Shown here: in pieces, positions 1 through 64,000 of the stretch
How positions within the stretch are numbered: the first letter of the stretch is position 1
How the letters are laid out: the number at the start of each line of letters is the position of its first letter
Source of the DNA: Candidatus Poribacteria bacterium
GTDB taxonomy: Bacteria; Poribacteria; WGA-4E; WGA-3G
DNA: 64,000 bases
NCBI GenBank assembly: GCA_022827185.1
Contig: JAJDTM010000038.1
Coordinates: forward strand, 124,001-188,000
Reading direction: 5' to 3'
Notes under the pieces: model-generated
Databases searched by the model: none
Told to the model about the DNA's origin: nothing
What the model saw: the letters and a program-made list of their open reading frames with translations, nothing else
Made by a program: the position numbers and the translations under genes

Positions 1-4
1 TACC

Positions 5-31
5 GTAGGGGCTGGGTTACCCAGCCCCTAC
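5..31. repeat. 13-bp perfect inverted repeat GTAGGGGCTGGGT-T-ACCCAGCCCCTAC
   Basis: Read directly from the sequence; intergenic hairpin upstream of trmJ. Confidence 0.8.
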
Positions 32-74
32 ATTTCGGTTTGACAATTTGAGAGATTTCGGATACCCTATTGAT

Positions 75-896
75 ATGTCAAAAACCACCGAGAAAAAAAC
101 GATTCAACCGACCGGGAAGTTCCGTGCGATTCCTGTCTCCGTGCCGGACAATCTTGCCAACATCCGGGTCATCCTTTTTGAACCGCGCGAACCGGGAAAT
201 ATCGGCTCTGTTGCCAGAGTTGTGAAGGGGATGGGACTGTCTGAGCTCTATCTGGTCAACCCTGTTCCGTTCCAAGATGTTGATGCAGCATGGTACATGG
301 CACACGGTGCAAAGGATATTCTCGAAAATTGCCACGTCGTTCCAGAACTCAAAGACGCACTTGACGGCATCCAATATCTGGTAGGGACGACGCATCGTCG
401 CCGCGATGTACGCCTGCCGCAACCTGTGCCTGCAAGGGAAGCCGCGCAGACTATCGCCACAATCTCGCAAGATAAACAGGTCGCACTGCTATTTGGACGT
501 GAGGACTTCGGCTTATCCACCGATCAGATGAGTCTTTGTCAATTGACTGCAAGCGTGCCAATGGCGACCAAAAACCCGTCTCTGAACTTGGCGCAAGCGG
601 TTCAGATCTTCGCGTATGAAGTCTTCGTTGCGAGTCTCGGCGAGTATCCACCCTCCGAGATTGACTACGCCGAAGTGAACGTTTTGGAAGAGTTCTACGA
701 GCGTGTGACCCGCCTGTTGGATAAGGTCGGCGTAACCCCATATAACCATGACTGGGAAACGTATCTGAAATCGCTACGGCGGGTCTTCTCCCGCGCACCG
801 TTAGAGGCACGAGACATCGCCACACTGGACCTGATTTTCTCTACAACATTTCGATATATTGAACGGTTGGAGAAGGAGATCGTAGAGGATAAATAA
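75..896 (+). CDS. trmJ: TrmJ/SpoU-family RNA 2'-O-methyltransferase
   Basis: ILFEPREPGNIGSVARVVKGMG, ALLFGREDFGLS and NPSLNLAQAVQIFAYE motifs; start at MSKTT preferred over the ORF start at 48. Confidence 0.85.
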   Translation: MSKTTEKKTIQPTGKFRAIPVSVPDNLANIRVILFEPREPGNIGSVARVVKGMGLSELYLVNPVPFQDVDAAWYMAHGAKDILENCHVVPELKDALDGIQYLVGTTHRRRDVRLPQPVPAREAAQTIATISQDKQVALLFGREDFGLSTDQMSLCQLTASVPMATKNPSLNLAQAVQIFAYEVFVASLGEYPPSEIDYAEVNVLEEFYERVTRLLDKVGVTPYNHDWETYLKSLRRVFSRAPLEARDIATLDLIFSTTFRYIERLEKEIVEDK

Positions 897-952
897 TTTT
901 CGTGGAGTGTGCTGACCCAATAGACACACCCAAAGTGTTATGGTAAAGAATC

Positions 953-2548
953 ATGAAAACATTTAGCACATACGGACCCGTGAATCCTGAAAAGAATTAC
1001 GTCGTTTCACGCACTGAAGAACTCTCGGACTTTATCAAGCGCGTCAAACAAGGTCGGTATATCGTTATCTTCGCGCCTCGACAGACAGGCAAGACTACAT
1101 TCTTTCAATGGGCACTTGAATCCCTCTCATCCGATACCACAGAAATCTACTTCCCGATTGAACTCAATTTTGAGGTGTATGAAGACTATTCTGCCCCTGA
1201 TTTTTACAACGCCCTCTATCGAAGGATTTGCAAAGAAATTACGCGCGTCTTCCAGAAACGTGGCATCTTGCCTTCTGAAGCTTTAACTCAATTCTTGGAG
1301 AACACAACATTAACCGATCACGTTGCAATGATGGAATTCTTTGAACAATTCGGGGAATTTCTCGGAGATGAGAGGTTTGTCCTCATCATTGACGAGTTTG
1401 ATGGGATCCCCCGCGATGCTGTGAGCGGTTTCCTTCGTTCACTCCGTAATATTTATGTTCACGGTTCTATGCGCCAATGTCCCTACAGTGTTAGCATTGT
1501 AGGCGTTAAGAACATCGCGCAGCTCAATTTAGATCGCTCTATCTCGCCGTTCAATATCCAGGACGAGTTCACCTTGCCTAACTTCACCCTTGAGCAGGTC
1601 CGCGAGCTCCTTGCACAGTATACAGACGAGGTCGGACAACCCTTTGCTCCCGAAGTTATTGAGAGTATTCACAGACAAACTGCCGGACAACCGTTCCTCG
1701 TCAACCGCTTCGCACAGATTCTCACCGAGGAGATGGACATCCCGAAAACTGACACGCTTACGATGACACACTTCTCAAAGGCACACGCAGAAATTCTTGA
1801 AGAAAGGAATACCAACCTTACGCATCTGGTAACGAATATTCGTAGGGACCCGCGCTTTAAAAACATTCTGATGGAAATCGTTTCTTACGAGAGAGGAGTC
1901 CGTTTCAGCTTACGCCAAGAAATCATCAGCGAACTCGCCACTTACGGCGTAATCGCGAGAGGGGCTGACGATCGCTGTGAGATCATCAACCCAATTTATC
2001 ACTACTGCATCCTACAAACATTCAGACCTATAGTGAACGGGTTAGAAAAAGATTACTTTCCCGAAGAGACCGATTTTCCCGACTATCTCACGCCCACGGA
2101 ACAGATTAATATGGAACTCCTTCTCGACAATTTCCGAGATTTTATTGCACGCGTAGGATTTCGGATACTCCAAGTCCCAGAAACACCGAAAGAATTTGTC
2201 GGTCAAGACCTTCTCTATGCTTACCTTGACCAGTTTGTGAGTCTGATCCGTGGGGTAATGTATCTTGAAGTTCAAACCGGACGTGGCAGAATGGACCTTG
2301 TCATCTTCCACAATGGACAGAAATACATTGTCGAAACAAAGATTTGGGAAGGTCAGCGTCGCTATGAAGCGGCTAAAAGACAACTCGCAGCATATCTCAA
2401 ACTGGAGGGTATGAACGAAGGATACTACGTCGTCTTCGATCATCGCGCAGAACCAGAACCCCGGGCAGAAACAGAAACAATAGACGGTTTGACAATCCGA
2501 AGCTACGTCATTCCTGTCATCCAAGAAACCCCTTCACAACAGACATAA
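953..2548 (+). CDS. AAA-like ATPase with C-terminal PD-(D/E)XK nuclease-like domain
   Basis: Walker A APRQTGKTTFFQWAL, Walker B FVLIIDEFD; C-terminal GRMDLVIFHNGQKYIVETKIW resembles a PD-(D/E)XK core. Confidence 0.75.
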   Translation: MKTFSTYGPVNPEKNYVVSRTEELSDFIKRVKQGRYIVIFAPRQTGKTTFFQWALESLSSDTTEIYFPIELNFEVYEDYSAPDFYNALYRRICKEITRVFQKRGILPSEALTQFLENTTLTDHVAMMEFFEQFGEFLGDERFVLIIDEFDGIPRDAVSGFLRSLRNIYVHGSMRQCPYSVSIVGVKNIAQLNLDRSISPFNIQDEFTLPNFTLEQVRELLAQYTDEVGQPFAPEVIESIHRQTAGQPFLVNRFAQILTEEMDIPKTDTLTMTHFSKAHAEILEERNTNLTHLVTNIRRDPRFKNILMEIVSYERGVRFSLRQEIISELATYGVIARGADDRCEIINPIYHYCILQTFRPIVNGLEKDYFPEETDFPDYLTPTEQINMELLLDNFRDFIARVGFRILQVPETPKEFVGQDLLYAYLDQFVSLIRGVMYLEVQTGRGRMDLVIFHNGQKYIVETKIWEGQRRYEAAKRQLAAYLKLEGMNEGYYVVFDHRAEPEPRAETETIDGLTIRSYVIPVIQETPSQQT

Positions 2549-2689
2549 CACCGCTTGCGCATAGGCAATGATTGAACACATCTAAAAGTTAGTGGATTCT
2601 ACTTGAATTTTGGGGTGTACTAACGTATCATATATGTGTAGAAATTGAATAGTTTGTAAGTGTGAAAAGTTTATAAAATAGACGAAAAA

Positions 2690-5600
2690 ATGCGATATAT
2701 TAAACCCATCGTTTGGCTCATCTTTATCTGTTCCGGTGCCAGCGGTCTCATCTATCAAGTCATCTGGATGCGACAGCTGATGCTTATCTTCGGCAGCACC
2801 GTCTTCGCGACGAGTACCGTCCTGACAGCGTTTATGGCAGGACTCGCACTCGGCAGCTACTACTTCGGTCGGAAGATCGACGAAAGCACGCAATCACCGT
2901 TACGGATTTACGCGCTGCTCGAAGCAGGTATCGGTGCGTTCTGCCTTGTCTGGCCCCTCATTTTAGCAGCACTGAGCGCACTCTATGTGTTGATCCATCG
3001 CAACGTCACTTCAGAGTTCTACACCCTCTCACTTATCCGTTTCGTGTTGACATTCGGAGTCCTGTTAATTCCGTCTACATTGATGGGCGGCACACTACCG
3101 GTACTCACCCGTTTCTTCGTGAAAAGACTGGAGCAACTCGGAACGAACATCGGCATCCTGTATGCGTTGAACACATTCGGTGCGGTCATCGGAACTGTGG
3201 CAGCAGGCTTCTTCCTGATTGAAGCGTTGGGTATCCAATGGACACTCGGTGTGGGTATCGTTATTAATTTCGCTGTAGCCGTGATTGCATTAGGATTAAC
3301 ACGGAAGACGTTAGCAACAGAAGCAGACGATCCACAAGAAGTGATAGAACAACTGGAGTCCGAAGATGTCATGCATCAACCTGAGAGAAATTTGGTCCTG
3401 TGGGCAATAGGGATCTCAGGGTTTTGCGCGTTGGCGTATGAGGTGTTGTGGACCCGTATCATGGTGTTCTTCCTCGGTAGCACGACCTATGCGTTCGCAA
3501 CGATGCTCGCGGCGTTCCTGTTCGGCATCGCGTTAGGAAGCATGGTGTTTGCGCGCTGGGTTGACCGAATCAAACAACCCATGGCAGTTTTTGGTATTGC
3601 CCAACTCGGTATCGGACTCTTCGCGCTGATCCTAATGCCAGCGTTTGAGGAATTGTATGGAATGAGCCGCGCATTTCAATCCACCTTCGGTGCGAGCAGG
3701 TTCTGGACATTCTTCTCCTGCTTCCTCGTGATGTGTCTGCCGACCTTTTTGATGGGTGCAAGTTTTCCGCTGGTAACGAAAATCTACACCGGCAGCGCAC
3801 AGCAGCTCGGTAAAAGTATCGGAAACGTCTATGCAGTCAACACAGTCGGCAGTATTTTAGGGGCGTTTTGTGCAGGGTTCATTCTGATCCCACTCTTAGG
3901 TATCCGACCGAGCATTGTGCTAACGGTCGCCTTAAACTCAGGTATCGGATGTCTGCTCGTTTTGCGAAGCAGCGGACAGACCGAAACCGGAAAATCACTC
4001 GTACAAGGGATCGGTATCGGGATGCCGATTCTCAACATCGGGTTAGCGGTGATCCTGCTGCTCACCGTGAATCAACCACTTTTCCTGAAGAGCGCGATTT
4101 TCAAAACCCAACGCCCCGGTGATACACTCGTCGATTACAATGAAGAGGTGGATGCAACGGTAACGACACTGAGAGATGATGAAGGGGTCTATCGGCTCTA
4201 TGTAGATACAAATCAAGCAGCTGATGCCTCGCGGTGGGATTCGCCGTCACATCGTGTTATCGCACATCTGCCGTTGTTATTGCACCCGCGTCCAAAACGC
4301 GCACTTGTCGTCGGATTCGGTATGGGACTCACCTCGCATTCAATCACACAACACGGCGTACAGGTTGACGCGATTGAGCTGTCCAGCGGTGTGCTCGCTG
4401 CAGCGCGAAAGCATTTCGCACATGTCAACGAAAATATATTTGAAAACCGGCTATTTAACTACAAGCTCAACGATGGACGCAACCACATCTTGATGACAAA
4501 GACGAAGTACGACATGATTTCAACGGGTATTATCCATCCGCTTGTGAGTGCCGGGAGTTCTAATATCTATACTGCCGATTTCTATCGTTTGTGCCGCCGG
4601 ATCCTGAGTGAAGACGGCATCATGTGCCAGTGGGTGCCGCTGCATCGTCTACCAGAGGCGCACTATAAGATGATTGTACGCACTTTCATTGAGGTATTCC
4701 CAGAGACAACACTCTGGTATAAATACACACCCGATTTTGTGATTCTCATCGGTACGCGTCAGCCGCTCCGGATTGACTATAAAAACTTCATAGCCCGCGC
4801 ACAGATAGCGAATATCCGTGAAGGTCTTGCCGCTGATGACTTGGACGGTCGGTCGTTACTCGATTCATTTATGATGGGGCCTGAGGCAGTCCACAAATAC
4901 GTCGGCGTTGGACCTATCCACACAGACAATCGCCCGCGATTAGAATTCTTTCGAGGCGCGGATCTGGTGGGGACAACCACACAAAACGTAAAAGGCATGG
5001 CAGAATATCGGGAACGGGTATTGCCGTATCTCACAAACTATGGCACGACACTCGCAGAGACAAGAGCCGTTCGAGAGCAACTTGACACCTACTTTAGAGC
5101 CACGCAGAAATTAATCCGTGGACAGATTTCTTACGCAAGCCGACAATACCAGAATGCCTTCGGCCTCATGAACGAGGCGGTGGAACTCAATCCTGCGGAC
5201 GAAACAATCCGCTACAACTTCGGTGTCGTTTCAGGCTTAATTCACGAAGGTACGCGGGAAGAACTCCGACAGATTGAACAACAGGTGCAACAGACGATGG
5301 CACAGAATCCTGAGGACATTCAGGGACACCTGTATTTGGCGACAGTGTATGAACAATCGGCAGCAGAATATGAGCGAAAAGGCGAACTTGAAGCGGCAAA
5401 AAAGGAACTCGGAAAGGCAGCAAAAGAACTTGAGGAATTTCTCAGACGTGATCCGAGTCGATCGGATGTTTACCTAATTTTAGGGCCGCTTTATGAACGC
5501 CAAGAACGCTACAAAGAAGCACTCCGCACATATCAACGGCTTGAACGGCAAGAGGAGGCTTTGCAGTTACCTGCCCCAATTCTCGCTGCGATGGCACGAC

Positions 5601-5854
5601 TCCACCTAATATTAGAAAATGTTGAAGCAGCCGAAAAATACGCGCAAAAAGGTATCGCTGCAGACCCAAATTCGTGGCGTTCGCATTACATCTTGGGAAA
5701 TATCTACGCTACCAAGAATCAGCCGCAAAAACAGATAGAATATTATAACAACGCTTTGAAAGTACTCGATGAAATCATCCGAATCGCTTCAGATCCGAAC
5801 GACTTACTCGCCAGAGAACAGATTCAAAATGAACTTGAAGAATTAAAAAAATAA
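2690..5854 (+). CDS. Fused MFS-like membrane protein / spermidine synthase-like protein with C-terminal TPR region
   Basis: N-terminal multi-TM SGLIYQVIWMRQLMLIFGST; VVGFGMGLTSHSI SAM-binding motif; C-terminal TPR-like helices. Confidence 0.8.
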   Translation: MRYIKPIVWLIFICSGASGLIYQVIWMRQLMLIFGSTVFATSTVLTAFMAGLALGSYYFGRKIDESTQSPLRIYALLEAGIGAFCLVWPLILAALSALYVLIHRNVTSEFYTLSLIRFVLTFGVLLIPSTLMGGTLPVLTRFFVKRLEQLGTNIGILYALNTFGAVIGTVAAGFFLIEALGIQWTLGVGIVINFAVAVIALGLTRKTLATEADDPQEVIEQLESEDVMHQPERNLVLWAIGISGFCALAYEVLWTRIMVFFLGSTTYAFATMLAAFLFGIALGSMVFARWVDRIKQPMAVFGIAQLGIGLFALILMPAFEELYGMSRAFQSTFGASRFWTFFSCFLVMCLPTFLMGASFPLVTKIYTGSAQQLGKSIGNVYAVNTVGSILGAFCAGFILIPLLGIRPSIVLTVALNSGIGCLLVLRSSGQTETGKSLVQGIGIGMPILNIGLAVILLLTVNQPLFLKSAIFKTQRPGDTLVDYNEEVDATVTTLRDDEGVYRLYVDTNQAADASRWDSPSHRVIAHLPLLLHPRPKRALVVGFGMGLTSHSITQHGVQVDAIELSSGVLAAARKHFAHVNENIFENRLFNYKLNDGRNHILMTKTKYDMISTGIIHPLVSAGSSNIYTADFYRLCRRILSEDGIMCQWVPLHRLPEAHYKMIVRTFIEVFPETTLWYKYTPDFVILIGTRQPLRIDYKNFIARAQIANIREGLAADDLDGRSLLDSFMMGPEAVHKYVGVGPIHTDNRPRLEFFRGADLVGTTTQNVKGMAEYRERVLPYLTNYGTTLAETRAVREQLDTYFRATQKLIRGQISYASRQYQNAFGLMNEAVELNPADETIRYNFGVVSGLIHEGTREELRQIEQQVQQTMAQNPEDIQGHLYLATVYEQSAAEYERKGELEAAKKELGKAAKELEEFLRRDPSRSDVYLILGPLYERQERYKEALRTYQRLERQEEALQLPAPILAAMARLHLILENVEAAEKYAQKGIAADPNSWRSHYILGNIYATKNQPQKQIEYYNNALKVLDEIIRIASDPNDLLAREQIQNELEELKK

Positions 5855-6000
5855 TATCTTAAGTGCAAAGTAGTAGGCACGCTCCGCTGTGCCGTTCACC
5901 CCTATCGTTTCATTGAGTGAACGCAATTTATGAATTTCAGAAACGATCCAGTGTTTAATCGTTTAAAACGTCCTATCCTAAAAATGGTAGGGAATTCTTT

Positions 6001-6090
6001 AGGACTTACGCAGCCCCGTTTGCTGTCGGGGTTTGAAACCCCGCCAGCAGTGCGTGATAGGTAAGTTATCATGGAAAATGCGTAAGTCCT
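6001..6090. mobile_element. MITE-like element 1 (TIR AGGACTTACGCA / TGCGTAAGTCCT, core GGGGTTTGAAACCCC)
   Basis: 12-bp terminal inverted repeats; flanked by TTCTT at 5995-5999 and 6092-6096. Confidence 0.8.
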
Positions 6091-6146
6091 GTTCTTAATA
6101 GGAGGAACCCTTGCACCCAGTAAACAAGCAAGGGAATATCTAATCA

Positions 6147-8174
6147 ATGTCTCAAGAAACCCAAGAAGCCACATCTGCCCGTTTAAAACGGACCCATTAT
6201 TGTGGCGACCTGCGTTTAACTGACGCGGGGACGACCGCGCAACTCAACGGCTGGGTCAAACGTCGCCGCGACCACGGCGGTGTCATCTTCGTCGATTTAC
6301 GCGATAGAACCGGTATCACACAGGTCGTCTTTGATCCACAGATTGACGAAAAAGCGCACGCCATTGCGGACGCTGTCAGAAGTGAATTCGTACTGAACGT
6401 CAGTGGCACTGTCCGCGAACGCGAACCCGGCGATCCGCTTTTCCATGCCGACGCGACTTATCAAACAGACCTCGCCGAAGGCACGCTGTCTCCAGCATTC
6501 CGAGCCCTATTCTCAGATACAGACCCCAAATACACGCTCTCCGAAGAAATTGAAGTAGCAACCCGAGTCCAAGGCGAGCGATGGTTGGTCACTGATGTCG
6601 AAAACAATCGGACATATCACATTGAGAACCAAGAAGCGGGTCTTATCGTTTATCAAGGCACCGTCAATCCCGAACTTGATACAGGCGAAATTGAGGTCGC
6701 TGTAGATTCTCTGCACATTTTGAATACTGCCAAAACACCGCCGTTCCCGGTTGAAGACGATATTGATGTCGCAGAGGATATTCGGATGCGCTACCGGTTC
6801 ATTGATCTGCGCAGACCTGAGATGCAGAAGACACTGGCGATGCGGCATAAAGCAGCCCTCGCAGCACGCAACTATATGAACGAACAAGGCTTCCTTGAGA
6901 TTGAGACACCTATCTTGGCGAATAGCACACCTGAAGGCGCGCGCGACGTGCTTGTGCCAAGCCGCTATAATCCCGGTCGGTTCTACGCGCTCCCGCAATC
7001 ACCACAGCAGTTCAAGCAGATCCTCATGATGAGCGGTGTTGACCGGTATTTCCAAATCGCGCGATGTTTCCGTGATGAAGATACACGTGCCGATAGACAG
7101 CTGGAGTTCACGCAGCTCGATATTGAGATGTCCTTCGCAGACACGGACGATGTGCTTGAGGTAACCGAAGGATTGATGAAACGGATATTTGAAGAAGCAG
7201 GCAACATCCCTGTCCAAACCCCGTTTCTAAGGCTCACCTACCACGAATCGATGGCACGGTTCGGAAACGACAAACCTGATACACGGTTCGGTATGGAACT
7301 CACAGACCTCTCCGATGTCATGGCAGATTGCGACTTCCAAGTATTCGCACGCACATTAGCCAGCGGCGGACAGGTCAAAGCCATCGCCGTACCGGGTGGT
7401 GAAGACTTCTCACGCAAAGACATTGACGACCTGACTGCATTCGTCGCGACCTATCGCGCGAAAGGATTGGCATGGGTCAAAGTCACGGCAGATGGTTTCT
7501 CATCTGGGATCGTCAAGTTCTTCACAACGGAGCAACTCGAAACGGCGCAAGAGCGAACAGGCGCGCAACCGGGAGACATCATGTTCTTCGTCGCTGACAA
7601 GCCGAAGGTCGTCGCCGATGCGCTCGGCTATCTCCGTCTTCATCTCGGGAAAAAACTCAATCTTATCGATAAAAGTCTATACAACTTTTTGTGGATCGTT
7701 GATTACCCACTGTTTGACTGGAACGAGGAAGAGAACCGCTACGAACCCCATCATCACCTCTTCACAAGCTGCACAGAGGAGACACTCCCTCTCTTAGATA
7801 CGGATCCAGGGAAAGTTCAGAGCCAACATTACGATCTCGTCTGCAACGGGTATGAGGTCTGTAGTGGGAGTGTGAGGATCCACCGATGGGATATTCAACA
7901 GAAGATCTTCGGCATTCTCAATATCACACCGGAGGAGGCTGAGAGCCGGTTCGGCTATTTCATAGACGCGTTGGCGTATGGCACACCCCCACATGCTGGC
8001 ATCGCACCCGGACTTGACCGGATGGTAATGCTGATGCGGAACGAGGAGAACATCCGAGAAGTCATCGCGTTCCCGAAATCACAACAGGGCCTCTGCCCAC
8101 TCACGCACGCGCCCTCTGTTGTATCGGATGAACAGTTAGAAGAACTCTCCATCCGGGTTGATGCGGATGGTTAA
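6147..8174 (+). CDS. aspS: Aspartyl-tRNA synthetase with ~76-aa insertion in the N-terminal OB-fold region
   Basis: HYCGDLRLTDAGTTAQLNGWVKRRRDHGGVIFVDLRDRTG; KTPPFPVEDD; FRDEDTRADRQLEFTQLDIEMSF; GIAPGLDRMVMLM. Confidence 0.95.
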   Translation: MSQETQEATSARLKRTHYCGDLRLTDAGTTAQLNGWVKRRRDHGGVIFVDLRDRTGITQVVFDPQIDEKAHAIADAVRSEFVLNVSGTVREREPGDPLFHADATYQTDLAEGTLSPAFRALFSDTDPKYTLSEEIEVATRVQGERWLVTDVENNRTYHIENQEAGLIVYQGTVNPELDTGEIEVAVDSLHILNTAKTPPFPVEDDIDVAEDIRMRYRFIDLRRPEMQKTLAMRHKAALAARNYMNEQGFLEIETPILANSTPEGARDVLVPSRYNPGRFYALPQSPQQFKQILMMSGVDRYFQIARCFRDEDTRADRQLEFTQLDIEMSFADTDDVLEVTEGLMKRIFEEAGNIPVQTPFLRLTYHESMARFGNDKPDTRFGMELTDLSDVMADCDFQVFARTLASGGQVKAIAVPGGEDFSRKDIDDLTAFVATYRAKGLAWVKVTADGFSSGIVKFFTTEQLETAQERTGAQPGDIMFFVADKPKVVADALGYLRLHLGKKLNLIDKSLYNFLWIVDYPLFDWNEEENRYEPHHHLFTSCTEETLPLLDTDPGKVQSQHYDLVCNGYEVCSGSVRIHRWDIQQKIFGILNITPEEAESRFGYFIDALAYGTPPHAGIAPGLDRMVMLMRNEENIREVIAFPKSQQGLCPLTHAPSVVSDEQLEELSIRVDADG

Positions 8175-8208
8175 AATAAGAAGATTTATACCTGTAGCAT
8201 AAACTGTT

Positions 8209-8311
8209 GGGGCTTACGTACGACCTCTTAAAGTCCCCCTGATAAGGGGGATTTAGGGGGTTTAAAAAGCGAAAATCTACCATCGTGTGCTAATAAATTT
8301 GCGTAAGTCCT
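8209..8311. mobile_element. MITE-like element 2 (core AAGTCCCCCTGATAAGGGGGATTTAGGGGGTTT)
   Basis: Termini GGGGCTTACGTA / TGCGTAAGTCCT; flanked by ACTGT (8203-8207) and ACCGT (8313-8317). Confidence 0.7.
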
Positions 8312-8356
8312 AACCGTTAGTTTGTGCCTATCGCGTATCCCTTCGAGAGAGGAACG

Positions 8357-9064
8357 ATGCAAAAGAAAATACACGCTGCCCCGACACTCGTCTATCCCGA
8401 ATCAGACGGAGAACCGATGGCAGAAACTCCGAGACATCAGCAAGTGATGATAGATTGCATGGATATCCTACGAAGCCATTTCCACGGGTTTGCAGATGTG
8501 TATATCGGCGGAAATATGATGCTGTATTATGAGGAGGGGAATCCTCGGAAGAGCATCTCCCCGGATGTATTCATGGTTCGCGGGCTGTCGAAAAAAGAGC
8601 TCCGAACATATAAAACGTGGGAACAACCCCCAACGCTTGATTTTGTGTTAGAAGTTGCGAGTCCAAGCACATACACGCGAGACTTCAACGAGAAGATGGA
8701 GATTTACGCAAAGATTCTGCGGGTCAAAGAGTATTGCATCTATGACCCGTATCACGAGATTGATCCGTATTTTGTTGGGTTCCGACTTGTCGGTGAGGTG
8801 TATAAGGAGATACTGTTTGTGAACGCACGGATCCCTTTTGAAGTGTTAGGCTTGGAGTTGGGTGAGCATGAGGGGGTGCTGCGTTTATATGATCCTGTTA
8901 AGTCTGCGTGGTTATTTACTTCTCAAGAACGCGTAAGCGATGCGGAAGTCCGCGTAGCACAAGAATCCCGTGCACGACAAGAGGCGGAATCTCGCGCCCA
9001 ACACGCCGAAGCCGAACTCGAAAAACTGCGCGCAGCCCTTGAACGTTTAGAAACAACCAAATAG
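8357..9064 (+). CDS. Uma2-family (DUF820) putative endonuclease with C-terminal coiled coil
   Basis: SISPDVFMVRG, LDFVLEVASPST, KILRVKEYCIYDP; start at MQKKIH (8357) preferred over 8324. Confidence 0.8.
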   Translation: MQKKIHAAPTLVYPESDGEPMAETPRHQQVMIDCMDILRSHFHGFADVYIGGNMMLYYEEGNPRKSISPDVFMVRGLSKKELRTYKTWEQPPTLDFVLEVASPSTYTRDFNEKMEIYAKILRVKEYCIYDPYHEIDPYFVGFRLVGEVYKEILFVNARIPFEVLGLELGEHEGVLRLYDPVKSAWLFTSQERVSDAEVRVAQESRARQEAESRAQHAEAELEKLRAALERLETTK

Positions 9065-9068
9065 GAGA

Positions 9069-12000
9069 TTGATTGTGAAGAGTGGTAGATACTGCCTCCT
9101 AATCATCTTGACGTGCATAGGATTTGGATTTGGAACGGCAGACGCGCAAGAAAACCTCGCGCAACAGGCGTATACTATCTTTCAACAAAACTGCTTGAAT
9201 TGTCATGGAGAATCCGGTGCCTATAAAGATGAACTCCTGATTGAACGTACCGCGCTCGTTAATACCAGGGTCATTATTCCAGGGGATCCAGAAAACTCAG
9301 AATTCTATAAACGCCTACTCGGTCCTACCGAAAACGGCGCACAAATGCCACTCAATCTACCACCACTCTCACAGGAAGCCGTTGAAACAATTGCCCATTG
9401 GATTACCGCAGGCGCGTCAGATTGGGATGTCCAGTACGACATCAATTTCATTACGACAGATGCGATGCTTGATACCATGCGAACCCATCTGGAGTCGCTG
9501 GATCCGTTTGACCGTCCCTCCGCACGCTATTTTACAATGACGCATCTCCATAACGCGGGTGAAAGTCCTGAAACACTCAACGACTATCGGATCGCGCTCT
9601 CTAAACTCGTAAATAGTCTCTCATGGAGATTAGATATCACAAACCCAACATCCATTGATACTGCCCAAACAATCTTCTATATTGACCTACGGCGTTACGA
9701 ATGGAATACGAGAATCGATGTCTGGACACACATTGAGCAGGCATATCCCTACAACATTGCGTTTGATCCGGAAACACAAGCGGGTCTCCTTGGAAAACTG
9801 ACACAACTACAGACCGAAACAGGCAGCACAGTACCATTTGTCCATGTCGATTGGTTTCTTGCAACCGCCTCGTTACCACCGCTCTACCACGACATTTTAG
9901 GATTGCCACAGACAGACCGTTTATTAGAGACACAGTTAGAGATAGATGTCGCAAGCAATATCACGAACGCGCCAGGGATAAATGTTTGGCGTGCGGGTGT
10001 CAACAATTCCGGTGTTTCCTTAAACAACCGCGTTGTCGAACGCCACGCGTCTCGCTACGGCGCGTATTGGAAAAGTTATGACTTTGCTGGAAACTTAGAG
10101 TCGCAGCACATTTTTACACACCCACTTGATTTTACACACGATGGTGGCGAAATTATCTTCAATCTACCCAACGGGTTGCAGGCGTATTTTCTCGTTGATG
10201 CGAACGGTAGTCGATTGAATGACGCGCCAATTGACATCGTTTCTAACCCCGCCGCCAGCGATCCGACGGTGCGGAACGGTCTCTCCTGTATCGGGTGCCA
10301 TACCCGAGGCATGAAGAAGTTTAAAGACAGCGTGCGCGCGGCGGTTGAACAGGATCAAAACCCATCGTATAACAAAGAACAAGTATTACGTCTCTATCCA
10401 GAACAGTCAGTCCTCGATGAACTCTTACAAAAAGATACCCTTAAATTCCAGCAAGCATTAGAAAAAATTGGCGGTCCGTTTGCGGATGACGCATCGCGAC
10501 AGCAATTCTTCAAGCGACATGAAAATGAACCCGTCCAGCGGTTTCACGAGGCGTTTCAAGCACCGTTAGATGCATCACACGCTGCCGCCGCAGTCGGATT
10601 AGAAACAGCAGAATTCCTCACACAGATACGCGAAAAACAGAGCCTAAAGAACTTAGGATTACAAACACTCACAGATGTAAACGGCACTGTAAAACGGGAT
10701 GCATGGACATCTAACTTTGACGATGTGATTTCTGCGCTGAATACCCCTGATAGTGTGCTGCCGCCGGTTGTGGAGCGTCCGGAGCGGATACCTGGTGCTG
10801 GTCTTTATATTCCGGATGCAAACCTACGTGCTGTGATTGAAGAAGCTCTCGGCAAAGCAGCTGGTGATGTGATTGCGGTGGAGGATATGGAGACATTGAC
10901 TGATCTTGATGCAGAGAACAAGGGCATTCGCGATTTGACTGGACTTGAGTTTGCAACACACATGCAAAGGTTAGTCCTTGGGTTTGAATTTGCCACCAAC
11001 TCAGAAAGGTTAGAACTTAACGGCAACCAGATATCTGACATATCGCCGCTCGCAGGATTAATCAACTTGGAAAGGTTAGAACTTAACGGCAACCAGATAT
11101 CTGACATATCGCCGCTCGCAGGATTAATCAACTTGGAAAGGTTAGAACTTCGCCAAAATCAGATCTTCGACATATCGCCGCTCGCAGGATTAATCAACCT
11201 TATTAGCCTAAATATCCGACGGAACCCGCTATCTGACATATCACCATTGGCAAGTGCAATAAAATTGGAGTTTGTAGAGGTAAGTGACACATTGGTATCG
11301 GATATATCACCACTATCAGCATTAAAAAATCTGAATAAATTTAGTTCTTGGAATAGCCCTATATCCGACATCTCTCCACTCACGCACCTGACAATTATAG
11401 ATATGTGCGGTGCCCCCATATCGGATCTCTCGCCACTGGCAGCGGCGAAAAACTTGAGAGAGCTATATCTCTTGAAATGCAATATATCCGACGTATCGCC
11501 TCTAACGGAATTGACGGGGTTAACGCGTCTAAATCTTGCAGGTAACAACATATCAGATGTATCACCGTTGGCAGCTCTAACGGAGTTGGAATGGTTAAAA
11601 CTCACCGACAATCCGATAACGGATTTCTCACCTTTAGAAACACTCTTCAAAAATACAGATATACTTTTTGATGTTATTATTCCAGATGCAAGTCTCCGCG
11701 CGGCAATTGCAGAGGCACTCGGCAAAGCACCAAACACGGTAATTACAGTGGAGGAGATGACAACCTTGACCCACTTTGAAGCGATTGGAAGGGACATTCA
11801 GGGTTTGAAGGGAATTGAGCTTGCAACGAATCTGACTGAATTAAGAATCGGTCACAATCCGATATCGGATCTCTCACCAATCGCAGTGTTGACACAGATG
11901 CGCGAGATATATTTTAATGATACACAAGTTTCTGACCTTTCGCCACTTGCATCCTTGCGCAATCTTGAGGTGATAAACGCTGCAGCGACCCGTATTTCAA

Positions 12001-14090
12001 GTCTGGCTCCGTTGGCAGGGCTCAAAAATCTGCAAAAGTTAGACACCATACATTCTGATATTTCCGATCTCTCGCCCCTTGAAGGATTGACAAACTTAAC
12101 AAGATTGCTTTTATATGACTGCAAAGCAACCGATTTATCCCCCTTAAAAGGGTTAGCAAAACTGAGATGGCTCGGTTTTCCGCATACCAATAATATCACT
12201 GACTTCTCCCCCTTGTCGGGATTAACAGAGTTGAGGCATCTCGATCTATTCCATACTGAGATTTCAGATCTTTCCCCGTTAGCAGGATTGGTTAATTTGG
12301 AAACGTTGATACTTAATGAAAATCGAATCGTAGATGTCTCACCGCTTGCATCATTGCATAACTTAAAAAGGTTAGAACTTCATATCAATAACATCTCTGA
12401 CTTCTCACCCTTGGATGGCATACGCGAGACTATGGAAGTGTTCAATTGGTACAGCAACCCGGGCTTTCCACAAGGTGGTCCAAAAATTGCGGGACCCTGG
12501 TTATGGCTGACCTTGCCAGCAGAGGGAGACAAAGACGTACTTCTTAGGGATTACTTAGCAAAAGCATCCAACAATAAGGTTACAGAACAACAGATTGCTA
12601 CCCTTGGTACTTCGGAGGGATCTGTTATAGAAGAAAGTGTATGGTCGGCCGGAGCACTTGAAACGTATAAAATTAATGGCAGATGGAGCAATACAGATAA
12701 CCTTGAAAGATTGTTAAACCCGCAAGAGTCTATTGAATTTCCTAACGATGGTAATTTTGTTGTCTATGGTTCTATCACTTTGTATTCTTCGAGAACACAG
12801 CAGACAAAGGTCTTTATGGGTGCCAGTCATCCTCGGAGAGTCTACCTTAATGGCGAGTTAGTCCATGAAGACTATGCGGACTATTACGCAGGAGAATGGG
12901 CGTATGATTACCAAACATTTTTTCCCATCACACTGCAACGGGGAAAAAATGTGTTGTTGGTGAAGCTTGCTAAGCCCTGGAGGAGTGATCTATTGTCTCT
13001 CTTTTTCGGATTTGAACCTGACACCGAATATAAGGTATTCAATCCCCGTGTCGGTTACACCTTCTCTGATTCTAAAATCCATGTCGGTGATACATTTACC
13101 CTTGACCTCAGCGCGGGAGATGTAATAGATTTAGCGGGGTGGCAATTTGATATTTCGTTTGATCCGGCAGTGCTTGAAGCCATTGAAGTCAACGAAGGCG
13201 ATTTTCTCAAAACAGATGGCGGAACGACCTTCTTTCAAAAAGGGACGGTTGATAACACGACTGGCAAAATTACAGGTCTTAATGCAACACGTTTCAACGA
13301 GGACGGTGCCACGGGGACAGGTACATTGCTGTCAGTAACGTTCTTAGCCAAAGCGGAAGGTGAAACCCAATTGACACTAAACAACTTCCAATTGGGATCG
13401 ACCATAGGTGTACCCATTGCCGCAGCCCCTCCCGAGGTTGTCATCACTATTGAAGGACAACTCGTTATTGGAGATGTAAACCGAGATGGACAGGTGAGCG
13501 TCCTGGATCTGATCCTTGTCTCCCGACACCTCGGTGAAGACGCATCTGCTAACCCGCAGGCAGACGTAAATCGAGATGGCGTTATCAACATCCAAGACCT
13601 CATCCTCGTTGCACAACATCTCGGTGAGTCAACCGCCGCTGCAGCACCCTCCATTATTGCAGCAATAAATAACGGAGAACTAACGCCTGCGATAGTCCAA
13701 GCATGGATAACACAAGCACAAATTGAAGATGATGGCTCCATTGCCTTTCAACAAGGCATCACCAATCTTGAACGACTCTTAGCACTGTTCATCCCAGAAG
13801 AAACCGCCTTACTTCACAACTATCCGAACCCTTTCAATCCAGAGACATGGATACCGTATCAACTCGCTGAACCAGCAGAAGTTACCTTGACGATTCATGC
13901 TGTGAATGGGACGCTGGTCCGGACGTTGATATTAGGGTATCAACCCGCTGGCATCTACCAAACCCGCACCCGTGCGGCGTATTGGGACGGCAAAAACGAT
14001 CTCGGTGAACCCGTCGCAAGTGGTGTCTACTTCTATACACTCACAGCAGGCGATTTTAACGCCACCCGAAAAATGCTGATAAGAAAATAG
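9069..14090 (+). CDS. Secreted PSCyt1 heme c / leucine-rich repeat / cohesin-like / dockerin protein with C-terminal sorting-like domain
   Basis: NCLNCHG and CIGCHTRG heme motifs; many SDISPLAGLINLERLELNGNQI repeats; dockerin pair DVNRDGQVSVLDLI / DVNRDGVINIQDLI; C-terminal NYPNPFNPETWIPYQL...VASGVYFYTLTAG. Confidence 0.85.
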   Translation: MIVKSGRYCLLIILTCIGFGFGTADAQENLAQQAYTIFQQNCLNCHGESGAYKDELLIERTALVNTRVIIPGDPENSEFYKRLLGPTENGAQMPLNLPPLSQEAVETIAHWITAGASDWDVQYDINFITTDAMLDTMRTHLESLDPFDRPSARYFTMTHLHNAGESPETLNDYRIALSKLVNSLSWRLDITNPTSIDTAQTIFYIDLRRYEWNTRIDVWTHIEQAYPYNIAFDPETQAGLLGKLTQLQTETGSTVPFVHVDWFLATASLPPLYHDILGLPQTDRLLETQLEIDVASNITNAPGINVWRAGVNNSGVSLNNRVVERHASRYGAYWKSYDFAGNLESQHIFTHPLDFTHDGGEIIFNLPNGLQAYFLVDANGSRLNDAPIDIVSNPAASDPTVRNGLSCIGCHTRGMKKFKDSVRAAVEQDQNPSYNKEQVLRLYPEQSVLDELLQKDTLKFQQALEKIGGPFADDASRQQFFKRHENEPVQRFHEAFQAPLDASHAAAAVGLETAEFLTQIREKQSLKNLGLQTLTDVNGTVKRDAWTSNFDDVISALNTPDSVLPPVVERPERIPGAGLYIPDANLRAVIEEALGKAAGDVIAVEDMETLTDLDAENKGIRDLTGLEFATHMQRLVLGFEFATNSERLELNGNQISDISPLAGLINLERLELNGNQISDISPLAGLINLERLELRQNQIFDISPLAGLINLISLNIRRNPLSDISPLASAIKLEFVEVSDTLVSDISPLSALKNLNKFSSWNSPISDISPLTHLTIIDMCGAPISDLSPLAAAKNLRELYLLKCNISDVSPLTELTGLTRLNLAGNNISDVSPLAALTELEWLKLTDNPITDFSPLETLFKNTDILFDVIIPDASLRAAIAEALGKAPNTVITVEEMTTLTHFEAIGRDIQGLKGIELATNLTELRIGHNPISDLSPIAVLTQMREIYFNDTQVSDLSPLASLRNLEVINAAATRISSLAPLAGLKNLQKLDTIHSDISDLSPLEGLTNLTRLLLYDCKATDLSPLKGLAKLRWLGFPHTNNITDFSPLSGLTELRHLDLFHTEISDLSPLAGLVNLETLILNENRIVDVSPLASLHNLKRLELHINNISDFSPLDGIRETMEVFNWYSNPGFPQGGPKIAGPWLWLTLPAEGDKDVLLRDYLAKASNNKVTEQQIATLGTSEGSVIEESVWSAGALETYKINGRWSNTDNLERLLNPQESIEFPNDGNFVVYGSITLYSSRTQQTKVFMGASHPRRVYLNGELVHEDYADYYAGEWAYDYQTFFPITLQRGKNVLLVKLAKPWRSDLLSLFFGFEPDTEYKVFNPRVGYTFSDSKIHVGDTFTLDLSAGDVIDLAGWQFDISFDPAVLEAIEVNEGDFLKTDGGTTFFQKGTVDNTTGKITGLNATRFNEDGATGTGTLLSVTFLAKAEGETQLTLNNFQLGSTIGVPIAAAPPEVVITIEGQLVIGDVNRDGQVSVLDLILVSRHLGEDASANPQADVNRDGVINIQDLILVAQHLGESTAAAAPSIIAAINNGELTPAIVQAWITQAQIEDDGSIAFQQGITNLERLLALFIPEETALLHNYPNPFNPETWIPYQLAEPAEVTLTIHAVNGTLVRTLILGYQPAGIYQTRTRAAYWDGKNDLGEPVASGVYFYTLTAGDFNATRKMLIRK
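11003..11134 (+). repeat. Near-identical 66-bp tandem repeat encoding one 22-aa LRR unit (plus a diverging third copy)
   Basis: gaaaggttagaacttaacggcaaccagatatctgacatatcgccgctcgcaggattaatcaac begins at 11003 and 11069, related copy from 11135. Confidence 0.9.
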
Positions 14091-14137
14091 TATCAAATGA
14101 CGCTGCCATCACACTCTCCATGACTATTTATGGTGAA

Positions 14138-14287
14138 TTATAGAAATAAGTTGACATTTATCAATAACTCTGTTTGCTCAAAGTCCCCCTGATAAGGGGG
14201 ATTTAGGGGGTTGACTTTGCATTAAGAATGTATAAGTAATTCTAAAATCTACCATAGTTTTATAGTTTGGAAACTTATTTTCTATAT
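14138..14287. mobile_element. Putative second MITE type carrying the GTCCCCCTGATAAGGGGGATTTAGGGGG core
   Basis: Outer arms TATAGAAATAAGTTGACA and reverse complement of TTTGGAAACTTATTTTCTATA are related; core identical to that of elements 2 and 5. Confidence 0.45.
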
Positions 14288-14625
14288 CCATCCTGCCACT
14301 TATATGCTGAAAACCGTTGTAGCATAAACTGTTAGTCTGTGCGTGTATGGGCGCAAACTAAAAGTTTTGCGGCGTACTCGCCCAGATGCAACGTGCATCA
14401 CGCTACGAAAGAGAAAACTAAACACCCCTGTTGCACTCCCGAAGACTTCTTGCCTTTCATGAGAACTTGTGTTATCATATAAGATATGAAGGCGAATTCC
14501 CAAGGAGCGTCGCGCCTAACTTAGATTGACGCAACGATTCCGAACCTTGCCACCAACACTGTTTTGAAAATTCTAAAATCTACTATAATTCCGAACAAAA
14601 CTTCAGAATCCGGAGGAGAGAATCC

Positions 14626-17600
14626 ATGATGGGATGGAGGATCTTTGTTGTCCCTGTTTGTGTATTAATATTCATGACAACATACCAGAATGTTGATGCT
14701 CAAGAAAACCTCGCACAGGAAGTGTCCGCCATATTTGAACAAAGTTGTCTTATTTGCCATGGACCACACGGCTCCTTTACCGAGCAACTCATCATTCAAA
14801 GCAGCCAAGGATTAATTGATTCTGGGGTTCTTATTCCTGGGAACCCTGATAATTCCATATTCTATCAGCGGTTAATCGAAACCGCTGCAGAAAAACGGAT
14901 GCCGCTCGGACAGCCGCCCTTGCCTCCTGCAGCGATTGAGACGATCCGACAGTGGATCCAAGCAGGCGCACCGGATTGGAACGTTTTTGCCAGAACCGAC
15001 ATCAACTTCATTACAACTGAAGAAATGCTTCAGGTAATTGAGAACCATGTCCAATCGCTCGATACATTCGACCGCGCCTTCGCACGCTATTTTACATCAA
15101 CACACCTCTATAACGCAGGCGAAACCACTGAAACGCTTCGCGCGTATCAACGAGCACTTTCAAAACTCGTGAACAGTCTCTCTTGGGGACGTGAAGTTAC
15201 CAATCCGCAACCCATCGATTCAGAAAAAACGATCTTTTATATCGACCTCCGAGATTACGAATGGGAACTCGGTACCAACCGCTGGGCACAGATTGAACAA
15301 GCATATCCATACAAAAATAATTTTGAGTCTCCAACACAGACACATCTGCACGAAAAACTCATGAATCTTCGCCAAGAAATGAACTGCGATGTGCCGTTTG
15401 TTCAGGTCGATTGGTTTCTCGCAACAGCATCCTTACCACCACTCTATCACGATATCCTTGACCTTCCACTCACGGATCGGGAGCTGGAAGCAGAGCTTGA
15501 TGTAGATGTCGGCGAAAATATCATCAATGCAGCGGGAAAACGCGTCTGGCGTGCAGGATTCAACGATTCCGGTGTCTCCAATCATAACCGTATTGTAGAA
15601 CGGCATCTCTCTCGATACGGCGCGTATTGGAAAAGTTACGACTTCGCTGGAAACGTAGGTTCAAAGAATATCTTCACACATCCGCTCAATTTTACACACG
15701 ACGGTGGCGAGATTATCTTCAACCTTCCAAACGGCTTACAAGCCTACTATCTGTCAGATGCCGGCGGCAATCGACTGAATGCAGCACCGATAAACATTGT
15801 TCGCAACCCTGCTACAAGCGATCCGACCGTCCGCAATGGACTCTCCTGCATCGGCTGCCATACGGAGGGGATGAAAACGTTTGAAGATCAAGTGCGCGGT
15901 ATTGTTGAACAGAGTGAGAATCCCCCATTTGACAAAGACCGCGCATTGCGACTTTATGTTGAAAAAACAGTGATGGATGGGCTCATCGAAGAAGACACTG
16001 AACGTTACCGACAGGCACTTGAAGCAACAGGCGATGTATTTGGGGGTATTGAACCGGTTCAACGATTCCACGAGGCGTTTCAAGGTCCACTTGATGCTTC
16101 ACACGCTGCCGCTGCTGTCGGATTAGAGACCGCGGTATTCCTTGGAAAAATTCGTGAGAATGTGAGTTTACAAAACTTAGGATTGCAGGTATTAGAAAAT
16201 GGTACTATGAAACGGGATGCGTGGACATCAAATTTTCAAGATGTGATTTCTGCGTTGAATACCCCTGATAGTGTGCTGCCATCAGTCGTGCAGCGTCCAG
16301 AGCGTATTCCTGGAGCTTCTGTTCACATCCCGGATCCCGCACTCCGTAATGTTATTGTAAATGTGTTAGGTTTATCAGCTAATAAACCTATTACAACTGA
16401 GGATATGGCAAAAGTTAACCATCTGAGTTGGGAACATCATATCGCTGATAGAGGTATTCAAGATTTAACAGGGTTGGAGTATGCGATGAATCTTGAATCT
16501 TTGGTTTTACAGGGTAATCAAGTATCCGATCTATCCCCTATTGCAGGACTCATGAATCTGAGATACCTTTTTCTACGAGGGAGTCCAATATCCGATTTGT
16601 CGCCGATAGCAGGATTAACCAACCTTGAAAATTTAGCGTTGAACGCCAAAGTATTAGATTTATCGCCGATAGCAGGATTGACCAACCTAAAAGGTATACA
16701 GCTTTGGGGAGCGAATCAGATAAATTTCTCGGTTTTTGCAAATCTAAAGAATTTAGAGTCGCTAAGTATGTGGCACGGCACAATATCAAATTTGTCGCAG
16801 ATAATAGGCTTAACAGGGCTGAGACATTTGGAAATCTACGATCATGAACTGGAAGATATATCACCAATAGCTCATCTAACAGGACTGAGAACTTTACGCC
16901 TCGGTGGTAACAGAAATATAACGGATGCGTCTCCTGTTGCGGATTTAATAAACTTGGAATATTTGGATTTCCACCACGATTCAATATCCGATTTATCACC
17001 GCTAGCTGGGTTAATTAACTTGAAAGAACTAAATCTTTACGACAATAGGTTAATATCTGATTTATCATCGTTGACGGGATTAACAGAATTGACACGCCTT
17101 GAACTTCGACGAAACAAAGTATCGGACGTATCTACCTTGGCGGGACTCGTCAACTTGGAATATTTGGACCTTCGCGACAATCCGATAACGGATTTATCAC
17201 CTTTAGAGGCCCTCTCGCAAAATACGAATATACTTGCTGGTGAAGTGGCTATACTCGATCCGAACCTGCGTGCCGCAATTGCGGAAGCCCTTGGGAAAAA
17301 TAATACTGCGATTGTCTCAATTACGGTGGAGGAGATGACAACGTTAACAACCCTCAGAGCAAGTAATAGAGACATTAAAGATTTAACAGGCATTGAGCAC
17401 GCGATAAATCTGGAAGAAATATGGATTGTAAATAATCCTATATCTGATTTATCACCACTTGCCGAATTGAAAAACCTTATTCGTTTAGAGGCTTGGAATA
17501 CCTCCATAGAAGATCTATCACCCTTGGCAGGACTGACAAAACTGAGAAACTTAGTTTTGGCTAGTAATCCAATATCGGATCTATCACCCTTGGCAAGCCT

Positions 17601-19803
17601 AACAAACCTGGAAATACTGAGCATTTATGGAATAGAAACAGTAGACCTCTCACCGCTGGCAGGATTAACCAACCTAATACGACTGCAGATCGCTAACAAT
17701 GAGAGACTATCGGATCTATCACCCTTGGCAAGCCTAATCAATTTAGAATGGCTGGACTGTCACGGTTGTGATTCACTGTCTGATTTATCACCGTTGGCAG
17801 CGTTAACCAAATTAGAATATCTAAACCTTAACCACACCAGAAGAGTGTCCGATTATTCTTTAGCACCATTATCGGGTTTAACAGGATTAAGACGTTTACG
17901 GCTTGATGAGAACAGGATCTCAGATGTATCTCCACTTTCAGGGCTAATCAACTTGGTAAGGTTAGATTTACCGCGGAATGAAATAGTTGATTTATCACCG
18001 TTATCGGGTTTAACAAGATTAACAGAGTTGTACCTTAACGTAAATAGGATCTCAGATGTATCTCCACTTTCAGGGCTAATCAACTTGGAATGGTTAGATT
18101 TACGTGTAAATCAAATCGCCGACATATCCTCTTTAAATGGGTTAGCTGCACGGACATATATAAGTTGGCTCAAAAACCCCGGTGCACCTATAGAGGGACA
18201 AAAAATAGAAGGGCCTTGGTTATGGGTACCGATCCCAGAAAAACAACTTGACAACAGTACAGATTTGTTGTCAGAAGTGAGTGGAGGTTCTGTAATAGAA
18301 CGTCAGATCGCTACGAAAGGTGCAACGGAGGGAGAAGCCGTCGGAAATTACGAATGGACAGCTCATAAAATTTCTCCTATAGGTACTGATAATGGGATTA
18401 TAAATAATATGCATGAAATAGTCCGTGCTTTTGGCTTGCCCGAAGAATATGAATGGTCTACGGAAGTTATGGTTGTCTATGGTTCCGTAATCTTATATTC
18501 ACCGCGAGAACAAAAAACAAGAATGTTTGTGGGAAGTGAAGGTCGCAACAAGGTTTGGCTAAATGGTGAGTTAATCTACGAGCAGTTAATCAGACCTACT
18601 GAATATGATTATTGGTCGGACGATAGTGAGGGTTACCATCAGTATTTTCCTGTCACCCTGAAACCGGGAGCAAATGTCTTATTAGTCGCAGTTGGCAACG
18701 GCGGAACGATTACCGGGCACTTCGGTTTTGAAGAAGGCACAGAGTATACAGTGATGCCGCCAGGTGTCGGTTTCACATTTTCTGCAACGTCAACAAGCGT
18801 TATTCCTGGAGATACATTCACACTGAATCTCAACGCAGAAAACGTTACCGATTTAGCAGGGTGGCAAGCTGATATTACATTTGATCCTGAAGTGCTTAAA
18901 GCGGTTGAAGTCACCGAGCGCGATTTCCTGAAGGTGGAAGGTGGTGCTACCTTCTTCCAGGAGGGCACAATTGATAACACAACAGGGAAAATCACTGATC
19001 TGTTTTCGGCGCGGATATCTGAAAGCGGTATTAGCGGTACAGGCGCACTGCTGTCGGTGACATTCAAGGCAAAAGCAGGAGGCAAGACACAAGTGACACT
19101 GGAAAATTTTGAGTTCAGTTCTATCAGTGGTGCGGTCATTCCTTCTGTTCCGCCCGATATTACCATTATTGTGGGAGAATATCCCGCTTGGGATGTGAAT
19201 CAAGATGGGCGTGTAAGTGTTGTAGATCTGGTGCTTGTAGCAAAAGATTTGGGTTCCGATGTTCCTGCTAACTTGCGGACAGACGTAAATCGGGACGGAG
19301 CTATTAACATCCAAGACCTCATCGTTGTCGCACAACACCTCGGTGAATCAACTGACGCTGTAGCACCCTCCATAGCAATAAACAACGGAGAACTAACGCC
19401 TGCGAAGGTCCAAGCATGGATAACACAAGCACAAATTGAAGATGATGGTTCCGTTGCCTTCCGACAAGGCATCGCCAACCTTGAACGGCTCCTAACACTG
19501 TTCATCCCAGAAGAAACGGCTTTACTTCACAACTATCCAAATCCGTTCAATCCGGAGACTTGGGTACCGTATCAGTTAGCAAAACCAGCGGAGGTAACGT
19601 TAACGATCTATGCCACAAATGGGGCAATCGTCCGAACCTTAGAATTAGGACATCAACCCGCTGGTATCTATCAAACCCGCACCCGTGCGGCGTATTGGGA
19701 CGGCAAAAACGATCTCGGTGAACCCGTCGCAAGTGGTGTCTACTTCTATACACTCACAGCAGGTGATTTCAACGCCACCCGAAAAATGTTAATAAGGAAA
19801 TAA
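14626..19803 (+). CDS. Paralog of 9069-14090: PSCyt1 heme c / LRR / cohesin-like / dockerin protein
   Basis: SCLICHG and CIGCHTEG; LRRs; DVNQDGRVSVVDLV / DVNRDGAINIQDLI; same C-terminal domain NYPNPFNPETWVPYQL. Confidence 0.85.
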   Translation: MMGWRIFVVPVCVLIFMTTYQNVDAQENLAQEVSAIFEQSCLICHGPHGSFTEQLIIQSSQGLIDSGVLIPGNPDNSIFYQRLIETAAEKRMPLGQPPLPPAAIETIRQWIQAGAPDWNVFARTDINFITTEEMLQVIENHVQSLDTFDRAFARYFTSTHLYNAGETTETLRAYQRALSKLVNSLSWGREVTNPQPIDSEKTIFYIDLRDYEWELGTNRWAQIEQAYPYKNNFESPTQTHLHEKLMNLRQEMNCDVPFVQVDWFLATASLPPLYHDILDLPLTDRELEAELDVDVGENIINAAGKRVWRAGFNDSGVSNHNRIVERHLSRYGAYWKSYDFAGNVGSKNIFTHPLNFTHDGGEIIFNLPNGLQAYYLSDAGGNRLNAAPINIVRNPATSDPTVRNGLSCIGCHTEGMKTFEDQVRGIVEQSENPPFDKDRALRLYVEKTVMDGLIEEDTERYRQALEATGDVFGGIEPVQRFHEAFQGPLDASHAAAAVGLETAVFLGKIRENVSLQNLGLQVLENGTMKRDAWTSNFQDVISALNTPDSVLPSVVQRPERIPGASVHIPDPALRNVIVNVLGLSANKPITTEDMAKVNHLSWEHHIADRGIQDLTGLEYAMNLESLVLQGNQVSDLSPIAGLMNLRYLFLRGSPISDLSPIAGLTNLENLALNAKVLDLSPIAGLTNLKGIQLWGANQINFSVFANLKNLESLSMWHGTISNLSQIIGLTGLRHLEIYDHELEDISPIAHLTGLRTLRLGGNRNITDASPVADLINLEYLDFHHDSISDLSPLAGLINLKELNLYDNRLISDLSSLTGLTELTRLELRRNKVSDVSTLAGLVNLEYLDLRDNPITDLSPLEALSQNTNILAGEVAILDPNLRAAIAEALGKNNTAIVSITVEEMTTLTTLRASNRDIKDLTGIEHAINLEEIWIVNNPISDLSPLAELKNLIRLEAWNTSIEDLSPLAGLTKLRNLVLASNPISDLSPLASLTNLEILSIYGIETVDLSPLAGLTNLIRLQIANNERLSDLSPLASLINLEWLDCHGCDSLSDLSPLAALTKLEYLNLNHTRRVSDYSLAPLSGLTGLRRLRLDENRISDVSPLSGLINLVRLDLPRNEIVDLSPLSGLTRLTELYLNVNRISDVSPLSGLINLEWLDLRVNQIADISSLNGLAARTYISWLKNPGAPIEGQKIEGPWLWVPIPEKQLDNSTDLLSEVSGGSVIERQIATKGATEGEAVGNYEWTAHKISPIGTDNGIINNMHEIVRAFGLPEEYEWSTEVMVVYGSVILYSPREQKTRMFVGSEGRNKVWLNGELIYEQLIRPTEYDYWSDDSEGYHQYFPVTLKPGANVLLVAVGNGGTITGHFGFEEGTEYTVMPPGVGFTFSATSTSVIPGDTFTLNLNAENVTDLAGWQADITFDPEVLKAVEVTERDFLKVEGGATFFQEGTIDNTTGKITDLFSARISESGISGTGALLSVTFKAKAGGKTQVTLENFEFSSISGAVIPSVPPDITIIVGEYPAWDVNQDGRVSVVDLVLVAKDLGSDVPANLRTDVNRDGAINIQDLIVVAQHLGESTDAVAPSIAINNGELTPAKVQAWITQAQIEDDGSVAFRQGIANLERLLTLFIPEETALLHNYPNPFNPETWVPYQLAKPAEVTLTIYATNGAIVRTLELGHQPAGIYQTRTRAAYWDGKNDLGEPVASGVYFYTLTAGDFNATRKMLIRK

Positions 19804-19812
19804 AACGAACGA

Positions 19813-19919
19813 ATTAGTAGCCGGCTGTTAGTTTTCAGTTAAAGAGGTGGATTGCGGCAGTAACAGATACTTTCACTACCACAAGATATTAACTGACAAC
19901 TGATAACTGATAACTACTA
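19813..19919. repeat. Imperfect hairpin repeat (arms of GATAACT-type words around TTAAAGAGGT)
   Basis: Left ttagtagccggctgttagttttcagttaaagaggt; right atattaactgacaactgataactgataactactaa. Confidence 0.6.
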
Positions 19920-19933
19920 AAGGAGATAGCACG

Positions 19934-20662
19934 ATGAAAAAAAGAATTGGCTCTGCCCCGACACTCGTCTATCCCGAATCAGACGGAGAACCGATGGCAG
20001 AATCGCCGAAACACCAGCAAGTGATGATAGATTGCATGGATATCCTGCGAAGCCATTTCCGCGGGGTTGTAGATGTGTATATCGCTGGCAACATGCTCCT
20101 GTATTACGAAGAAGGGAATCCTCGGAAGAGCATCTCCCCGGATGTATTCATGGTTCGCGGGCTGTCGAAAAAAGATCTCCGAACCTATAAAACATGGGAA
20201 CAACCATCTACGCTTGATTTTGTGTTAGAAGTGGCGAGTCCGAGTACGTACGCGAAAGATTTCAACGAGAAGAAGGCGATTTATGAGCAGATTCTACGGG
20301 TCAAAGAGTATTGCATCTACGATCCATACCATGAGATTGATCCGTCTTTCGTCGGCTTTCGGCTTGTAGGAGATGCGTATGAAGAAATAGCGTTTGTAGA
20401 GGATAGGCTTCCGTGCGAGACGTTAGGTTTGGAGTTAGGTGAGCGTGATGGCGTGCTGCGGTTGTATGATCCAGTCACGGAGATGTGGTTGGGTACCTCT
20501 CCGGAGCGCGTAGACGAAGCGGATGCACGCGCTTCTGAAGCCGAGACCCGCGTGCTTGAAGCCGAGACCCGTGTTTCGGAAGAAGCCCGCGCACGGCGAG
20601 AAGCAGAAGCCGAACTCGAAAAACTACGCGCAGCCCTTGAACGTCTACAAAGTTCCGAATAA
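19934..20662 (+). CDS. Uma2-family (DUF820) putative endonuclease with C-terminal coiled coil (paralog of 8357-9064)
   Basis: Nearly identical N-terminal half APTLVYPESDGEPMAE...HQQVMIDCMDILRSHF; coiled coil ASEAETRVLEAETRVSEE. Confidence 0.8.
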   Translation: MKKRIGSAPTLVYPESDGEPMAESPKHQQVMIDCMDILRSHFRGVVDVYIAGNMLLYYEEGNPRKSISPDVFMVRGLSKKDLRTYKTWEQPSTLDFVLEVASPSTYAKDFNEKKAIYEQILRVKEYCIYDPYHEIDPSFVGFRLVGDAYEEIAFVEDRLPCETLGLELGERDGVLRLYDPVTEMWLGTSPERVDEADARASEAETRVLEAETRVSEEARARREAEAELEKLRAALERLQSSE

Positions 20663-20740
20663 CCAATGCCAACGGATGCACTTGCTGCTACCACGAAGTG
20701 CTATTTATGACAACTAACAACTAAAACAGGAGTCAACTCT

Positions 20741-22339
20741 ATGAACGAAAACCAAGAAGAAAAGAAACCAAAAGTAAGTCTCGGGCTACTCTACGGAATT
20801 ATCATTGCCATTGTTGCTGGGGCGATCATTGGCGGTTACGCGCCAGACTTCGCAGTCCACACAACAATACTCGGTGAGGTCTTCTTAAACCTACTGAAAA
20901 TGATAGTCGTCCCGCTCGTTGTCTTGTCGATGATCGTCGGGATAACAAATTTAGGCGACATCCGAAATATCGGCTCCATCGGTGGACGGACCGTCCTGTA
21001 CTACATGGCAACAACCGCTATCGCCGTTATCATCGGAATGATTCTTGTGAACATCATCTCGCCGGGAAAAGGGCTATCACAAGGTGAAGAACGACCTAAT
21101 CTGAGCTACACACTCTCCGGTCCTGATATGCTCACTGTTGAGTTGAGCGGAGAATTCAATCGGACCTATAACAATAAATACGTCATCACGCTCGCCGATC
21201 AGAGCGTGAGTGGTGAAGTGAAATCAATTTCTGGGACAACAGCCACAGTAAAATCGTGGCAACCGTTAGCCGAAGATGCTCGTTACGTAACAACAGACAC
21301 TGGTGAACGCCTGTTATTTATTGACGGTCGTCTTGAAATCATAGAACCTCAAAACACAGGCACTGGCATTAACATCGGCTTGCCGATTGCCACAAGAGTG
21401 TCCGGTAAAATGGAAAAGACGATGGGCAGTACCATCAAAGAGGTGTTCCTCGGCAATGAAGAGACGGGTAAAGAGGGGATGATCCCGTCAAACGTCTTCA
21501 AAGCCATGGTGCATACCGACATTCTGCCTTTAATCTTTTTCTCACTGCTCATCGGTGCCGCCTTGTCTATGCTCGGTGAACTTGGTAAACCGGTTGTCGC
21601 TGTGATTTCGGGACTCAATGAGGCGGTGATGAAACTCGTTCACTGGATCATGTACGTCGCGCCCCTCGGTATCTTCGGTTTAATCGCGGGCAGGATTGGC
21701 GAGGCGAAGGGATTCGCAGGCTTCTGGCCCGAACTCGTCGCCGTGGGCAAGTACAGCGCGACGGTCGTGTTAGGACTCGGCGTACACGGTGCTATTGCTT
21801 TACCGATACTGCTGCTGTTGCTTGCACGCAGAAATCCGTTGAACTACTTCAAAGGCATGGCAACGGCTTTACTCAACGCCTTCTCGACAGCCAGCTCAAG
21901 TGCAACGCTGCCGCTAACGATGGAAGGTGTCGAGAATCAGAACGGTGTCTCCAGCCGGACCTCCAGTTTCGTGCTGCCGTTAGGTGCAACCATTAATATG
22001 GATGGCACGGCACTCTACGAGGCGGTCGCTGTCATGTTCATTGCACAGGTCTATGCGATAAACATGGATCCAGCGCAACAGGTGGTTGTCGTGCTTACCG
22101 CAACGTTGGCGGCTATCGGCGCAGCAGGGATTCCAGAAGCAGGACTTGTTACGATGGTCATCGTGCTGAGAGCCGTAGATCTCCCAGTCGAGGGTATCAC
22201 GCTGATTCTCTCTATTGATTGGTTGCTTGACCGATTCCGTACCACAGTTAATGTCTGGGGTGACAGCATCGGCGCAGGTGTAATTGAAGCGTATGAATCC
22301 AGAGACGGAGACGCAACCGAAGCCCCAGCAACCGCATAA
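20741..22339 (+). CDS. Dicarboxylate/amino acid:cation symporter (DAACS family) with extra loop domain
   Basis: LKMIVVPLVVLSMIVGITNLGD; STASSSATLPLTM; LPLGATINMDGTALYEAVAVMFIAQVY. Confidence 0.9.
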   Translation: MNENQEEKKPKVSLGLLYGIIIAIVAGAIIGGYAPDFAVHTTILGEVFLNLLKMIVVPLVVLSMIVGITNLGDIRNIGSIGGRTVLYYMATTAIAVIIGMILVNIISPGKGLSQGEERPNLSYTLSGPDMLTVELSGEFNRTYNNKYVITLADQSVSGEVKSISGTTATVKSWQPLAEDARYVTTDTGERLLFIDGRLEIIEPQNTGTGINIGLPIATRVSGKMEKTMGSTIKEVFLGNEETGKEGMIPSNVFKAMVHTDILPLIFFSLLIGAALSMLGELGKPVVAVISGLNEAVMKLVHWIMYVAPLGIFGLIAGRIGEAKGFAGFWPELVAVGKYSATVVLGLGVHGAIALPILLLLLARRNPLNYFKGMATALLNAFSTASSSATLPLTMEGVENQNGVSSRTSSFVLPLGATINMDGTALYEAVAVMFIAQVYAINMDPAQQVVVVLTATLAAIGAAGIPEAGLVTMVIVLRAVDLPVEGITLILSIDWLLDRFRTTVNVWGDSIGAGVIEAYESRDGDATEAPATA

Positions 22340-22356
22340 TTAGTTTTCAGAGGAAT

Positions 22357-22439
22357 GGTTATAAGTTAGTGATTATAAGTTGTTGGTTAAGAGGGGCACA
22401 TAACGCAATCAAAAACCTCTTAACTTATAACTTATAACC
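22357..22439. repeat. Imperfect hairpin repeat (arms of ATAACTT-type words around TTAAGAGG/CCTCTTAA)
   Basis: ggttataagttagtgattataagttgttggttaagagg ... cctcttaacttataacttataacc. Confidence 0.7.
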
Positions 22440-22447
22440 TCAACACA

Positions 22448-24631
22448 ATGAACACACAAAACGAAACGAACCCACAGCAACCCACACTCAGCGGGGCAAC
22501 GATTCTCGCAATCATCAGCGTCATTCTCGCCGCCGTATGGATCGCTTTTGCCTACTACACAGGTAACGGCACCGAGAGCAATCGGATGGTTCTACACCCG
22601 ATAGTAGCGATACTGCTGATTGTGCTGCTCACACGTATCTACCGCTGGATTGACATCAGAAGCATCGTTATCCTCGAAATAGCGATGATAAGTCTGTGGC
22701 TTTTTACGCGCCTGTTAGACGTACTGATGCCTTTCCTTCTGGGGTTCTGTTTCGCCTACATCTTCAGATTTCTCTGGAATGCGCTCCCGTTCAAAAAGGA
22801 GTATCAACGCGGCATCGCAACCGTCCTGATACTGTTTGTCTGTGGCGGCGTGCTTTTCTATACCGGCAGACAAGTTAGCAGACAAGCCAGCCAGATGGCT
22901 GCTGGGTTGCTGAAATTTTACCATGAAATTGTTTTGCCTTATGCTGTCGGTGAGACTTTTGAGGCAGTCGCTATCAGTGTTAACCCACCCTCTGACCAAG
23001 CCGAGGTTACCGAGAGAAACGATGAAGATACTATTACAGAAACCTTCTATCTCGGCACGAATCATGGGATTTATGAAATGCGACAGGACGCTGAGGGAAA
23101 ACCGTTCCGCGTCGGTATCACCAACGGTGCCCTCCTCGGTAAACCGATACAAGCACTTACGGCGAGTGAAAATGTTATCTACGCCGGCACGCAAAGCGGG
23201 TTATACCGCTACTATAAGGCGGCACCCGCTGATGAAAGTGATACAAGTCCAGTCCAAATATGGCAGAAACTGGAAGACACCCCTTTTGACACACTCTCCG
23301 TCCAAGCTGTCAACGTTCCACATTGGGATGAGACACAAATCTATGTCGGAACGCAAAATGGTCTCTATACAAGCAATAACGCAGGTGAAACATGGGATCC
23401 GGTTGCACCTGCTATCTATAGTGATCGATCCGTCGTCAGTGTCACCTCCACTACAGATCCCAACGGTGATAGATCAATTTATGTCGCCAGTACAGGGCAG
23501 ATAGACGCTTCGGCTATAGGTACGACCGTGCATTGGCATCTGGAAGGCTCTTCTTTCGGATGGGAGGAACGCGCCGCAATAACACAGCAGGTTTACGCGC
23601 TTTCTGGCGGAGATGAAACGATAGGGGACATAGATAGCACCTCACAGGTTTCCAATATTGAATTATATGCGGGGACACCCGATGGGCTCCATGAATGGAA
23701 CCCTCGCCACGACTGGCTGAAAACGGAACAGATGCCTGTAATCTCTGGGTCTCCAGCAATTTTGATGTTGGCTTCTGCCGCTTCAGGCGTATATATTGGT
23801 AATAATACTGCTATTTGGCATCGCGCCCCTGCTGCCCCCAAATGGCGACGGTTTATCACATACAAGGAAGGCCTTAGCCACGCCTACAAGGATCAACCCA
23901 TCGTTGAACAGGCAAAATCGTATTTGACTGAAAGAATACCGACAATCGCCCAAACCGGGGGCGAGGCTCTCAGAGAGGGATTCCAGTTCGCCGGTTCGAT
24001 CGCTTTTGGGTTCGGTGGATTTATAGCCACGGTATCCCTCGCCTTAATCGTGTTTGTCTATGCTAACCAATCGTTCGATAGCTACTTCAGAAGTTTTCTC
24101 ACGCTCATGCCTGAAACGCATCGCGACACTGCTAAGGCTTATCTGCGTGAAATTGACAAGAATCTGCAGGAGTTTTTAAGAGGACTTGTCACAGTCATCA
24201 CAATTGTCTCAATCATTTCCTCCATAGCTTACAGTATCATAGGCGTTCCGTTCGCCTTAGTGATCGGTATACTTGCCGGCATCTGTAACGCTATACCGAC
24301 CTTTGGTCCCTTTATCGGTGGGGCTTTCGCGTTTGTAGCGATGCTGATGGGATTGGCAGCTGGAGATTTCGAGACGATCGATTTTCTCGTGCGCTGTGCA
24401 TTTGTGTTGGGGGCTATCCTCGGTATTCAGGCGATTGACAATTCGCTCATTTCTCCGAAAATCATGAGCGGTGCTATTGATGTAGACCCATTGCTGATTA
24501 TGTTCGCTGTCATTGTCGGTGCAGCCGTACTCGGTTTTTGGGGGGTATTGCTTGCAATTCCTACCATTGTTGTGATAAAATCAGTTGTTACCGTTTCTGA
24601 CGACAGAGCGACGCTTGGAAAGCAAACCTAA
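22448..24631 (+). CDS. AI-2E/PerM-family membrane protein with inserted beta-propeller-like domain
   Basis: C-terminal IGVPFALVIGILAGICNAIPTFGPFIGGAFA and SPKIMSGAIDVDPLLIMFAVIVGAAVLGFWGVLLAIP; middle has repeated YVGTQNGLYTS / YAGTPDGLHEW units. Confidence 0.85.
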   Translation: MNTQNETNPQQPTLSGATILAIISVILAAVWIAFAYYTGNGTESNRMVLHPIVAILLIVLLTRIYRWIDIRSIVILEIAMISLWLFTRLLDVLMPFLLGFCFAYIFRFLWNALPFKKEYQRGIATVLILFVCGGVLFYTGRQVSRQASQMAAGLLKFYHEIVLPYAVGETFEAVAISVNPPSDQAEVTERNDEDTITETFYLGTNHGIYEMRQDAEGKPFRVGITNGALLGKPIQALTASENVIYAGTQSGLYRYYKAAPADESDTSPVQIWQKLEDTPFDTLSVQAVNVPHWDETQIYVGTQNGLYTSNNAGETWDPVAPAIYSDRSVVSVTSTTDPNGDRSIYVASTGQIDASAIGTTVHWHLEGSSFGWEERAAITQQVYALSGGDETIGDIDSTSQVSNIELYAGTPDGLHEWNPRHDWLKTEQMPVISGSPAILMLASAASGVYIGNNTAIWHRAPAAPKWRRFITYKEGLSHAYKDQPIVEQAKSYLTERIPTIAQTGGEALREGFQFAGSIAFGFGGFIATVSLALIVFVYANQSFDSYFRSFLTLMPETHRDTAKAYLREIDKNLQEFLRGLVTVITIVSIISSIAYSIIGVPFALVIGILAGICNAIPTFGPFIGGAFAFVAMLMGLAAGDFETIDFLVRCAFVLGAILGIQAIDNSLISPKIMSGAIDVDPLLIMFAVIVGAAVLGFWGVLLAIPTIVVIKSVVTVSDDRATLGKQT

Positions 24632-24651
24632 CCGCAAGGAAATATAAAAAC

Positions 24652-26061
24652 ATGGAAACCGGACTCCCCATTGTTGCGATTGTCGGCAGACCGAACGTCG
24701 GGAAATCATCACTCTTCAATAGAATCGCTGGAAATACCCATCAGCCATCGGTTCCCGTCAGCGATCAGCAAGAAAATCTCTTTGCTGAAAGCCGAAAGCC
24801 GAAAACCGAAAGCCGTTCCTCGCGTAGATTCGCCGTTGTCCACGATACGCCAGGTGTGACCCGCGACAGACATTACGCAGATGTAGAATGGGCAGACCGC
24901 GCTTTTACCATCGTCGATACCGGCGGCTTGGACATCGATCCGGACGATCAGCTTATCGATAACGTCCAATCGCAGGTAGACACCGCTTTAGATGAAGCAA
25001 GCCTTGTGCTATTTGTCGTTGACGCGCGAACTGGTATCATGCCACACGACATGACTGTCGCTAATAAACTCAGAGCGACCGATAAACCCATCTATCTTGT
25101 CGTCAACAAGGTAGATAGTGAACGCCTCCATAGTGAAGCCGCGGAGTTCTACGCCCTCGGATTCCCCGAACCGATCTGGACATCGTGCGTTCAAAACGAC
25201 GGCATTCGAGAACTCCTCGACCATGTTGTGGACAACCTACCAGAGACGAATGAACCACTACACGATGGATCTGGCACCATAAAAATCGCGATTGTCGGCA
25301 GGCCGAACGTCGGAAAATCGTCGCTTATTAACAACTTATTGGGCGAAGAACGGATGATCGTCGATGATCGACCCGGAACGACGCGCGATGCTGTGAATAT
25401 CCGAATCGTCCACGACAATATCCCTTTCGAGATCGTTGACACAGCCGGCATGCGACGTAAATCCGCCATCAAAGATGAACTCGAATCCGTAACCGTACAA
25501 CGTGCCATACATAGCATCCGCCAGAGCGATATTGCTGTCCTTGTGTTGGATGTAACCCAGGAGGCTGCTCAACAAGATAAAACAATCGCCAAGTTCATCG
25601 AACGGCAGGGAAAAGCCTCCGTTTTAGTCTTAAATAAATGGGATCTGATTGAAAAGGATAACGCAACGCATCCGGCATTTATGGATAAACTTGACGCGCA
25701 GCTTCCACAGCTTGATTATGTGCCACGCGTTTTCGCCTCTGCTGTTACGGGGCAACGCGTCACCCAAATATTAGCAACAGCCTTAGAGGTGCATCGAGAG
25801 TATTGCACCCATATCCCGACACCAGCACTCAACGAATTGCTGCTGGAATTACGGAATGCGCACCCACCGCCGCGTGTTAAAGGTGTGCGTCCTGCGCTGA
25901 AATATATTACGCAAGTCGAGACGCAACCCCCGACTTTCCTAATTTTCGGACGAAACGTAAACCGGGTGCGTCAACCGTATGAGGCGTACCTTGTCAACAA
26001 CATTCGGGAAGAATTCGGATTTCACGGCACACCGATACGTATCTTTTACCGCCGGTCGTAA
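24652..26061 (+). CDS. der: Ribosome-assembly GTPase Der (EngA), two GTPase domains, with ~30-aa insertion in the first
   Basis: IVGRPNVGKSSLFNRIAG, DTPGVTRDRHY, IVDTGG; second IVGRPNVGKSSLINNLLGEERMIVDDRPGTTRDA; C-terminal KH-like domain. Confidence 0.95.
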   Translation: METGLPIVAIVGRPNVGKSSLFNRIAGNTHQPSVPVSDQQENLFAESRKPKTESRSSRRFAVVHDTPGVTRDRHYADVEWADRAFTIVDTGGLDIDPDDQLIDNVQSQVDTALDEASLVLFVVDARTGIMPHDMTVANKLRATDKPIYLVVNKVDSERLHSEAAEFYALGFPEPIWTSCVQNDGIRELLDHVVDNLPETNEPLHDGSGTIKIAIVGRPNVGKSSLINNLLGEERMIVDDRPGTTRDAVNIRIVHDNIPFEIVDTAGMRRKSAIKDELESVTVQRAIHSIRQSDIAVLVLDVTQEAAQQDKTIAKFIERQGKASVLVLNKWDLIEKDNATHPAFMDKLDAQLPQLDYVPRVFASAVTGQRVTQILATALEVHREYCTHIPTPALNELLLELRNAHPPPRVKGVRPALKYITQVETQPPTFLIFGRNVNRVRQPYEAYLVNNIREEFGFHGTPIRIFYRRS

Positions 26062-26067
26062 TCCATA

Positions 26068-26197
26068 ATTGGCTTTCGGAGGAAATGGCAGCCAGTCTTG
26101 AACAGACTTCGATCTTCATTAACCTGTTTGTGGGGGCAAAACGTTTTACCTGCCACGCGTCTTACTGATAGCCGACTGCCGAAAGCCGATAGCCATT
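26068..26197. repeat. Degenerate hairpin repeat with GCCGAAAGCCGATAGCC-type arm
   Basis: Left ttggctttcggaggaaatggcagcc; right ctgatagccgactgccgaaagccgatagcc. Confidence 0.5.
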
Positions 26198-26214
26198 CCC
26201 AAGGAGGAAGCATT

Positions 26215-27186
26215 TTGTCACGATTTAAAGTCTTTATTACGCGTCCAATCCCAGAAGAAATTCGTGCTAAAATAGCAGAGGAATGCGATGTTGACATGTG
26301 GCATACGAGTGCCATCTTACCGCCCATCGCCGAAAAGATTCCGCCGCTTGACGGGTTAATGACCTATGGACACGAACCCGTTTCTCCAGAGATGATCGCG
26401 ACTTCGCCGAATCTCAAAGCGATCTCCGTAGTAGGTGTCGGCTATGATCATGTCCATGTTGAGGCTTGCAGAGAACGCGGCATCGCGGTTGGACATACGC
26501 CGGGTGTCCTTAGCGATACCACCGCTGATATGACGATGGCACTCCTGCTCGCTGCTGCACGAAACATTGTCCCCGCCTATAACCATGTCCAAGTGTCTAA
26601 GGAGTGGAAGTACTACGACCCCAATATCCTCTGGGGTACCGACGTGCATCACGCGACATTAGGGATTGTAGGCATGGGGCGGATTGGTCATGCGGTTGCC
26701 AAGCGTGCCAAAGCGTTCGACATGCGCCTTCTCTATTACAAACGCGAACGCCGTCCCGATTGGGAACAGGAACTCGGTGTGAAATATGTTACACTTGAAG
26801 AGCTTCTCCAAGCCTCCGATTTCGTATCACTCCACGTTCCGTTGACCGAAGAGACGACACATCTCATCGGCAAAGCGGAACTCGCATTAATGAAAAACAC
26901 TGCTATTTTAGTTAATATCGCGAGGGGTCCCGTTGTTGACCACTATGCTTTGTATGATGCACTTAAGGAAGGACAGATTGCGGGAGCCGCCGTTGATGTA
27001 ACCGAGCCAGAACCGATTAATACGGATCATCCGCTTCTGAGTTTAGACAATGTGATCATTGCCCCGCATCTCGGCAGTGCTACTGTCCAGACACGAATGA
27101 AAATGGCGACGATGGCGATGGAGAATTTGCTCGCAGGATTGAAGGGTGAACAGTTGCCTTACGGCGTGCTTCAGCCAAACTTTTAA
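26215..27186 (+). CDS. D-isomer-specific 2-hydroxyacid dehydrogenase (glyoxylate reductase/glycerate dehydrogenase-like)
   Basis: LGIVGMGRIGHAVAKRAKAFDM; NTAILVNIARGPVVDHYALYDAL; NVIIAPHLGSAT; TTG start at 26215 preceded by aaggagg (26201-26207), so the ORF start at 26098 is rejected. Confidence 0.85.
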   Translation: MSRFKVFITRPIPEEIRAKIAEECDVDMWHTSAILPPIAEKIPPLDGLMTYGHEPVSPEMIATSPNLKAISVVGVGYDHVHVEACRERGIAVGHTPGVLSDTTADMTMALLLAAARNIVPAYNHVQVSKEWKYYDPNILWGTDVHHATLGIVGMGRIGHAVAKRAKAFDMRLLYYKRERRPDWEQELGVKYVTLEELLQASDFVSLHVPLTEETTHLIGKAELALMKNTAILVNIARGPVVDHYALYDALKEGQIAGAAVDVTEPEPINTDHPLLSLDNVIIAPHLGSATVQTRMKMATMAMENLLAGLKGEQLPYGVLQPNF

Positions 27187-27187
27187 T

Positions 27188-27295
27188 AGTCGTCAGCAGT
27201 CGGGGCGGTTTTTCTGCAAAAAACCTTTCAGCAGTTGGTTAAGAGGTTTCTGATGAACATAGCACCTCTTTGCTGACCGCCGAAAGCCGATAGCC
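27188..27295. repeat. Imperfect hairpin repeat (GGTTAAGAGGTTTCTG ... ACCTCTTTGCTGACCGCCGAAAGCCGATAGCC)
   Basis: Inverted core AAGAGGT/ACCTCTT plus GCCGAAAGCC arm. Confidence 0.6.
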
Positions 27296-27312
27296 ACAAT
27301 AAAGGAGGAAAG

Positions 27313-28620
27313 ATGTTAGAAAAACTATTTGGGTTGAAAGAGCACGACACCTCTGTGAGACGCGAATTGGTCGCGGGTTTCACGAATTTTATGACCATTT
27401 CATATATCATCTTTGTGCAACCCTCTATTCTTTCACAATCCGGTATGGATGCCGGTGCCGTTATGTTCGCAACTTGTCTATCGAGTGCAATCGCAACATT
27501 CTTTATGGCGTTTCTAACGAACTATCCGGTCGTATTAGCACCAGGTATGGGGCTTAACGCCTATTTTGCATTCGAGGTTTGCCTGGGTTCAGGTTTACCG
27601 TGGCAGGAGGCATTAGGCATCGTTTTCATAGCAGGCCTGCTATTCTCCATACTTTCATTTGTCGGCATACGGGAAGCCATTATGAATGCGGTTCCTACCT
27701 CGCTCCAAAACGCGATTGCTATCGGGATCGGATTGTTCATTGCCTTCATCGGGTTACAGATGAGTGGGATCATTACAAAACATCCCGCGACATACATCAC
27801 CCGCGGCGATATTCTATCTACCCCCGTCCTGCTCTCGCTCTTCGGTATCGGTGTAACACTGGCACTCATAGCACGTAGAGTGAAAGGCGCGATTCTGATA
27901 GGCATCTTTATCGCTGCCATCGCTAACCTCATCTTCGGAGTTGCCAGTTTCAACGGCATCGTTGGTATGCCACCAGATCCAACGCCGACACTCTTTAAAT
28001 TACGAATTCCCAATATTTTCACTAAACTCGAACTTATCCCTGTGATCTTTGTGTTCTTTGCCATCGACATGTTTGATAGCATTGGCACGCTTACAGCTAT
28101 CGGCTATAGAGCGCAACTCATGGAAGCAGGGAAACTCGCCAAAGCCCGAAACGCCCTTTTGACGGACGCAGGAAGTACTGTCGGCGGTGCCTTGCTCGGC
28201 ACTTCGACCGTGACCTGTTACATCGAAAGTGCGGCAGGTATTACCGAAGGCGGACGGACCGGACTCACCGCCGTCTGCACAGGGATTTTCATGTTGCTGG
28301 CACTCTTTTTCGAGCCACTCGTCAAAATCATTGGCGGCGGTTATCCGATCAACCCGATTATCGCGCCAGCACTCATCGTCGTTGGTGGATTGATGCTCAG
28401 GAACATCACCCAGATTGATTGGGAAGATGTCACTGAATCGATCCCAGCCTTCCTTACAATGCTGATGATGCCGCTCTCTTTCAGCATCACAGACGGCATC
28501 GGCTTCGGGTTCATCTCGTTAGCGTTCCTCAAGTTGGTGACGGGCCGTAGAAAAGAGATCCATCCGATCATCTACTACTTCGCACTCTTCTTCATCGCCT
28601 GCTACATCGGCGATCTGTAG
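27313..28620 (+). CDS. NCS2-family purine (adenine/guanine/hypoxanthine) permease, AzgA-like
   Basis: VRRELVAGFTNFMTISYIIFVQPSILSQSGMDAGAVMFATCLSSAIATFFMAFLTNYPVVLAPGMGLNAYFA; GTSTVTCYIESAAGITEGGRTGLTAVCTG. Confidence 0.9.
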   Translation: MLEKLFGLKEHDTSVRRELVAGFTNFMTISYIIFVQPSILSQSGMDAGAVMFATCLSSAIATFFMAFLTNYPVVLAPGMGLNAYFAFEVCLGSGLPWQEALGIVFIAGLLFSILSFVGIREAIMNAVPTSLQNAIAIGIGLFIAFIGLQMSGIITKHPATYITRGDILSTPVLLSLFGIGVTLALIARRVKGAILIGIFIAAIANLIFGVASFNGIVGMPPDPTPTLFKLRIPNIFTKLELIPVIFVFFAIDMFDSIGTLTAIGYRAQLMEAGKLAKARNALLTDAGSTVGGALLGTSTVTCYIESAAGITEGGRTGLTAVCTGIFMLLALFFEPLVKIIGGGYPINPIIAPALIVVGGLMLRNITQIDWEDVTESIPAFLTMLMMPLSFSITDGIGFGFISLAFLKLVTGRRKEIHPIIYYFALFFIACYIGDL

Positions 28621-28705
28621 AAGCGATCCGCAATTACTAACCTTCACTGGCGGGGTTTCAAACCCCGCCAGGGGTCTGGTGGTTATCGTTTTACGGAGAT
28701 TTCAG

Positions 28706-29449
28706 ATGAAAAAGCCTGAATTTGTCATTGGATACCTTATGGACGGCGGAGCCTTTATCCAAGCTATTAAGGTTCCGCAATTACTGGATTGGATCAAACA
28801 CTTAGAGCCTGAAGAACTTATTGCGTTTTTTCAGGATTTACTCGAATTGGTGATACAAATTTCGAGCGGTAAGGAAGTGGTTGAGACACTTGAGGAATTT
28901 CTCGGCTATTGGCGTGAGATCGCATTAGAAGCAGAAGGTACACTTGAGGAAACTCCCATCGATCCCGAAGACGCAGAAATAGCAGCGAAAGCCGTTGATA
29001 TACTTTGGAAATCTCTTGCCGATTCCATCGGCGCAGCCATGAGCACAGGTGAATTGGGAATCTTCGGAAATTATGATGAAGCGGAACCTGAATTGACATC
29101 ACCGTGGATAGATGTTGTTGATGAGCAACCCGGACGGGCATTAACAACTCGCGATACTCACATGGAACCGGAGCCTATGGTTGATATAACGGAAGAACAA
29201 CGGGACAACTACTTGGCCCAATCTATCTTTGAACTTGGACTCTCTGCCCGAGCCTACAACTGTCTCGAAAGGGAAAATATCAAAACCGTACGAGAACTTG
29301 TCACAAAAACGGAAAGAGAACTGTTGGAATATACGGATTTCGGGCGGGTGTCGCTACTCGATGTCAAAGAAAGACTCGCCAGCATGGGCCTTTGGCTGGG
29401 AATGGACATAGATGACGAAGATGACCCAGACAGCGATGATATAATGTAA
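28706..29449 (+). CDS. Protein with C-terminal RNA polymerase alpha-CTD-like domain
   Basis: FELGLSARAYNCLERENIKTVRELVTKTERELLEYTDFGRVSLLDVKERLASMGLWLGM matches the alpha-CTD pattern; start ATG at 28706. Confidence 0.8.
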   Translation: MKKPEFVIGYLMDGGAFIQAIKVPQLLDWIKHLEPEELIAFFQDLLELVIQISSGKEVVETLEEFLGYWREIALEAEGTLEETPIDPEDAEIAAKAVDILWKSLADSIGAAMSTGELGIFGNYDEAEPELTSPWIDVVDEQPGRALTTRDTHMEPEPMVDITEEQRDNYLAQSIFELGLSARAYNCLERENIKTVRELVTKTERELLEYTDFGRVSLLDVKERLASMGLWLGMDIDDEDDPDSDDIM

Positions 29450-29591
29450 GTCTCTTTCATCATCCGCTAACAGATGAAGTAATTGCCGAAGTTGCTGATG
29501 CACTTCTCTCTAAACATGATGAAAAGGAAAACCTTAATGCTTAACCTCTTGAAAATTTTTGGGAAGAGTAGGTATTGGACTTTATCAAAAT

Positions 29592-30986
29592 ATGGAAACC
29601 GTTGATCTCAAACAACGCATCACACAAGGCGAAAATACCACAACCGAATTCAAAGAGAACTTCGATCAGGAAGCCATTGAAACTGCCGCTGCCTTTGCCA
29701 ATACCGGCGGCGGTACCATTCTCATCGGTGTGTCTGATAGACGAGAAATCAACGGAATTACTGTTGGCAAAGAGACACTAAGAAACTGGTCAAACCGGAT
29801 TGCCCAAGCGACTGAGCCGCGAGTGACACCCGAAATTCAGCAAGTTGACATAAAAGAAAAATCAGTGCTGTTGATACATATCGCCGAATCTTCTATAAAA
29901 CCCGTCTCAGTTAAAGGCAGATGCTATAAGAGAGTTGGGAATAGCAACCGCGTCATGTCCCCACAAGAGATTGCCCAGATGCACCTCAACGCCACCGGAC
30001 AAACTTGGGATCAACTCTTGGTCACAAGTGCTGGAATTGATGATATAGATGAGAAAAAAGTTAAATGGTATCTGACCCGTCGCGAAACAATCCGGAATGT
30101 ATCTAAACCGCAAGATATGAGCATGGCAGCGTTTTTGAAGAACATTAAGGGTATCAACGATGATGGAACACCAACCCACGCGGGTCTGCTTTTTTTCACT
30201 AAGCACCCCCAAAGAAGATTTTTTCATAATGCCCAATTACGAGTTGCCAGATTCAAAGGAACATCTGTCACCCATCCGGTCATTGATCGGCTGGATTGCG
30301 ACGAGACGCTCTGGGAAAACGTTGATACCGCCGAGGAATTTATCAGAAGAAACATCCGCCTTCTCAGTTTTCGGACCTCAAGGAGTTTCCAACGAGACGA
30401 TAAATTTGAATACCCACTTAACGCACTACGGGAGGCGATTATCAACGCCTTAATTCACCGCAATTATCAAGAAACTGCGGATGTCCGGGTCTTTATATTT
30501 GACAACCGCGTTGAGGTTATCAGTCCCGGCACTTTTCCAGAAGGTGTTAGTCCAGATGAACCTACTCACAACCTGGTAAACCCTACTTTGAGTCAATTCA
30601 TGTTTGATGTTGGTTTCATTGAACGGTACGGTGCCGGTATCAGGATGATGCAAAGGTTATGCAGGGAGTGGGGAAACAAAGCACCGCGTTATGAATTTCA
30701 CCCCCTTGAAACCAAAATCATCTTTGATTCCCCGATTCAAGAGAGCACTTTTATAGAAATTGACGACATTTCAGAACAATTAAACGAACGTCAAAAGAAC
30801 GCGTTTTTCTATGTCCAAAGAAACGGGCAAATTGCGACAAGAGAATACGCGGAGATCAACCATATTTCGCCCAGGACTGCCTATACCGAGCTCAAGGATT
30901 TAACGGACAAAGGGCTCTTGACTGCAGTCGGAAAGGGAAGAGGAATTAGGTACGTCCGAAAAGTGGACGATCAGGTAACTGATTAA
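29592..30986 (+). CDS. AlbA_2 (Schlafen/AAA_4-type) DNA-binding domain protein with C-terminal winged helix
   Basis: TTEFKENFDQEAIETAAAFANTGGGTILIGVSDRREINGI; PLNALREAIINALIHRNY; RYGAGIRMMQ. Confidence 0.85.
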   Translation: METVDLKQRITQGENTTTEFKENFDQEAIETAAAFANTGGGTILIGVSDRREINGITVGKETLRNWSNRIAQATEPRVTPEIQQVDIKEKSVLLIHIAESSIKPVSVKGRCYKRVGNSNRVMSPQEIAQMHLNATGQTWDQLLVTSAGIDDIDEKKVKWYLTRRETIRNVSKPQDMSMAAFLKNIKGINDDGTPTHAGLLFFTKHPQRRFFHNAQLRVARFKGTSVTHPVIDRLDCDETLWENVDTAEEFIRRNIRLLSFRTSRSFQRDDKFEYPLNALREAIINALIHRNYQETADVRVFIFDNRVEVISPGTFPEGVSPDEPTHNLVNPTLSQFMFDVGFIERYGAGIRMMQRLCREWGNKAPRYEFHPLETKIIFDSPIQESTFIEIDDISEQLNERQKNAFFYVQRNGQIATREYAEINHISPRTAYTELKDLTDKGLLTAVGKGRGIRYVRKVDDQVTD

Positions 30987-31016
30987 TTGCGTGATTAATT
31001 GCGTGATTAATTGCGC
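30981..31016. repeat. Three tandem copies of a 12-bp unit gattaattgcgt
   Basis: gattaattgcgt gattaattgcgt gattaattgcgc across the stop codon of the upstream gene. Confidence 0.9.
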
Positions 31017-31038
31017 GAACATTAGGAATAGGACCTAC

Positions 31039-32343
31039 ATGTCAGAAAAAACGATTGAAGGCATCACCAAGATAGCTGTCAAGGGTTTCAAGTCGATAGC
31101 GGAGGAGCGCGAAATTGACATCCGTCCGTTGACGATCCTTGCCGGCGCGAACAGCTCTGGGAAATCAAGCATCATGCAACCACTCCTGATGTTGAAGCAG
31201 ACGCTGGAGGCACCTTATGATCCTGGACCGCTGCTGATTGATGGACCGAACGTTCAATTTACCGAAGCAGCACAATTTCTATCCCAGTTAACCGGCGGAA
31301 AAAGAGCAGATTATTTTCAGATACGAATTGAGACTTGTGACTCTGATTTTGCTTACTCAGTGGAAACAACTTTCAAAAAAGGGAAGACCGGGCTTGAAAT
31401 TGCCGAAATGACGATTCAAGTAAGGCAAGCTGTCAAACCATCGCCTTTCAAACATTATACCATATATCCTGAAATGTCGGCTGAAGAAATCAACGCATTG
31501 GGTAGCCAAGGTCCAATGCGTAGTGATTTTAAGGCGGTGAAACGTTTACGTTGTTTTTTGGGTTTTGAATCTCGAAATGACGATCGTCTTTTCAACGTTA
31601 CCTACAATCTTGTTGAATCTTACATTTTAGACAGCATTCACGTCCCCGGATTACGCGGCAACCCAGAACGCATCTATAAACGGACTAGCACTGGCCCACA
31701 GTACCCTGGCACGTTTGAAAATTATGTTGCGAGCATCATTCACGAGTGGCAGGAGACGAAAGATAAACGCTTGAAAACGCTAACCGATGCCCTTCATACA
31801 CTTGGTTTAACAGGACACATCAGCATAAAAAAAATCGGGGATGTCGGTATTGAACTTCGAGTCGGTCGTCTTCCGCACGATAAAACCGACAATACAGAAA
31901 TGGTCAATATTGCCGATGTAGGATTCGGAGTGTCCCAAGTCTTACCCGTTTTAGTGGCACTGATTGCCGCAGAGCCGGGGCAGCTCGTCTATCTCGAACA
32001 ACCCGAGCTCCACCTCCACCCTCGCGCCCAAGTCGCCTTGGCACAAGTGCTGGCAGACGCTGCGAAACGGGGTGTGCGTGTCGTCGCCGAAACACACAGT
32101 TCGCTGTTATTGTTGGGAGTTCAAACGCTTGTTGCCGAAGGAGACCTCTCACCAGAGTTAATCAAGCTCCACTGGTTTTCACGGAACAAAGATGGCGTAA
32201 CTGAAGTTAGCAGTGTGGACTTAGACGAAGCGGGAGCCTACGGTGATTGGCCCATGGATTTTGATGATGTTGATCTCAAAATACAGAGCCGTTATCTTGA
32301 TGCTGTAGACCGGATTAAGTTTGGCAAAGAGGAGACATCTTGA
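31039..32343 (+). CDS. AAA-family (OLD/SMC-like, DUF3696-like) ATPase
   Basis: Walker A LAGANSSGKSSIMQPLLMLK; Walker B QLVYLEQPELHLHPRAQ; AETHSSLLLLGVQ; start at MSEKTIEG. Confidence 0.85.
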   Translation: MSEKTIEGITKIAVKGFKSIAEEREIDIRPLTILAGANSSGKSSIMQPLLMLKQTLEAPYDPGPLLIDGPNVQFTEAAQFLSQLTGGKRADYFQIRIETCDSDFAYSVETTFKKGKTGLEIAEMTIQVRQAVKPSPFKHYTIYPEMSAEEINALGSQGPMRSDFKAVKRLRCFLGFESRNDDRLFNVTYNLVESYILDSIHVPGLRGNPERIYKRTSTGPQYPGTFENYVASIIHEWQETKDKRLKTLTDALHTLGLTGHISIKKIGDVGIELRVGRLPHDKTDNTEMVNIADVGFGVSQVLPVLVALIAAEPGQLVYLEQPELHLHPRAQVALAQVLADAAKRGVRVVAETHSSLLLLGVQTLVAEGDLSPELIKLHWFSRNKDGVTEVSSVDLDEAGAYGDWPMDFDDVDLKIQSRYLDAVDRIKFGKEETS

Positions 32344-32873
32344 GAGCGAGAGATTCAAAGCGGTTGGTTATTGATGCTGATGTTGCCCGAGCCGCTGGTA
32401 GTGAAACAGCGACCCATCCACGAGCCGAGCATTGTCGTGATTTTCTAAACGCAGTTTTGTCGCTAAGTCACCGGATAGTAATGACAGAGCAAATCAACAA
32501 CGAATGGAAAAACCACCAATCCCGTTTTGCCCGCCGGTGGCGAGTGTCAATGGATGCACGGAAGAAAATAGATCGAATTGATCCACCAGAGAATGCGGAA
32601 CTTCAAGCCAAGGTTACAACTACAACAAACAACGAAAATGAAATCGAAGCACTGCAAAAAGATTTTCATCTGCTCCAAGCCGCGCTTGTGACCGATCAGA
32701 CAATTATTTCACTGGATGAAACCGTCCGACAACTTTTCAAACAAGCCTCCCAAAGCGTTGGTGAAATCCGAGATATTATCTGGGTCAATCCAGATAGGAC
32801 AGCAGAAGAACAACCCATTGGGTGGCTCCAAAACGGCGCACCACCCGAACCCCATCGTCAACTTTCTGCTTGA
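32340..32873 (+). CDS. Hypothetical PIN-like domain protein, translationally coupled to the ATPase
   Basis: KRLVIDADVARAAGSE at N-terminus; TDQTIISLDETVRQLF; TTGA overlap with the upstream stop. Confidence 0.6.
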   Translation: MRARDSKRLVIDADVARAAGSETATHPRAEHCRDFLNAVLSLSHRIVMTEQINNEWKNHQSRFARRWRVSMDARKKIDRIDPPENAELQAKVTTTTNNENEIEALQKDFHLLQAALVTDQTIISLDETVRQLFKQASQSVGEIRDIIWVNPDRTAEEQPIGWLQNGAPPEPHRQLSA

Positions 32874-33010
32874 TCTGAGATTCTATTCCGTTTTATACCA
32901 ATGCTATCTGTATGAGACTAAAGAACGTCAACTGAACACTCTTAAAATCCGCGTCCTCCGCGTCCTCCGCGATAATCCGCGATTCAGACAATCACCCACG
33001 ATTCAGACAA

Positions 33011-33892
33011 TTACCCGCGCCAACCCACATCAATGCTCGTGTACCCATGTGTATATTGCTGGAAATGCGGCGGTAAATCCGCCAAGAACTGCCTACCGTC
33101 CTCTGGAATCTCCCACGGAATATCAATGTGATGATCCCGCCGCCGAAAACCGATGGCACACGACAGCCGAATCTCATCAAGCTGGTTCGGGAATGCACCG
33201 TGATACGTCCGATGCGCAAACACAATCATATCCCCCGGATTCGTGAACAGCGGCACTAACCCCGGAATATCAAAACCGACGTACGCTTTTTCTTCCTCAC
33301 CCTCCTTATAGAAAGAACGTTTATCTGTTGTCAGGTTAAACCCTTCAGGTCCTTCCCAGTCCTCCACGTGAGAATCCGCAATCACGCACAATCCGCCGTG
33401 CTCTGGACGCGAACCCGTCAAGTAGAACCATTTGCCCGAGGGCCACAAACCACGGTTCAACACATCCCCTGAATTCTTCGGTGCGTCTGTCGAAAACCCG
33501 CACCAATCGGTATGCCACGCAACAGGTTGGGATCCCGGCATCCGAATGATAGCAGCAGAACGGTGGACAGTCATCTCGTCCGTGCCAATCAGATGGCGAT
33601 GGATTTTCATAAAGGGATCGTATCCGAGCAGCTGCCAAGCCCCCGGTCCAGACTCCACCCAAGCGTGACGGGTACGACTCTGCCCGTGTTCTAATTCTCT
33701 GTGTGGATCCGTGCCATCAAAGACCGCTTGTTTCAAACTTTCTACCAACTCAGATGGCAGAACATCTTTAACAATCGCGAAACCGTGTGCCTCCACGCAT
33801 TCGGACATCTGAGTGAGTTGATCGACCTCAAACTCGTAAGTATAACCCAGTTCAGGTTTTTGGATATCTAAATAGTGTTTATATTGTTCCAT
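33011..33892 (-). CDS. Phytanoyl-CoA dioxygenase (PhyH) family protein
   Basis: HGFAIVKDVLPSELVESL; AWHTDWCGFSTD; GDMIVFAHRTYHGAFPNQLDEIRLS. Confidence 0.8.
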   Translation of the reverse strand: MEQYKHYLDIQKPELGYTYEFEVDQLTQMSECVEAHGFAIVKDVLPSELVESLKQAVFDGTDPHRELEHGQSRTRHAWVESGPGAWQLLGYDPFMKIHRHLIGTDEMTVHRSAAIIRMPGSQPVAWHTDWCGFSTDAPKNSGDVLNRGLWPSGKWFYLTGSRPEHGGLCVIADSHVEDWEGPEGFNLTTDKRSFYKEGEEEKAYVGFDIPGLVPLFTNPGDMIVFAHRTYHGAFPNQLDEIRLSCAIGFRRRDHHIDIPWEIPEDGRQFLADLPPHFQQYTHGYTSIDVGWRG

Positions 33893-34005
33893 AAGTCAAT
33901 CCCCACATTTTGCCAGATATAATCGCCTATTGTAAACACTGAATGATGTGATTTTAGCAGACACGCGTTGCTGCGTCAATCGCATTTTCACTTTGGGTTA
34001 TATTC

Positions 34006-34034
34006 TTGCACTAATTACCAAGTTTTGTTAAAAT
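34006..34034 (+). promoter_or_regulatory. Putative sigma70-like promoter TTGCAC-N17-TAAAAT
   Basis: Hexamers at 34006-34011 and 34029-34034, upstream of the PhyH gene at 34231. Confidence 0.4.
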
Positions 34035-34230
34035 GATACTACTAAGGCAATGACAGTATTCAAACCTTATCAATCATACCACTAAATATCACACAGGATT
34101 GGAAAGTGACGCAGTCAATCCAACGCATCACACAAACAGACACAAATTATCCTGAAAGGTTAAAGGACAATCTAAAAACAGAAGCCCAGAAACAATCTGG
34201 GCGCGTGGAACATCTATTCGGAGGCACATA

Positions 34231-35133
34231 ATGGCACAAACCGTTTTTGTAGGAGATCATGAACTGACCTTCCCAGGCCCACACCTCGGTGTGCTTCGGG
34301 ACTGTAACGCTGTGCTTGATTCAGCGGAAGGCTTACACCAACAGATAGCAGAAGACGGGTATCTACTCGCTCGCGGTCTTATTGACAAGGACAAACTTAT
34401 CGCAGGGCGGCGCGCGATCCTTGAATACGCTGAAGGAAACGGCAAAGACGATGTTTTTAAGTCCGGCACCGATATTATGGAGGCAGTCGCAGGTGAGGGA
34501 AGTCCCGGACGGACGATGGGCGCGCCCGCGGTTACACACCATCCAGATGTCCAGTCCGTTTTAGAAGGCGATGAACTCTTCAAGTTTTTCCGCAACTTCT
34601 TTGGTGGCGACACCCGCACGTTTGATTACAAATGGCTCCGGTTCGTCCGTCCTGACGGCTGGTCGGGACCGCATTTCGATTTCGTCTATATGGGCAGAGG
34701 CTCTAAGCAGCTGCACACGTGTTGGGTTCCGTTCGGCGATGTGCCTGCAACGATGGGAACATTAACGGTGCTTGTTGGTTCGCACAATCTACCGAGTTTT
34801 GCACCGATTCGCGACACCTACGGCAAAACAGATGTCGATAGAGACGGGACTCCCGGACACTTCGGACGCGATCCGATGGAAATCAGCGATAAATACGGCG
34901 GTGAGTGGCAGACAGCCGATTTTGAGATGGGGGATGTCATCATCTTCACGATGCACACGATGCATACTTCCACCAAGAACCTTTCAGATCGGTGGCGTAT
35001 CAGTTGCGACATCCGTTTCCAACCGGCAGAGCATCCGATTGATGAACGATGGGTCGGCAAAAATCCGATTTCTCACACCGGTAGCCAGCAGATTTCGTTT
35101 GAGGAAGCGAAAAAGCAGTGGGGATTGGAATAA
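34231..35133 (+). CDS. Phytanoyl-CoA dioxygenase (PhyH) family protein
   Basis: IAEDGYLLARGLIDKDKLIAGRRAIL; GPHFDFVYMGRGSKQLHTCWVPFGDVPATMGTLTVLVGSH; GDVIIFTMHTMHTSTKN. Confidence 0.85.
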   Translation: MAQTVFVGDHELTFPGPHLGVLRDCNAVLDSAEGLHQQIAEDGYLLARGLIDKDKLIAGRRAILEYAEGNGKDDVFKSGTDIMEAVAGEGSPGRTMGAPAVTHHPDVQSVLEGDELFKFFRNFFGGDTRTFDYKWLRFVRPDGWSGPHFDFVYMGRGSKQLHTCWVPFGDVPATMGTLTVLVGSHNLPSFAPIRDTYGKTDVDRDGTPGHFGRDPMEISDKYGGEWQTADFEMGDVIIFTMHTMHTSTKNLSDRWRISCDIRFQPAEHPIDERWVGKNPISHTGSQQISFEEAKKQWGLE

Positions 35134-35212
35134 TCCACACATTTAAGCGAATATGTATACATATACATCCCAATATGTGGTTTCCGCTTCTTTCCGTGGT
35201 TTTGCCAGAAGT

Positions 35213-36298
35213 TTATTCTGATAACAATTCCATGAGGGCGCTATTGATGTAATAGTTCTCCCGTCCTATCTTCACTTGTTCAAGCAAACCGAGTGCTACG
35301 ATATCGTTCAAGTACCTTGTAGCTGTAATGCGACTACACGCCAATTCTCGCTCAACAATGCTGATTTTGCAGTAGGGCCACTTGAAAAGTAGATCAACAA
35401 ACCCTTCGCGCTCAACGGCTTTCGCTCTGCCGCTCGCTTTTATCATGAAGTTGTTAATAAGACGATTAATTGCCTCTATTTTTCCTGCAGTGTCTCGCGA
35501 GGTCTGTTCCACTGCTTTCAAGATGTAGAGAATCCACTGCTCCCAGTTGCCGTTCTCCGTAACTTCACGCAGATAGCGATAATATGCATCCCGATTTTGG
35601 ATAAGAAAACGACTGAGGTAAAGTATTGGTACATCAAGTAGTCCTTGATATACCAAATAGAGAATGTTGAGTATACGTCCTGTTCGTCCATTGCCATCCG
35701 TGAACGGGTGTATTGCCTCAAACTGGTAGTGCATTACGGCCATTTTGACAAGCGGTTCAAATTCATCAGTCTTATCATTAATGAATCGCTCAAGGTTAGT
35801 TAACAATTTGATAAGATTTCCGTATCCGGTTGGGGGTCTGTAAATGAGTTGTTGTGTCGCTCGGTTTTCAATCACTACCGGACCGTTACGCACTTTCATT
35901 TTTTCGTCAAAAATACGCGAGCAGATCTGCTCAAAAAGTTGTATGTCCAAAGTTGAACCTTCTCGGATGCTCCTGACACCTTCCCACAACGCCTCGCGGT
36001 AGTGTAGTACTTCTTTGGTGTTGGAGTCAATCTGGTTTTTGTCGGATGCCATCGCTCGGTACAGATCATCGTTAGTCGTAACGATGTTTTCGATTTCCGA
36101 ACTCCTACGTGCTTCCTGAAGGGGTAATGTATTTATCAGAACCTCTTCGTTTGGCAATGTCTTCACCAAGGCATTTGCCTTAGAAAGTTCGGTCATTGCC
36201 GATATGCATGCTTTGAGGATGGCATGCGATTCGAGATCTACAGCGGGCGGAAGTTCAGGGATATCGTTCCATGGAAGATTTGGATTGAATTGAGGCAT
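35213..36298 (-). CDS. Fic-family protein
   Basis: HPFTDGNGRTGRILNILYL; start at MPQFNPNLPWNDIPELPP because the longer ORF to 36490 reads through a repeat. Confidence 0.9.
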   Translation of the reverse strand: MPQFNPNLPWNDIPELPPAVDLESHAILKACISAMTELSKANALVKTLPNEEVLINTLPLQEARRSSEIENIVTTNDDLYRAMASDKNQIDSNTKEVLHYREALWEGVRSIREGSTLDIQLFEQICSRIFDEKMKVRNGPVVIENRATQQLIYRPPTGYGNLIKLLTNLERFINDKTDEFEPLVKMAVMHYQFEAIHPFTDGNGRTGRILNILYLVYQGLLDVPILYLSRFLIQNRDAYYRYLREVTENGNWEQWILYILKAVEQTSRDTAGKIEAINRLINNFMIKASGRAKAVEREGFVDLLFKWPYCKISIVERELACSRITATRYLNDIVALGLLEQVKIGRENYYINSALMELLSE

Positions 36299-36321
36299 TG
36301 TTGTCACCAACCTTGATAATT

Positions 36322-36465
36322 GGACATGTATACTTTTTCGCAATTTGTATACATATCCAAGTTGATATGTATAATTTGTATACATATCCATCCGGACATG
36401 TATACTTTTTTGCAATTTGTATACATATCGGCGTTGATATGTATAATTTGTATACATATCCATCC
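36322..36465. repeat. Two tandem copies of a 72-bp unit rich in GTATAC palindromes, upstream of fic
   Basis: ggacatgtatactttttcgcaatttgtatacatatccaagttgatatgtataatttgtatacatatccatcc at 36322, near-copy at 36394. Confidence 0.9.
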
Positions 36466-36492
36466 AATATTTGATATTTGCCCGACTCACGA

Positions 36493-37668
36493 TTAACCGA
36501 ACAACGCCCGTCGGATTTGACGCACTGCCTGGCGAATCCGATCTTCGTTCTCCACAAGCGCGATGCGGATATAGCCTTCACCGTTGTGTCCAAACCCGGC
36601 ACCCGGAGAGACACAGACCTCCGCTTCGTTCAGGAGTTTCATCGCAAAATCCAGAGAACTCAGATGTCGCCACGTTTCAGGGATAGGAGCCCAGACGAAC
36701 ATCGAAGCTTGCGGTTTTGGTACCTTCCACCCGATCCGATTTAACCCCTCCACAAGCACATCGCGGCGTTTCTGATAGATAGCAGCGTTTTCCATCACTG
36801 TATCCGCTGGCGTGCGTAAAGCCATGATTGCGGCAACCTGAATCGGCGCGAAAATACCGTAGTCGTAATAACCCTTAATCCGAGCGAGTGCCTCAATAAT
36901 GTCGTGATTTCCAGCGGCGAACCCGCACCGCCAACCCGCCATGTTATAGGACTTGGACAGCGAAATAAATTCAATACCCACATCCTTCGCACCTTTCGCC
37001 TGTAGGAAACTCGGTGCTTTGTAGCCATCAAAAACGATGTCTGCATAAGCCAAATCGTGGACGACAACAATCTCCTGTCGTTTCGCGAACGCAACGATCT
37101 CTTCAAAGAACCCAAGATCAACGACAGCACCCGTCGGGTTATGCGGGAAGCTCAAGATCAACATCTTCGGTCTCGGCCAAATATCGCGTGTGATTTCAGT
37201 CAGCGATGGGATAAAATCGTTCTCTTCGGAGAGCGGTATGCTCACAACACTGCCGCCTGCAAGCACAATGCTATAGGTATGAATCGGGAACGTCGGATTC
37301 GGCACCATCGCCAAGTCGCCTTCGTCAATCAAGGCTAAAGCGAGGTGTCCGAGTCCCTCTTTGGTCCCGATGACAGCAATCGCTTCCGCATTCGGGTCGA
37401 TGTCAACACCGAACCGGCGTTCATAGTGCCAACTGACTTCCCTGCGGAGATTGTAGATGCCGCGCGAAGCGGAGTAGCGGTGATTTCGGAGTTCCTGCGC
37501 CGCTTCTGTCAGTTTATCAATGATAGGCTGTGGTGTCGGTTGATTCGGGTTACCCATCCCCAAATCAATAATATCTATGCCTTGCTGCCGACGTTCATGT
37601 GTTATCTGTTTCAGCTTACCAAACATGTACGGTGGGAGCCGATTTAAACGTTTTGAAAATATATCCAT
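36493..37668 (-). CDS. Class I/II pyridoxal-phosphate aminotransferase (AlaC/LL-DAP aminotransferase-like)
   Basis: GIDIIDLGMGNPNQPTPQPI; LILSFPHNPTGAVVD; ISLSKSYNMAGWRCGFAAGN. Confidence 0.85.
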   Translation of the reverse strand: MDIFSKRLNRLPPYMFGKLKQITHERRQQGIDIIDLGMGNPNQPTPQPIIDKLTEAAQELRNHRYSASRGIYNLRREVSWHYERRFGVDIDPNAEAIAVIGTKEGLGHLALALIDEGDLAMVPNPTFPIHTYSIVLAGGSVVSIPLSEENDFIPSLTEITRDIWPRPKMLILSFPHNPTGAVVDLGFFEEIVAFAKRQEIVVVHDLAYADIVFDGYKAPSFLQAKGAKDVGIEFISLSKSYNMAGWRCGFAAGNHDIIEALARIKGYYDYGIFAPIQVAAIMALRTPADTVMENAAIYQKRRDVLVEGLNRIGWKVPKPQASMFVWAPIPETWRHLSSLDFAMKLLNEAEVCVSPGAGFGHNGEGYIRIALVENEDRIRQAVRQIRRALFG

Positions 37669-37710
37669 TTTTCCGAAAGTCCTGATGTTTTTTAGCGTTG
37701 TATCAACAAT

Positions 37711-37801
37711 AGGACTTACGCAGCCCGCGCTGCAGTCGGGGTTTGAAACCCCGCTTGCAGCGCGTCAGACGTCCGTTATCATGGAAAAATGCGTAAGTCC
37801 T
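37711..37801. mobile_element. MITE-like element 3 (same type as element 1)
   Basis: AGGACTTACGCA/TGCGTAAGTCCT termini; flanked by AACAA at 37705-37709 and 37803-37807. Confidence 0.85.
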
Positions 37802-37817
37802 GAACAAATCTGTTTTC

Positions 37818-39242
37818 CTATTCAGTGTGCTGCCAATATAACCGTAACCGCTCACCCCAATTCGAGATGACCCGTTTCGGACTTGGATGCACAATTGCCT
37901 GCCGATGGAGTTTCGCTTCTTGGGTAAGCAGTTTATCTTCGCACGCTTTGACGGTTTCACCGTAAGCCTCGTCTTCCGCCAAGTTTTTCGTCTCACCCGG
38001 ATCATCCTGCCGATCGAATAGCTGCGCAAATCCGAACTGTTCAGCATCTGGTCCGGGCGGCACAAAATCCTCCACCGCCTTCGGTTTATACTCTGTAACG
38101 TATTTATACCCTTCAGTGACGATCGCGCGTCCCCAATAATTGCTCTCTATGTAAGCATAATCGCGCCACGGGACATCTCTACCCTCAGCAAGCGGACGCA
38201 GACTGGATCCCTGCAGTCCTTTAGGTACGTCAATACCGGCATAATCACAGACCGTAGGGAATACGTCCACACCTGAGACGAAATGCGTTTCGTCAAACCG
38301 ATCTTTCTCTATCGGAATCTCCTCTCCCAAATACGACACGATGAACGGTACCCGCACGCTCTCTTCGTAGAGCGTGAACTTCTGGAACATCTGATGGCTG
38401 CCACACGCCTCACCGTGGTCGGCACTAAAGATGATGAGCGTGTTGTGGTGCAGAGAGGTCTCACGTAGCAGGGCAAGTACCCTGCCAATCTCAGCGTCAA
38501 CCTTTTCGATGAATCTGTAGTAGTTCCATCTCAGGTAACGCCACTGAAGTGCATCCCAATCCCGGACCCCTTTAAGGATAGCTGCATGGATCAGCGCGTC
38601 ATCAACCCTTCGACAGACACGATGTAACACCGTCTCCCGCGCATCATAATCAAAGTTTTCCGGGAGTGGTGGCAAAACATCTTCCGAAACGATGCCTTGT
38701 TCCACCGGATTCGGGATACGTTTTTCCTCATGGTTATGCAGATATTCGCACACGTCATGCGGATCGACGTAGCCGATCTGGAGGTAAAACGGCTCATTGC
38801 TATCGTAGTTCGTCAAGAAATCGGCGACTGCATGCGTGGATGCTGAATCGTAGTAGGCAGCACCACCAGCACCGATATTGCGTCGCCCGTAATAGAGGGT
38901 CTGGAAACTTTCACGGACATTTCTGCCTGGGACGTGCCACTTGCCGCAGTGGAACGCCTTATAGCCACTTTCACTGAGCACCTGTCCAATATCCGGGATC
39001 TCTGGGTGTAGGTGTCCACCGTTGAACGGGACACCTGTTTCGGAGGTATATAACCCCGTCGCCCAACTCGAACGCGCAGCTGCACACACCGGATCTGTAC
39101 AGTATGATCGGCGAAAGGAGGTACCATTCCTGTGAAGCGCATCAATATTAGGTGTCCGAAGATACGGGTTTCCGTAAGCAGAGATCGCATCCCACGAGTG
39201 CTGATCGGTATTGATAAAGAGAATATTCGGACGTTCGCTCAC
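37818..39242 (-). CDS. Sulfatase
   Basis: RPNILFINTDQHSWDAISAYGNPYLRTPNIDALHRNG; CAAARSSWATGLY active-site motif; FSADHGEACGSHQM. Confidence 0.9.
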   Translation of the reverse strand: MSERPNILFINTDQHSWDAISAYGNPYLRTPNIDALHRNGTSFRRSYCTDPVCAAARSSWATGLYTSETGVPFNGGHLHPEIPDIGQVLSESGYKAFHCGKWHVPGRNVRESFQTLYYGRRNIGAGGAAYYDSASTHAVADFLTNYDSNEPFYLQIGYVDPHDVCEYLHNHEEKRIPNPVEQGIVSEDVLPPLPENFDYDARETVLHRVCRRVDDALIHAAILKGVRDWDALQWRYLRWNYYRFIEKVDAEIGRVLALLRETSLHHNTLIIFSADHGEACGSHQMFQKFTLYEESVRVPFIVSYLGEEIPIEKDRFDETHFVSGVDVFPTVCDYAGIDVPKGLQGSSLRPLAEGRDVPWRDYAYIESNYWGRAIVTEGYKYVTEYKPKAVEDFVPPGPDAEQFGFAQLFDRQDDPGETKNLAEDEAYGETVKACEDKLLTQEAKLHRQAIVHPSPKRVISNWGERLRLYWQHTE

Positions 39243-40027
39243 GCATTCCCTCCTATTTTCTCTTTCAGCACCAGCGTCTCGAAAAAGGTGGAAGCGATGG
39301 CGATGTTCCCGTGGGCATCAAGCCACCAATACGAAGGCAAAAGCCCAGCACCGTAAAGATAATAACCGTCAAGTGAAAAAGGTGTCTGTATTGATTCGAG
39401 GAAGCCGAGCCTGCTTTTGGGTCTGAGTTGTTCCAAGTCTTCAAGCAGCGCAATATCTATTCCGTTATCTGATGCTTGGATTGTCTGGGCGAGTGCAGGA
39501 ATTACATCAAAAAGTGCCCAATTACACGTCAATTTAGCAGATGCGTCTACTGTTCCAACAAGGATTTCAGTCCCGTTAATGCGAAGCCGCACCTCCGAAT
39601 CTTCAACAAGATACCCTTCACACGTCAATTCAGAATACGTATCGTCGCCACTATTTCGGGCATCAACACGCCAACTGTCTATCAGAGAACGATACTGCTT
39701 ATCACTACAGCGGAATTGCATCCGTAGATTCTCACCACTTGTCGTATTCTCATATTGGACAGAATAGTTCCAGAGATCGTTATCCTTGTTCCGTTTGATG
39801 ATGGCTGTTCCGATGCTTAGTTCTTCGGTAGCACCGCCTCCATAACCGCGCCAATAGTTCGGTAGGATATTGTAGACGTGCGTAAGCACCTGTCCTGTCC
39901 GCGCGTCAGGCGCGTCAGTTCCGGCGTAATATCCACGCAGCGTTCCAGTTAATTCCTGTGCGAATTGGGGATTTTGCGCACCATAATTGTAGTCAAATGA
40001 CCAATGATGCCTACTGTTATCATTCAT
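39239..40027 (-). CDS. Hypothetical protein
   Basis: Open reading frame overlapping the sulfatase start by 4 bp; no family recognised. Confidence 0.6.
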   Translation of the reverse strand: MNDNSRHHWSFDYNYGAQNPQFAQELTGTLRGYYAGTDAPDARTGQVLTHVYNILPNYWRGYGGGATEELSIGTAIIKRNKDNDLWNYSVQYENTTSGENLRMQFRCSDKQYRSLIDSWRVDARNSGDDTYSELTCEGYLVEDSEVRLRINGTEILVGTVDASAKLTCNWALFDVIPALAQTIQASDNGIDIALLEDLEQLRPKSRLGFLESIQTPFSLDGYYLYGAGLLPSYWWLDAHGNIAIASTFFETLVLKEKIGGNA

Positions 40028-40035
40028 GTGTGTAT

Positions 40036-40698
40036 TTAGGGAGTTTTACCGGATGCGGCGTTGTGCGCATGGCGCGTCGTTTCAGGCAAGCGATAGCCTT
40101 GACAACATGCTAATGTCCACGTGCGCGCTGAATCCAAGGAGATTCGGTGTCCTATAGACACGTACACCACCCGAACGTTTGTACGCGTGCGGACTGCAGC
40201 ACCGATCACTTCCTCTTTGTCTGTGAGGTATGTGTAAGCACCTTGTTCCGTGTCAGGTTCTTTGTATCGTCCCCAGAGCCGGGATTTTGCGCAACCGATC
40301 GTCGGCTTATCCAAGATCAACCCCAAATGGGATGCGAGTCCGAATCGTCTGGGGTGCGCGATGCCTTGTCCATCTACTATGACCAGGTCTGGTATCGTTT
40401 GCAACTGTGTAAATGCTGTTAGCAGTGGTGGGATTTCCCGAAACGACAACAACCCCGGTATATAAGGAAAACGAACAGGGCTCTCTGTAACCACGCTATC
40501 TACCACCTGCAGTTCGGGGAAACTCAGGACGACCACGGATGCGATTGCAGTGTCCTTTTTCAACCCGATGTCTACCCCAGCAACGGTGTTGATTGTCCCA
40601 AACCGGTCTGTTTGAATCACCTGCGAGCGAAGTTCGTTTTGGAGTTGCCGCGCTTCTTCAGGTTTAACATCCCACGAGTGGAGGGCGCGATATTTCAT
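40036..40698 (-). CDS. nfi: Endonuclease V
   Basis: VAGVDIGLKKDTAIASVVVLSFPELQVVD; PYIPGLLSFREIPPLL; VDGQGIAHPRRFGLASHLGLILDKPTIGCAKS; start at MKYRALHSW (an upstream start at 40752 is possible). Confidence 0.9.
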   Translation of the reverse strand: MKYRALHSWDVKPEEARQLQNELRSQVIQTDRFGTINTVAGVDIGLKKDTAIASVVVLSFPELQVVDSVVTESPVRFPYIPGLLSFREIPPLLTAFTQLQTIPDLVIVDGQGIAHPRRFGLASHLGLILDKPTIGCAKSRLWGRYKEPDTEQGAYTYLTDKEEVIGAAVRTRTNVRVVYVSIGHRISLDSARTWTLACCQGYRLPETTRHAHNAASGKTP

Positions 40699-40792
40699 AG
40701 CTGCCGCTGTTCGTTTTCGATGTAAATGTCGTTTTGTCTTACAATGCTCCAAGTCTCATAACACGGTGGCTAACCCCCCGCCAGATGCTAAC

Positions 40793-40821
40793 ATTATAAC
40801 ACAAAAATCTTCAATTGTCAA
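40793..40821 (-). promoter_or_regulatory. Consensus sigma70-type promoter TTGACA-N17-TATAAT on the minus strand
   Basis: Minus strand TTGACA (40816-40821), 17-nt spacer, TATAAT (40793-40798), upstream of nfi. Confidence 0.7.
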
Positions 40822-40854
40822 GCCTTCCCGACGTAGTCTAACGCGTGGAAATGG

Positions 40855-41010
40855 CTATTTTTCGGGTGTTGTCTTTTTGACTTCAACGGCACCGGGCTTC
40901 GTGATATGCCGGATGCCCGCGAAAAAGGCGGAGAGAATCAGATAACCGCCACCAATACCGATGAGGGCACCTAAACTACCAATAATAATTTCTATTCCGT
41001 TGAACATCAT
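40855..41010 (-). CDS. Small membrane protein, 51 aa
   Basis: Manual translation MMFNGIEIIIGSLGALIGIGGGYLILSAFFAGIRHITKPGAVEVKKTTPEK*; gaggag upstream of ATG; below the length cutoff of the ORF track. Confidence 0.6.
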   Translation of the reverse strand: MMFNGIEIIIGSLGALIGIGGGYLILSAFFAGIRHITKPGAVEVKKTTPEK

Positions 41011-41349
41011 AATATTTTCTCCTCAACATAAGATTTATATGATAGCTCTATGTGAGCCTATTTATTGATATTGCTCAGGCTTTAACCTGTCGCCAGGATT
41101 ATTGTAAATAAACGAAAGTATCTATTAATCGGTTTCAATTTTGTTTATTAAATCTACCTATTCACGGTAGAATTGGTAATAATTCATATTGAAACACACC
41201 AGTCTTCTAAATATTCTAAATATATAGCAAATAGCAAGAATCATGCCAATACAGAAACCCCAAAATGGAGAGATAAGTTAGGAAAGTGTGTGTTACTTGA
41301 CACAATGGGATAGAAATTCAAGGGAGAGTGTATCAAAATAGAAACACAT

Positions 41350-41427
41350 AGGACTTACGCAGCCCCCTTGCAGGCGGGGTTTAAAACCCCGCCTGCAGCA
41401 GTGCGTAATACAAAATGCGTAAGTCCT
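41350..41427. mobile_element. MITE-like element 4
   Basis: AGGACTTACGCA/TGCGTAAGTCCT termini, core GGCGGGGTTTAAAACCCCGCC; flanked by AACACA at 41343-41348 and 41429-41434. Confidence 0.85.
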
Positions 41428-41445
41428 GAACACATTGATATGATT

Positions 41446-42231
41446 TTACCTGATGTGTGCTTTTCCCTTGTTAAAGCGGCATTCGTCAAGCATTGCGAGA
41501 ATACTCGGTGGTACAAGGTGTTCGATCGCTTCGCCGCGCACCAACAATTCACGGACTTCCGTTGAAGACATGTAGGCATAAACATCAGGCAACAGAATGC
41601 TTGAAACATAGGAAGCATACTGGCGAATTTCTGGTTGTGCCATGAAGGTTTCTATAGTCTTGATGTCCGCTTCCGCACGGTTGGCAACAATGAAGCGGGC
41701 TGCGATAAAAAGTGCTTTCAATTCAGTATGAAAATCTGTATAATATTTCGCGTCAAAGATCCTAACGAGGGTATCGTATCCGACAATAAAGTAAAATTCG
41801 GTTTCCGACGGGAAAATAGTTTTTAAGGCGGCGACTTTATCAATATATCTGCCGTGGCTTGATACACCGACAGAAAACCGTTGTCGGTTCTCGGCGTATT
41901 TTTTAACCGTCAAAAGCCTCGCAGCAAGGGGTAAACCGAAGACTGATTTATCTACGTTCGCCTTCGCAAGGAGCAGGAGCAGTTCATCCAATTGATACTT
42001 AGCCACCGTATCCTCTATCATTTTCGCATGTGCAAGGGTCAACGGATTGAAGGAACCCGAAAAGATACCGAGTTTCTTACGATGTTTAAGGGGTTGTGGG
42101 GCAGTGCTATGGACGAGTTCTATCCGCGGCGGTGCCGCTGGATCCAACTGGTTAAAGAGTTCAGTGTACCGTTCATAGTCTGGGTGATTTTCGCATTTTT
42201 GTATTAATAGATCCAACAGTGAGTTTGCCAT
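41446..42231 (-). CDS. Nicotinate/nicotinamide-nucleotide adenylyltransferase-like protein
   Basis: KLGIFSGSFNPLTLAHAKMIE (GxFNPxxxAH); FYFIVGYDTLVRIFDAKYY; AYMSSTEVRELL. Confidence 0.8.
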   Translation of the reverse strand: MANSLLDLLIQKCENHPDYERYTELFNQLDPAAPPRIELVHSTAPQPLKHRKKLGIFSGSFNPLTLAHAKMIEDTVAKYQLDELLLLLAKANVDKSVFGLPLAARLLTVKKYAENRQRFSVGVSSHGRYIDKVAALKTIFPSETEFYFIVGYDTLVRIFDAKYYTDFHTELKALFIAARFIVANRAEADIKTIETFMAQPEIRQYASYVSSILLPDVYAYMSSTEVRELLVRGEAIEHLVPPSILAMLDECRFNKGKAHIR

Positions 42232-42283
42232 TACAGTACACCGGTGTTTGGGTCTTGGTGAAACGGTTTGTGTGAAAATAGGA

Positions 42284-43090
42284 TTAATCCGTGCTGGCTT
42301 CGGCTTTCTTCGCTTCTTCCCAGATCGCGTCTAAACTTTCTAAGTCTTGCGCCTCAAAATTCGTGCCGCGGCGTTCTAATTCCGCTTCCATCCATTTAAA
42401 ACGCTCCGTAAATTTTCGGTTCGCCTGTCGCAACGTTTCTTCGGCTTGAATCTCCATAAAACGACACAGATTAACGATGGCAAACAATAGGTCACCGAGT
42501 TCCATTGCGGTTGCCGCTGGTTCATCTGCGTTGATACTCACCTTAACCTCTTCGAGTTCCTCCTCGACCTTGGCGATAACATCTTTAAGTTCATCCCAAT
42601 CAAAACCGACACGTGCGGCTCGGTTCTGTATTTTCTGGGCACGGAGTAGCATCGGGAGCGCGTTCGGAATCCCGTCAAGCACTGATTTCCGATCCTCATA
42701 GCCTGCCTCTTGGCGTTTGATCGCCTCCCAATTCTTCAAAACCTCTGTTGAATCTTCAACATCGACATCACCAAAGACGTGTGGATGGCGACGGATCAAC
42801 TTTTCTGTTAGTGTTTCAATCACACCATAAATGTCAAAATCTTTATGTTCTGCTGCGATCTGTGCCTGAAGCATGATGTTCAAAAGCAGGTCACCAAGCT
42901 CCTCTTCCAACTTTTTCGGATCACCAGCATCAATCGCTTCAAGAGTCTCATAAGTTTCCTCAATGAGTGTAGGTTTCAGCGTTTCATGCGTCTGCTCCCG
43001 GTCCCATGGACATCCATTTTCGCTCCTTAATGTGGCTATGACATCAACAAGTTCTTCAAATAGATTTTTTGGCATACAGATCTCCTTCAC
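42284..43090 (-). CDS. mazG: Nucleoside triphosphate pyrophosphohydrolase MazG
   Basis: ENGCPWDREQTHETLKPTLIEETYETLEAIDAGDPKKLEEELGDLLLNIMLQAQIAAE; RRHPHVFGDV. Confidence 0.92.
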   Translation of the reverse strand: MKEICMPKNLFEELVDVIATLRSENGCPWDREQTHETLKPTLIEETYETLEAIDAGDPKKLEEELGDLLLNIMLQAQIAAEHKDFDIYGVIETLTEKLIRRHPHVFGDVDVEDSTEVLKNWEAIKRQEAGYEDRKSVLDGIPNALPMLLRAQKIQNRAARVGFDWDELKDVIAKVEEELEEVKVSINADEPAATAMELGDLLFAIVNLCRFMEIQAEETLRQANRKFTERFKWMEAELERRGTNFEAQDLESLDAIWEEAKKAEASTD

Positions 43091-44331
43091 TTTGTTCCCG
43101 TTTTACTTTTTAAGTGCTTGACGTATTTCTGTACCTCTGGATAGCGTTTCGCCTCCGAGAAATAGGTGAGATAGAGTTCATAGAGTTGGAGGGCGCGAGC
43201 ATAACTTTTCTGTGTTTCCGCCTGACGTGCACGCGCTTCTAATGCATCCGCCTTCGCATTTAACAATTCCTTGCGCATTTGTGTGGCACGTTCTGCGAAA
43301 ACGCTCATGGCATAATTATCCCGAAAGCTTTCTAACGCCTTTACGACCTGAGCGTATGGTTGCGTATCCGCTGCCTTTTTTAGTTGGTTGAGTTGTGTCT
43401 CGGCTTCAGTCGCAAGGCGTGTCGCCGATGCTTTCGCAGTGCGACACAATTCTGTATCAGGCAGAATCTCTGCAATTTGGGCATAAAGCGTGAACGCCTC
43501 TCCGAGTCTGTCGTTCTTCTCAGCGGTTTGTGCTTTCTCAAACCCGGACTTAACCTGTTTCGCAGGTCCATAAGCGATAAGCCATTCCCGCATCTTTGTT
43601 TTTCTCATCCACTGTGGAGAGAGTTTGTGCGTTTCATCTTTCCAACCCTCAAACGTCACATCCGCGCCCCACTCTGTATAAAACCCAGCTGCGCGTTTCG
43701 CGCGTGGGTAGTGTGGATCATCTAATTCACCTGCGCCGTAGAAAATAGGATACCCGCGAATCAGTTCCGCTGGCGGTGGCTCCACATCCACATTGCGTCT
43801 ACCAGCACCCAGAATCAGAAAACCCGATAACTGTTCCAGCAACTGTTCACCTAAAACAGTCGTCGAATAGCCGCCTTGGCTATAACCCCCCATGAAGATA
43901 TAATCCGTCGCAATATTCAAACGTGCGGATACAAGTGCTACCACTTCATTAAAGAATGCCTTTTCAGGTACTGTTTTGTCAGGGCTGAGTCCCTTGTAAT
44001 AGTTATCGGCTGCGTAATTCATGCCGGCAACGATGAACCCTTTCCCGTTTGTTACCTGCCTGAAGGGCCAGGTCGTCGCTTTTCCACGATACCCGTGGTA
44101 ACAGAAAATGATCGGAAACGGGCGTTTGTCGGTGTAATCCACTGGAATGTAAAGTAGGAACATTTTTCCCGTCTTCGGGGCCGTGATGCTTACTTCTGTG
44201 CCGGGTAAGAGTGTGTCAAGAGATGCTGGCGTATCAGCAGCAAGGACACCACAGCATAGCAGCAGAAGGAGTATGCTGAAGCAGATAGTTTGCACCCAAT
44301 TACTGAAATAGCCAAGAAAACGTATTTTCAT
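43087..44331 (-). CDS. Secreted alpha/beta-hydrolase (phospholipase/carboxylesterase-like) with C-terminal helical repeats
   Basis: N-terminal signal-like helix; RPFPIIFCYHGYRG; DYIFMGGYSQGGYSTTVLGE (GxSxGG). Confidence 0.65.
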   Translation of the reverse strand: MKIRFLGYFSNWVQTICFSILLLLLCCGVLAADTPASLDTLLPGTEVSITAPKTGKMFLLYIPVDYTDKRPFPIIFCYHGYRGKATTWPFRQVTNGKGFIVAGMNYAADNYYKGLSPDKTVPEKAFFNEVVALVSARLNIATDYIFMGGYSQGGYSTTVLGEQLLEQLSGFLILGAGRRNVDVEPPPAELIRGYPIFYGAGELDDPHYPRAKRAAGFYTEWGADVTFEGWKDETHKLSPQWMRKTKMREWLIAYGPAKQVKSGFEKAQTAEKNDRLGEAFTLYAQIAEILPDTELCRTAKASATRLATEAETQLNQLKKAADTQPYAQVVKALESFRDNYAMSVFAERATQMRKELLNAKADALEARARQAETQKSYARALQLYELYLTYFSEAKRYPEVQKYVKHLKSKTGTK

Positions 44332-45056
44332 GCCTCTGTTTCACTTTCCTGAAGTGCCTCTAATTGGAGAATCAATTGGCCGAGTTGCAGTCGTAATAAC
44401 AACGTATAGATTTGCATCAGGAGGGTAACCTGCGCTTCCGTCGGTAAATCACTGGCATAGATCACGGCGAGTAATTTATCCGCACGTTCTCGGACCTGTT
44501 CGGCTTTCTCTAAATCGTCTTCTTCTGTTTCTGGCGTACTCTCTTTGATAAACTGCCAGATGCGGTCCTGGATCTCTAACATGTAATTTTTTGCCATTGC
44601 AGTGCGCGCCTTCTTAGCAGAATCTACCCAGATGGTATTCGCCTTCCAATTCAGCATAAAGGCAATACTGTTAATAACCACATCGCGAAGGGTGTCCTCA
44701 CCGGAGAGCAGTTCCTCTAAGTTGGTTATGCCTTCTGCTTCTGCTGAGAAGGTCCGCACACGCGTAAAGTCTTTCAAGTTTGTGAGCACCAACTCATTAT
44801 CCGCGATGAGCCTCCAAAAATCAGCACTTGTTGAAAGTAAGACCTCTAAGCGATTGCAAACCGTGTCGGGAATTTGTGCCCGAACACAATAGTAGTGAAG
44901 ACTGTGGAGCTGACTCCGAAAAAGTTGCAGGCTCTCAGGTGTCTGAATCTCCGAGGAACGTGCAATCTGTGGAAGGAGTTCTTCCCGAATCTGATTCAAA
45001 AGTGTAGGGACAGTGCGTTCAATATTCATATCTTTTATGTATAATGCAATAGTCAA
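44328..45056 (-). CDS. Hypothetical helical protein
   Basis: ORF overlapping the next gene start by 4 bp; no family recognised. Confidence 0.55.
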   Translation of the reverse strand: MTIALYIKDMNIERTVPTLLNQIREELLPQIARSSEIQTPESLQLFRSQLHSLHYYCVRAQIPDTVCNRLEVLLSTSADFWRLIADNELVLTNLKDFTRVRTFSAEAEGITNLEELLSGEDTLRDVVINSIAFMLNWKANTIWVDSAKKARTAMAKNYMLEIQDRIWQFIKESTPETEEDDLEKAEQVRERADKLLAVIYASDLPTEAQVTLLMQIYTLLLRLQLGQLILQLEALQESETEA

Positions 45057-45130
45057 TCAAGCAGTGTTTCTAATCCTGACAACCGACAACTTTTTCTAAT
45101 AGGATAGCAGGTTTCCGGTAAAAAGTCAAC

Positions 45131-45160
45131 TTGACAATTATCGAAAGACTATGTTAAAAT
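45131..45160 (+). promoter_or_regulatory. Putative sigma70-like promoter TTGACA-N18-TAAAAT
   Basis: Hexamers at 45131-45136 and 45155-45160, upstream of 45199. Confidence 0.5.
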
Positions 45161-45198
45161 GTGGATAGGAAACATAAGGAGCGGAGGTGAGGACTGTC

Positions 45199-45747
45199 AT
45201 GAAATTGTCCATCGTTGCTATCATCAGTATAGCCTTCTTCGGGATACTCGTGAGTTTCGCCGACGAAAAGACAGAACCAGCATCACCAAAAGTGGGCGAC
45301 GCAGCACCAGAGTGGACACTCCAAGACCCCGAAGAGAAAGAACATAACTTGAAGAAACTGCGTGGCAAAGTCGTTTTCCTGATTATGGGCAACCGGAAAA
45401 TTCGCAAAGAAGACGATAAATGGGCAGAAGCGTTCCAGAAAGATTACCGAGAAAATAAAAAGGTCGTGGCTTATATTATCGCCGATATGCGGAGTGTCCC
45501 TGGGTTCATACCGAAACGGTTTATCAGAAGCCAACTCAAGAAAAACCCGCCGCCTGTGAAATTTTTGATGGATTGGAAGGGCGAAGTACATAAACAGTAT
45601 CAAACGGAAAAAGAGAAACCGACACTCTACCTAATCTCACAGAAGGGGACAATTGCGTTCCATCGTAAATCGGACTTCAAACCAGAAACTTACACCGAAC
45701 TTAAAAAGGAAATTGATAAACTTTTAGCAATACCAGAGAAAAAATAA
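45199..45747 (+). CDS. Secreted thioredoxin-fold (redoxin-like) protein
   Basis: Signal peptide MKLSIVAIISIAFFGILVSFA; VGDAAPEWTLQDPEEKEHNLKKLRGKVVFLIMGNRKIRKED. Confidence 0.65.
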   Translation: MKLSIVAIISIAFFGILVSFADEKTEPASPKVGDAAPEWTLQDPEEKEHNLKKLRGKVVFLIMGNRKIRKEDDKWAEAFQKDYRENKKVVAYIIADMRSVPGFIPKRFIRSQLKKNPPPVKFLMDWKGEVHKQYQTEKEKPTLYLISQKGTIAFHRKSDFKPETYTELKKEIDKLLAIPEKK

Positions 45748-45754
45748 CCTTCTT

Positions 45755-45844
45755 AGGACTTACGCATTTCCTTTTAAAGTCCCCCTGATAAGGGGGATTT
45801 AGGGGGTTTAAAATACCAAAATTGCTGCTTTTTGCGTAAGTCCT
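45755..45844. mobile_element. MITE-like element 5 (same core as element 2)
   Basis: AGGACTTACGCA/TGCGTAAGTCCT termini; flanked by CTTCT at 45749-45753 and 45846-45850. Confidence 0.85.
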
Positions 45845-45916
45845 ACTTCTGTGAATTTGCACCGCTGCACCCTCTGTTTCTTCACGGCGGGCAATTCCTC
45901 AGCGATAGGAGTAAAT

Positions 45917-46777
45917 ATGGCCACAAAACCTAAAGTTGAACACTACTTGTCCAGTCCTATTTTTCCACTTGTTGCGGGTTTGGTGCTTGGTGGCTTCGGG
46001 CTGTTTGCGATGTCCTCAGCAGCAGGTGACGTGTTGTTTCATATTCTTACATTGGTGCTAACAATCTTCGGGTTTTCCGTTGCGGCATACGGGTTGATGG
46101 GGATAATGGAAGGAAAAGAGGTTAGGAAACTAACCAAGACTGAACTGCAAGAAGTGCGTACACTCTCTCAAAGTTTGAAGGTGCGTTATCCCTCCTACAC
46201 GCTGAAGGTGCACAAATTGAAAGAGAAGCACGAAATACTTCATGAGAAATTCCCTGAAGTTCGATCGTATACTGAGGAATTCAACCACCAACGCAAGACG
46301 TTCCAGTCCGGGTTAGCTGAATTGGAGGCTCAACTTCACGATAACCTAAAAAAGCACGCGCCCGTTATAGATAACGACAACGTAGACGGTGTCGCCAAGA
46401 AAATCATCTGGTCGGACAAGCAGCTGGAATTGACGCAGTTAGGGACCGCTTTAAAAACATTAGCTGAGACGGAAAGTCCGATCGTGCCAGAGGATTACCG
46501 GAGTGTGTTGCGTCGAATTCATAAAGACTTTAAAAGGCTTGATGATGGCGTAACCCTTTACCACGAATTGTTGACAACGTGTACCAGAGAAACCGATACA
46601 TTTGAAGCAATCCAAGCATTGAACGAGAAAGTTGAAGAGATTGACGTGCTAATAGCGGAGCATGAAGCCGAATTGCAAAGATTAGAGACAAGCACTGTAA
46701 CACAATATGAGTTGTCGAAAATCGCACTATCAATGTTTCAGGAACGTTTTGACGAATTCAAAGCGGGTTGCGAATAA
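45917..46777 (+). CDS. Hypothetical membrane protein with coiled coil
   Basis: TM segments near N-terminus (FPLVAGLVLGGFGLFAM; VLTIFGFSVAAYGLMGIM) followed by a long heptad-rich region; start at MATKPKV. Confidence 0.6.
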   Translation: MATKPKVEHYLSSPIFPLVAGLVLGGFGLFAMSSAAGDVLFHILTLVLTIFGFSVAAYGLMGIMEGKEVRKLTKTELQEVRTLSQSLKVRYPSYTLKVHKLKEKHEILHEKFPEVRSYTEEFNHQRKTFQSGLAELEAQLHDNLKKHAPVIDNDNVDGVAKKIIWSDKQLELTQLGTALKTLAETESPIVPEDYRSVLRRIHKDFKRLDDGVTLYHELLTTCTRETDTFEAIQALNEKVEEIDVLIAEHEAELQRLETSTVTQYELSKIALSMFQERFDEFKAGCE

Positions 46778-46794
46778 CCGTGAAGGGAATAGGT

Positions 46795-47766
46795 ATGAAA
46801 TATCTCGTCACTGGCTGCGCTGGATTCATCGGATGGAAAGTAACAGAATTCTTGCTCGAAGCAGGACACACCGTTGTTGGCGTTGATAACATAAACACCG
46901 CCTACGATACACAAGTCAAGCAATGGAGACTCAAGCAGATCGAAGACACTCCAAATTTTGAATTTCACCGTTCTGACATCTGTGACCGAGACGCATTGCG
47001 AGGTATATTCAACACGCATTATGACGCTGTGATTAACCTTGCAGCACGCGCCGGTGTCCGACAGTCCGTGGAAAACCCGTGGGTATACGTTGACACCAAC
47101 GTGACGGGTACGCTGAATCTGCTGGAACTGTGCCGCGAGTTTGAAATCCAGAAATTCGTGTTGGCATCAACATCAAGTCTCTACGGTGCGAACAACCCAC
47201 TCCCCTTCAGCGAAGCGGCGAACACAGACGGACCGTTGTCGCCTTACGCTGCCTCAAAAAAAGGTGCCGAATCGCTCTGCCATAGTTACCACCATCTCTA
47301 CGGCATTGACGTGACAATCTTCCGTTTTTTTACTGTCTATGGACCCGCTGGCAGACCTGATATGAGCGCATTCCGTTTCGTCCAGTGGATTAGCGAAGGG
47401 AAACCGGTGATTGTCTACGGTGACGGTAAACAGTCCTCACGAGACTATACCTATCTCGAAGACATTGCCCGTGGTGTAATAGCCGGATTGAAACCGCTTA
47501 AATACGAAGTGATTAATCTCGGTTCAGACAGTCCGATCGTGCTGATTGATACGATTCGGTTGATAGAGGCATTGGTCGGTAAGAAAGCGGAACTCTCACA
47601 CCAACCGTTCCACCCGGCAGATGTGCGTGCAACGTGGGCAAACATCCGAAAAGCGGAAGAACTGTTAGAGTGGCGACCACAGGTCACCTTTCGGGAAGGT
47701 ATAACAGCACTTGTGGAGTGGTATCAGGAAAATCGGGACTGGGCAAAGAATATCGAAACCGGCTAA
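46795..47766 (+). CDS. NAD-dependent nucleotide-sugar epimerase (UDP-glucuronate 4-epimerase-like SDR)
   Basis: YLVTGCAGFIGWKVTEFLLEAGHTVVGVDNI; LASTSSLYG; YAASKKGAE; FRFFTVYGPAGRPDMS. Confidence 0.88.
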   Translation: MKYLVTGCAGFIGWKVTEFLLEAGHTVVGVDNINTAYDTQVKQWRLKQIEDTPNFEFHRSDICDRDALRGIFNTHYDAVINLAARAGVRQSVENPWVYVDTNVTGTLNLLELCREFEIQKFVLASTSSLYGANNPLPFSEAANTDGPLSPYAASKKGAESLCHSYHHLYGIDVTIFRFFTVYGPAGRPDMSAFRFVQWISEGKPVIVYGDGKQSSRDYTYLEDIARGVIAGLKPLKYEVINLGSDSPIVLIDTIRLIEALVGKKAELSHQPFHPADVRATWANIRKAEELLEWRPQVTFREGITALVEWYQENRDWAKNIETG

Positions 47767-47773
47767 ACCGTAC

Positions 47774-47887
47774 CTCCTTGTAGGAGCGAGTTTTGCTCGC
47801 GACCTTTACCCCTATCAACTTTGACGAGATCTCCTTGTAGGAGCGAGTTTTGCTCGCGACCTTTACCCCTATCAACTTTGACGAGAC
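47774..47887. repeat. Tandem duplication of a 57-bp unit containing palindrome GAGCGAGTTTTGCTCGC
   Basis: ctccttgtaggagcgagttttgctcgcgacctttacccctatcaactttgacgaga at 47774 and 47831. Confidence 0.95.
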
Positions 47888-47891
47888 AACA

Positions 47892-48467
47892 CTAAGCCAA
47901 CAGCGCGACCGCTTTTTTTAAAGCATCCGCGTCAACTTTTATTTTTGCTGTTTCCGCTTCGCGTTGCACATACGTCAGCGTATGTTCCGGACTCATCGGG
48001 GTGGCAATGTCTTGAACGATCTTATGAAGACGTTTGACATCGGCTTTCTTGATACCCGTCTCTGCTTCAACGCGGGTATGTAGTGCAGCAGGCGTTTCTG
48101 GTGCCGCAACCGGTTTTGTTTGCTTGGAAACGGTCCTCTTAACCTTAGGTTTGGGTTCGTCTGATGTTTTCGCACGACGTGTCCGTTGGCGAGATGTCCC
48201 CTGTTTAGAAGATTGGATTTTTCCTGCCTCCAGTGATTTCACACCACATTCCCTACACAACTTCGCCGTGGTATCCGCCAAGGTCATTGTTACAATCATT
48301 TCACTGATTGCGCCACAGAGTTCGCATTCGGCAAGGTTCTCAATACCCGTAAGGATTTCTGCTTGTATGGCGAGCATTCTTTCCTTGTCGGCTTTCGTCT
48401 GTTTCTCTTTCTGACAGAGCGTGATCAGTTTCTGTGCTGCTTTCTCAATCGTGTCTAAATGTCCCAT
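47892..48467 (-). CDS. Hypothetical protein with CxxC zinc-ribbon-like motifs
   Basis: CELCGAISEMIVTMTLADTTAKLCRECG. Confidence 0.6.
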   Translation of the reverse strand: MGHLDTIEKAAQKLITLCQKEKQTKADKERMLAIQAEILTGIENLAECELCGAISEMIVTMTLADTTAKLCRECGVKSLEAGKIQSSKQGTSRQRTRRAKTSDEPKPKVKRTVSKQTKPVAAPETPAALHTRVEAETGIKKADVKRLHKIVQDIATPMSPEHTLTYVQREAETAKIKVDADALKKAVALLA

Positions 48468-48518
48468 ATTTCCCCCAACTGGTAAGTGCGTTTTGATGAG
48501 GTTTAAGTATTTAAATCG

Positions 48519-48570
48519 GTAATTCTAATGCGCCCCCAGGCCCGGTAGGGTTTTTGCTGGGGTGTTTCTT
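48519..48570. repeat. CCCCCAGGCCCGGTAGG-type dispersed repeat
   Basis: aattctaatgcgcccccaggcccggtagggtttttgctggggtg; related copies near 48645 and 58558. Confidence 0.6.
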
Positions 48571-48721
48571 CTACGGTTTGGAACCGCACCGGATATTAAG
48601 CGGAAACCTTGAAGACTTCAAACCCTCTTGAATCTCGTCTCGGTTCCCAGGTCCGGTAGGGTTTTGCTTGGGGTGTTTTTGCTTGGGTATTTCTGCGGAT
48701 TTCTTCAGTATGTTTATAGAA

Positions 48722-50365
48722 TTACTTTTGTGAGGTAGCGAATTTTTTATCTGTATACAACTTATATTCAAAACTATCCAGTAGTGCTTCGCAACTTGCA
48801 GAGATGATATTCTCTGAGACGCCGACGGTTCTCCAACTCTGCTCGCCATCACTCGCTTCAATCAGCACGCGAACTTTTGAACCGGTGCCTGCTTTGGTAT
48901 CCAACACGCGTACCTTGTAATCTATGAGTCGGACTGTCTGCAAGGCGGGATAGAATTGTTCGAGTGCTTTTCGGAGTGCGGTGTCAAGTGCGTTGACGGG
49001 GCCGTCGCCATCAGCGGCAGTGTGTGCAGTGAGACCGTCCGGGGTGGTGACCTTTACTGTCGCTTCGGAACGCATCGCGAAGTCGGTGAACTGTTCCACA
49101 ATTACACGGAAACCGACGGGTTCAAAAAAGGATTCATATCCGTTAAACACCTTATGCGTCAGAAGCTCAAACGATGCTTCAGCGGCTTCGTATTGGTAGC
49201 CGTCCTGCTCGGCTGCTTTGAGACGTTTGAAAAGTGCCAACACCTGCGGTGAATTCTTGTCGTAATCCGGATACTCCTTCTCAATCTTTTTCATGATCGT
49301 GCCGCGTCCCGCTTGATCAGAAACGAGAATCCGTTGTGTATTGCCAACTGTTTCTGGCACAATATGTTCATAAGTGAGGCGATTCTTACGGATCGCATCG
49401 GTATGTAACCCACCTTTGTGGGCAAAAGCGGAGCGTCCGACATACGGTTGCCGTTCATCATGTGGGAGGTTCGCCAATTCGCTGATCAGTCGGGAAATAC
49501 TTGTTAACGTTTGCAGCTGCGCATCGCTGAGACACTTTATGCCAAGTTTGAGTTGAATTGTTGGGATAATAGAAGCGAGATTCGCGTTGCCACACCGTTC
49601 ACCGTAGCCGTTGAATGTACCTTGTACGTGCGTTGCACCCGCCTGCACAGCCAATACGGAGTTTGCCGCACCCATACCAGCATCGTTGTGTGTGTGGATG
49701 CCGACAGGCAACGACAACTCGGAGCGGACAACCTTGACACCTTCCTGAATCTCTAACGGCAACCTACCACCGTTGGTATCACAAAGGACGAGACAGCTCG
49801 CACCACCCGATGCGGCAGCGCGCAGCGTCTCTATCGCATACGCAGCATCATCGGCATATCCATCGAAAAAGTGTTCCGCGTCGTAAATCACTTCGCGACC
49901 ATTCTCTACAAGATAACGGACAGAACTTTCGATCAATTCCAAGTTCTCTTCTGCTGTCACCCGAAGAACATCCGTGGCATGAAGTCGCCAACTTTTCCCG
50001 AAGATCGTCACAGTTCGCACGCCGGTATCCAGTAAAGCAGCCAAATTCGGATCGGTATCAGTGGTATAAGTCGGGTATCTCGTGCTACCGAACGGCACAA
50101 TTGTCGCCGTTTCAAGTGCCATACCCTTCGCACGCTTGAAAAATTCTATATCTTTTGGGTTAGAACCGGGATAACCGCCCTCAATGTAGCGAATACCTAA
50201 TTTGTCAAGTGCCTCTATGATAATGAGTTTATCTTCAACAGAAAACGCTACGCCTTCTGCTTGGCTGCCATCCCTGAGCGTTGTATCGTAAAATTCAACT
50301 ATCTTATTTTTCACTGCAAATCTTGGCTTATAAGCCACACCTAATTCGGTGTCTCCTTTTAGCAA
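48722..50365 (-). CDS. cimA: (R)-citramalate synthase / 2-isopropylmalate synthase family
   Basis: VEFYDTTLRDGSQAEGVAFSVEDKL; YIEGGYPGSNPKD; CDTNGGRLPLEI; GIHTHNDAGMGAANSVLAVQAGATHVQGTFNGYGERCGNANL. Confidence 0.92.
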   Translation of the reverse strand: MLKGDTELGVAYKPRFAVKNKIVEFYDTTLRDGSQAEGVAFSVEDKLIIIEALDKLGIRYIEGGYPGSNPKDIEFFKRAKGMALETATIVPFGSTRYPTYTTDTDPNLAALLDTGVRTVTIFGKSWRLHATDVLRVTAEENLELIESSVRYLVENGREVIYDAEHFFDGYADDAAYAIETLRAAASGGASCLVLCDTNGGRLPLEIQEGVKVVRSELSLPVGIHTHNDAGMGAANSVLAVQAGATHVQGTFNGYGERCGNANLASIIPTIQLKLGIKCLSDAQLQTLTSISRLISELANLPHDERQPYVGRSAFAHKGGLHTDAIRKNRLTYEHIVPETVGNTQRILVSDQAGRGTIMKKIEKEYPDYDKNSPQVLALFKRLKAAEQDGYQYEAAEASFELLTHKVFNGYESFFEPVGFRVIVEQFTDFAMRSEATVKVTTPDGLTAHTAADGDGPVNALDTALRKALEQFYPALQTVRLIDYKVRVLDTKAGTGSKVRVLIEASDGEQSWRTVGVSENIISASCEALLDSFEYKLYTDKKFATSQK

Positions 50366-50389
50366 TACCCGTTTAATTCTGTTAGTGGA

Positions 50390-50418
50390 ATTTTACCACA
50401 TTTTAGGGCAAAAGTCAA
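50390..50418 (-). promoter_or_regulatory. Putative sigma70-like promoter TTGACT-N17-TAAAAT (minus strand)
   Basis: Hexamers at 50413-50418 and 50390-50395, upstream of cimA. Confidence 0.55.
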
Positions 50419-50516
50419 GATATTTGCGGTTGTACGTCTTACCTACTACGCGCAATAAACAAAGTACGCCATGTTTCCTTTTCATAATCTACATAATGTG
50501 TTATCATTTAATTATT

Positions 50517-51821
50517 ATGAAAAATTATGCTATTTTACTCATTTGCGTCGCGTTGTTGTTCTCAGGTTGTGGCATATCGGTACTAAAACCGAAACCGGTT
50601 CAGACACAACCGCCAACAATTTCTGCAGACCCCATCGAAAAACTACAAACGGATATTGACACCGTTTTACAGGAAACGTTATTCACAACAGCAAGCATCG
50701 GCATAAAAGTTGTTGCTGTCGAAACCGGTGAGGTGATTTATGAAAAGAATCCGCACAAATTACATCATCCCGCCTCCACAACCAAACTCTTTACAGCAGC
50801 GACTGCTTTGGCAAGACTCGGATCAGACTACCAGTTTGAAACAACCGTCTATGTCGATGCAAATGCGGATATACAACTGCCAGGGAACATCTATCTCAAA
50901 GGCAGAGCCGACCCGGTGCTGCAGCCACACCATATCGTGAAACTCGCTGATATATTGCTTGAAACTGGCGTGAAATCAATACAGGGTGATATTGTTGTTG
51001 ATACAACATATCTTGATACCGTTCGAGAGGGACCTGGATGGATGTGGGACGATAGACCGCTTCGGATTAGTGCTTTAAGCATCAGACAAATAGAGCCCGA
51101 ACCCGGTACACGGAGCAGAGCCTTGGCATGTGGCTATCTACTGAAAAACGAACTCATGGAAAAGGGCATTGAGGTGACAGGTGATGTCGTCCCTGGAACA
51201 GTGCCATTGGATGCCCGGAGGGCTGCTAAACATTTATCGCCGCCACTCGCCGATATCATCAAATTAATGAACAAGCCGAGCGACAATTGGATCGCTGAAC
51301 TGCTTTTCAAAGCCATCGGTGCTGAAGTGATGGGCGAGCCGGGAACGTGGCAGAAAGGGAGGGATGCTGTCACTGAGTTCTTAAATGAAACCGTGGGTGA
51401 ACTGCCAGCGCATCGGTTCGTTGACGGTTCTGGACTCTCTCGCTACAATCTCCTCAACGTAGAACTCCTCACGAAGTTGTTGGTTTATATGTATCAGAAC
51501 TTTGAGTTGATGCCTGAGTATTTGGCATCGCTGCCGGTTGCTGGTGTTGACGGCACTTTAAGAAATCGGATGCAAAGCGTGTCCGCTGAAAAGATGTTGC
51601 GTGCGAAAACGGGTACGTTAAGCGGTGTTTCCGCGCTTGCTGGCTACGCTGTGACAGCAGATGATGAAGTCTTCGCGTTCGGTATCCTCATCAGCCACTA
51701 CGTCGGTTCCGCTATCCCCGCACGGGATATCCAAGATCAAATTGGGAATTATCTGACCGGATTCAGTCGCCATCCGATTGGTAAGGTTAACGGCGAATCT
51801 GCCGCAGATGAAACAGAATAG
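50517..51821 (+). CDS. dacB: D-alanyl-D-alanine carboxypeptidase/endopeptidase (S13, PBP4-like) lipoprotein
   Basis: Lipobox LLFSGCG; HHPASTTKLFTAATAL (SxxK); KPSDNWIAELLFK (SxN); RAKTGTLSGVSALAGY (KTG); start at 50517. Confidence 0.88.
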   Translation: MKNYAILLICVALLFSGCGISVLKPKPVQTQPPTISADPIEKLQTDIDTVLQETLFTTASIGIKVVAVETGEVIYEKNPHKLHHPASTTKLFTAATALARLGSDYQFETTVYVDANADIQLPGNIYLKGRADPVLQPHHIVKLADILLETGVKSIQGDIVVDTTYLDTVREGPGWMWDDRPLRISALSIRQIEPEPGTRSRALACGYLLKNELMEKGIEVTGDVVPGTVPLDARRAAKHLSPPLADIIKLMNKPSDNWIAELLFKAIGAEVMGEPGTWQKGRDAVTEFLNETVGELPAHRFVDGSGLSRYNLLNVELLTKLLVYMYQNFELMPEYLASLPVAGVDGTLRNRMQSVSAEKMLRAKTGTLSGVSALAGYAVTADDEVFAFGILISHYVGSAIPARDIQDQIGNYLTGFSRHPIGKVNGESAADETE

Positions 51822-51869
51822 AAAACAGTATACATATACGCGGCGGAGCGACCCGCCGCCCAATCTATC

Positions 51870-52649
51870 CTAATCAAACCGAGACGTAATTTCTGGCGGA
51901 GCTTCGCCTACAACAGACTTGCCATCTTTCAACAACGGCTCCGCATTCCCCCACAAACGACTTCCGTCGTGCGAAAGCAGTGGCTCCGCAGAATACTGGG
52001 CAAGATACGCACGCCGCAGGTTGTTCGTGTAGTTCGTACCGCTACAGTGAAAATTAACACTCGTAAACGCTACAATGCTCCCCGCAGGCACAACAGCTGG
52101 CACACCCTTCTCGGGTCCGAAATAACCGACCAGATCGTTGCTTTCGTCGTCGCGGATGTGCTTCACCCATGAACGGATACCGATGTGAGAAAACGGCATC
52201 ACGGAGACCGTTCCGTTCTCCTCGGACATATCATCAAGCGCACACCAACAGGTGAGATACGGCTTATGATCGGGATAGCCGACATAGCCTGAATCCTGAT
52301 GCCAACTGAACTTCATCCCCTCTTCTGCCCCTTTGACAACATACTGCTCCCAGAAGAGATACGCCGTTTCGCCTAAGGTGGCACGGCAGACATCTGCCAT
52401 CAGATCACTGAACAGAAATTCGCGAAGTTTGGGCTGCTTCCTGAAGCAGTTTGAAACGAAATACCGTTTCCCGCGATGGTTGAGACCGAGTACATCCGTG
52501 TCCTGTCGCGCCATCTCAGCATCCGCCTGATTGATAAAGGTCCCGCATTCACCGCGTAGCAGTTCCAAAAACGGTTCCGGGATAACATTTTCTAAAATGA
52601 AATAGCCTTCCTCTTGGAATTGCTGTTTCTGTGCATCGGTTATATTCAT
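51870..52649 (-). CDS. Phytanoyl-CoA dioxygenase (PhyH) family protein
   Basis: FQEEGYFILENVIPEPFLELLR; FSWHQDSGYVGYPDHKPYLTCWCALDDMSEENGTVSVMPFSH; start at MNITDAQ. Confidence 0.85.
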   Translation of the reverse strand: MNITDAQKQQFQEEGYFILENVIPEPFLELLRGECGTFINQADAEMARQDTDVLGLNHRGKRYFVSNCFRKQPKLREFLFSDLMADVCRATLGETAYLFWEQYVVKGAEEGMKFSWHQDSGYVGYPDHKPYLTCWCALDDMSEENGTVSVMPFSHIGIRSWVKHIRDDESNDLVGYFGPEKGVPAVVPAGSIVAFTSVNFHCSGTNYTNNLRRAYLAQYSAEPLLSHDGSRLWGNAEPLLKDGKSVVGEAPPEITSRFD

Positions 52650-52675
52650 ACAATCTCCAATCAACAAAGAGGCTT

Positions 52676-53803
52676 CTATTCGATATTGACTTGGCGGACA
52701 ACCTGACCGTTGCTTTCCCAATAGGTATGCTTTCCAGTGATATAATCGGAATCGGCTGCGGGTTGGATATTCCCTTTCGTATCGATCGCTCTGGAGACGA
52801 CGGTGTGTTCGCCTTTTGATGGGCTATTCCAGTCGAGATGCCAGATTTTCCATGCGAATTCCGCATCCTCTTCTGGATCAATCGTCGCTTTTTGCCACGC
52901 GCCGCCATCAATACTCACTTCGACCTTTTGGAGAGGCGCGCCCCACGCCGCACCGTAGATACGGTATTTGTCGCCAATACGCGTTACTTTCGCCGCTAAC
53001 GATTTCAACTTCGTTCTACCAACCGAGGTCTCCATCCAGACCGATTCGCCATCGGGACGCTTTTCCTCGCGCATCGTCACATAATCGCGTCCCATGAATC
53101 GTCCCATGTATCGGGTATCGCGCACCTCAATACGTTTGAGCCATTTGACGCAGGCGATGCCGTACCAACCCGGAGCAATTAAGCGTAGCGGCGCGCCGTT
53201 GGCGTGTGGTAAGGGTTCACCGTTCATCTCATAGCAGAGGAGATTCGTGTCTTCCAATGCGTCTTCAACGGACATGCTCCGTGCGAAGTTTTGACGCATC
53301 TTGACCTTTCGCCGTTCCTCTTCACCGACATCGTGTCCGAAGAAAATTACCTCAATGCCGTCCTCTTGGATACCGGCTTCCTTGAGGATCGGTGTGAGGG
53401 GTGTGCCAGCCCATTTTGCGTTCCCGATTCCACCCGTGAACGTTGCAAACCCATGGTTGCCGGAGCATTCCAAGGTAAAGGTTACCTCCTGCCGTGGACG
53501 CGCTTTAATGTCTTCAATCGTGAGCATCAACGGGTTATCAACCAAACCGCTTACTTCGAGTTTCCACGTTTCAAGATCGACTTCAGGCTTGCCGTAGTGT
53601 GAAACATTGAAGAATTCATCGTTCGGTGTGATAAAGGTATCAAGTGTGTTCCAATCCAGTCGCCCTTGTTCTGGAGGGGGTTGATCAATAAATGGGACAA
53701 GGACTTCACCCTCACGACTTGGAAAGGCGTAGACTGCCCACGGACTGAGCAGCAGCCCTGTAAGCGTCATACCGCTACGTCGCAAAAAATCTCTGCGATC
53801 CAT
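52676..53803 (-). CDS. Sulfite oxidase-family molybdopterin oxidoreductase with Tat-like signal
   Basis: MDRRDFLRRSGMTLTGLLLS; FTLECSGNHGFATFTGGIGNAKWAGTPL; HANGAPLRLIAPGWYGIACVKWLKRIEV. Confidence 0.88.
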   Translation of the reverse strand: MDRRDFLRRSGMTLTGLLLSPWAVYAFPSREGEVLVPFIDQPPPEQGRLDWNTLDTFITPNDEFFNVSHYGKPEVDLETWKLEVSGLVDNPLMLTIEDIKARPRQEVTFTLECSGNHGFATFTGGIGNAKWAGTPLTPILKEAGIQEDGIEVIFFGHDVGEEERRKVKMRQNFARSMSVEDALEDTNLLCYEMNGEPLPHANGAPLRLIAPGWYGIACVKWLKRIEVRDTRYMGRFMGRDYVTMREEKRPDGESVWMETSVGRTKLKSLAAKVTRIGDKYRIYGAAWGAPLQKVEVSIDGGAWQKATIDPEEDAEFAWKIWHLDWNSPSKGEHTVVSRAIDTKGNIQPAADSDYITGKHTYWESNGQVVRQVNIE

Positions 53804-53834
53804 GGTGCCTCCTCATTTTTCGGTAGGCGCGGTT

Positions 53835-54557
53835 TTAAGCGTTCGTTGCCGCAATATAGTTGGCGTTAACCTGTTTCCAATTGACGACCTTACCCCAAGC
53901 ATCAACATAATCGACGCGCCGGTTCTGGTAGTTGAGATAATAGGCATGTTCCCAAACATCAAGACCGAGGATAGGCGTATGTCCCTTCATTAAAGGGCTA
54001 TCCTGATTCGATGTCGAATAGATTTGCAACTTCTTCTTATCGTCAACAACAAGCCATGCCCATCCTGATCCGAAATGCGTTTTCGCTGCCGTGGTGAACA
54101 TCTCGCTACCAGCATCAAACGATCCAAATGTAGACTGAATGGCTTCGGCAACTTTGCCTATCGGTGCGCTGCCGTCGGGGATCATGATGCTCCAGAAAAG
54201 CGTGTGGTTGGCGTGTCCGCCACCGCTGTTGATAACGGCTTGGCGAATGTTCTTCGGCACTTTATCAATATTCCGAAGTAGATCTTCAATCGACATGTGC
54301 TCCAAATTGTGATGATGCGCAATCGCTGCATTGAGTTTATTGACATAGCCTTGGTGGTGTTTTCCGTGATGGATCTCCATCGTGCGTTTGTCAATAGACG
54401 GTTCAAGCGCATCATATGGGTAGGGGAGTTTTGGCAGTGTATGACCATGGTGATGTGCGTGCTCGTGTTGAGCGGCATAAAGACGCATCGGACTCTTCGC
54501 GAGCAGCAGTCCTGCCACTGCGGTACTTCCCTGAATTAAAAAATTTCTACGGTTCAT
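53835..54557 (-). CDS. Fe/Mn superoxide dismutase with Tat-like signal and His-rich linker
   Basis: [83 protein letters not shown]. Confidence 0.92.
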
Positions 54558-54588
54558 GATTGCTCCTTGTCCTGCTGTTTTGAATAGG

Positions 54589-54618
54589 ATTTTAGCAGAA
54601 GTTACGAGTTTGTGTCAA
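54589..54618 (-). promoter_or_regulatory. Putative sigma70-like promoter TTGACA-N18-TAAAAT (minus strand) for SOD
   Basis: Hexamers at 54613-54618 and 54589-54594. Confidence 0.5.
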
Positions 54619-54688
54619 TATAAAATTCAGTTGATTTTGGCATAGAGATGTGGTATTTTGTTAATAAAGCGGAGAGAGGAGGAAACCC

Positions 54689-55576
54689 ATGAGTGAAAAA
54701 TCAATAAAGCCGATTGCTGAAAATAGCACACCGAAAGTTGAGGAAACGATGCAAGCATATCAAACATCCCCGACGGTTTCGCTGATAGATAAGGCAATTG
54801 CCGATGCGCACTTGTTGCAAGAGGAAGGGAAAATCGCAGCAGCACTTGAAAAATGGCACTCGCTCGCGAATGTCGTAGAGGCGGTCGATAACGAAGTCGC
54901 TGCCCGCGCCTGGTTTTCTATTGGCACGCTTTTGTTAGAAGAAAAAAAGAAAAAGAAAGCACTTTCTGCTTATGACAAGGCGATCCATTTTAAGCTCGAT
55001 TATGCGGAAGCCTATACCCAACGGGCGAATGTCCAAGACGCGCTCGGACAATATGCGGAGGCGATTGCCGACTATAATGAAGCAATCCGCCTCAATCCTG
55101 CGGATGCCGAGGCGTATACGAACCGCGGCTTTGTGCAGACAAAATTAGGCAATCATGAAGCCGCCATCGCCGATCATGACGAGGCTTTGCGGTTAAATCC
55201 AGATTTGGTGGAAGCCTACCATAACCGAGGCCTTGCGAAGTTAATGCTTGGAAAACATGAAAGTGCTATTGAAGACTTCGACCGCACAATTCAGCTCTAT
55301 CCTGATAGTGCTATCCCGTACTGGAACCGCGGTATGTCAAAGAGGCGCCTGCTCCAATATGAAGCCGCACTTGCTGATTATGAAGAGGCAATTCAGCGAG
55401 ATCCAGAATTTGCTGAAGCTTACGTGGAACGGGGTATGATTCAACGCTATCTCAAACGTAACACGAAGGCACGAGCGGATTTTGAGACAGCCCTCAAATT
55501 CTCGCGTGACACTGGCGATCACAAGCTTGAAGCGAAACTTGTCAGGGAGATTCAAGAAATAGACGAATTAGAGTGA
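54689..55576 (+). CDS. Tetratricopeptide repeat protein
   Basis: Repeated AIADYNEAIRLNPADAEAYTNRGFVQTKLGNHE-type 34-aa units. Confidence 0.9.
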   Translation: MSEKSIKPIAENSTPKVEETMQAYQTSPTVSLIDKAIADAHLLQEEGKIAAALEKWHSLANVVEAVDNEVAARAWFSIGTLLLEEKKKKKALSAYDKAIHFKLDYAEAYTQRANVQDALGQYAEAIADYNEAIRLNPADAEAYTNRGFVQTKLGNHEAAIADHDEALRLNPDLVEAYHNRGLAKLMLGKHESAIEDFDRTIQLYPDSAIPYWNRGMSKRRLLQYEAALADYEEAIQRDPEFAEAYVERGMIQRYLKRNTKARADFETALKFSRDTGDHKLEAKLVREIQEIDELE

Positions 55577-55603
55577 GAGAAGCGCGCTGATGTATGAATT
55601 CGT

Positions 55604-55768
55604 TGGATTGCAGAGAAGTTCCGCCCTGAACATCGAGATGTGCTTAATTGGCTAAATAAAAATACATCTACTGCCCTTCAATTTTTGGGTGTAGAGGTTA
55701 CAGTTATCCAAATTGCAGACTCGCCTTACGCCCCAGAGTTCACCGTCGTTACAGATATAAACAACTGA
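55604..55768 (+). pseudogene. Truncated remnant of a DUF4268-like gene
   Basis: Manual translation WIAEKFRPEHRDVLNWLNKNTSTALQFLGVEVTVIQIADSPYAPEFTVVTDINN* aligns with the middle of the next gene (WIAKEFREEHRTALDQLNEITDEHYQYFGIEVKVWQIGNSARAPQFEIVSKPND). Confidence 0.75.
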
Positions 55769-55797
55769 CAAACAAATAACAGAGGAAACAACGCCTA

Positions 55798-56790
55798 ATG
55801 CCTGAAAAACTTTCCCGCCTTGAACCTGTTGAGTTACGCGAAATTTGGCCCGATGAAGCTCAGGATTTCACACCATGGTTAGCTGAAGAAGAAAACCTCA
55901 CCCTCCTTGGCGAAGCACTGGATATGGAACTCGAACTTGAAGGTCAAGAGTTAAATGTTGGAGACTTTCGTGCTGATATTCTGTGCAGGGATACAGTTGA
56001 TGGCTCAAAGGTACTCATTGAAAACCAATTAGAAAGAACTGACCACAGTCACTTCGGTCAAATCCTCACTTATGCAGCGGGTTTGGATATCCATACAGTT
56101 ATCTGGATTGCGAAAGAATTCCGCGAAGAGCATCGTACCGCGCTTGACCAACTAAACGAAATTACAGATGAGCACTACCAGTACTTTGGGATAGAGGTTA
56201 AGGTATGGCAAATTGGAAACTCTGCCCGGGCTCCACAATTTGAAATCGTCTCTAAACCTAATGACTGGAGCCGCACAGTAAATCGGAATACAGAACGCGC
56301 AGTGAGTGAAGATCTCTCTGAGAAACAACTACGGGATATAAAATTCTGGACAGAATTGCGCGATTACATGAAGAAGACAGTCAGTCAACTTCGATTCCCA
56401 AGTATAGGGCCAGGCAGCTTCCTAATATTTGGAATGGGAAAAGCCATCAGCATGGAGCCATACTTTCGCACACAAAAAAAGGCTATTGGTATCACGCTCT
56501 ATACAACTGGTAGGAACTCTACAGCACATTTTCACTTACTCAAGGATCAACAAGCAGAGATTGAGGAAGAATTTGGCGAGCCGCTCGAATGGGAGGAGTT
56601 ACCTGACCGCAAAAGTAGCCGGATTTCTTTACGTAAGGAGGACACCGACCCAGGAGACGAAGTCAATTGGCCGAATCAGCATAAATGGCTCGCGGATAAT
56701 CTTGAAAAACTTAATACAGTCTTTCGACCTCGCGTAAAAGCACTCAATGCTGCCGATTGGGAACCACCCGAAGACGAAGATGATGAATAG
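55798..56790 (+). CDS. DUF4268-family protein (nuclease-like N-terminal domain)
   Basis: ADILCRDTVDGSKVLIENQLERTDHSHFGQILTYAAGLDIHTVIWIAKEF. Confidence 0.8.
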   Translation: MPEKLSRLEPVELREIWPDEAQDFTPWLAEEENLTLLGEALDMELELEGQELNVGDFRADILCRDTVDGSKVLIENQLERTDHSHFGQILTYAAGLDIHTVIWIAKEFREEHRTALDQLNEITDEHYQYFGIEVKVWQIGNSARAPQFEIVSKPNDWSRTVNRNTERAVSEDLSEKQLRDIKFWTELRDYMKKTVSQLRFPSIGPGSFLIFGMGKAISMEPYFRTQKKAIGITLYTTGRNSTAHFHLLKDQQAEIEEEFGEPLEWEELPDRKSSRISLRKEDTDPGDEVNWPNQHKWLADNLEKLNTVFRPRVKALNAADWEPPEDEDDE

Positions 56791-57724
56791 GCAATCAATG
56801 AGAAACAAGGACACCTTCCACATCCTCGCGTTAGATGGCGGCGGTACCCGCGGCATATACACCGCCCAACTCCTCGCCAAAATTGAAGAGGCTTTTGGCA
56901 CACGTATCAAAACCTACTTTGACCTCATTGTGGGAACAAGCACAGGCGCGATTATCGCCGGTGCTGCTGTCTCCGACATCCCTATGACGGATATCGTCGA
57001 ACTTTTTGATACCGAGACACCGCACATCTTCCGAAAACGGTGGTATCGCATCCCGTTGTTTCTCAGCAAATATCCAAGCGAACAACTCGCGCAGATTATT
57101 GCCAAACATATCCCGGCAACGCCTCTCGGTGAAATAGCAACGCCGTTGATGATAACAAGCTCAGAGATCGCCAAAAGTGAAGTCCAGATTTTTAGATCCA
57201 ATTATAGCAGGCACGATTCGGAGGGTACGCCCCCCACAAGTAAAAAGGTCTGTTTACGAGACGCTATCCTCGCCTCCTGTGCTGCACCCACATTCTTTGC
57301 CCCAAAGTCCGTTGACAACCTCTTGTTAGCAGACGGCTGCTTATGGGCAAACAACCCTTCCACAATTGCCGCCACAGAGGCACTCTCAGTGTTTAGAAAA
57401 GAGGCACAAGAGATTCGGATGCTCTCCATCGGTACAGGACATTCGACAAACATGTATCGGCAAAGACGAGGCTGGGGATTTATCACCGGATGGGGGGGTG
57501 CGAAACTAACCACCTACGTGATGACATTGCAAGCCCAAGCATCCGCATATACAGCAGAACTGTTGCTAAACGGCAATTATTTACGCATCAATCCAGAAAT
57601 CGATCGTTGGGAGATAGACAACCTTACGCAGTTAGATAACCTCAAATCCCTCGCCGAGCATGATTTTGAGAAGTATACCTCAGAAATTAGAACATTTATT
57701 CCCACTGAAGATAAAGCAGAATGA
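56783..57724 (+). CDS. Patatin-like phospholipase
   Basis: ILALDGGGTRGIYTAQLL; DLIVGTSTGAIIA (GxSxG); LLADGCLWANNPS (DG). Confidence 0.9.
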   Translation: MNRQSMRNKDTFHILALDGGGTRGIYTAQLLAKIEEAFGTRIKTYFDLIVGTSTGAIIAGAAVSDIPMTDIVELFDTETPHIFRKRWYRIPLFLSKYPSEQLAQIIAKHIPATPLGEIATPLMITSSEIAKSEVQIFRSNYSRHDSEGTPPTSKKVCLRDAILASCAAPTFFAPKSVDNLLLADGCLWANNPSTIAATEALSVFRKEAQEIRMLSIGTGHSTNMYRQRRGWGFITGWGGAKLTTYVMTLQAQASAYTAELLLNGNYLRINPEIDRWEIDNLTQLDNLKSLAEHDFEKYTSEIRTFIPTEDKAE

Positions 57725-57821
57725 TCTCCTAAGAGTGTTGTCTTCGCGCTTCCCAATTTTCTTCGCCTAACGCTATAACCCTCAACTTAAAAAGTCCTAA
57801 TGTGCTTTTTTGTAAAAAAGA

Positions 57822-57850
57822 TTGACTTTTTATGTTGTAAAATATACAAT
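57822..57850 (+). promoter_or_regulatory. Putative sigma70-like promoter TTGACT-N17-TACAAT
   Basis: Hexamers at 57822-57827 and 57845-57850. Confidence 0.5.
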
Positions 57851-58016
57851 GCAGTCGTATTTGACAAATTTTTCCGATTTAAGAAGTGTAAGGTAATTTC
57901 TTGTTTCGTTAACGAGAGGCTAATCACCTCAAACTTCATCCATTAACAATGCTATCCCTTATTGCGTCTCGGGATAGGATTTAACTGGACCCAATAATGG
58001 AAAAGGAGAAATTTTC

Positions 58017-58445
58017 ATGGAAAGCCTCAAGCGATTCATAGGCGTTGTGCTTATCGTCATCGCGGCGATAGTCGCCATTCAGACAATTCTTGAGCCAATT
58101 TACCACACCTCCACCGCTGATAGTCCGCACAGTTCCGCTTGGGACTACATCAACCCGCTCTCCGCGATTTCGGTAATCCTGGGGCTGATATTCGGCTACA
58201 TTCGCATGAGTCGCGTCGGAGCAGATTCAAGCGTCCAAGAATTCATAGCGGCGAACACGCTATTCTATGGGTTCATTTTCACAGCCATAATCTTTTTCTG
58301 GAACTGGTTCGGTATCATGGGGGTCGCGTCAGAATTTACGGCTGTCGGCATGGACACCCGAAGTTTAGTATGGATTCTCTTTGATGCTATACTTCCACCG
58401 TTGAACATCGCAATGGGTATCCACCTGCTACGTGCCAGTGAATAG
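58017..58445 (+). CDS. Hypothetical four-TM membrane protein
   Basis: Hydrophobic segments; aaaggagaa upstream of ATG. Confidence 0.6.
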   Translation: MESLKRFIGVVLIVIAAIVAIQTILEPIYHTSTADSPHSSAWDYINPLSAISVILGLIFGYIRMSRVGADSSVQEFIAANTLFYGFIFTAIIFFWNWFGIMGVASEFTAVGMDTRSLVWILFDAILPPLNIAMGIHLLRASE

Positions 58446-58476
58446 GCAACGAAGCCTATTTCAGTGTTAAAAGCGA

Positions 58477-58510
58477 AGTGCGTGCTTCCAAGCGCGCACT
58501 TTACTTTTTT
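58477..58510 (+). terminator. Putative rho-independent terminator
   Basis: agtgcgtgctt ccaa gcgcgcact followed by ttactttttt. Confidence 0.65.
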
Positions 58511-58557
58511 ATGGACAATTTTCAAGATTCCTGATATTCTTTAAGACGACACCTTAA

Positions 58558-58616
58558 TTCTAATTCACCCCAGGCCCGGTAGGTTCGGTTTTCTAACCGA
58601 ACCCGGTTTTACACAA
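58558..58616. repeat. CACCCCAGGCCCGGTAGG-type dispersed repeat with hairpin GGTTCGGTTTTCTAACCGAACC
   Basis: aattctaattcaccccaggcccggtaggttcggttttctaaccgaacccgg. Confidence 0.65.
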
Positions 58617-58640
58617 AAACCTTGTATGAATCAAAAACCT

Positions 58641-58720
58641 CTTCAGTCCCGTAGGGACGTTATGTTTATAGCAGCTCCAGTTTATAACTCTTCAGCCCTC
58701 TAAGGGCGGCATGTTTATAT
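58641..58720. repeat. Two REP-like units CTTCAG-[hairpin]-CG.YATGTTTATA
   Basis: cttcagtcccgtagggacgttatgtttatag and cttcagccctctaagggcggcatgtttatat. Confidence 0.75.
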
Positions 58721-58831
58721 CTATAGTCTCTAAAATGCTAAATTGACACCTATGGTGCGGTGTTTTTGCTGGGGGTTTCCCTTAGGAAACCGCACTACCG
58801 GGGAATTGCGTAAATCCTATAGGAGAAATTT

Positions 58832-59587
58832 ATGGAAATAAGACCCAATCGCGTTAAAGAAAAATTAGCAAATGGCGACCTCGCTTATGTCATCTCAGGG
58901 TTAACGAACGCCGACGATATAGACATCTTCGGCCCAAACGGATTTGATGGTGTGTGGTTGGAAGGCGAACACGGTGCTGTTGATGCATCGCGAATCGGTG
59001 ATCTGACACGCGCCTGCGACCTCTGGGGCATGACCTCTATCACACGCGTCAATCGCAACGATCAGGCACTGATCTACCGCACGCTGGATTGCGGTTCAAT
59101 GGGGATTTGTGTCCCGCACGTCAACACGAAAGCGGAAGCGCAAAACGTCGTGGAGGGCGCGAAATTCGCACCGATTGGACACCGCGGGATGTTCACCAGT
59201 CGCCAAGGCTACGGTGTGGACAACTATTTTGATGTCGCTAACTCGCAAACGCTCGTCATCGTCTTGATTGAAGACATTGTTGCCGTTAACAACTTAGACG
59301 AGATCCTCACCGTTGACCATATTGATGTATTTTTCGTTGCCCCCTCAGATTTAGCGACCTCTATGGGGCATATCGGGAACATGGCGCACCCAGATGTTCA
59401 GCACACAATAGATACAGCACTTGCGCGTATCCAAGCGGCGGGACGCGTTGCTGGCACCTTGACGCTTGATGCCATGGTCGAGAAATATGTCAAGGCAGGT
59501 GTGCGGTTCTTAATGACAGGTGTCGGCGGATGGATTACGTCCGGTGCCGCGGCATATAAAGAACGCGCGGAAGGTGCGAAAAACTGA
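58832..59587 (+). CDS. HpcH/HpaI aldolase family protein
   Basis: GFDGVWLEGEHGAVDASRIGDL; GSMGICVPHVNTKAEAQNVVEGAKFAPIGHRGM; VFFVAPSDLATSMGH. Confidence 0.88.
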   Translation: MEIRPNRVKEKLANGDLAYVISGLTNADDIDIFGPNGFDGVWLEGEHGAVDASRIGDLTRACDLWGMTSITRVNRNDQALIYRTLDCGSMGICVPHVNTKAEAQNVVEGAKFAPIGHRGMFTSRQGYGVDNYFDVANSQTLVIVLIEDIVAVNNLDEILTVDHIDVFFVAPSDLATSMGHIGNMAHPDVQHTIDTALARIQAAGRVAGTLTLDAMVEKYVKAGVRFLMTGVGGWITSGAAAYKERAEGAKN

Positions 59588-59622
59588 CCGGCAGTTTAAC
59601 ACATCAAAAGGAGGGGACTCAC

Positions 59623-59940
59623 ATGAAAGACTTTCTGAAATTCAAAAAAATGATCACACCTATTGTCATTCCAATACTGTTTTGGATCGGTGCGATTATC
59701 TGTGTCATTGTCGGAATTGTCCTTATTGCTCTGGGAGCTATGGAAAATTTTGGTGTTGATGGAGGTGAAATGGTACTTATGGGATTTTGCTATCTCTTTC
59801 TCGGTCCAATTGTTATACGTGTCTACTGTGAGTTCTTGATCATCCTATTTTCTGTTAATGATAAACTGACAGATATTAAAGATTTGTTGAAACGTCAGCA
59901 AGATAACGGCAATCAGAGCAGTTTGCCAGATGAAGAGTAA
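59623..59940 (+). CDS. DUF4282-like membrane protein
   Basis: MKDFLKFKKMITPIVIPILFWIGAIICVIVGIVLI...LGPIVIRVYCEFLIILFSVNDKLTDIKDLLKRQ; gaggggac upstream. Confidence 0.7.
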   Translation: MKDFLKFKKMITPIVIPILFWIGAIICVIVGIVLIALGAMENFGVDGGEMVLMGFCYLFLGPIVIRVYCEFLIILFSVNDKLTDIKDLLKRQQDNGNQSSLPDEE

Positions 59941-60197
59941 TAAACCTGTTTGAAATTAGAGTTCCTGAAGGGCGCGCTTAATGAAGTTTAAGAAAATATT
60001 TCAGTAATTGACCGGCAATAATTGCAATTCGCATTTGGGTGAGTACACCGCAGAATTGTCCTACTACATACTGGTTTGTTCGTAGTCGTGCAATTCATCG
60101 CACATTCCGAAATTACCGAATTAAAAAATTAATCTTCATCAAAGCGCGCCTATTCGCGCTGAGGAACCGCTCAAAACCGGAAGCGGCGTTGAGACAA

Positions 60198-61532
60198 TCA
60201 TGCCAAAAAGGTTATCCCTCCAGATGCCTCTCTGCCTTGCCAGACAGAGCCTGTCGGATAGATGTGCTTTTCGACGAAATCTGGGGACATCTCAAGTCCC
60301 CAACCCGACACCGTTGGTGTAACATAAGCACCGTTGCGTACTTGGATCGGATGCAGGAAAACCTCCTCTTGCAGGAAGTTTAGATATTCAACCACCTGTG
60401 TATCCGAATGTGCAGCGACACAGATTTGATCCCATATCGCGTAGTGTTGAATCATGTTACATAACCCGATACCGCCACCATGTGGACAGACAGGGACGTT
60501 ATACTTTGCTGCCATTAAGATAATTCCTAAGACATCGTTGACACCACCTAACCGCGTCGCATCAATCTGACAATACTGGATCGCACCACTTGTAATCAAC
60601 TGCTTGAAAATAACAGGGGACGGCACCTGTTCCCCCGTAGCAACGCCGATACCGTGTTTCTCCAAAGCACGCGATATTTTTACAAAACCGAGCACATCAT
60701 CACGCGCTGTCGGTTCCTCAATCCATGTCGGTCTGAACTCCGCCAATGCCTCCATATAGGCGATCGCCTCATCAACACCCCAGATCTGGTTCGCATCTAA
60801 CATCAAGCGCGCTTCTTGTCCGATTGCCTCGCGAATGAAGGCGAGTCGTTTCTTATCAAAGTCCAAATTCTGCCCGACCTTCATCTTGAAGCAGTCGAGT
60901 CCGGCTGCTTTCACCTGATTCACCGTCTCAATAATTTGTTCATCTGTCAAACCGAGCCACCCTGCGGTGGAATATGCCTTCGGTCCCTGTTGACGAATTT
61001 TCTGCTCACGCACTTCTCGGCTGTCCCAGTGTGTATTGAGAATTTCTACTGCTTCATCAGGTGTGAGGGCATCTCGCAGGTACCGCCAATCAATACACTG
61101 CACAATTTGCTCCGGCGGCAAATCGACGAGGAGTTTCCAGAGCGGTTTGTCAACCAATTTTGCCCAGACATCCCACATCGCATTGATAATGCTCCCGATT
61201 GCCATCCGATTCACACCGTCCGCAAGCCAGCGTAACTGGTGATGGTCTATGAGCAGTCTGTGAAACGCCCCCGGATCCTCAACGAAAGTGTTCACGTCCA
61301 TCCCGACAACAAGTTGTGCAAGGTCTTTGACCCCGTAGGCGATCCAATCGTTCCCGGCACCGGCAGTAAAAGCGACAGAAATACCGTGATGTCCGGTGTC
61401 CGTTTCTATTGTTGTGAGCACTGCGGAATAGTTAGGTTTCTTATGGAAGGGATCAGAACCGAGCAGCGTATCCGATGTAGGCACCCGCAAATCGACAACG
61501 TTAACCTTTTGAATTTTGTTCGATATTTTCAT
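60198..61532 (-). CDS. Mandelate racemase/enolase superfamily protein, L-fuconate dehydratase-like
   Basis: LGSDPFHKKPNYSAVLTTIETD; CFKMKVGQNLDFDKKRLAFIREAIG; LMLDANQIWGVDEAIAYM; WIEEPTARDDVLG; CPHGGGIGLCNM. Confidence 0.88.
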   Translation of the reverse strand: MKISNKIQKVNVVDLRVPTSDTLLGSDPFHKKPNYSAVLTTIETDTGHHGISVAFTAGAGNDWIAYGVKDLAQLVVGMDVNTFVEDPGAFHRLLIDHHQLRWLADGVNRMAIGSIINAMWDVWAKLVDKPLWKLLVDLPPEQIVQCIDWRYLRDALTPDEAVEILNTHWDSREVREQKIRQQGPKAYSTAGWLGLTDEQIIETVNQVKAAGLDCFKMKVGQNLDFDKKRLAFIREAIGQEARLMLDANQIWGVDEAIAYMEALAEFRPTWIEEPTARDDVLGFVKISRALEKHGIGVATGEQVPSPVIFKQLITSGAIQYCQIDATRLGGVNDVLGIILMAAKYNVPVCPHGGGIGLCNMIQHYAIWDQICVAAHSDTQVVEYLNFLQEEVFLHPIQVRNGAYVTPTVSGWGLEMSPDFVEKHIYPTGSVWQGREASGGITFLA

Positions 61533-61539
61533 ACGTAAC

Positions 61540-61568
61540 TTGACTCCTTTTTCCCTAAAGTATATAAT
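61540..61568 (+). promoter_or_regulatory. Putative sigma70-like promoter TTGACT-N17-TATAAT
   Basis: Hexamers at 61540-61545 and 61563-61568; ATG at 61577. Confidence 0.65.
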
Positions 61569-61576
61569 GGATTAAT

Positions 61577-62119
61577 ATGAAAATCTACACTAAATTTGGT
61601 GATTCTGGGGAAACCGCGCTGTACGGTGGAACAAGAGTTGGAAAAGATGCCCCGCGCATTGAGGCGATCGGTACTGTTGATGAACTGAACGCCTATATCG
61701 GTTATGCTCAAGTGCTTATTGATGATACAGACCTCTCGGAACTGATGGCGCGGATCCAAAATCACCTCTTCGCGGTCGGAGCAGATTTGGCAACGCCTGC
61801 GACCCACACGAAAGCCGCTGACTTTCGCATATCGGCGGATTTCACAACAGTGATGGAAACCGCGATAGACACACTTTCTGAGGCACTTCCGCCACTGACG
61901 AACTTTATTCTGCCCGGCGGATGCGCTGCCGGTGCTATTTTACATATTGCGCGCGTCGTCTGCCGCCGAAGTGAACGGCGTGTTGTCCATCTCGCAAACG
62001 AAACGGAAGTCAATCCAGAAATAATTCGGAGTTTGAATAGGCTTTCGGATCTCCTGTTCGTTCTCGCTCGCACGGTCAATTTCCGTGCGCAGGCTCCAGA
62101 ACCGATTTGGAAATCGTAA
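61577..62119 (+). CDS. Cob(I)alamin adenosyltransferase, PduO type
   Basis: KIYTKFGDSGETALYGGTRVGKDAPRIEAIGTVDELNAYIGYA; FILPGGCAAGAILHIARVVCRRSERRVV. Confidence 0.92.
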   Translation: MKIYTKFGDSGETALYGGTRVGKDAPRIEAIGTVDELNAYIGYAQVLIDDTDLSELMARIQNHLFAVGADLATPATHTKAADFRISADFTTVMETAIDTLSEALPPLTNFILPGGCAAGAILHIARVVCRRSERRVVHLANETEVNPEIIRSLNRLSDLLFVLARTVNFRAQAPEPIWKS

Positions 62120-62315
62120 CCACGTTGCTAATAAAGAGTTACATTATATCAAATAGTATATTAGGCTTGAAAACCTTTAAACTTTACGCTCATGTCAAAA
62201 GTATGTGCGATTATTTTTGCGAAAGCAGTCACCACGTGGGTTTTAAATCTTCGTTAGCACACAGTCTTTACATGAGCCAAACTTTATTATTTATTTTTTC
62301 AAAGGAGACCAAACA

Positions 62316-63086
62316 ATGAATTTGAAATTAGCAAATTCCTTCTTGATCGCTCTCATCGCGCTCGTTGCATTCGCGGGCTGCGAGAGAGCGCAAAATATGG
62401 CAATAGATAGCATGCCACCCGCGGACACTACCATGGACGACACCATGTCTGAAATGGAAGCGATTCCAGTGAAGTTAATCACGTTAGTTGACTATCCGGA
62501 AGGCGGAAAGGATGCTTATATTGCGTGGATTGCCTCTGTCGCACCAACGTTGCAAGCACCTGAAGAAATTGTTCGGATCAGGTCTTACGACAACACAGAT
62601 CCGGACATGAGTCCTCACCGGTTCGTAGAATTTGAATTTAAGAGTTTTCTTGATGCGGCGACCTATCTGAACCGTCCAGAGATCGCCGCGATTTTTGAAG
62701 ATATTCCGAACCACGCAACCAAAGTGAGTGCGCATACGTTTATTGAGCGTTCTGACTACGCGAAAACCGAAGCAGAGGATTGGCCAATTAAAAGTATTAT
62801 TTTTGTTGACTATCCCTTGGGAGGAAAAGCAACATATCTTGAGTGGCTTGATTCCATTTCCTCAGACATCGTAGGCCCCCCTCAGTTGAAAACGATAGCA
62901 TCTTACGACAACTATTATGGTGAATCTCCACATCGGCTTGTTACCTTTGAGTTTGCCAACCAAGAAGATGCCGAGGCTTATGAGCAGTTGGAAGATATAA
63001 TGGCTATTGCGGCGGAACTTGACAACCGTACAGACAGTTGGTCGCAGCATATATTTGAGTTACGTTCAGATTACATCAACGAATAG
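62316..63086 (+). CDS. Putative lipoprotein with two homologous repeats
   Basis: Lipobox LVAFAGCE; repeat units LVDYPEGGKDAYIAWI...SYDN...PHRFVEFEF and FVDYPLGGKATYLEWL...SYDN...PHRLVTFEF. Confidence 0.65.
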   Translation: MNLKLANSFLIALIALVAFAGCERAQNMAIDSMPPADTTMDDTMSEMEAIPVKLITLVDYPEGGKDAYIAWIASVAPTLQAPEEIVRIRSYDNTDPDMSPHRFVEFEFKSFLDAATYLNRPEIAAIFEDIPNHATKVSAHTFIERSDYAKTEAEDWPIKSIIFVDYPLGGKATYLEWLDSISSDIVGPPQLKTIASYDNYYGESPHRLVTFEFANQEDAEAYEQLEDIMAIAAELDNRTDSWSQHIFELRSDYINE

Positions 63087-63111
63087 CCTCTCAAAACTTA
63101 CTTTTTTCACA

Positions 63112-63142
63112 GGCGCGCTTTCCGAGCGCGCCTCTTTTTTTC
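63112..63142 (+). terminator. Strong rho-independent terminator
   Basis: AGGCGCGCT-TTCCG-AGCGCGCCT followed by CTTTTTTT. Confidence 0.85.
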
Positions 63143-63152
63143 TCCGTTCATT

Positions 63153-64000
63153 TCACTCTATCGCGCCTGCAACCACAACAAGGTCAAGGATATTAACAAC
63201 CCCATCATCGTTAACATCTGCCGCATTTCCATCCCCAACCTGCCCGATGCGGTTAGCAACGAATGTTAAATCGTCAATATTGACGACACCATCGCCGTTA
63301 ACATCTTCGAGCACTTCAGACTGAACTTTCCACAAGAGAATCGTGCCTTCGCCGCCACCACTGGCGAGCGTGCGACCGTCTGGCGAAAACGTAACCGAAT
63401 TGACCTCATATTCGTGTCCTGTAAGCGTCCCTTGCGCTTGACCTGTGTGTGTGTTCCACAACTGAACAGTGCCGTCTCCATTGCCACTGGCGAGGATTTT
63501 TCCATCCGGTGAAAACGCGATGGAAGTAATGCCGTCCGAATCCCCATTAAGAGTTCTTCTAAGCATACCGGTTTCTGTATCCCATAATCGGATGGGGGCG
63601 TCCCAACTTCCACTGGCAAGTGTCTTGCCATCTGAAGAAAATGCTAAGGTATTAACACGTTCTTTATGTCCAGTGAGAGTCATTTTGAGTTGTGTCGTAG
63701 AGACATCCCACAACAAAACGGTACCTTCTATACTTCCACTGGCGAGTGTTAAGCCATCTGGCGAGAAAGCTAAACAATAAAAACTTGTGCGATGCTCATC
63801 AAGGACGGCTCGACTTTGGATATCCGCCGAGTTTTGGATCGTGTGTGTATCCCATAACCGGATCGTACCGTCAAATCTTCCACTTGCAAACGTCTCTCCG
63901 TCAGGTGAAAACGCAATAGCACCGTACCAAGGTTGATACCTTGCGTGGAGTTCTGCAGTGTGCGGATTCCATACCAACACCTCTTCTGAACTCCCACTGA
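63153..64000 (-). CDS. WD40 repeat protein with C-terminal dockerin-like domain (5' end beyond the window)
   Basis: Repeated LAFSPDGLTLASGSIEGTVLLWD; C-terminal DVNGDGVVNIDDLTFVANRIG / DVNDDGVVNILDLVVVAGAI; frame remains open to 64000. Confidence 0.85.
   Translation of the reverse strand, partial: SGSSEEVLVWNPHTAELHARYQPWYGAIAFSPDGETFASGRFDGTIRLWDTHTIQNSADIQSRAVLDEHRTSFYCLAFSPDGLTLASGSIEGTVLLWDVSTTQLKMTLTGHKERVNTLAFSSDGKTLASGSWDAPIRLWDTETGMLRRTLNGDSDGITSIAFSPDGKILASGNGDGTVQLWNTHTGQAQGTLTGHEYEVNSVTFSPDGRTLASGGGEGTILLWKVQSEVLEDVNGDGVVNIDDLTFVANRIGQVGDGNAADVNDDGVVNILDLVVVAGAIE

Follow-up and report, generated by a model that had tools for sequence, protein, structure and literature searches.

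A loop of the GTPase Der in Poribacteria whose sequence is probably an in-frame copy of a dispersed palindromic repeat

The window analysed here, a stretch of 64,000 nucleotides from a Candidatus Poribacteria genome (G000, contig C56, positions 124001–188000), contains a der gene with about 30 extra codons between the P-loop and switch I of its first G domain. Sequence comparison makes it very likely that a MITE-like palindrome specific to the genus is translated in this insert, situated in a Der loop that had been expanded beforehand and tolerated there.

The der (engA) product has 469 aa and scores 517 bits against the TIGR03594 GTPase_EngA/Der profile (cut-off 306.7). With two tandem G domains, a KH-like domain and an equivalog score above the cut-off, it shows the features of the Der/EngA class. 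PDB EngA structures match both of its halves, and it is predicted to act as a GTPase for ribosome assembly. It is the single Der of G000, the other two matches being weak GTPase-domain hits of about 65 bits that are probably the paralogues MnmE and Era, and it is 95% identical to the Der of isolate PCPOR1 (Candidatus Poribacteria). Residues 28–57, NTHQPSVPVSDQQENLFAESRKPKTESRSS, are coded by positions 24733–24822 and lie between NRIAG and RRFAVVHDTPGVTRDR, as an earlier note on this DNA had described. The alignment to a solved Der/EngA is interrupted exactly at the insert (query 3–28 and 58–467 correspond to 4dcs 21–46 and 46–453), the 30 inserted residues were found in no solved Der, and the G1 and switch I motifs are intact in the alignment. 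All non-Poribacteria Der sequences that are readable by the motif pattern have the standard P-loop to switch I spacing. A tryptic peptide predicted from the 24733–24825 region contains QPSVPVSDQQENLFAESR. In genome G020, contig C194 encodes a second Der, 37% identical and without the insert; the contamination estimate of G020 is 9%, and C194 is probably a contaminant contig.

Table 1. Features of der and nearby repeat copies, in window positions
Feature	Position	Strand	Basis and remarks
der (engA), two-domain ribosome-biogenesis GTPase	24652..26061	+	TIGR03594, 517 bits; Foldseek best matches YphC/EngA
P-loop of G domain 1, GRPNVGKS, residues 12–19	24685..24708	+	sequence; invariant alignment columns
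Insert, residues 28–58, probably repeat-derived	24733..24825	+	net +30 over canonical Der
Left arm in der copy, AATACCCATCAGCCATCGGTTCCCGTCAGCGATCAGCAAG	24733..24771	+	flanked copies, fold; boundary approximate
Right arm in der copy, CTCTTTGCTGAAAGCCGAAAGCCGAAAACCGAAAGCC, stop-free AGCCGAA heptads	24778..24814	+	flanked copies, fold; boundary approximate
Switch I (G2) motif DTPGVTRDR, residues 65–73, directly 3' of insert	24844..24870	+	P67–R73 invariant
Intergenic right-arm fragment without own hairpin (z 0.4)	26166..26195	+	fold; motif search
Intergenic copy, right arm, weak hairpin (z −1.7)	27265..27295	+	fold; motif search

The dispersed element consists of two arms of 7-base units (heptads) around a short loop. 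Its left arm is AATAGCC-RTCAGCC-RTCAGC-AAAGAG and its right arm is CTCTTTGCTGA-AAGCCGA-TAGCCGA-TAGCCATT; terminal inverted repeats are present, the arms (AATRGCY..GCTGA / TCAGC..GCCATT) pairing over most of their length. The der copy is complete: its two arms stand in order with a short loop between them, and its predicted fold is a full heptad ladder at −23.5 kcal/mol (z −3.6), a value reached by none of 200 shuffles. Of the two intergenic hairpins cited in the earlier note, one is a right arm with a weak hairpin; the other holds right-arm sequence but no hairpin of its own (Table 1). Flanked copies of the element showed no clear target-site duplication, and their heptad ends are variable. 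No curated Rfam family was matched, and the one sub-threshold match lay outside the insert, which rules out the insert being a known structured RNA.

Copies of the element occur in all 38 genomes of genus g1, which includes G000, in none of genera g18 and g19, and at 0–5 places per g20 genome. Within an 864-kb sample of G000, 11 of 14 copies are non-coding; those in Der and NuoL are internal and in frame, and an LpxB-like copy is a possible N-terminal extension. The Der copy, preceded by fewer than 60 codons, fell into the automatic class 'Nterm?' and is counted here as internal. We classify the element as a MITE-like palindromic repeat specific to the genus.

The insert was then compared with these repeats. 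The motif GCCGAAAGCCGATAGCC, with up to three mismatches, is matched 7 times in the window against 0.16 expected, three of the seven matches lying within the insert. Scored against repeat copies, the insert stands 22 sd above codon shuffles of itself, with the remainder of der at background; the same score gives z values of 4–25 in other repeat-type species and about 0 for ancestral-type loops. Both results bear out the resemblance between insert and dispersed repeat first noticed in the earlier note. A search of the insert DNA against its own genome, which that note had suggested, returned 45 places at E ≤ 10, and for roughly 30 of these E was below 0.006. The Der loop has low complexity and unrelated loop sequences occur in other species, as would be expected if a low-complexity loop had merely converged on the heptad sequence through its composition. 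We give such a coincidence virtually no credence: the z of 22 was obtained against codon shuffles of the same sequence, which rules out a chance low-complexity match, both arms are found in order with a hairpin, and the element is also present in four other unrelated genes. It is similarly far-fetched that assembly or binning produced the insert. All genomes compared are metagenome assemblies, but the same in-frame insert is found in the independently assembled genomes PCPOR1 and Plut_88885, and its distribution is graded and phylogenetically structured.

The window also holds other repeats. Another dispersed repeat, AAAGTCCCCCTGATAAGGGGGATTTAGGGGG, has three copies (8207–8276, 14157–14226 and 45753–45822), and short perfect palindromes, GGCGGGGTTTGAAACCCCGCC, are present in four or more apparently intergenic copies (6023–6047, 28647–28671, 37733–37757 and 41371–41395). 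At positions 10997–18136 lie two paralogous regions built of 22-codon leucine-rich-type repeats, whose units resemble each other closely.

In G000 the same element, in the same frame, is also found in proteins that we take, by recognition of their sequences, to be CarA, NuoL, a DagK-type lipid kinase and a TPR/FG-GAP protein. It occupies a linker of CarA and of the TPR/FG-GAP protein and a loop of NuoL, and forms possible N-terminal extensions in ORFs presumed to be LpxB-like, Hal2-like and FAD-oxidoreductase. Orthologues were compared for Der, CarA, NuoL and DagK, with DagK differing in the repeat carried. The CarA linker of G000 reads PYAWR[NSRQPSAVSHQPENRLAESRKPEAESH]KVIALDFG; the older linker, of 16 aa (WQHQENNN..KYRV), is kept in G014, G016, G012 and others, and many relatives have linkers of 32–48 residues. 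Most species have a His-rich loop in NuoL. The repeat is found there only in G000, G010, G032 and G081, which represent three separate lineages, and its segments stand in place of the His-rich loop with junctions and a spacer common to these distant lineages. In nearly all species the DagK loop resembles the repeats, and it carries at least two kinds of sequence. Because the same element and frame recur in CarA, NuoL, DagK and the TPR/FG-GAP protein, and because orthologues without the element show older linkers (CarA, NuoL), we regard it as a protein-coding palindrome outside Rickettsia and Wolbachia that is like the Rickettsia palindromic elements (RPEs). The comparison with Rickettsia had been drawn in the earlier note and is apt, since several unrelated conserved proteins carry the same element in frame.

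Further copies were seen in passing. The CarA interdomain linker is repeat-filled in many species of the genus and empty in basal species and in those members read of one Der clade, clade (b) below. Some species carry another recurrent sequence in the DagK loop (VARNEMEGGSTER..TEPQGKIKN, and EEGKDGKVGPHPSTVPSFHP), which may stem from a third dispersed repeat family. In-frame copies lie in ORFs named by eye as PdxA-like (G012) and RecG-like (G017); in the PdxA-like ORF of G006 the copy is near the N terminus instead. ORFs of G082, G018 and G025 that look like propeller-type sensors each contain one or more in-frame copies.

Read in its open frame, the element encodes SHQPSA..QQ..LFAESRKPKAES, and the peptide SHQPSA..QQ..ESRKPKAES is found in all internal copies. 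Of 25 dispersed copies, 11 have an open frame, and most of these would encode this peptide; typical repeat copies have TAG within ATAGCC heptads. Stop-bearing heptads make up 0 of 12 in internal coding copies and 21 of 58 in other copies (Fisher p = 0.013), or 0 of 21 when the N-terminal fusions are added (p = 0.0009), with the caveat that heptads within a copy are not independent. Predicted translation in a fixed frame is therefore a property of the stop-free copies. In the genes examined, surviving insertions sit at loops and linkers. These observations would be accounted for if an insertion persisted only when it was stop-free, kept the register and fell in a linker or loop.

We also followed the Der loop across Poribacteria. 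Between the P-loop and switch I, no extra residues are present in other Poribacteria families or other phyla, and within the family there are +8 in g18, +9 in g20, +25 in g19 and +22 to +49 in g1. The expanded loop was present, with an open reading frame, in every genome of the family that was read. The g19 genome and most g1 species have an ITASAP...RK loop without repeat similarity (z about 0), and 15 g1 species have a repeat-like loop (z 4–25). Ancestral-type loops retain a basic end, R-(S/P)-S-R-K. Since the site is enlarged family-wide, including in sister genera where the element is rare or absent, the sequence evidence indicates that the Der loop is older than the repeat, which replaced or overwrote an older, tolerant loop sequence. 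A repeat origin of the loop for the whole family is ruled out, as G062 and basal g1 species carry ancestral-type loops without repeat similarity and g19 is without copies.

The earlier note had proposed that a repeat inserted in frame between the P-loop and switch I. An in-frame copy is indeed present in the sole Der, but simple insertion into a canonical Der is not supported, the site having already been enlarged family-wide. Alignment of Der from sister species showed a patchy repeat-type loop and an expanded loop already in the sister genera. We did not find phylum-wide conservation without repeat similarity, the outcome named there as contrary to a repeat origin; the loop is absent in other Poribacteria families and the DNA similarity is strong. 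In this family the stretch between helix alpha1 and switch I in the first G domain of Der had already become longer, and in the window's lineage the loop content is a copy of the repeat, read in its one open frame.

Selection on the insert differs from that on the rest of the protein. In repeat-type clades dN/dS was 0.69–2.64 for the insert, as estimated from segments of about 100 nt in few genomes, and 0.04–0.10 for the remainder of Der. Ancestral-type loops gave 0.19–0.58, i.e. some constraint, and given this constraint the Der loop as such may matter. The structure model shows pLDDT below 50 over residues 29–71 and the Der fold elsewhere, although the shallowness of the alignment (38 sequences) may account for some of the low values, since switch I and some stretches of G domain 2 score poorly too. 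We infer that the repeat-type loop is a disordered, tolerated surface loop; the surface exposure anticipated in the earlier note belongs to this interpretation and the low pLDDT to the model itself. As dN/dS is about 0.7–2.6 and disorder is predicted, the insert seems to be tolerated rather than put to use, and the word 'domesticated', applied to it earlier, is not supported. Once inside, such a segment would drift nearly neutrally.

The loop could instead be a functional, lineage-specific regulator, for example in switch I tuning, potassium activation or ribosome binding, whose DNA happens to use the repeat. It lies directly 5' of switch I, it is kept in every family genome read, and the ancestral-type loops combine a dN/dS of 0.2–0.6 with the basic end. 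We nevertheless consider such a regulator improbable, since in repeat-type clades both sequence and length are free (22–49 aa; dN/dS 0.7–2.6) and two unrelated repeat subfamilies serve equally at the same site. Switch I of EngA is part of the potassium-activated catalytic machinery, and an effect of the insert on Der activity, e.g. on switch I or potassium dependence, is therefore possible. Potassium activates both G domains of EngA (PMC3466195).

A Der tree was built without the insert. Repeat-type loops occupy three places on it: clade (a) (G001, G007 and G009; sister, ASAP-type G018), clade (b) (G010, G027, G033, G034, G031, G024, G017 and G008) and clade (c) (G000, G014, G004 and G028; sister, ASAP-type G016). 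Their grouping as one clade, a group named after the tree was seen, is rejected (AU p = 0.0005) and at least three changes are required. This rules out that the repeat-type loop originated once and was then inherited vertically, so that either exchange or repeated replacement is needed. The loops of clade (b) are largely of a second repeat subfamily (GGTTAAGAGATGATCCTGTTGAACCAGAG..TTTAACTGATAAC), which has copies elsewhere in clade (b) genomes, both within other ORFs, in frame, and outside coding sequence. In G033 and G027, other proteins also contain the second-subfamily peptide NRSRLRDNPVEPDPSLTDD in frame.

All repeat-type genomes have closely similar junctions of the Der insert (RCTGSA|AATAG.C and AGCC|GTTCCTCGCGT), and clades (a) and (c) have in common two synonymous right-flank states that are seen in neither sister. 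With flanks included, the (a) and (c) inserts are mutually nearest; for the core only, the (a)–(c) score is 51 against 51, 50 and 49 to other copies, which weakens the case for these inserts being nearest relatives. Because neither core matches the other better than it matches other copies, and because the loops of (a) and (c) are of the GCTGAAAGCC type and those of clade (b) of the second subfamily (TTAACTGATAAC type), independent insertion in each clade without exchange between species has a substantial chance of being correct, if somewhat short of probable. It does not readily explain the closely similar junctions, the two right-flank states common to (a) and (c), or the NuoL copies of three distant lineages with common junctions and spacer. 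We read the loop pattern as local exchange between species combined with overwriting by other repeat copies: after entry, other repeat subfamilies would overwrite the segment, or local recombination would pass it from species to species. More broadly, we suggest tentatively, and without counting it as probable, that several coding palindrome families exist genus-wide and that intragenic copies keep recombining with dispersed copies and across species, rewriting the Der, CarA, NuoL and DagK loops in frame. If true, core proteins of the genus would be the subject of a natural experiment, still under way, in the gain of disordered segments.

The best-known cases of protein-coding palindromes in housekeeping genes come from Rickettsia and Wolbachia, and whether such elements are peculiar to small intracellular genomes was unclear. 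The same outcome now appears in the 4–7 Mb genomes of another phylum, the sponge-associated Poribacteria. The literature searched, judged by titles and abstracts, yielded no account of coding palindromes or repeats in Poribacteria, which is not proof of absence; for STRR heptamers it gave no match either. The 38 species show all stages, from an empty site through an expanded loop and a repeat-filled loop to a second repeat family, so sister-species comparison can test whether such repeats are tolerated parasites or raw material for protein segments. For biochemistry, Der itself supplies an essential GTPase with a naturally occurring loop insertion next to switch I.

RPEs lie in frame in many conserved Rickettsia genes (Ogata et al. 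2000, as reviewed in PMC2229807 and PMC10969869), and a guanylate kinase with an RPE stays active with altered substrate affinity (reviews PMC2229807 and PMC10969869). Similar MITE-driven protein evolution in other prokaryotes has been called conceivable (PMC10969869). Like RPEs (PMC2229807, PMC10969869), the Poribacteria elements are short palindromes of roughly 100 bp, both intergenic and in frame in many unrelated conserved genes, with one prevailing peptide frame, orthologues without the repeat and several families per genome. This likeness is one of kind, by description, and implies no claim of homology to RPE-1 to RPE-10. Unlike RPEs, the element belongs to a different phylum, has arms of tandem heptad units and entered an already enlarged loop; two subfamilies occupy one site in sister clades, and alleles are patchy over 38 species.

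The element also resembles the Correia/NEMIS and enterobacterial RU-1/ERIC MITEs (PMC2229807, PMC2759123), which are small inverted-repeat elements with stop-free variants fused in frame and stop-bearing ones intergenic, a division between intragenic and intergenic forms described for Correia and ERIC elements (PMC2229807). It differs from them in that its targets include an essential GTPase, CarA and NuoL. Finally, palindromic amphipathic repeat coding elements (PARCELs; PMC2996958) are likewise coding repeats with dyad symmetry whose patchy spread suggests horizontal exchange. PARCELs, however, are amphipathic domains of 25 residues that occur in tandem, in ORFs to which no function is assigned, whereas here a single, predictedly disordered copy is carried by core enzymes.
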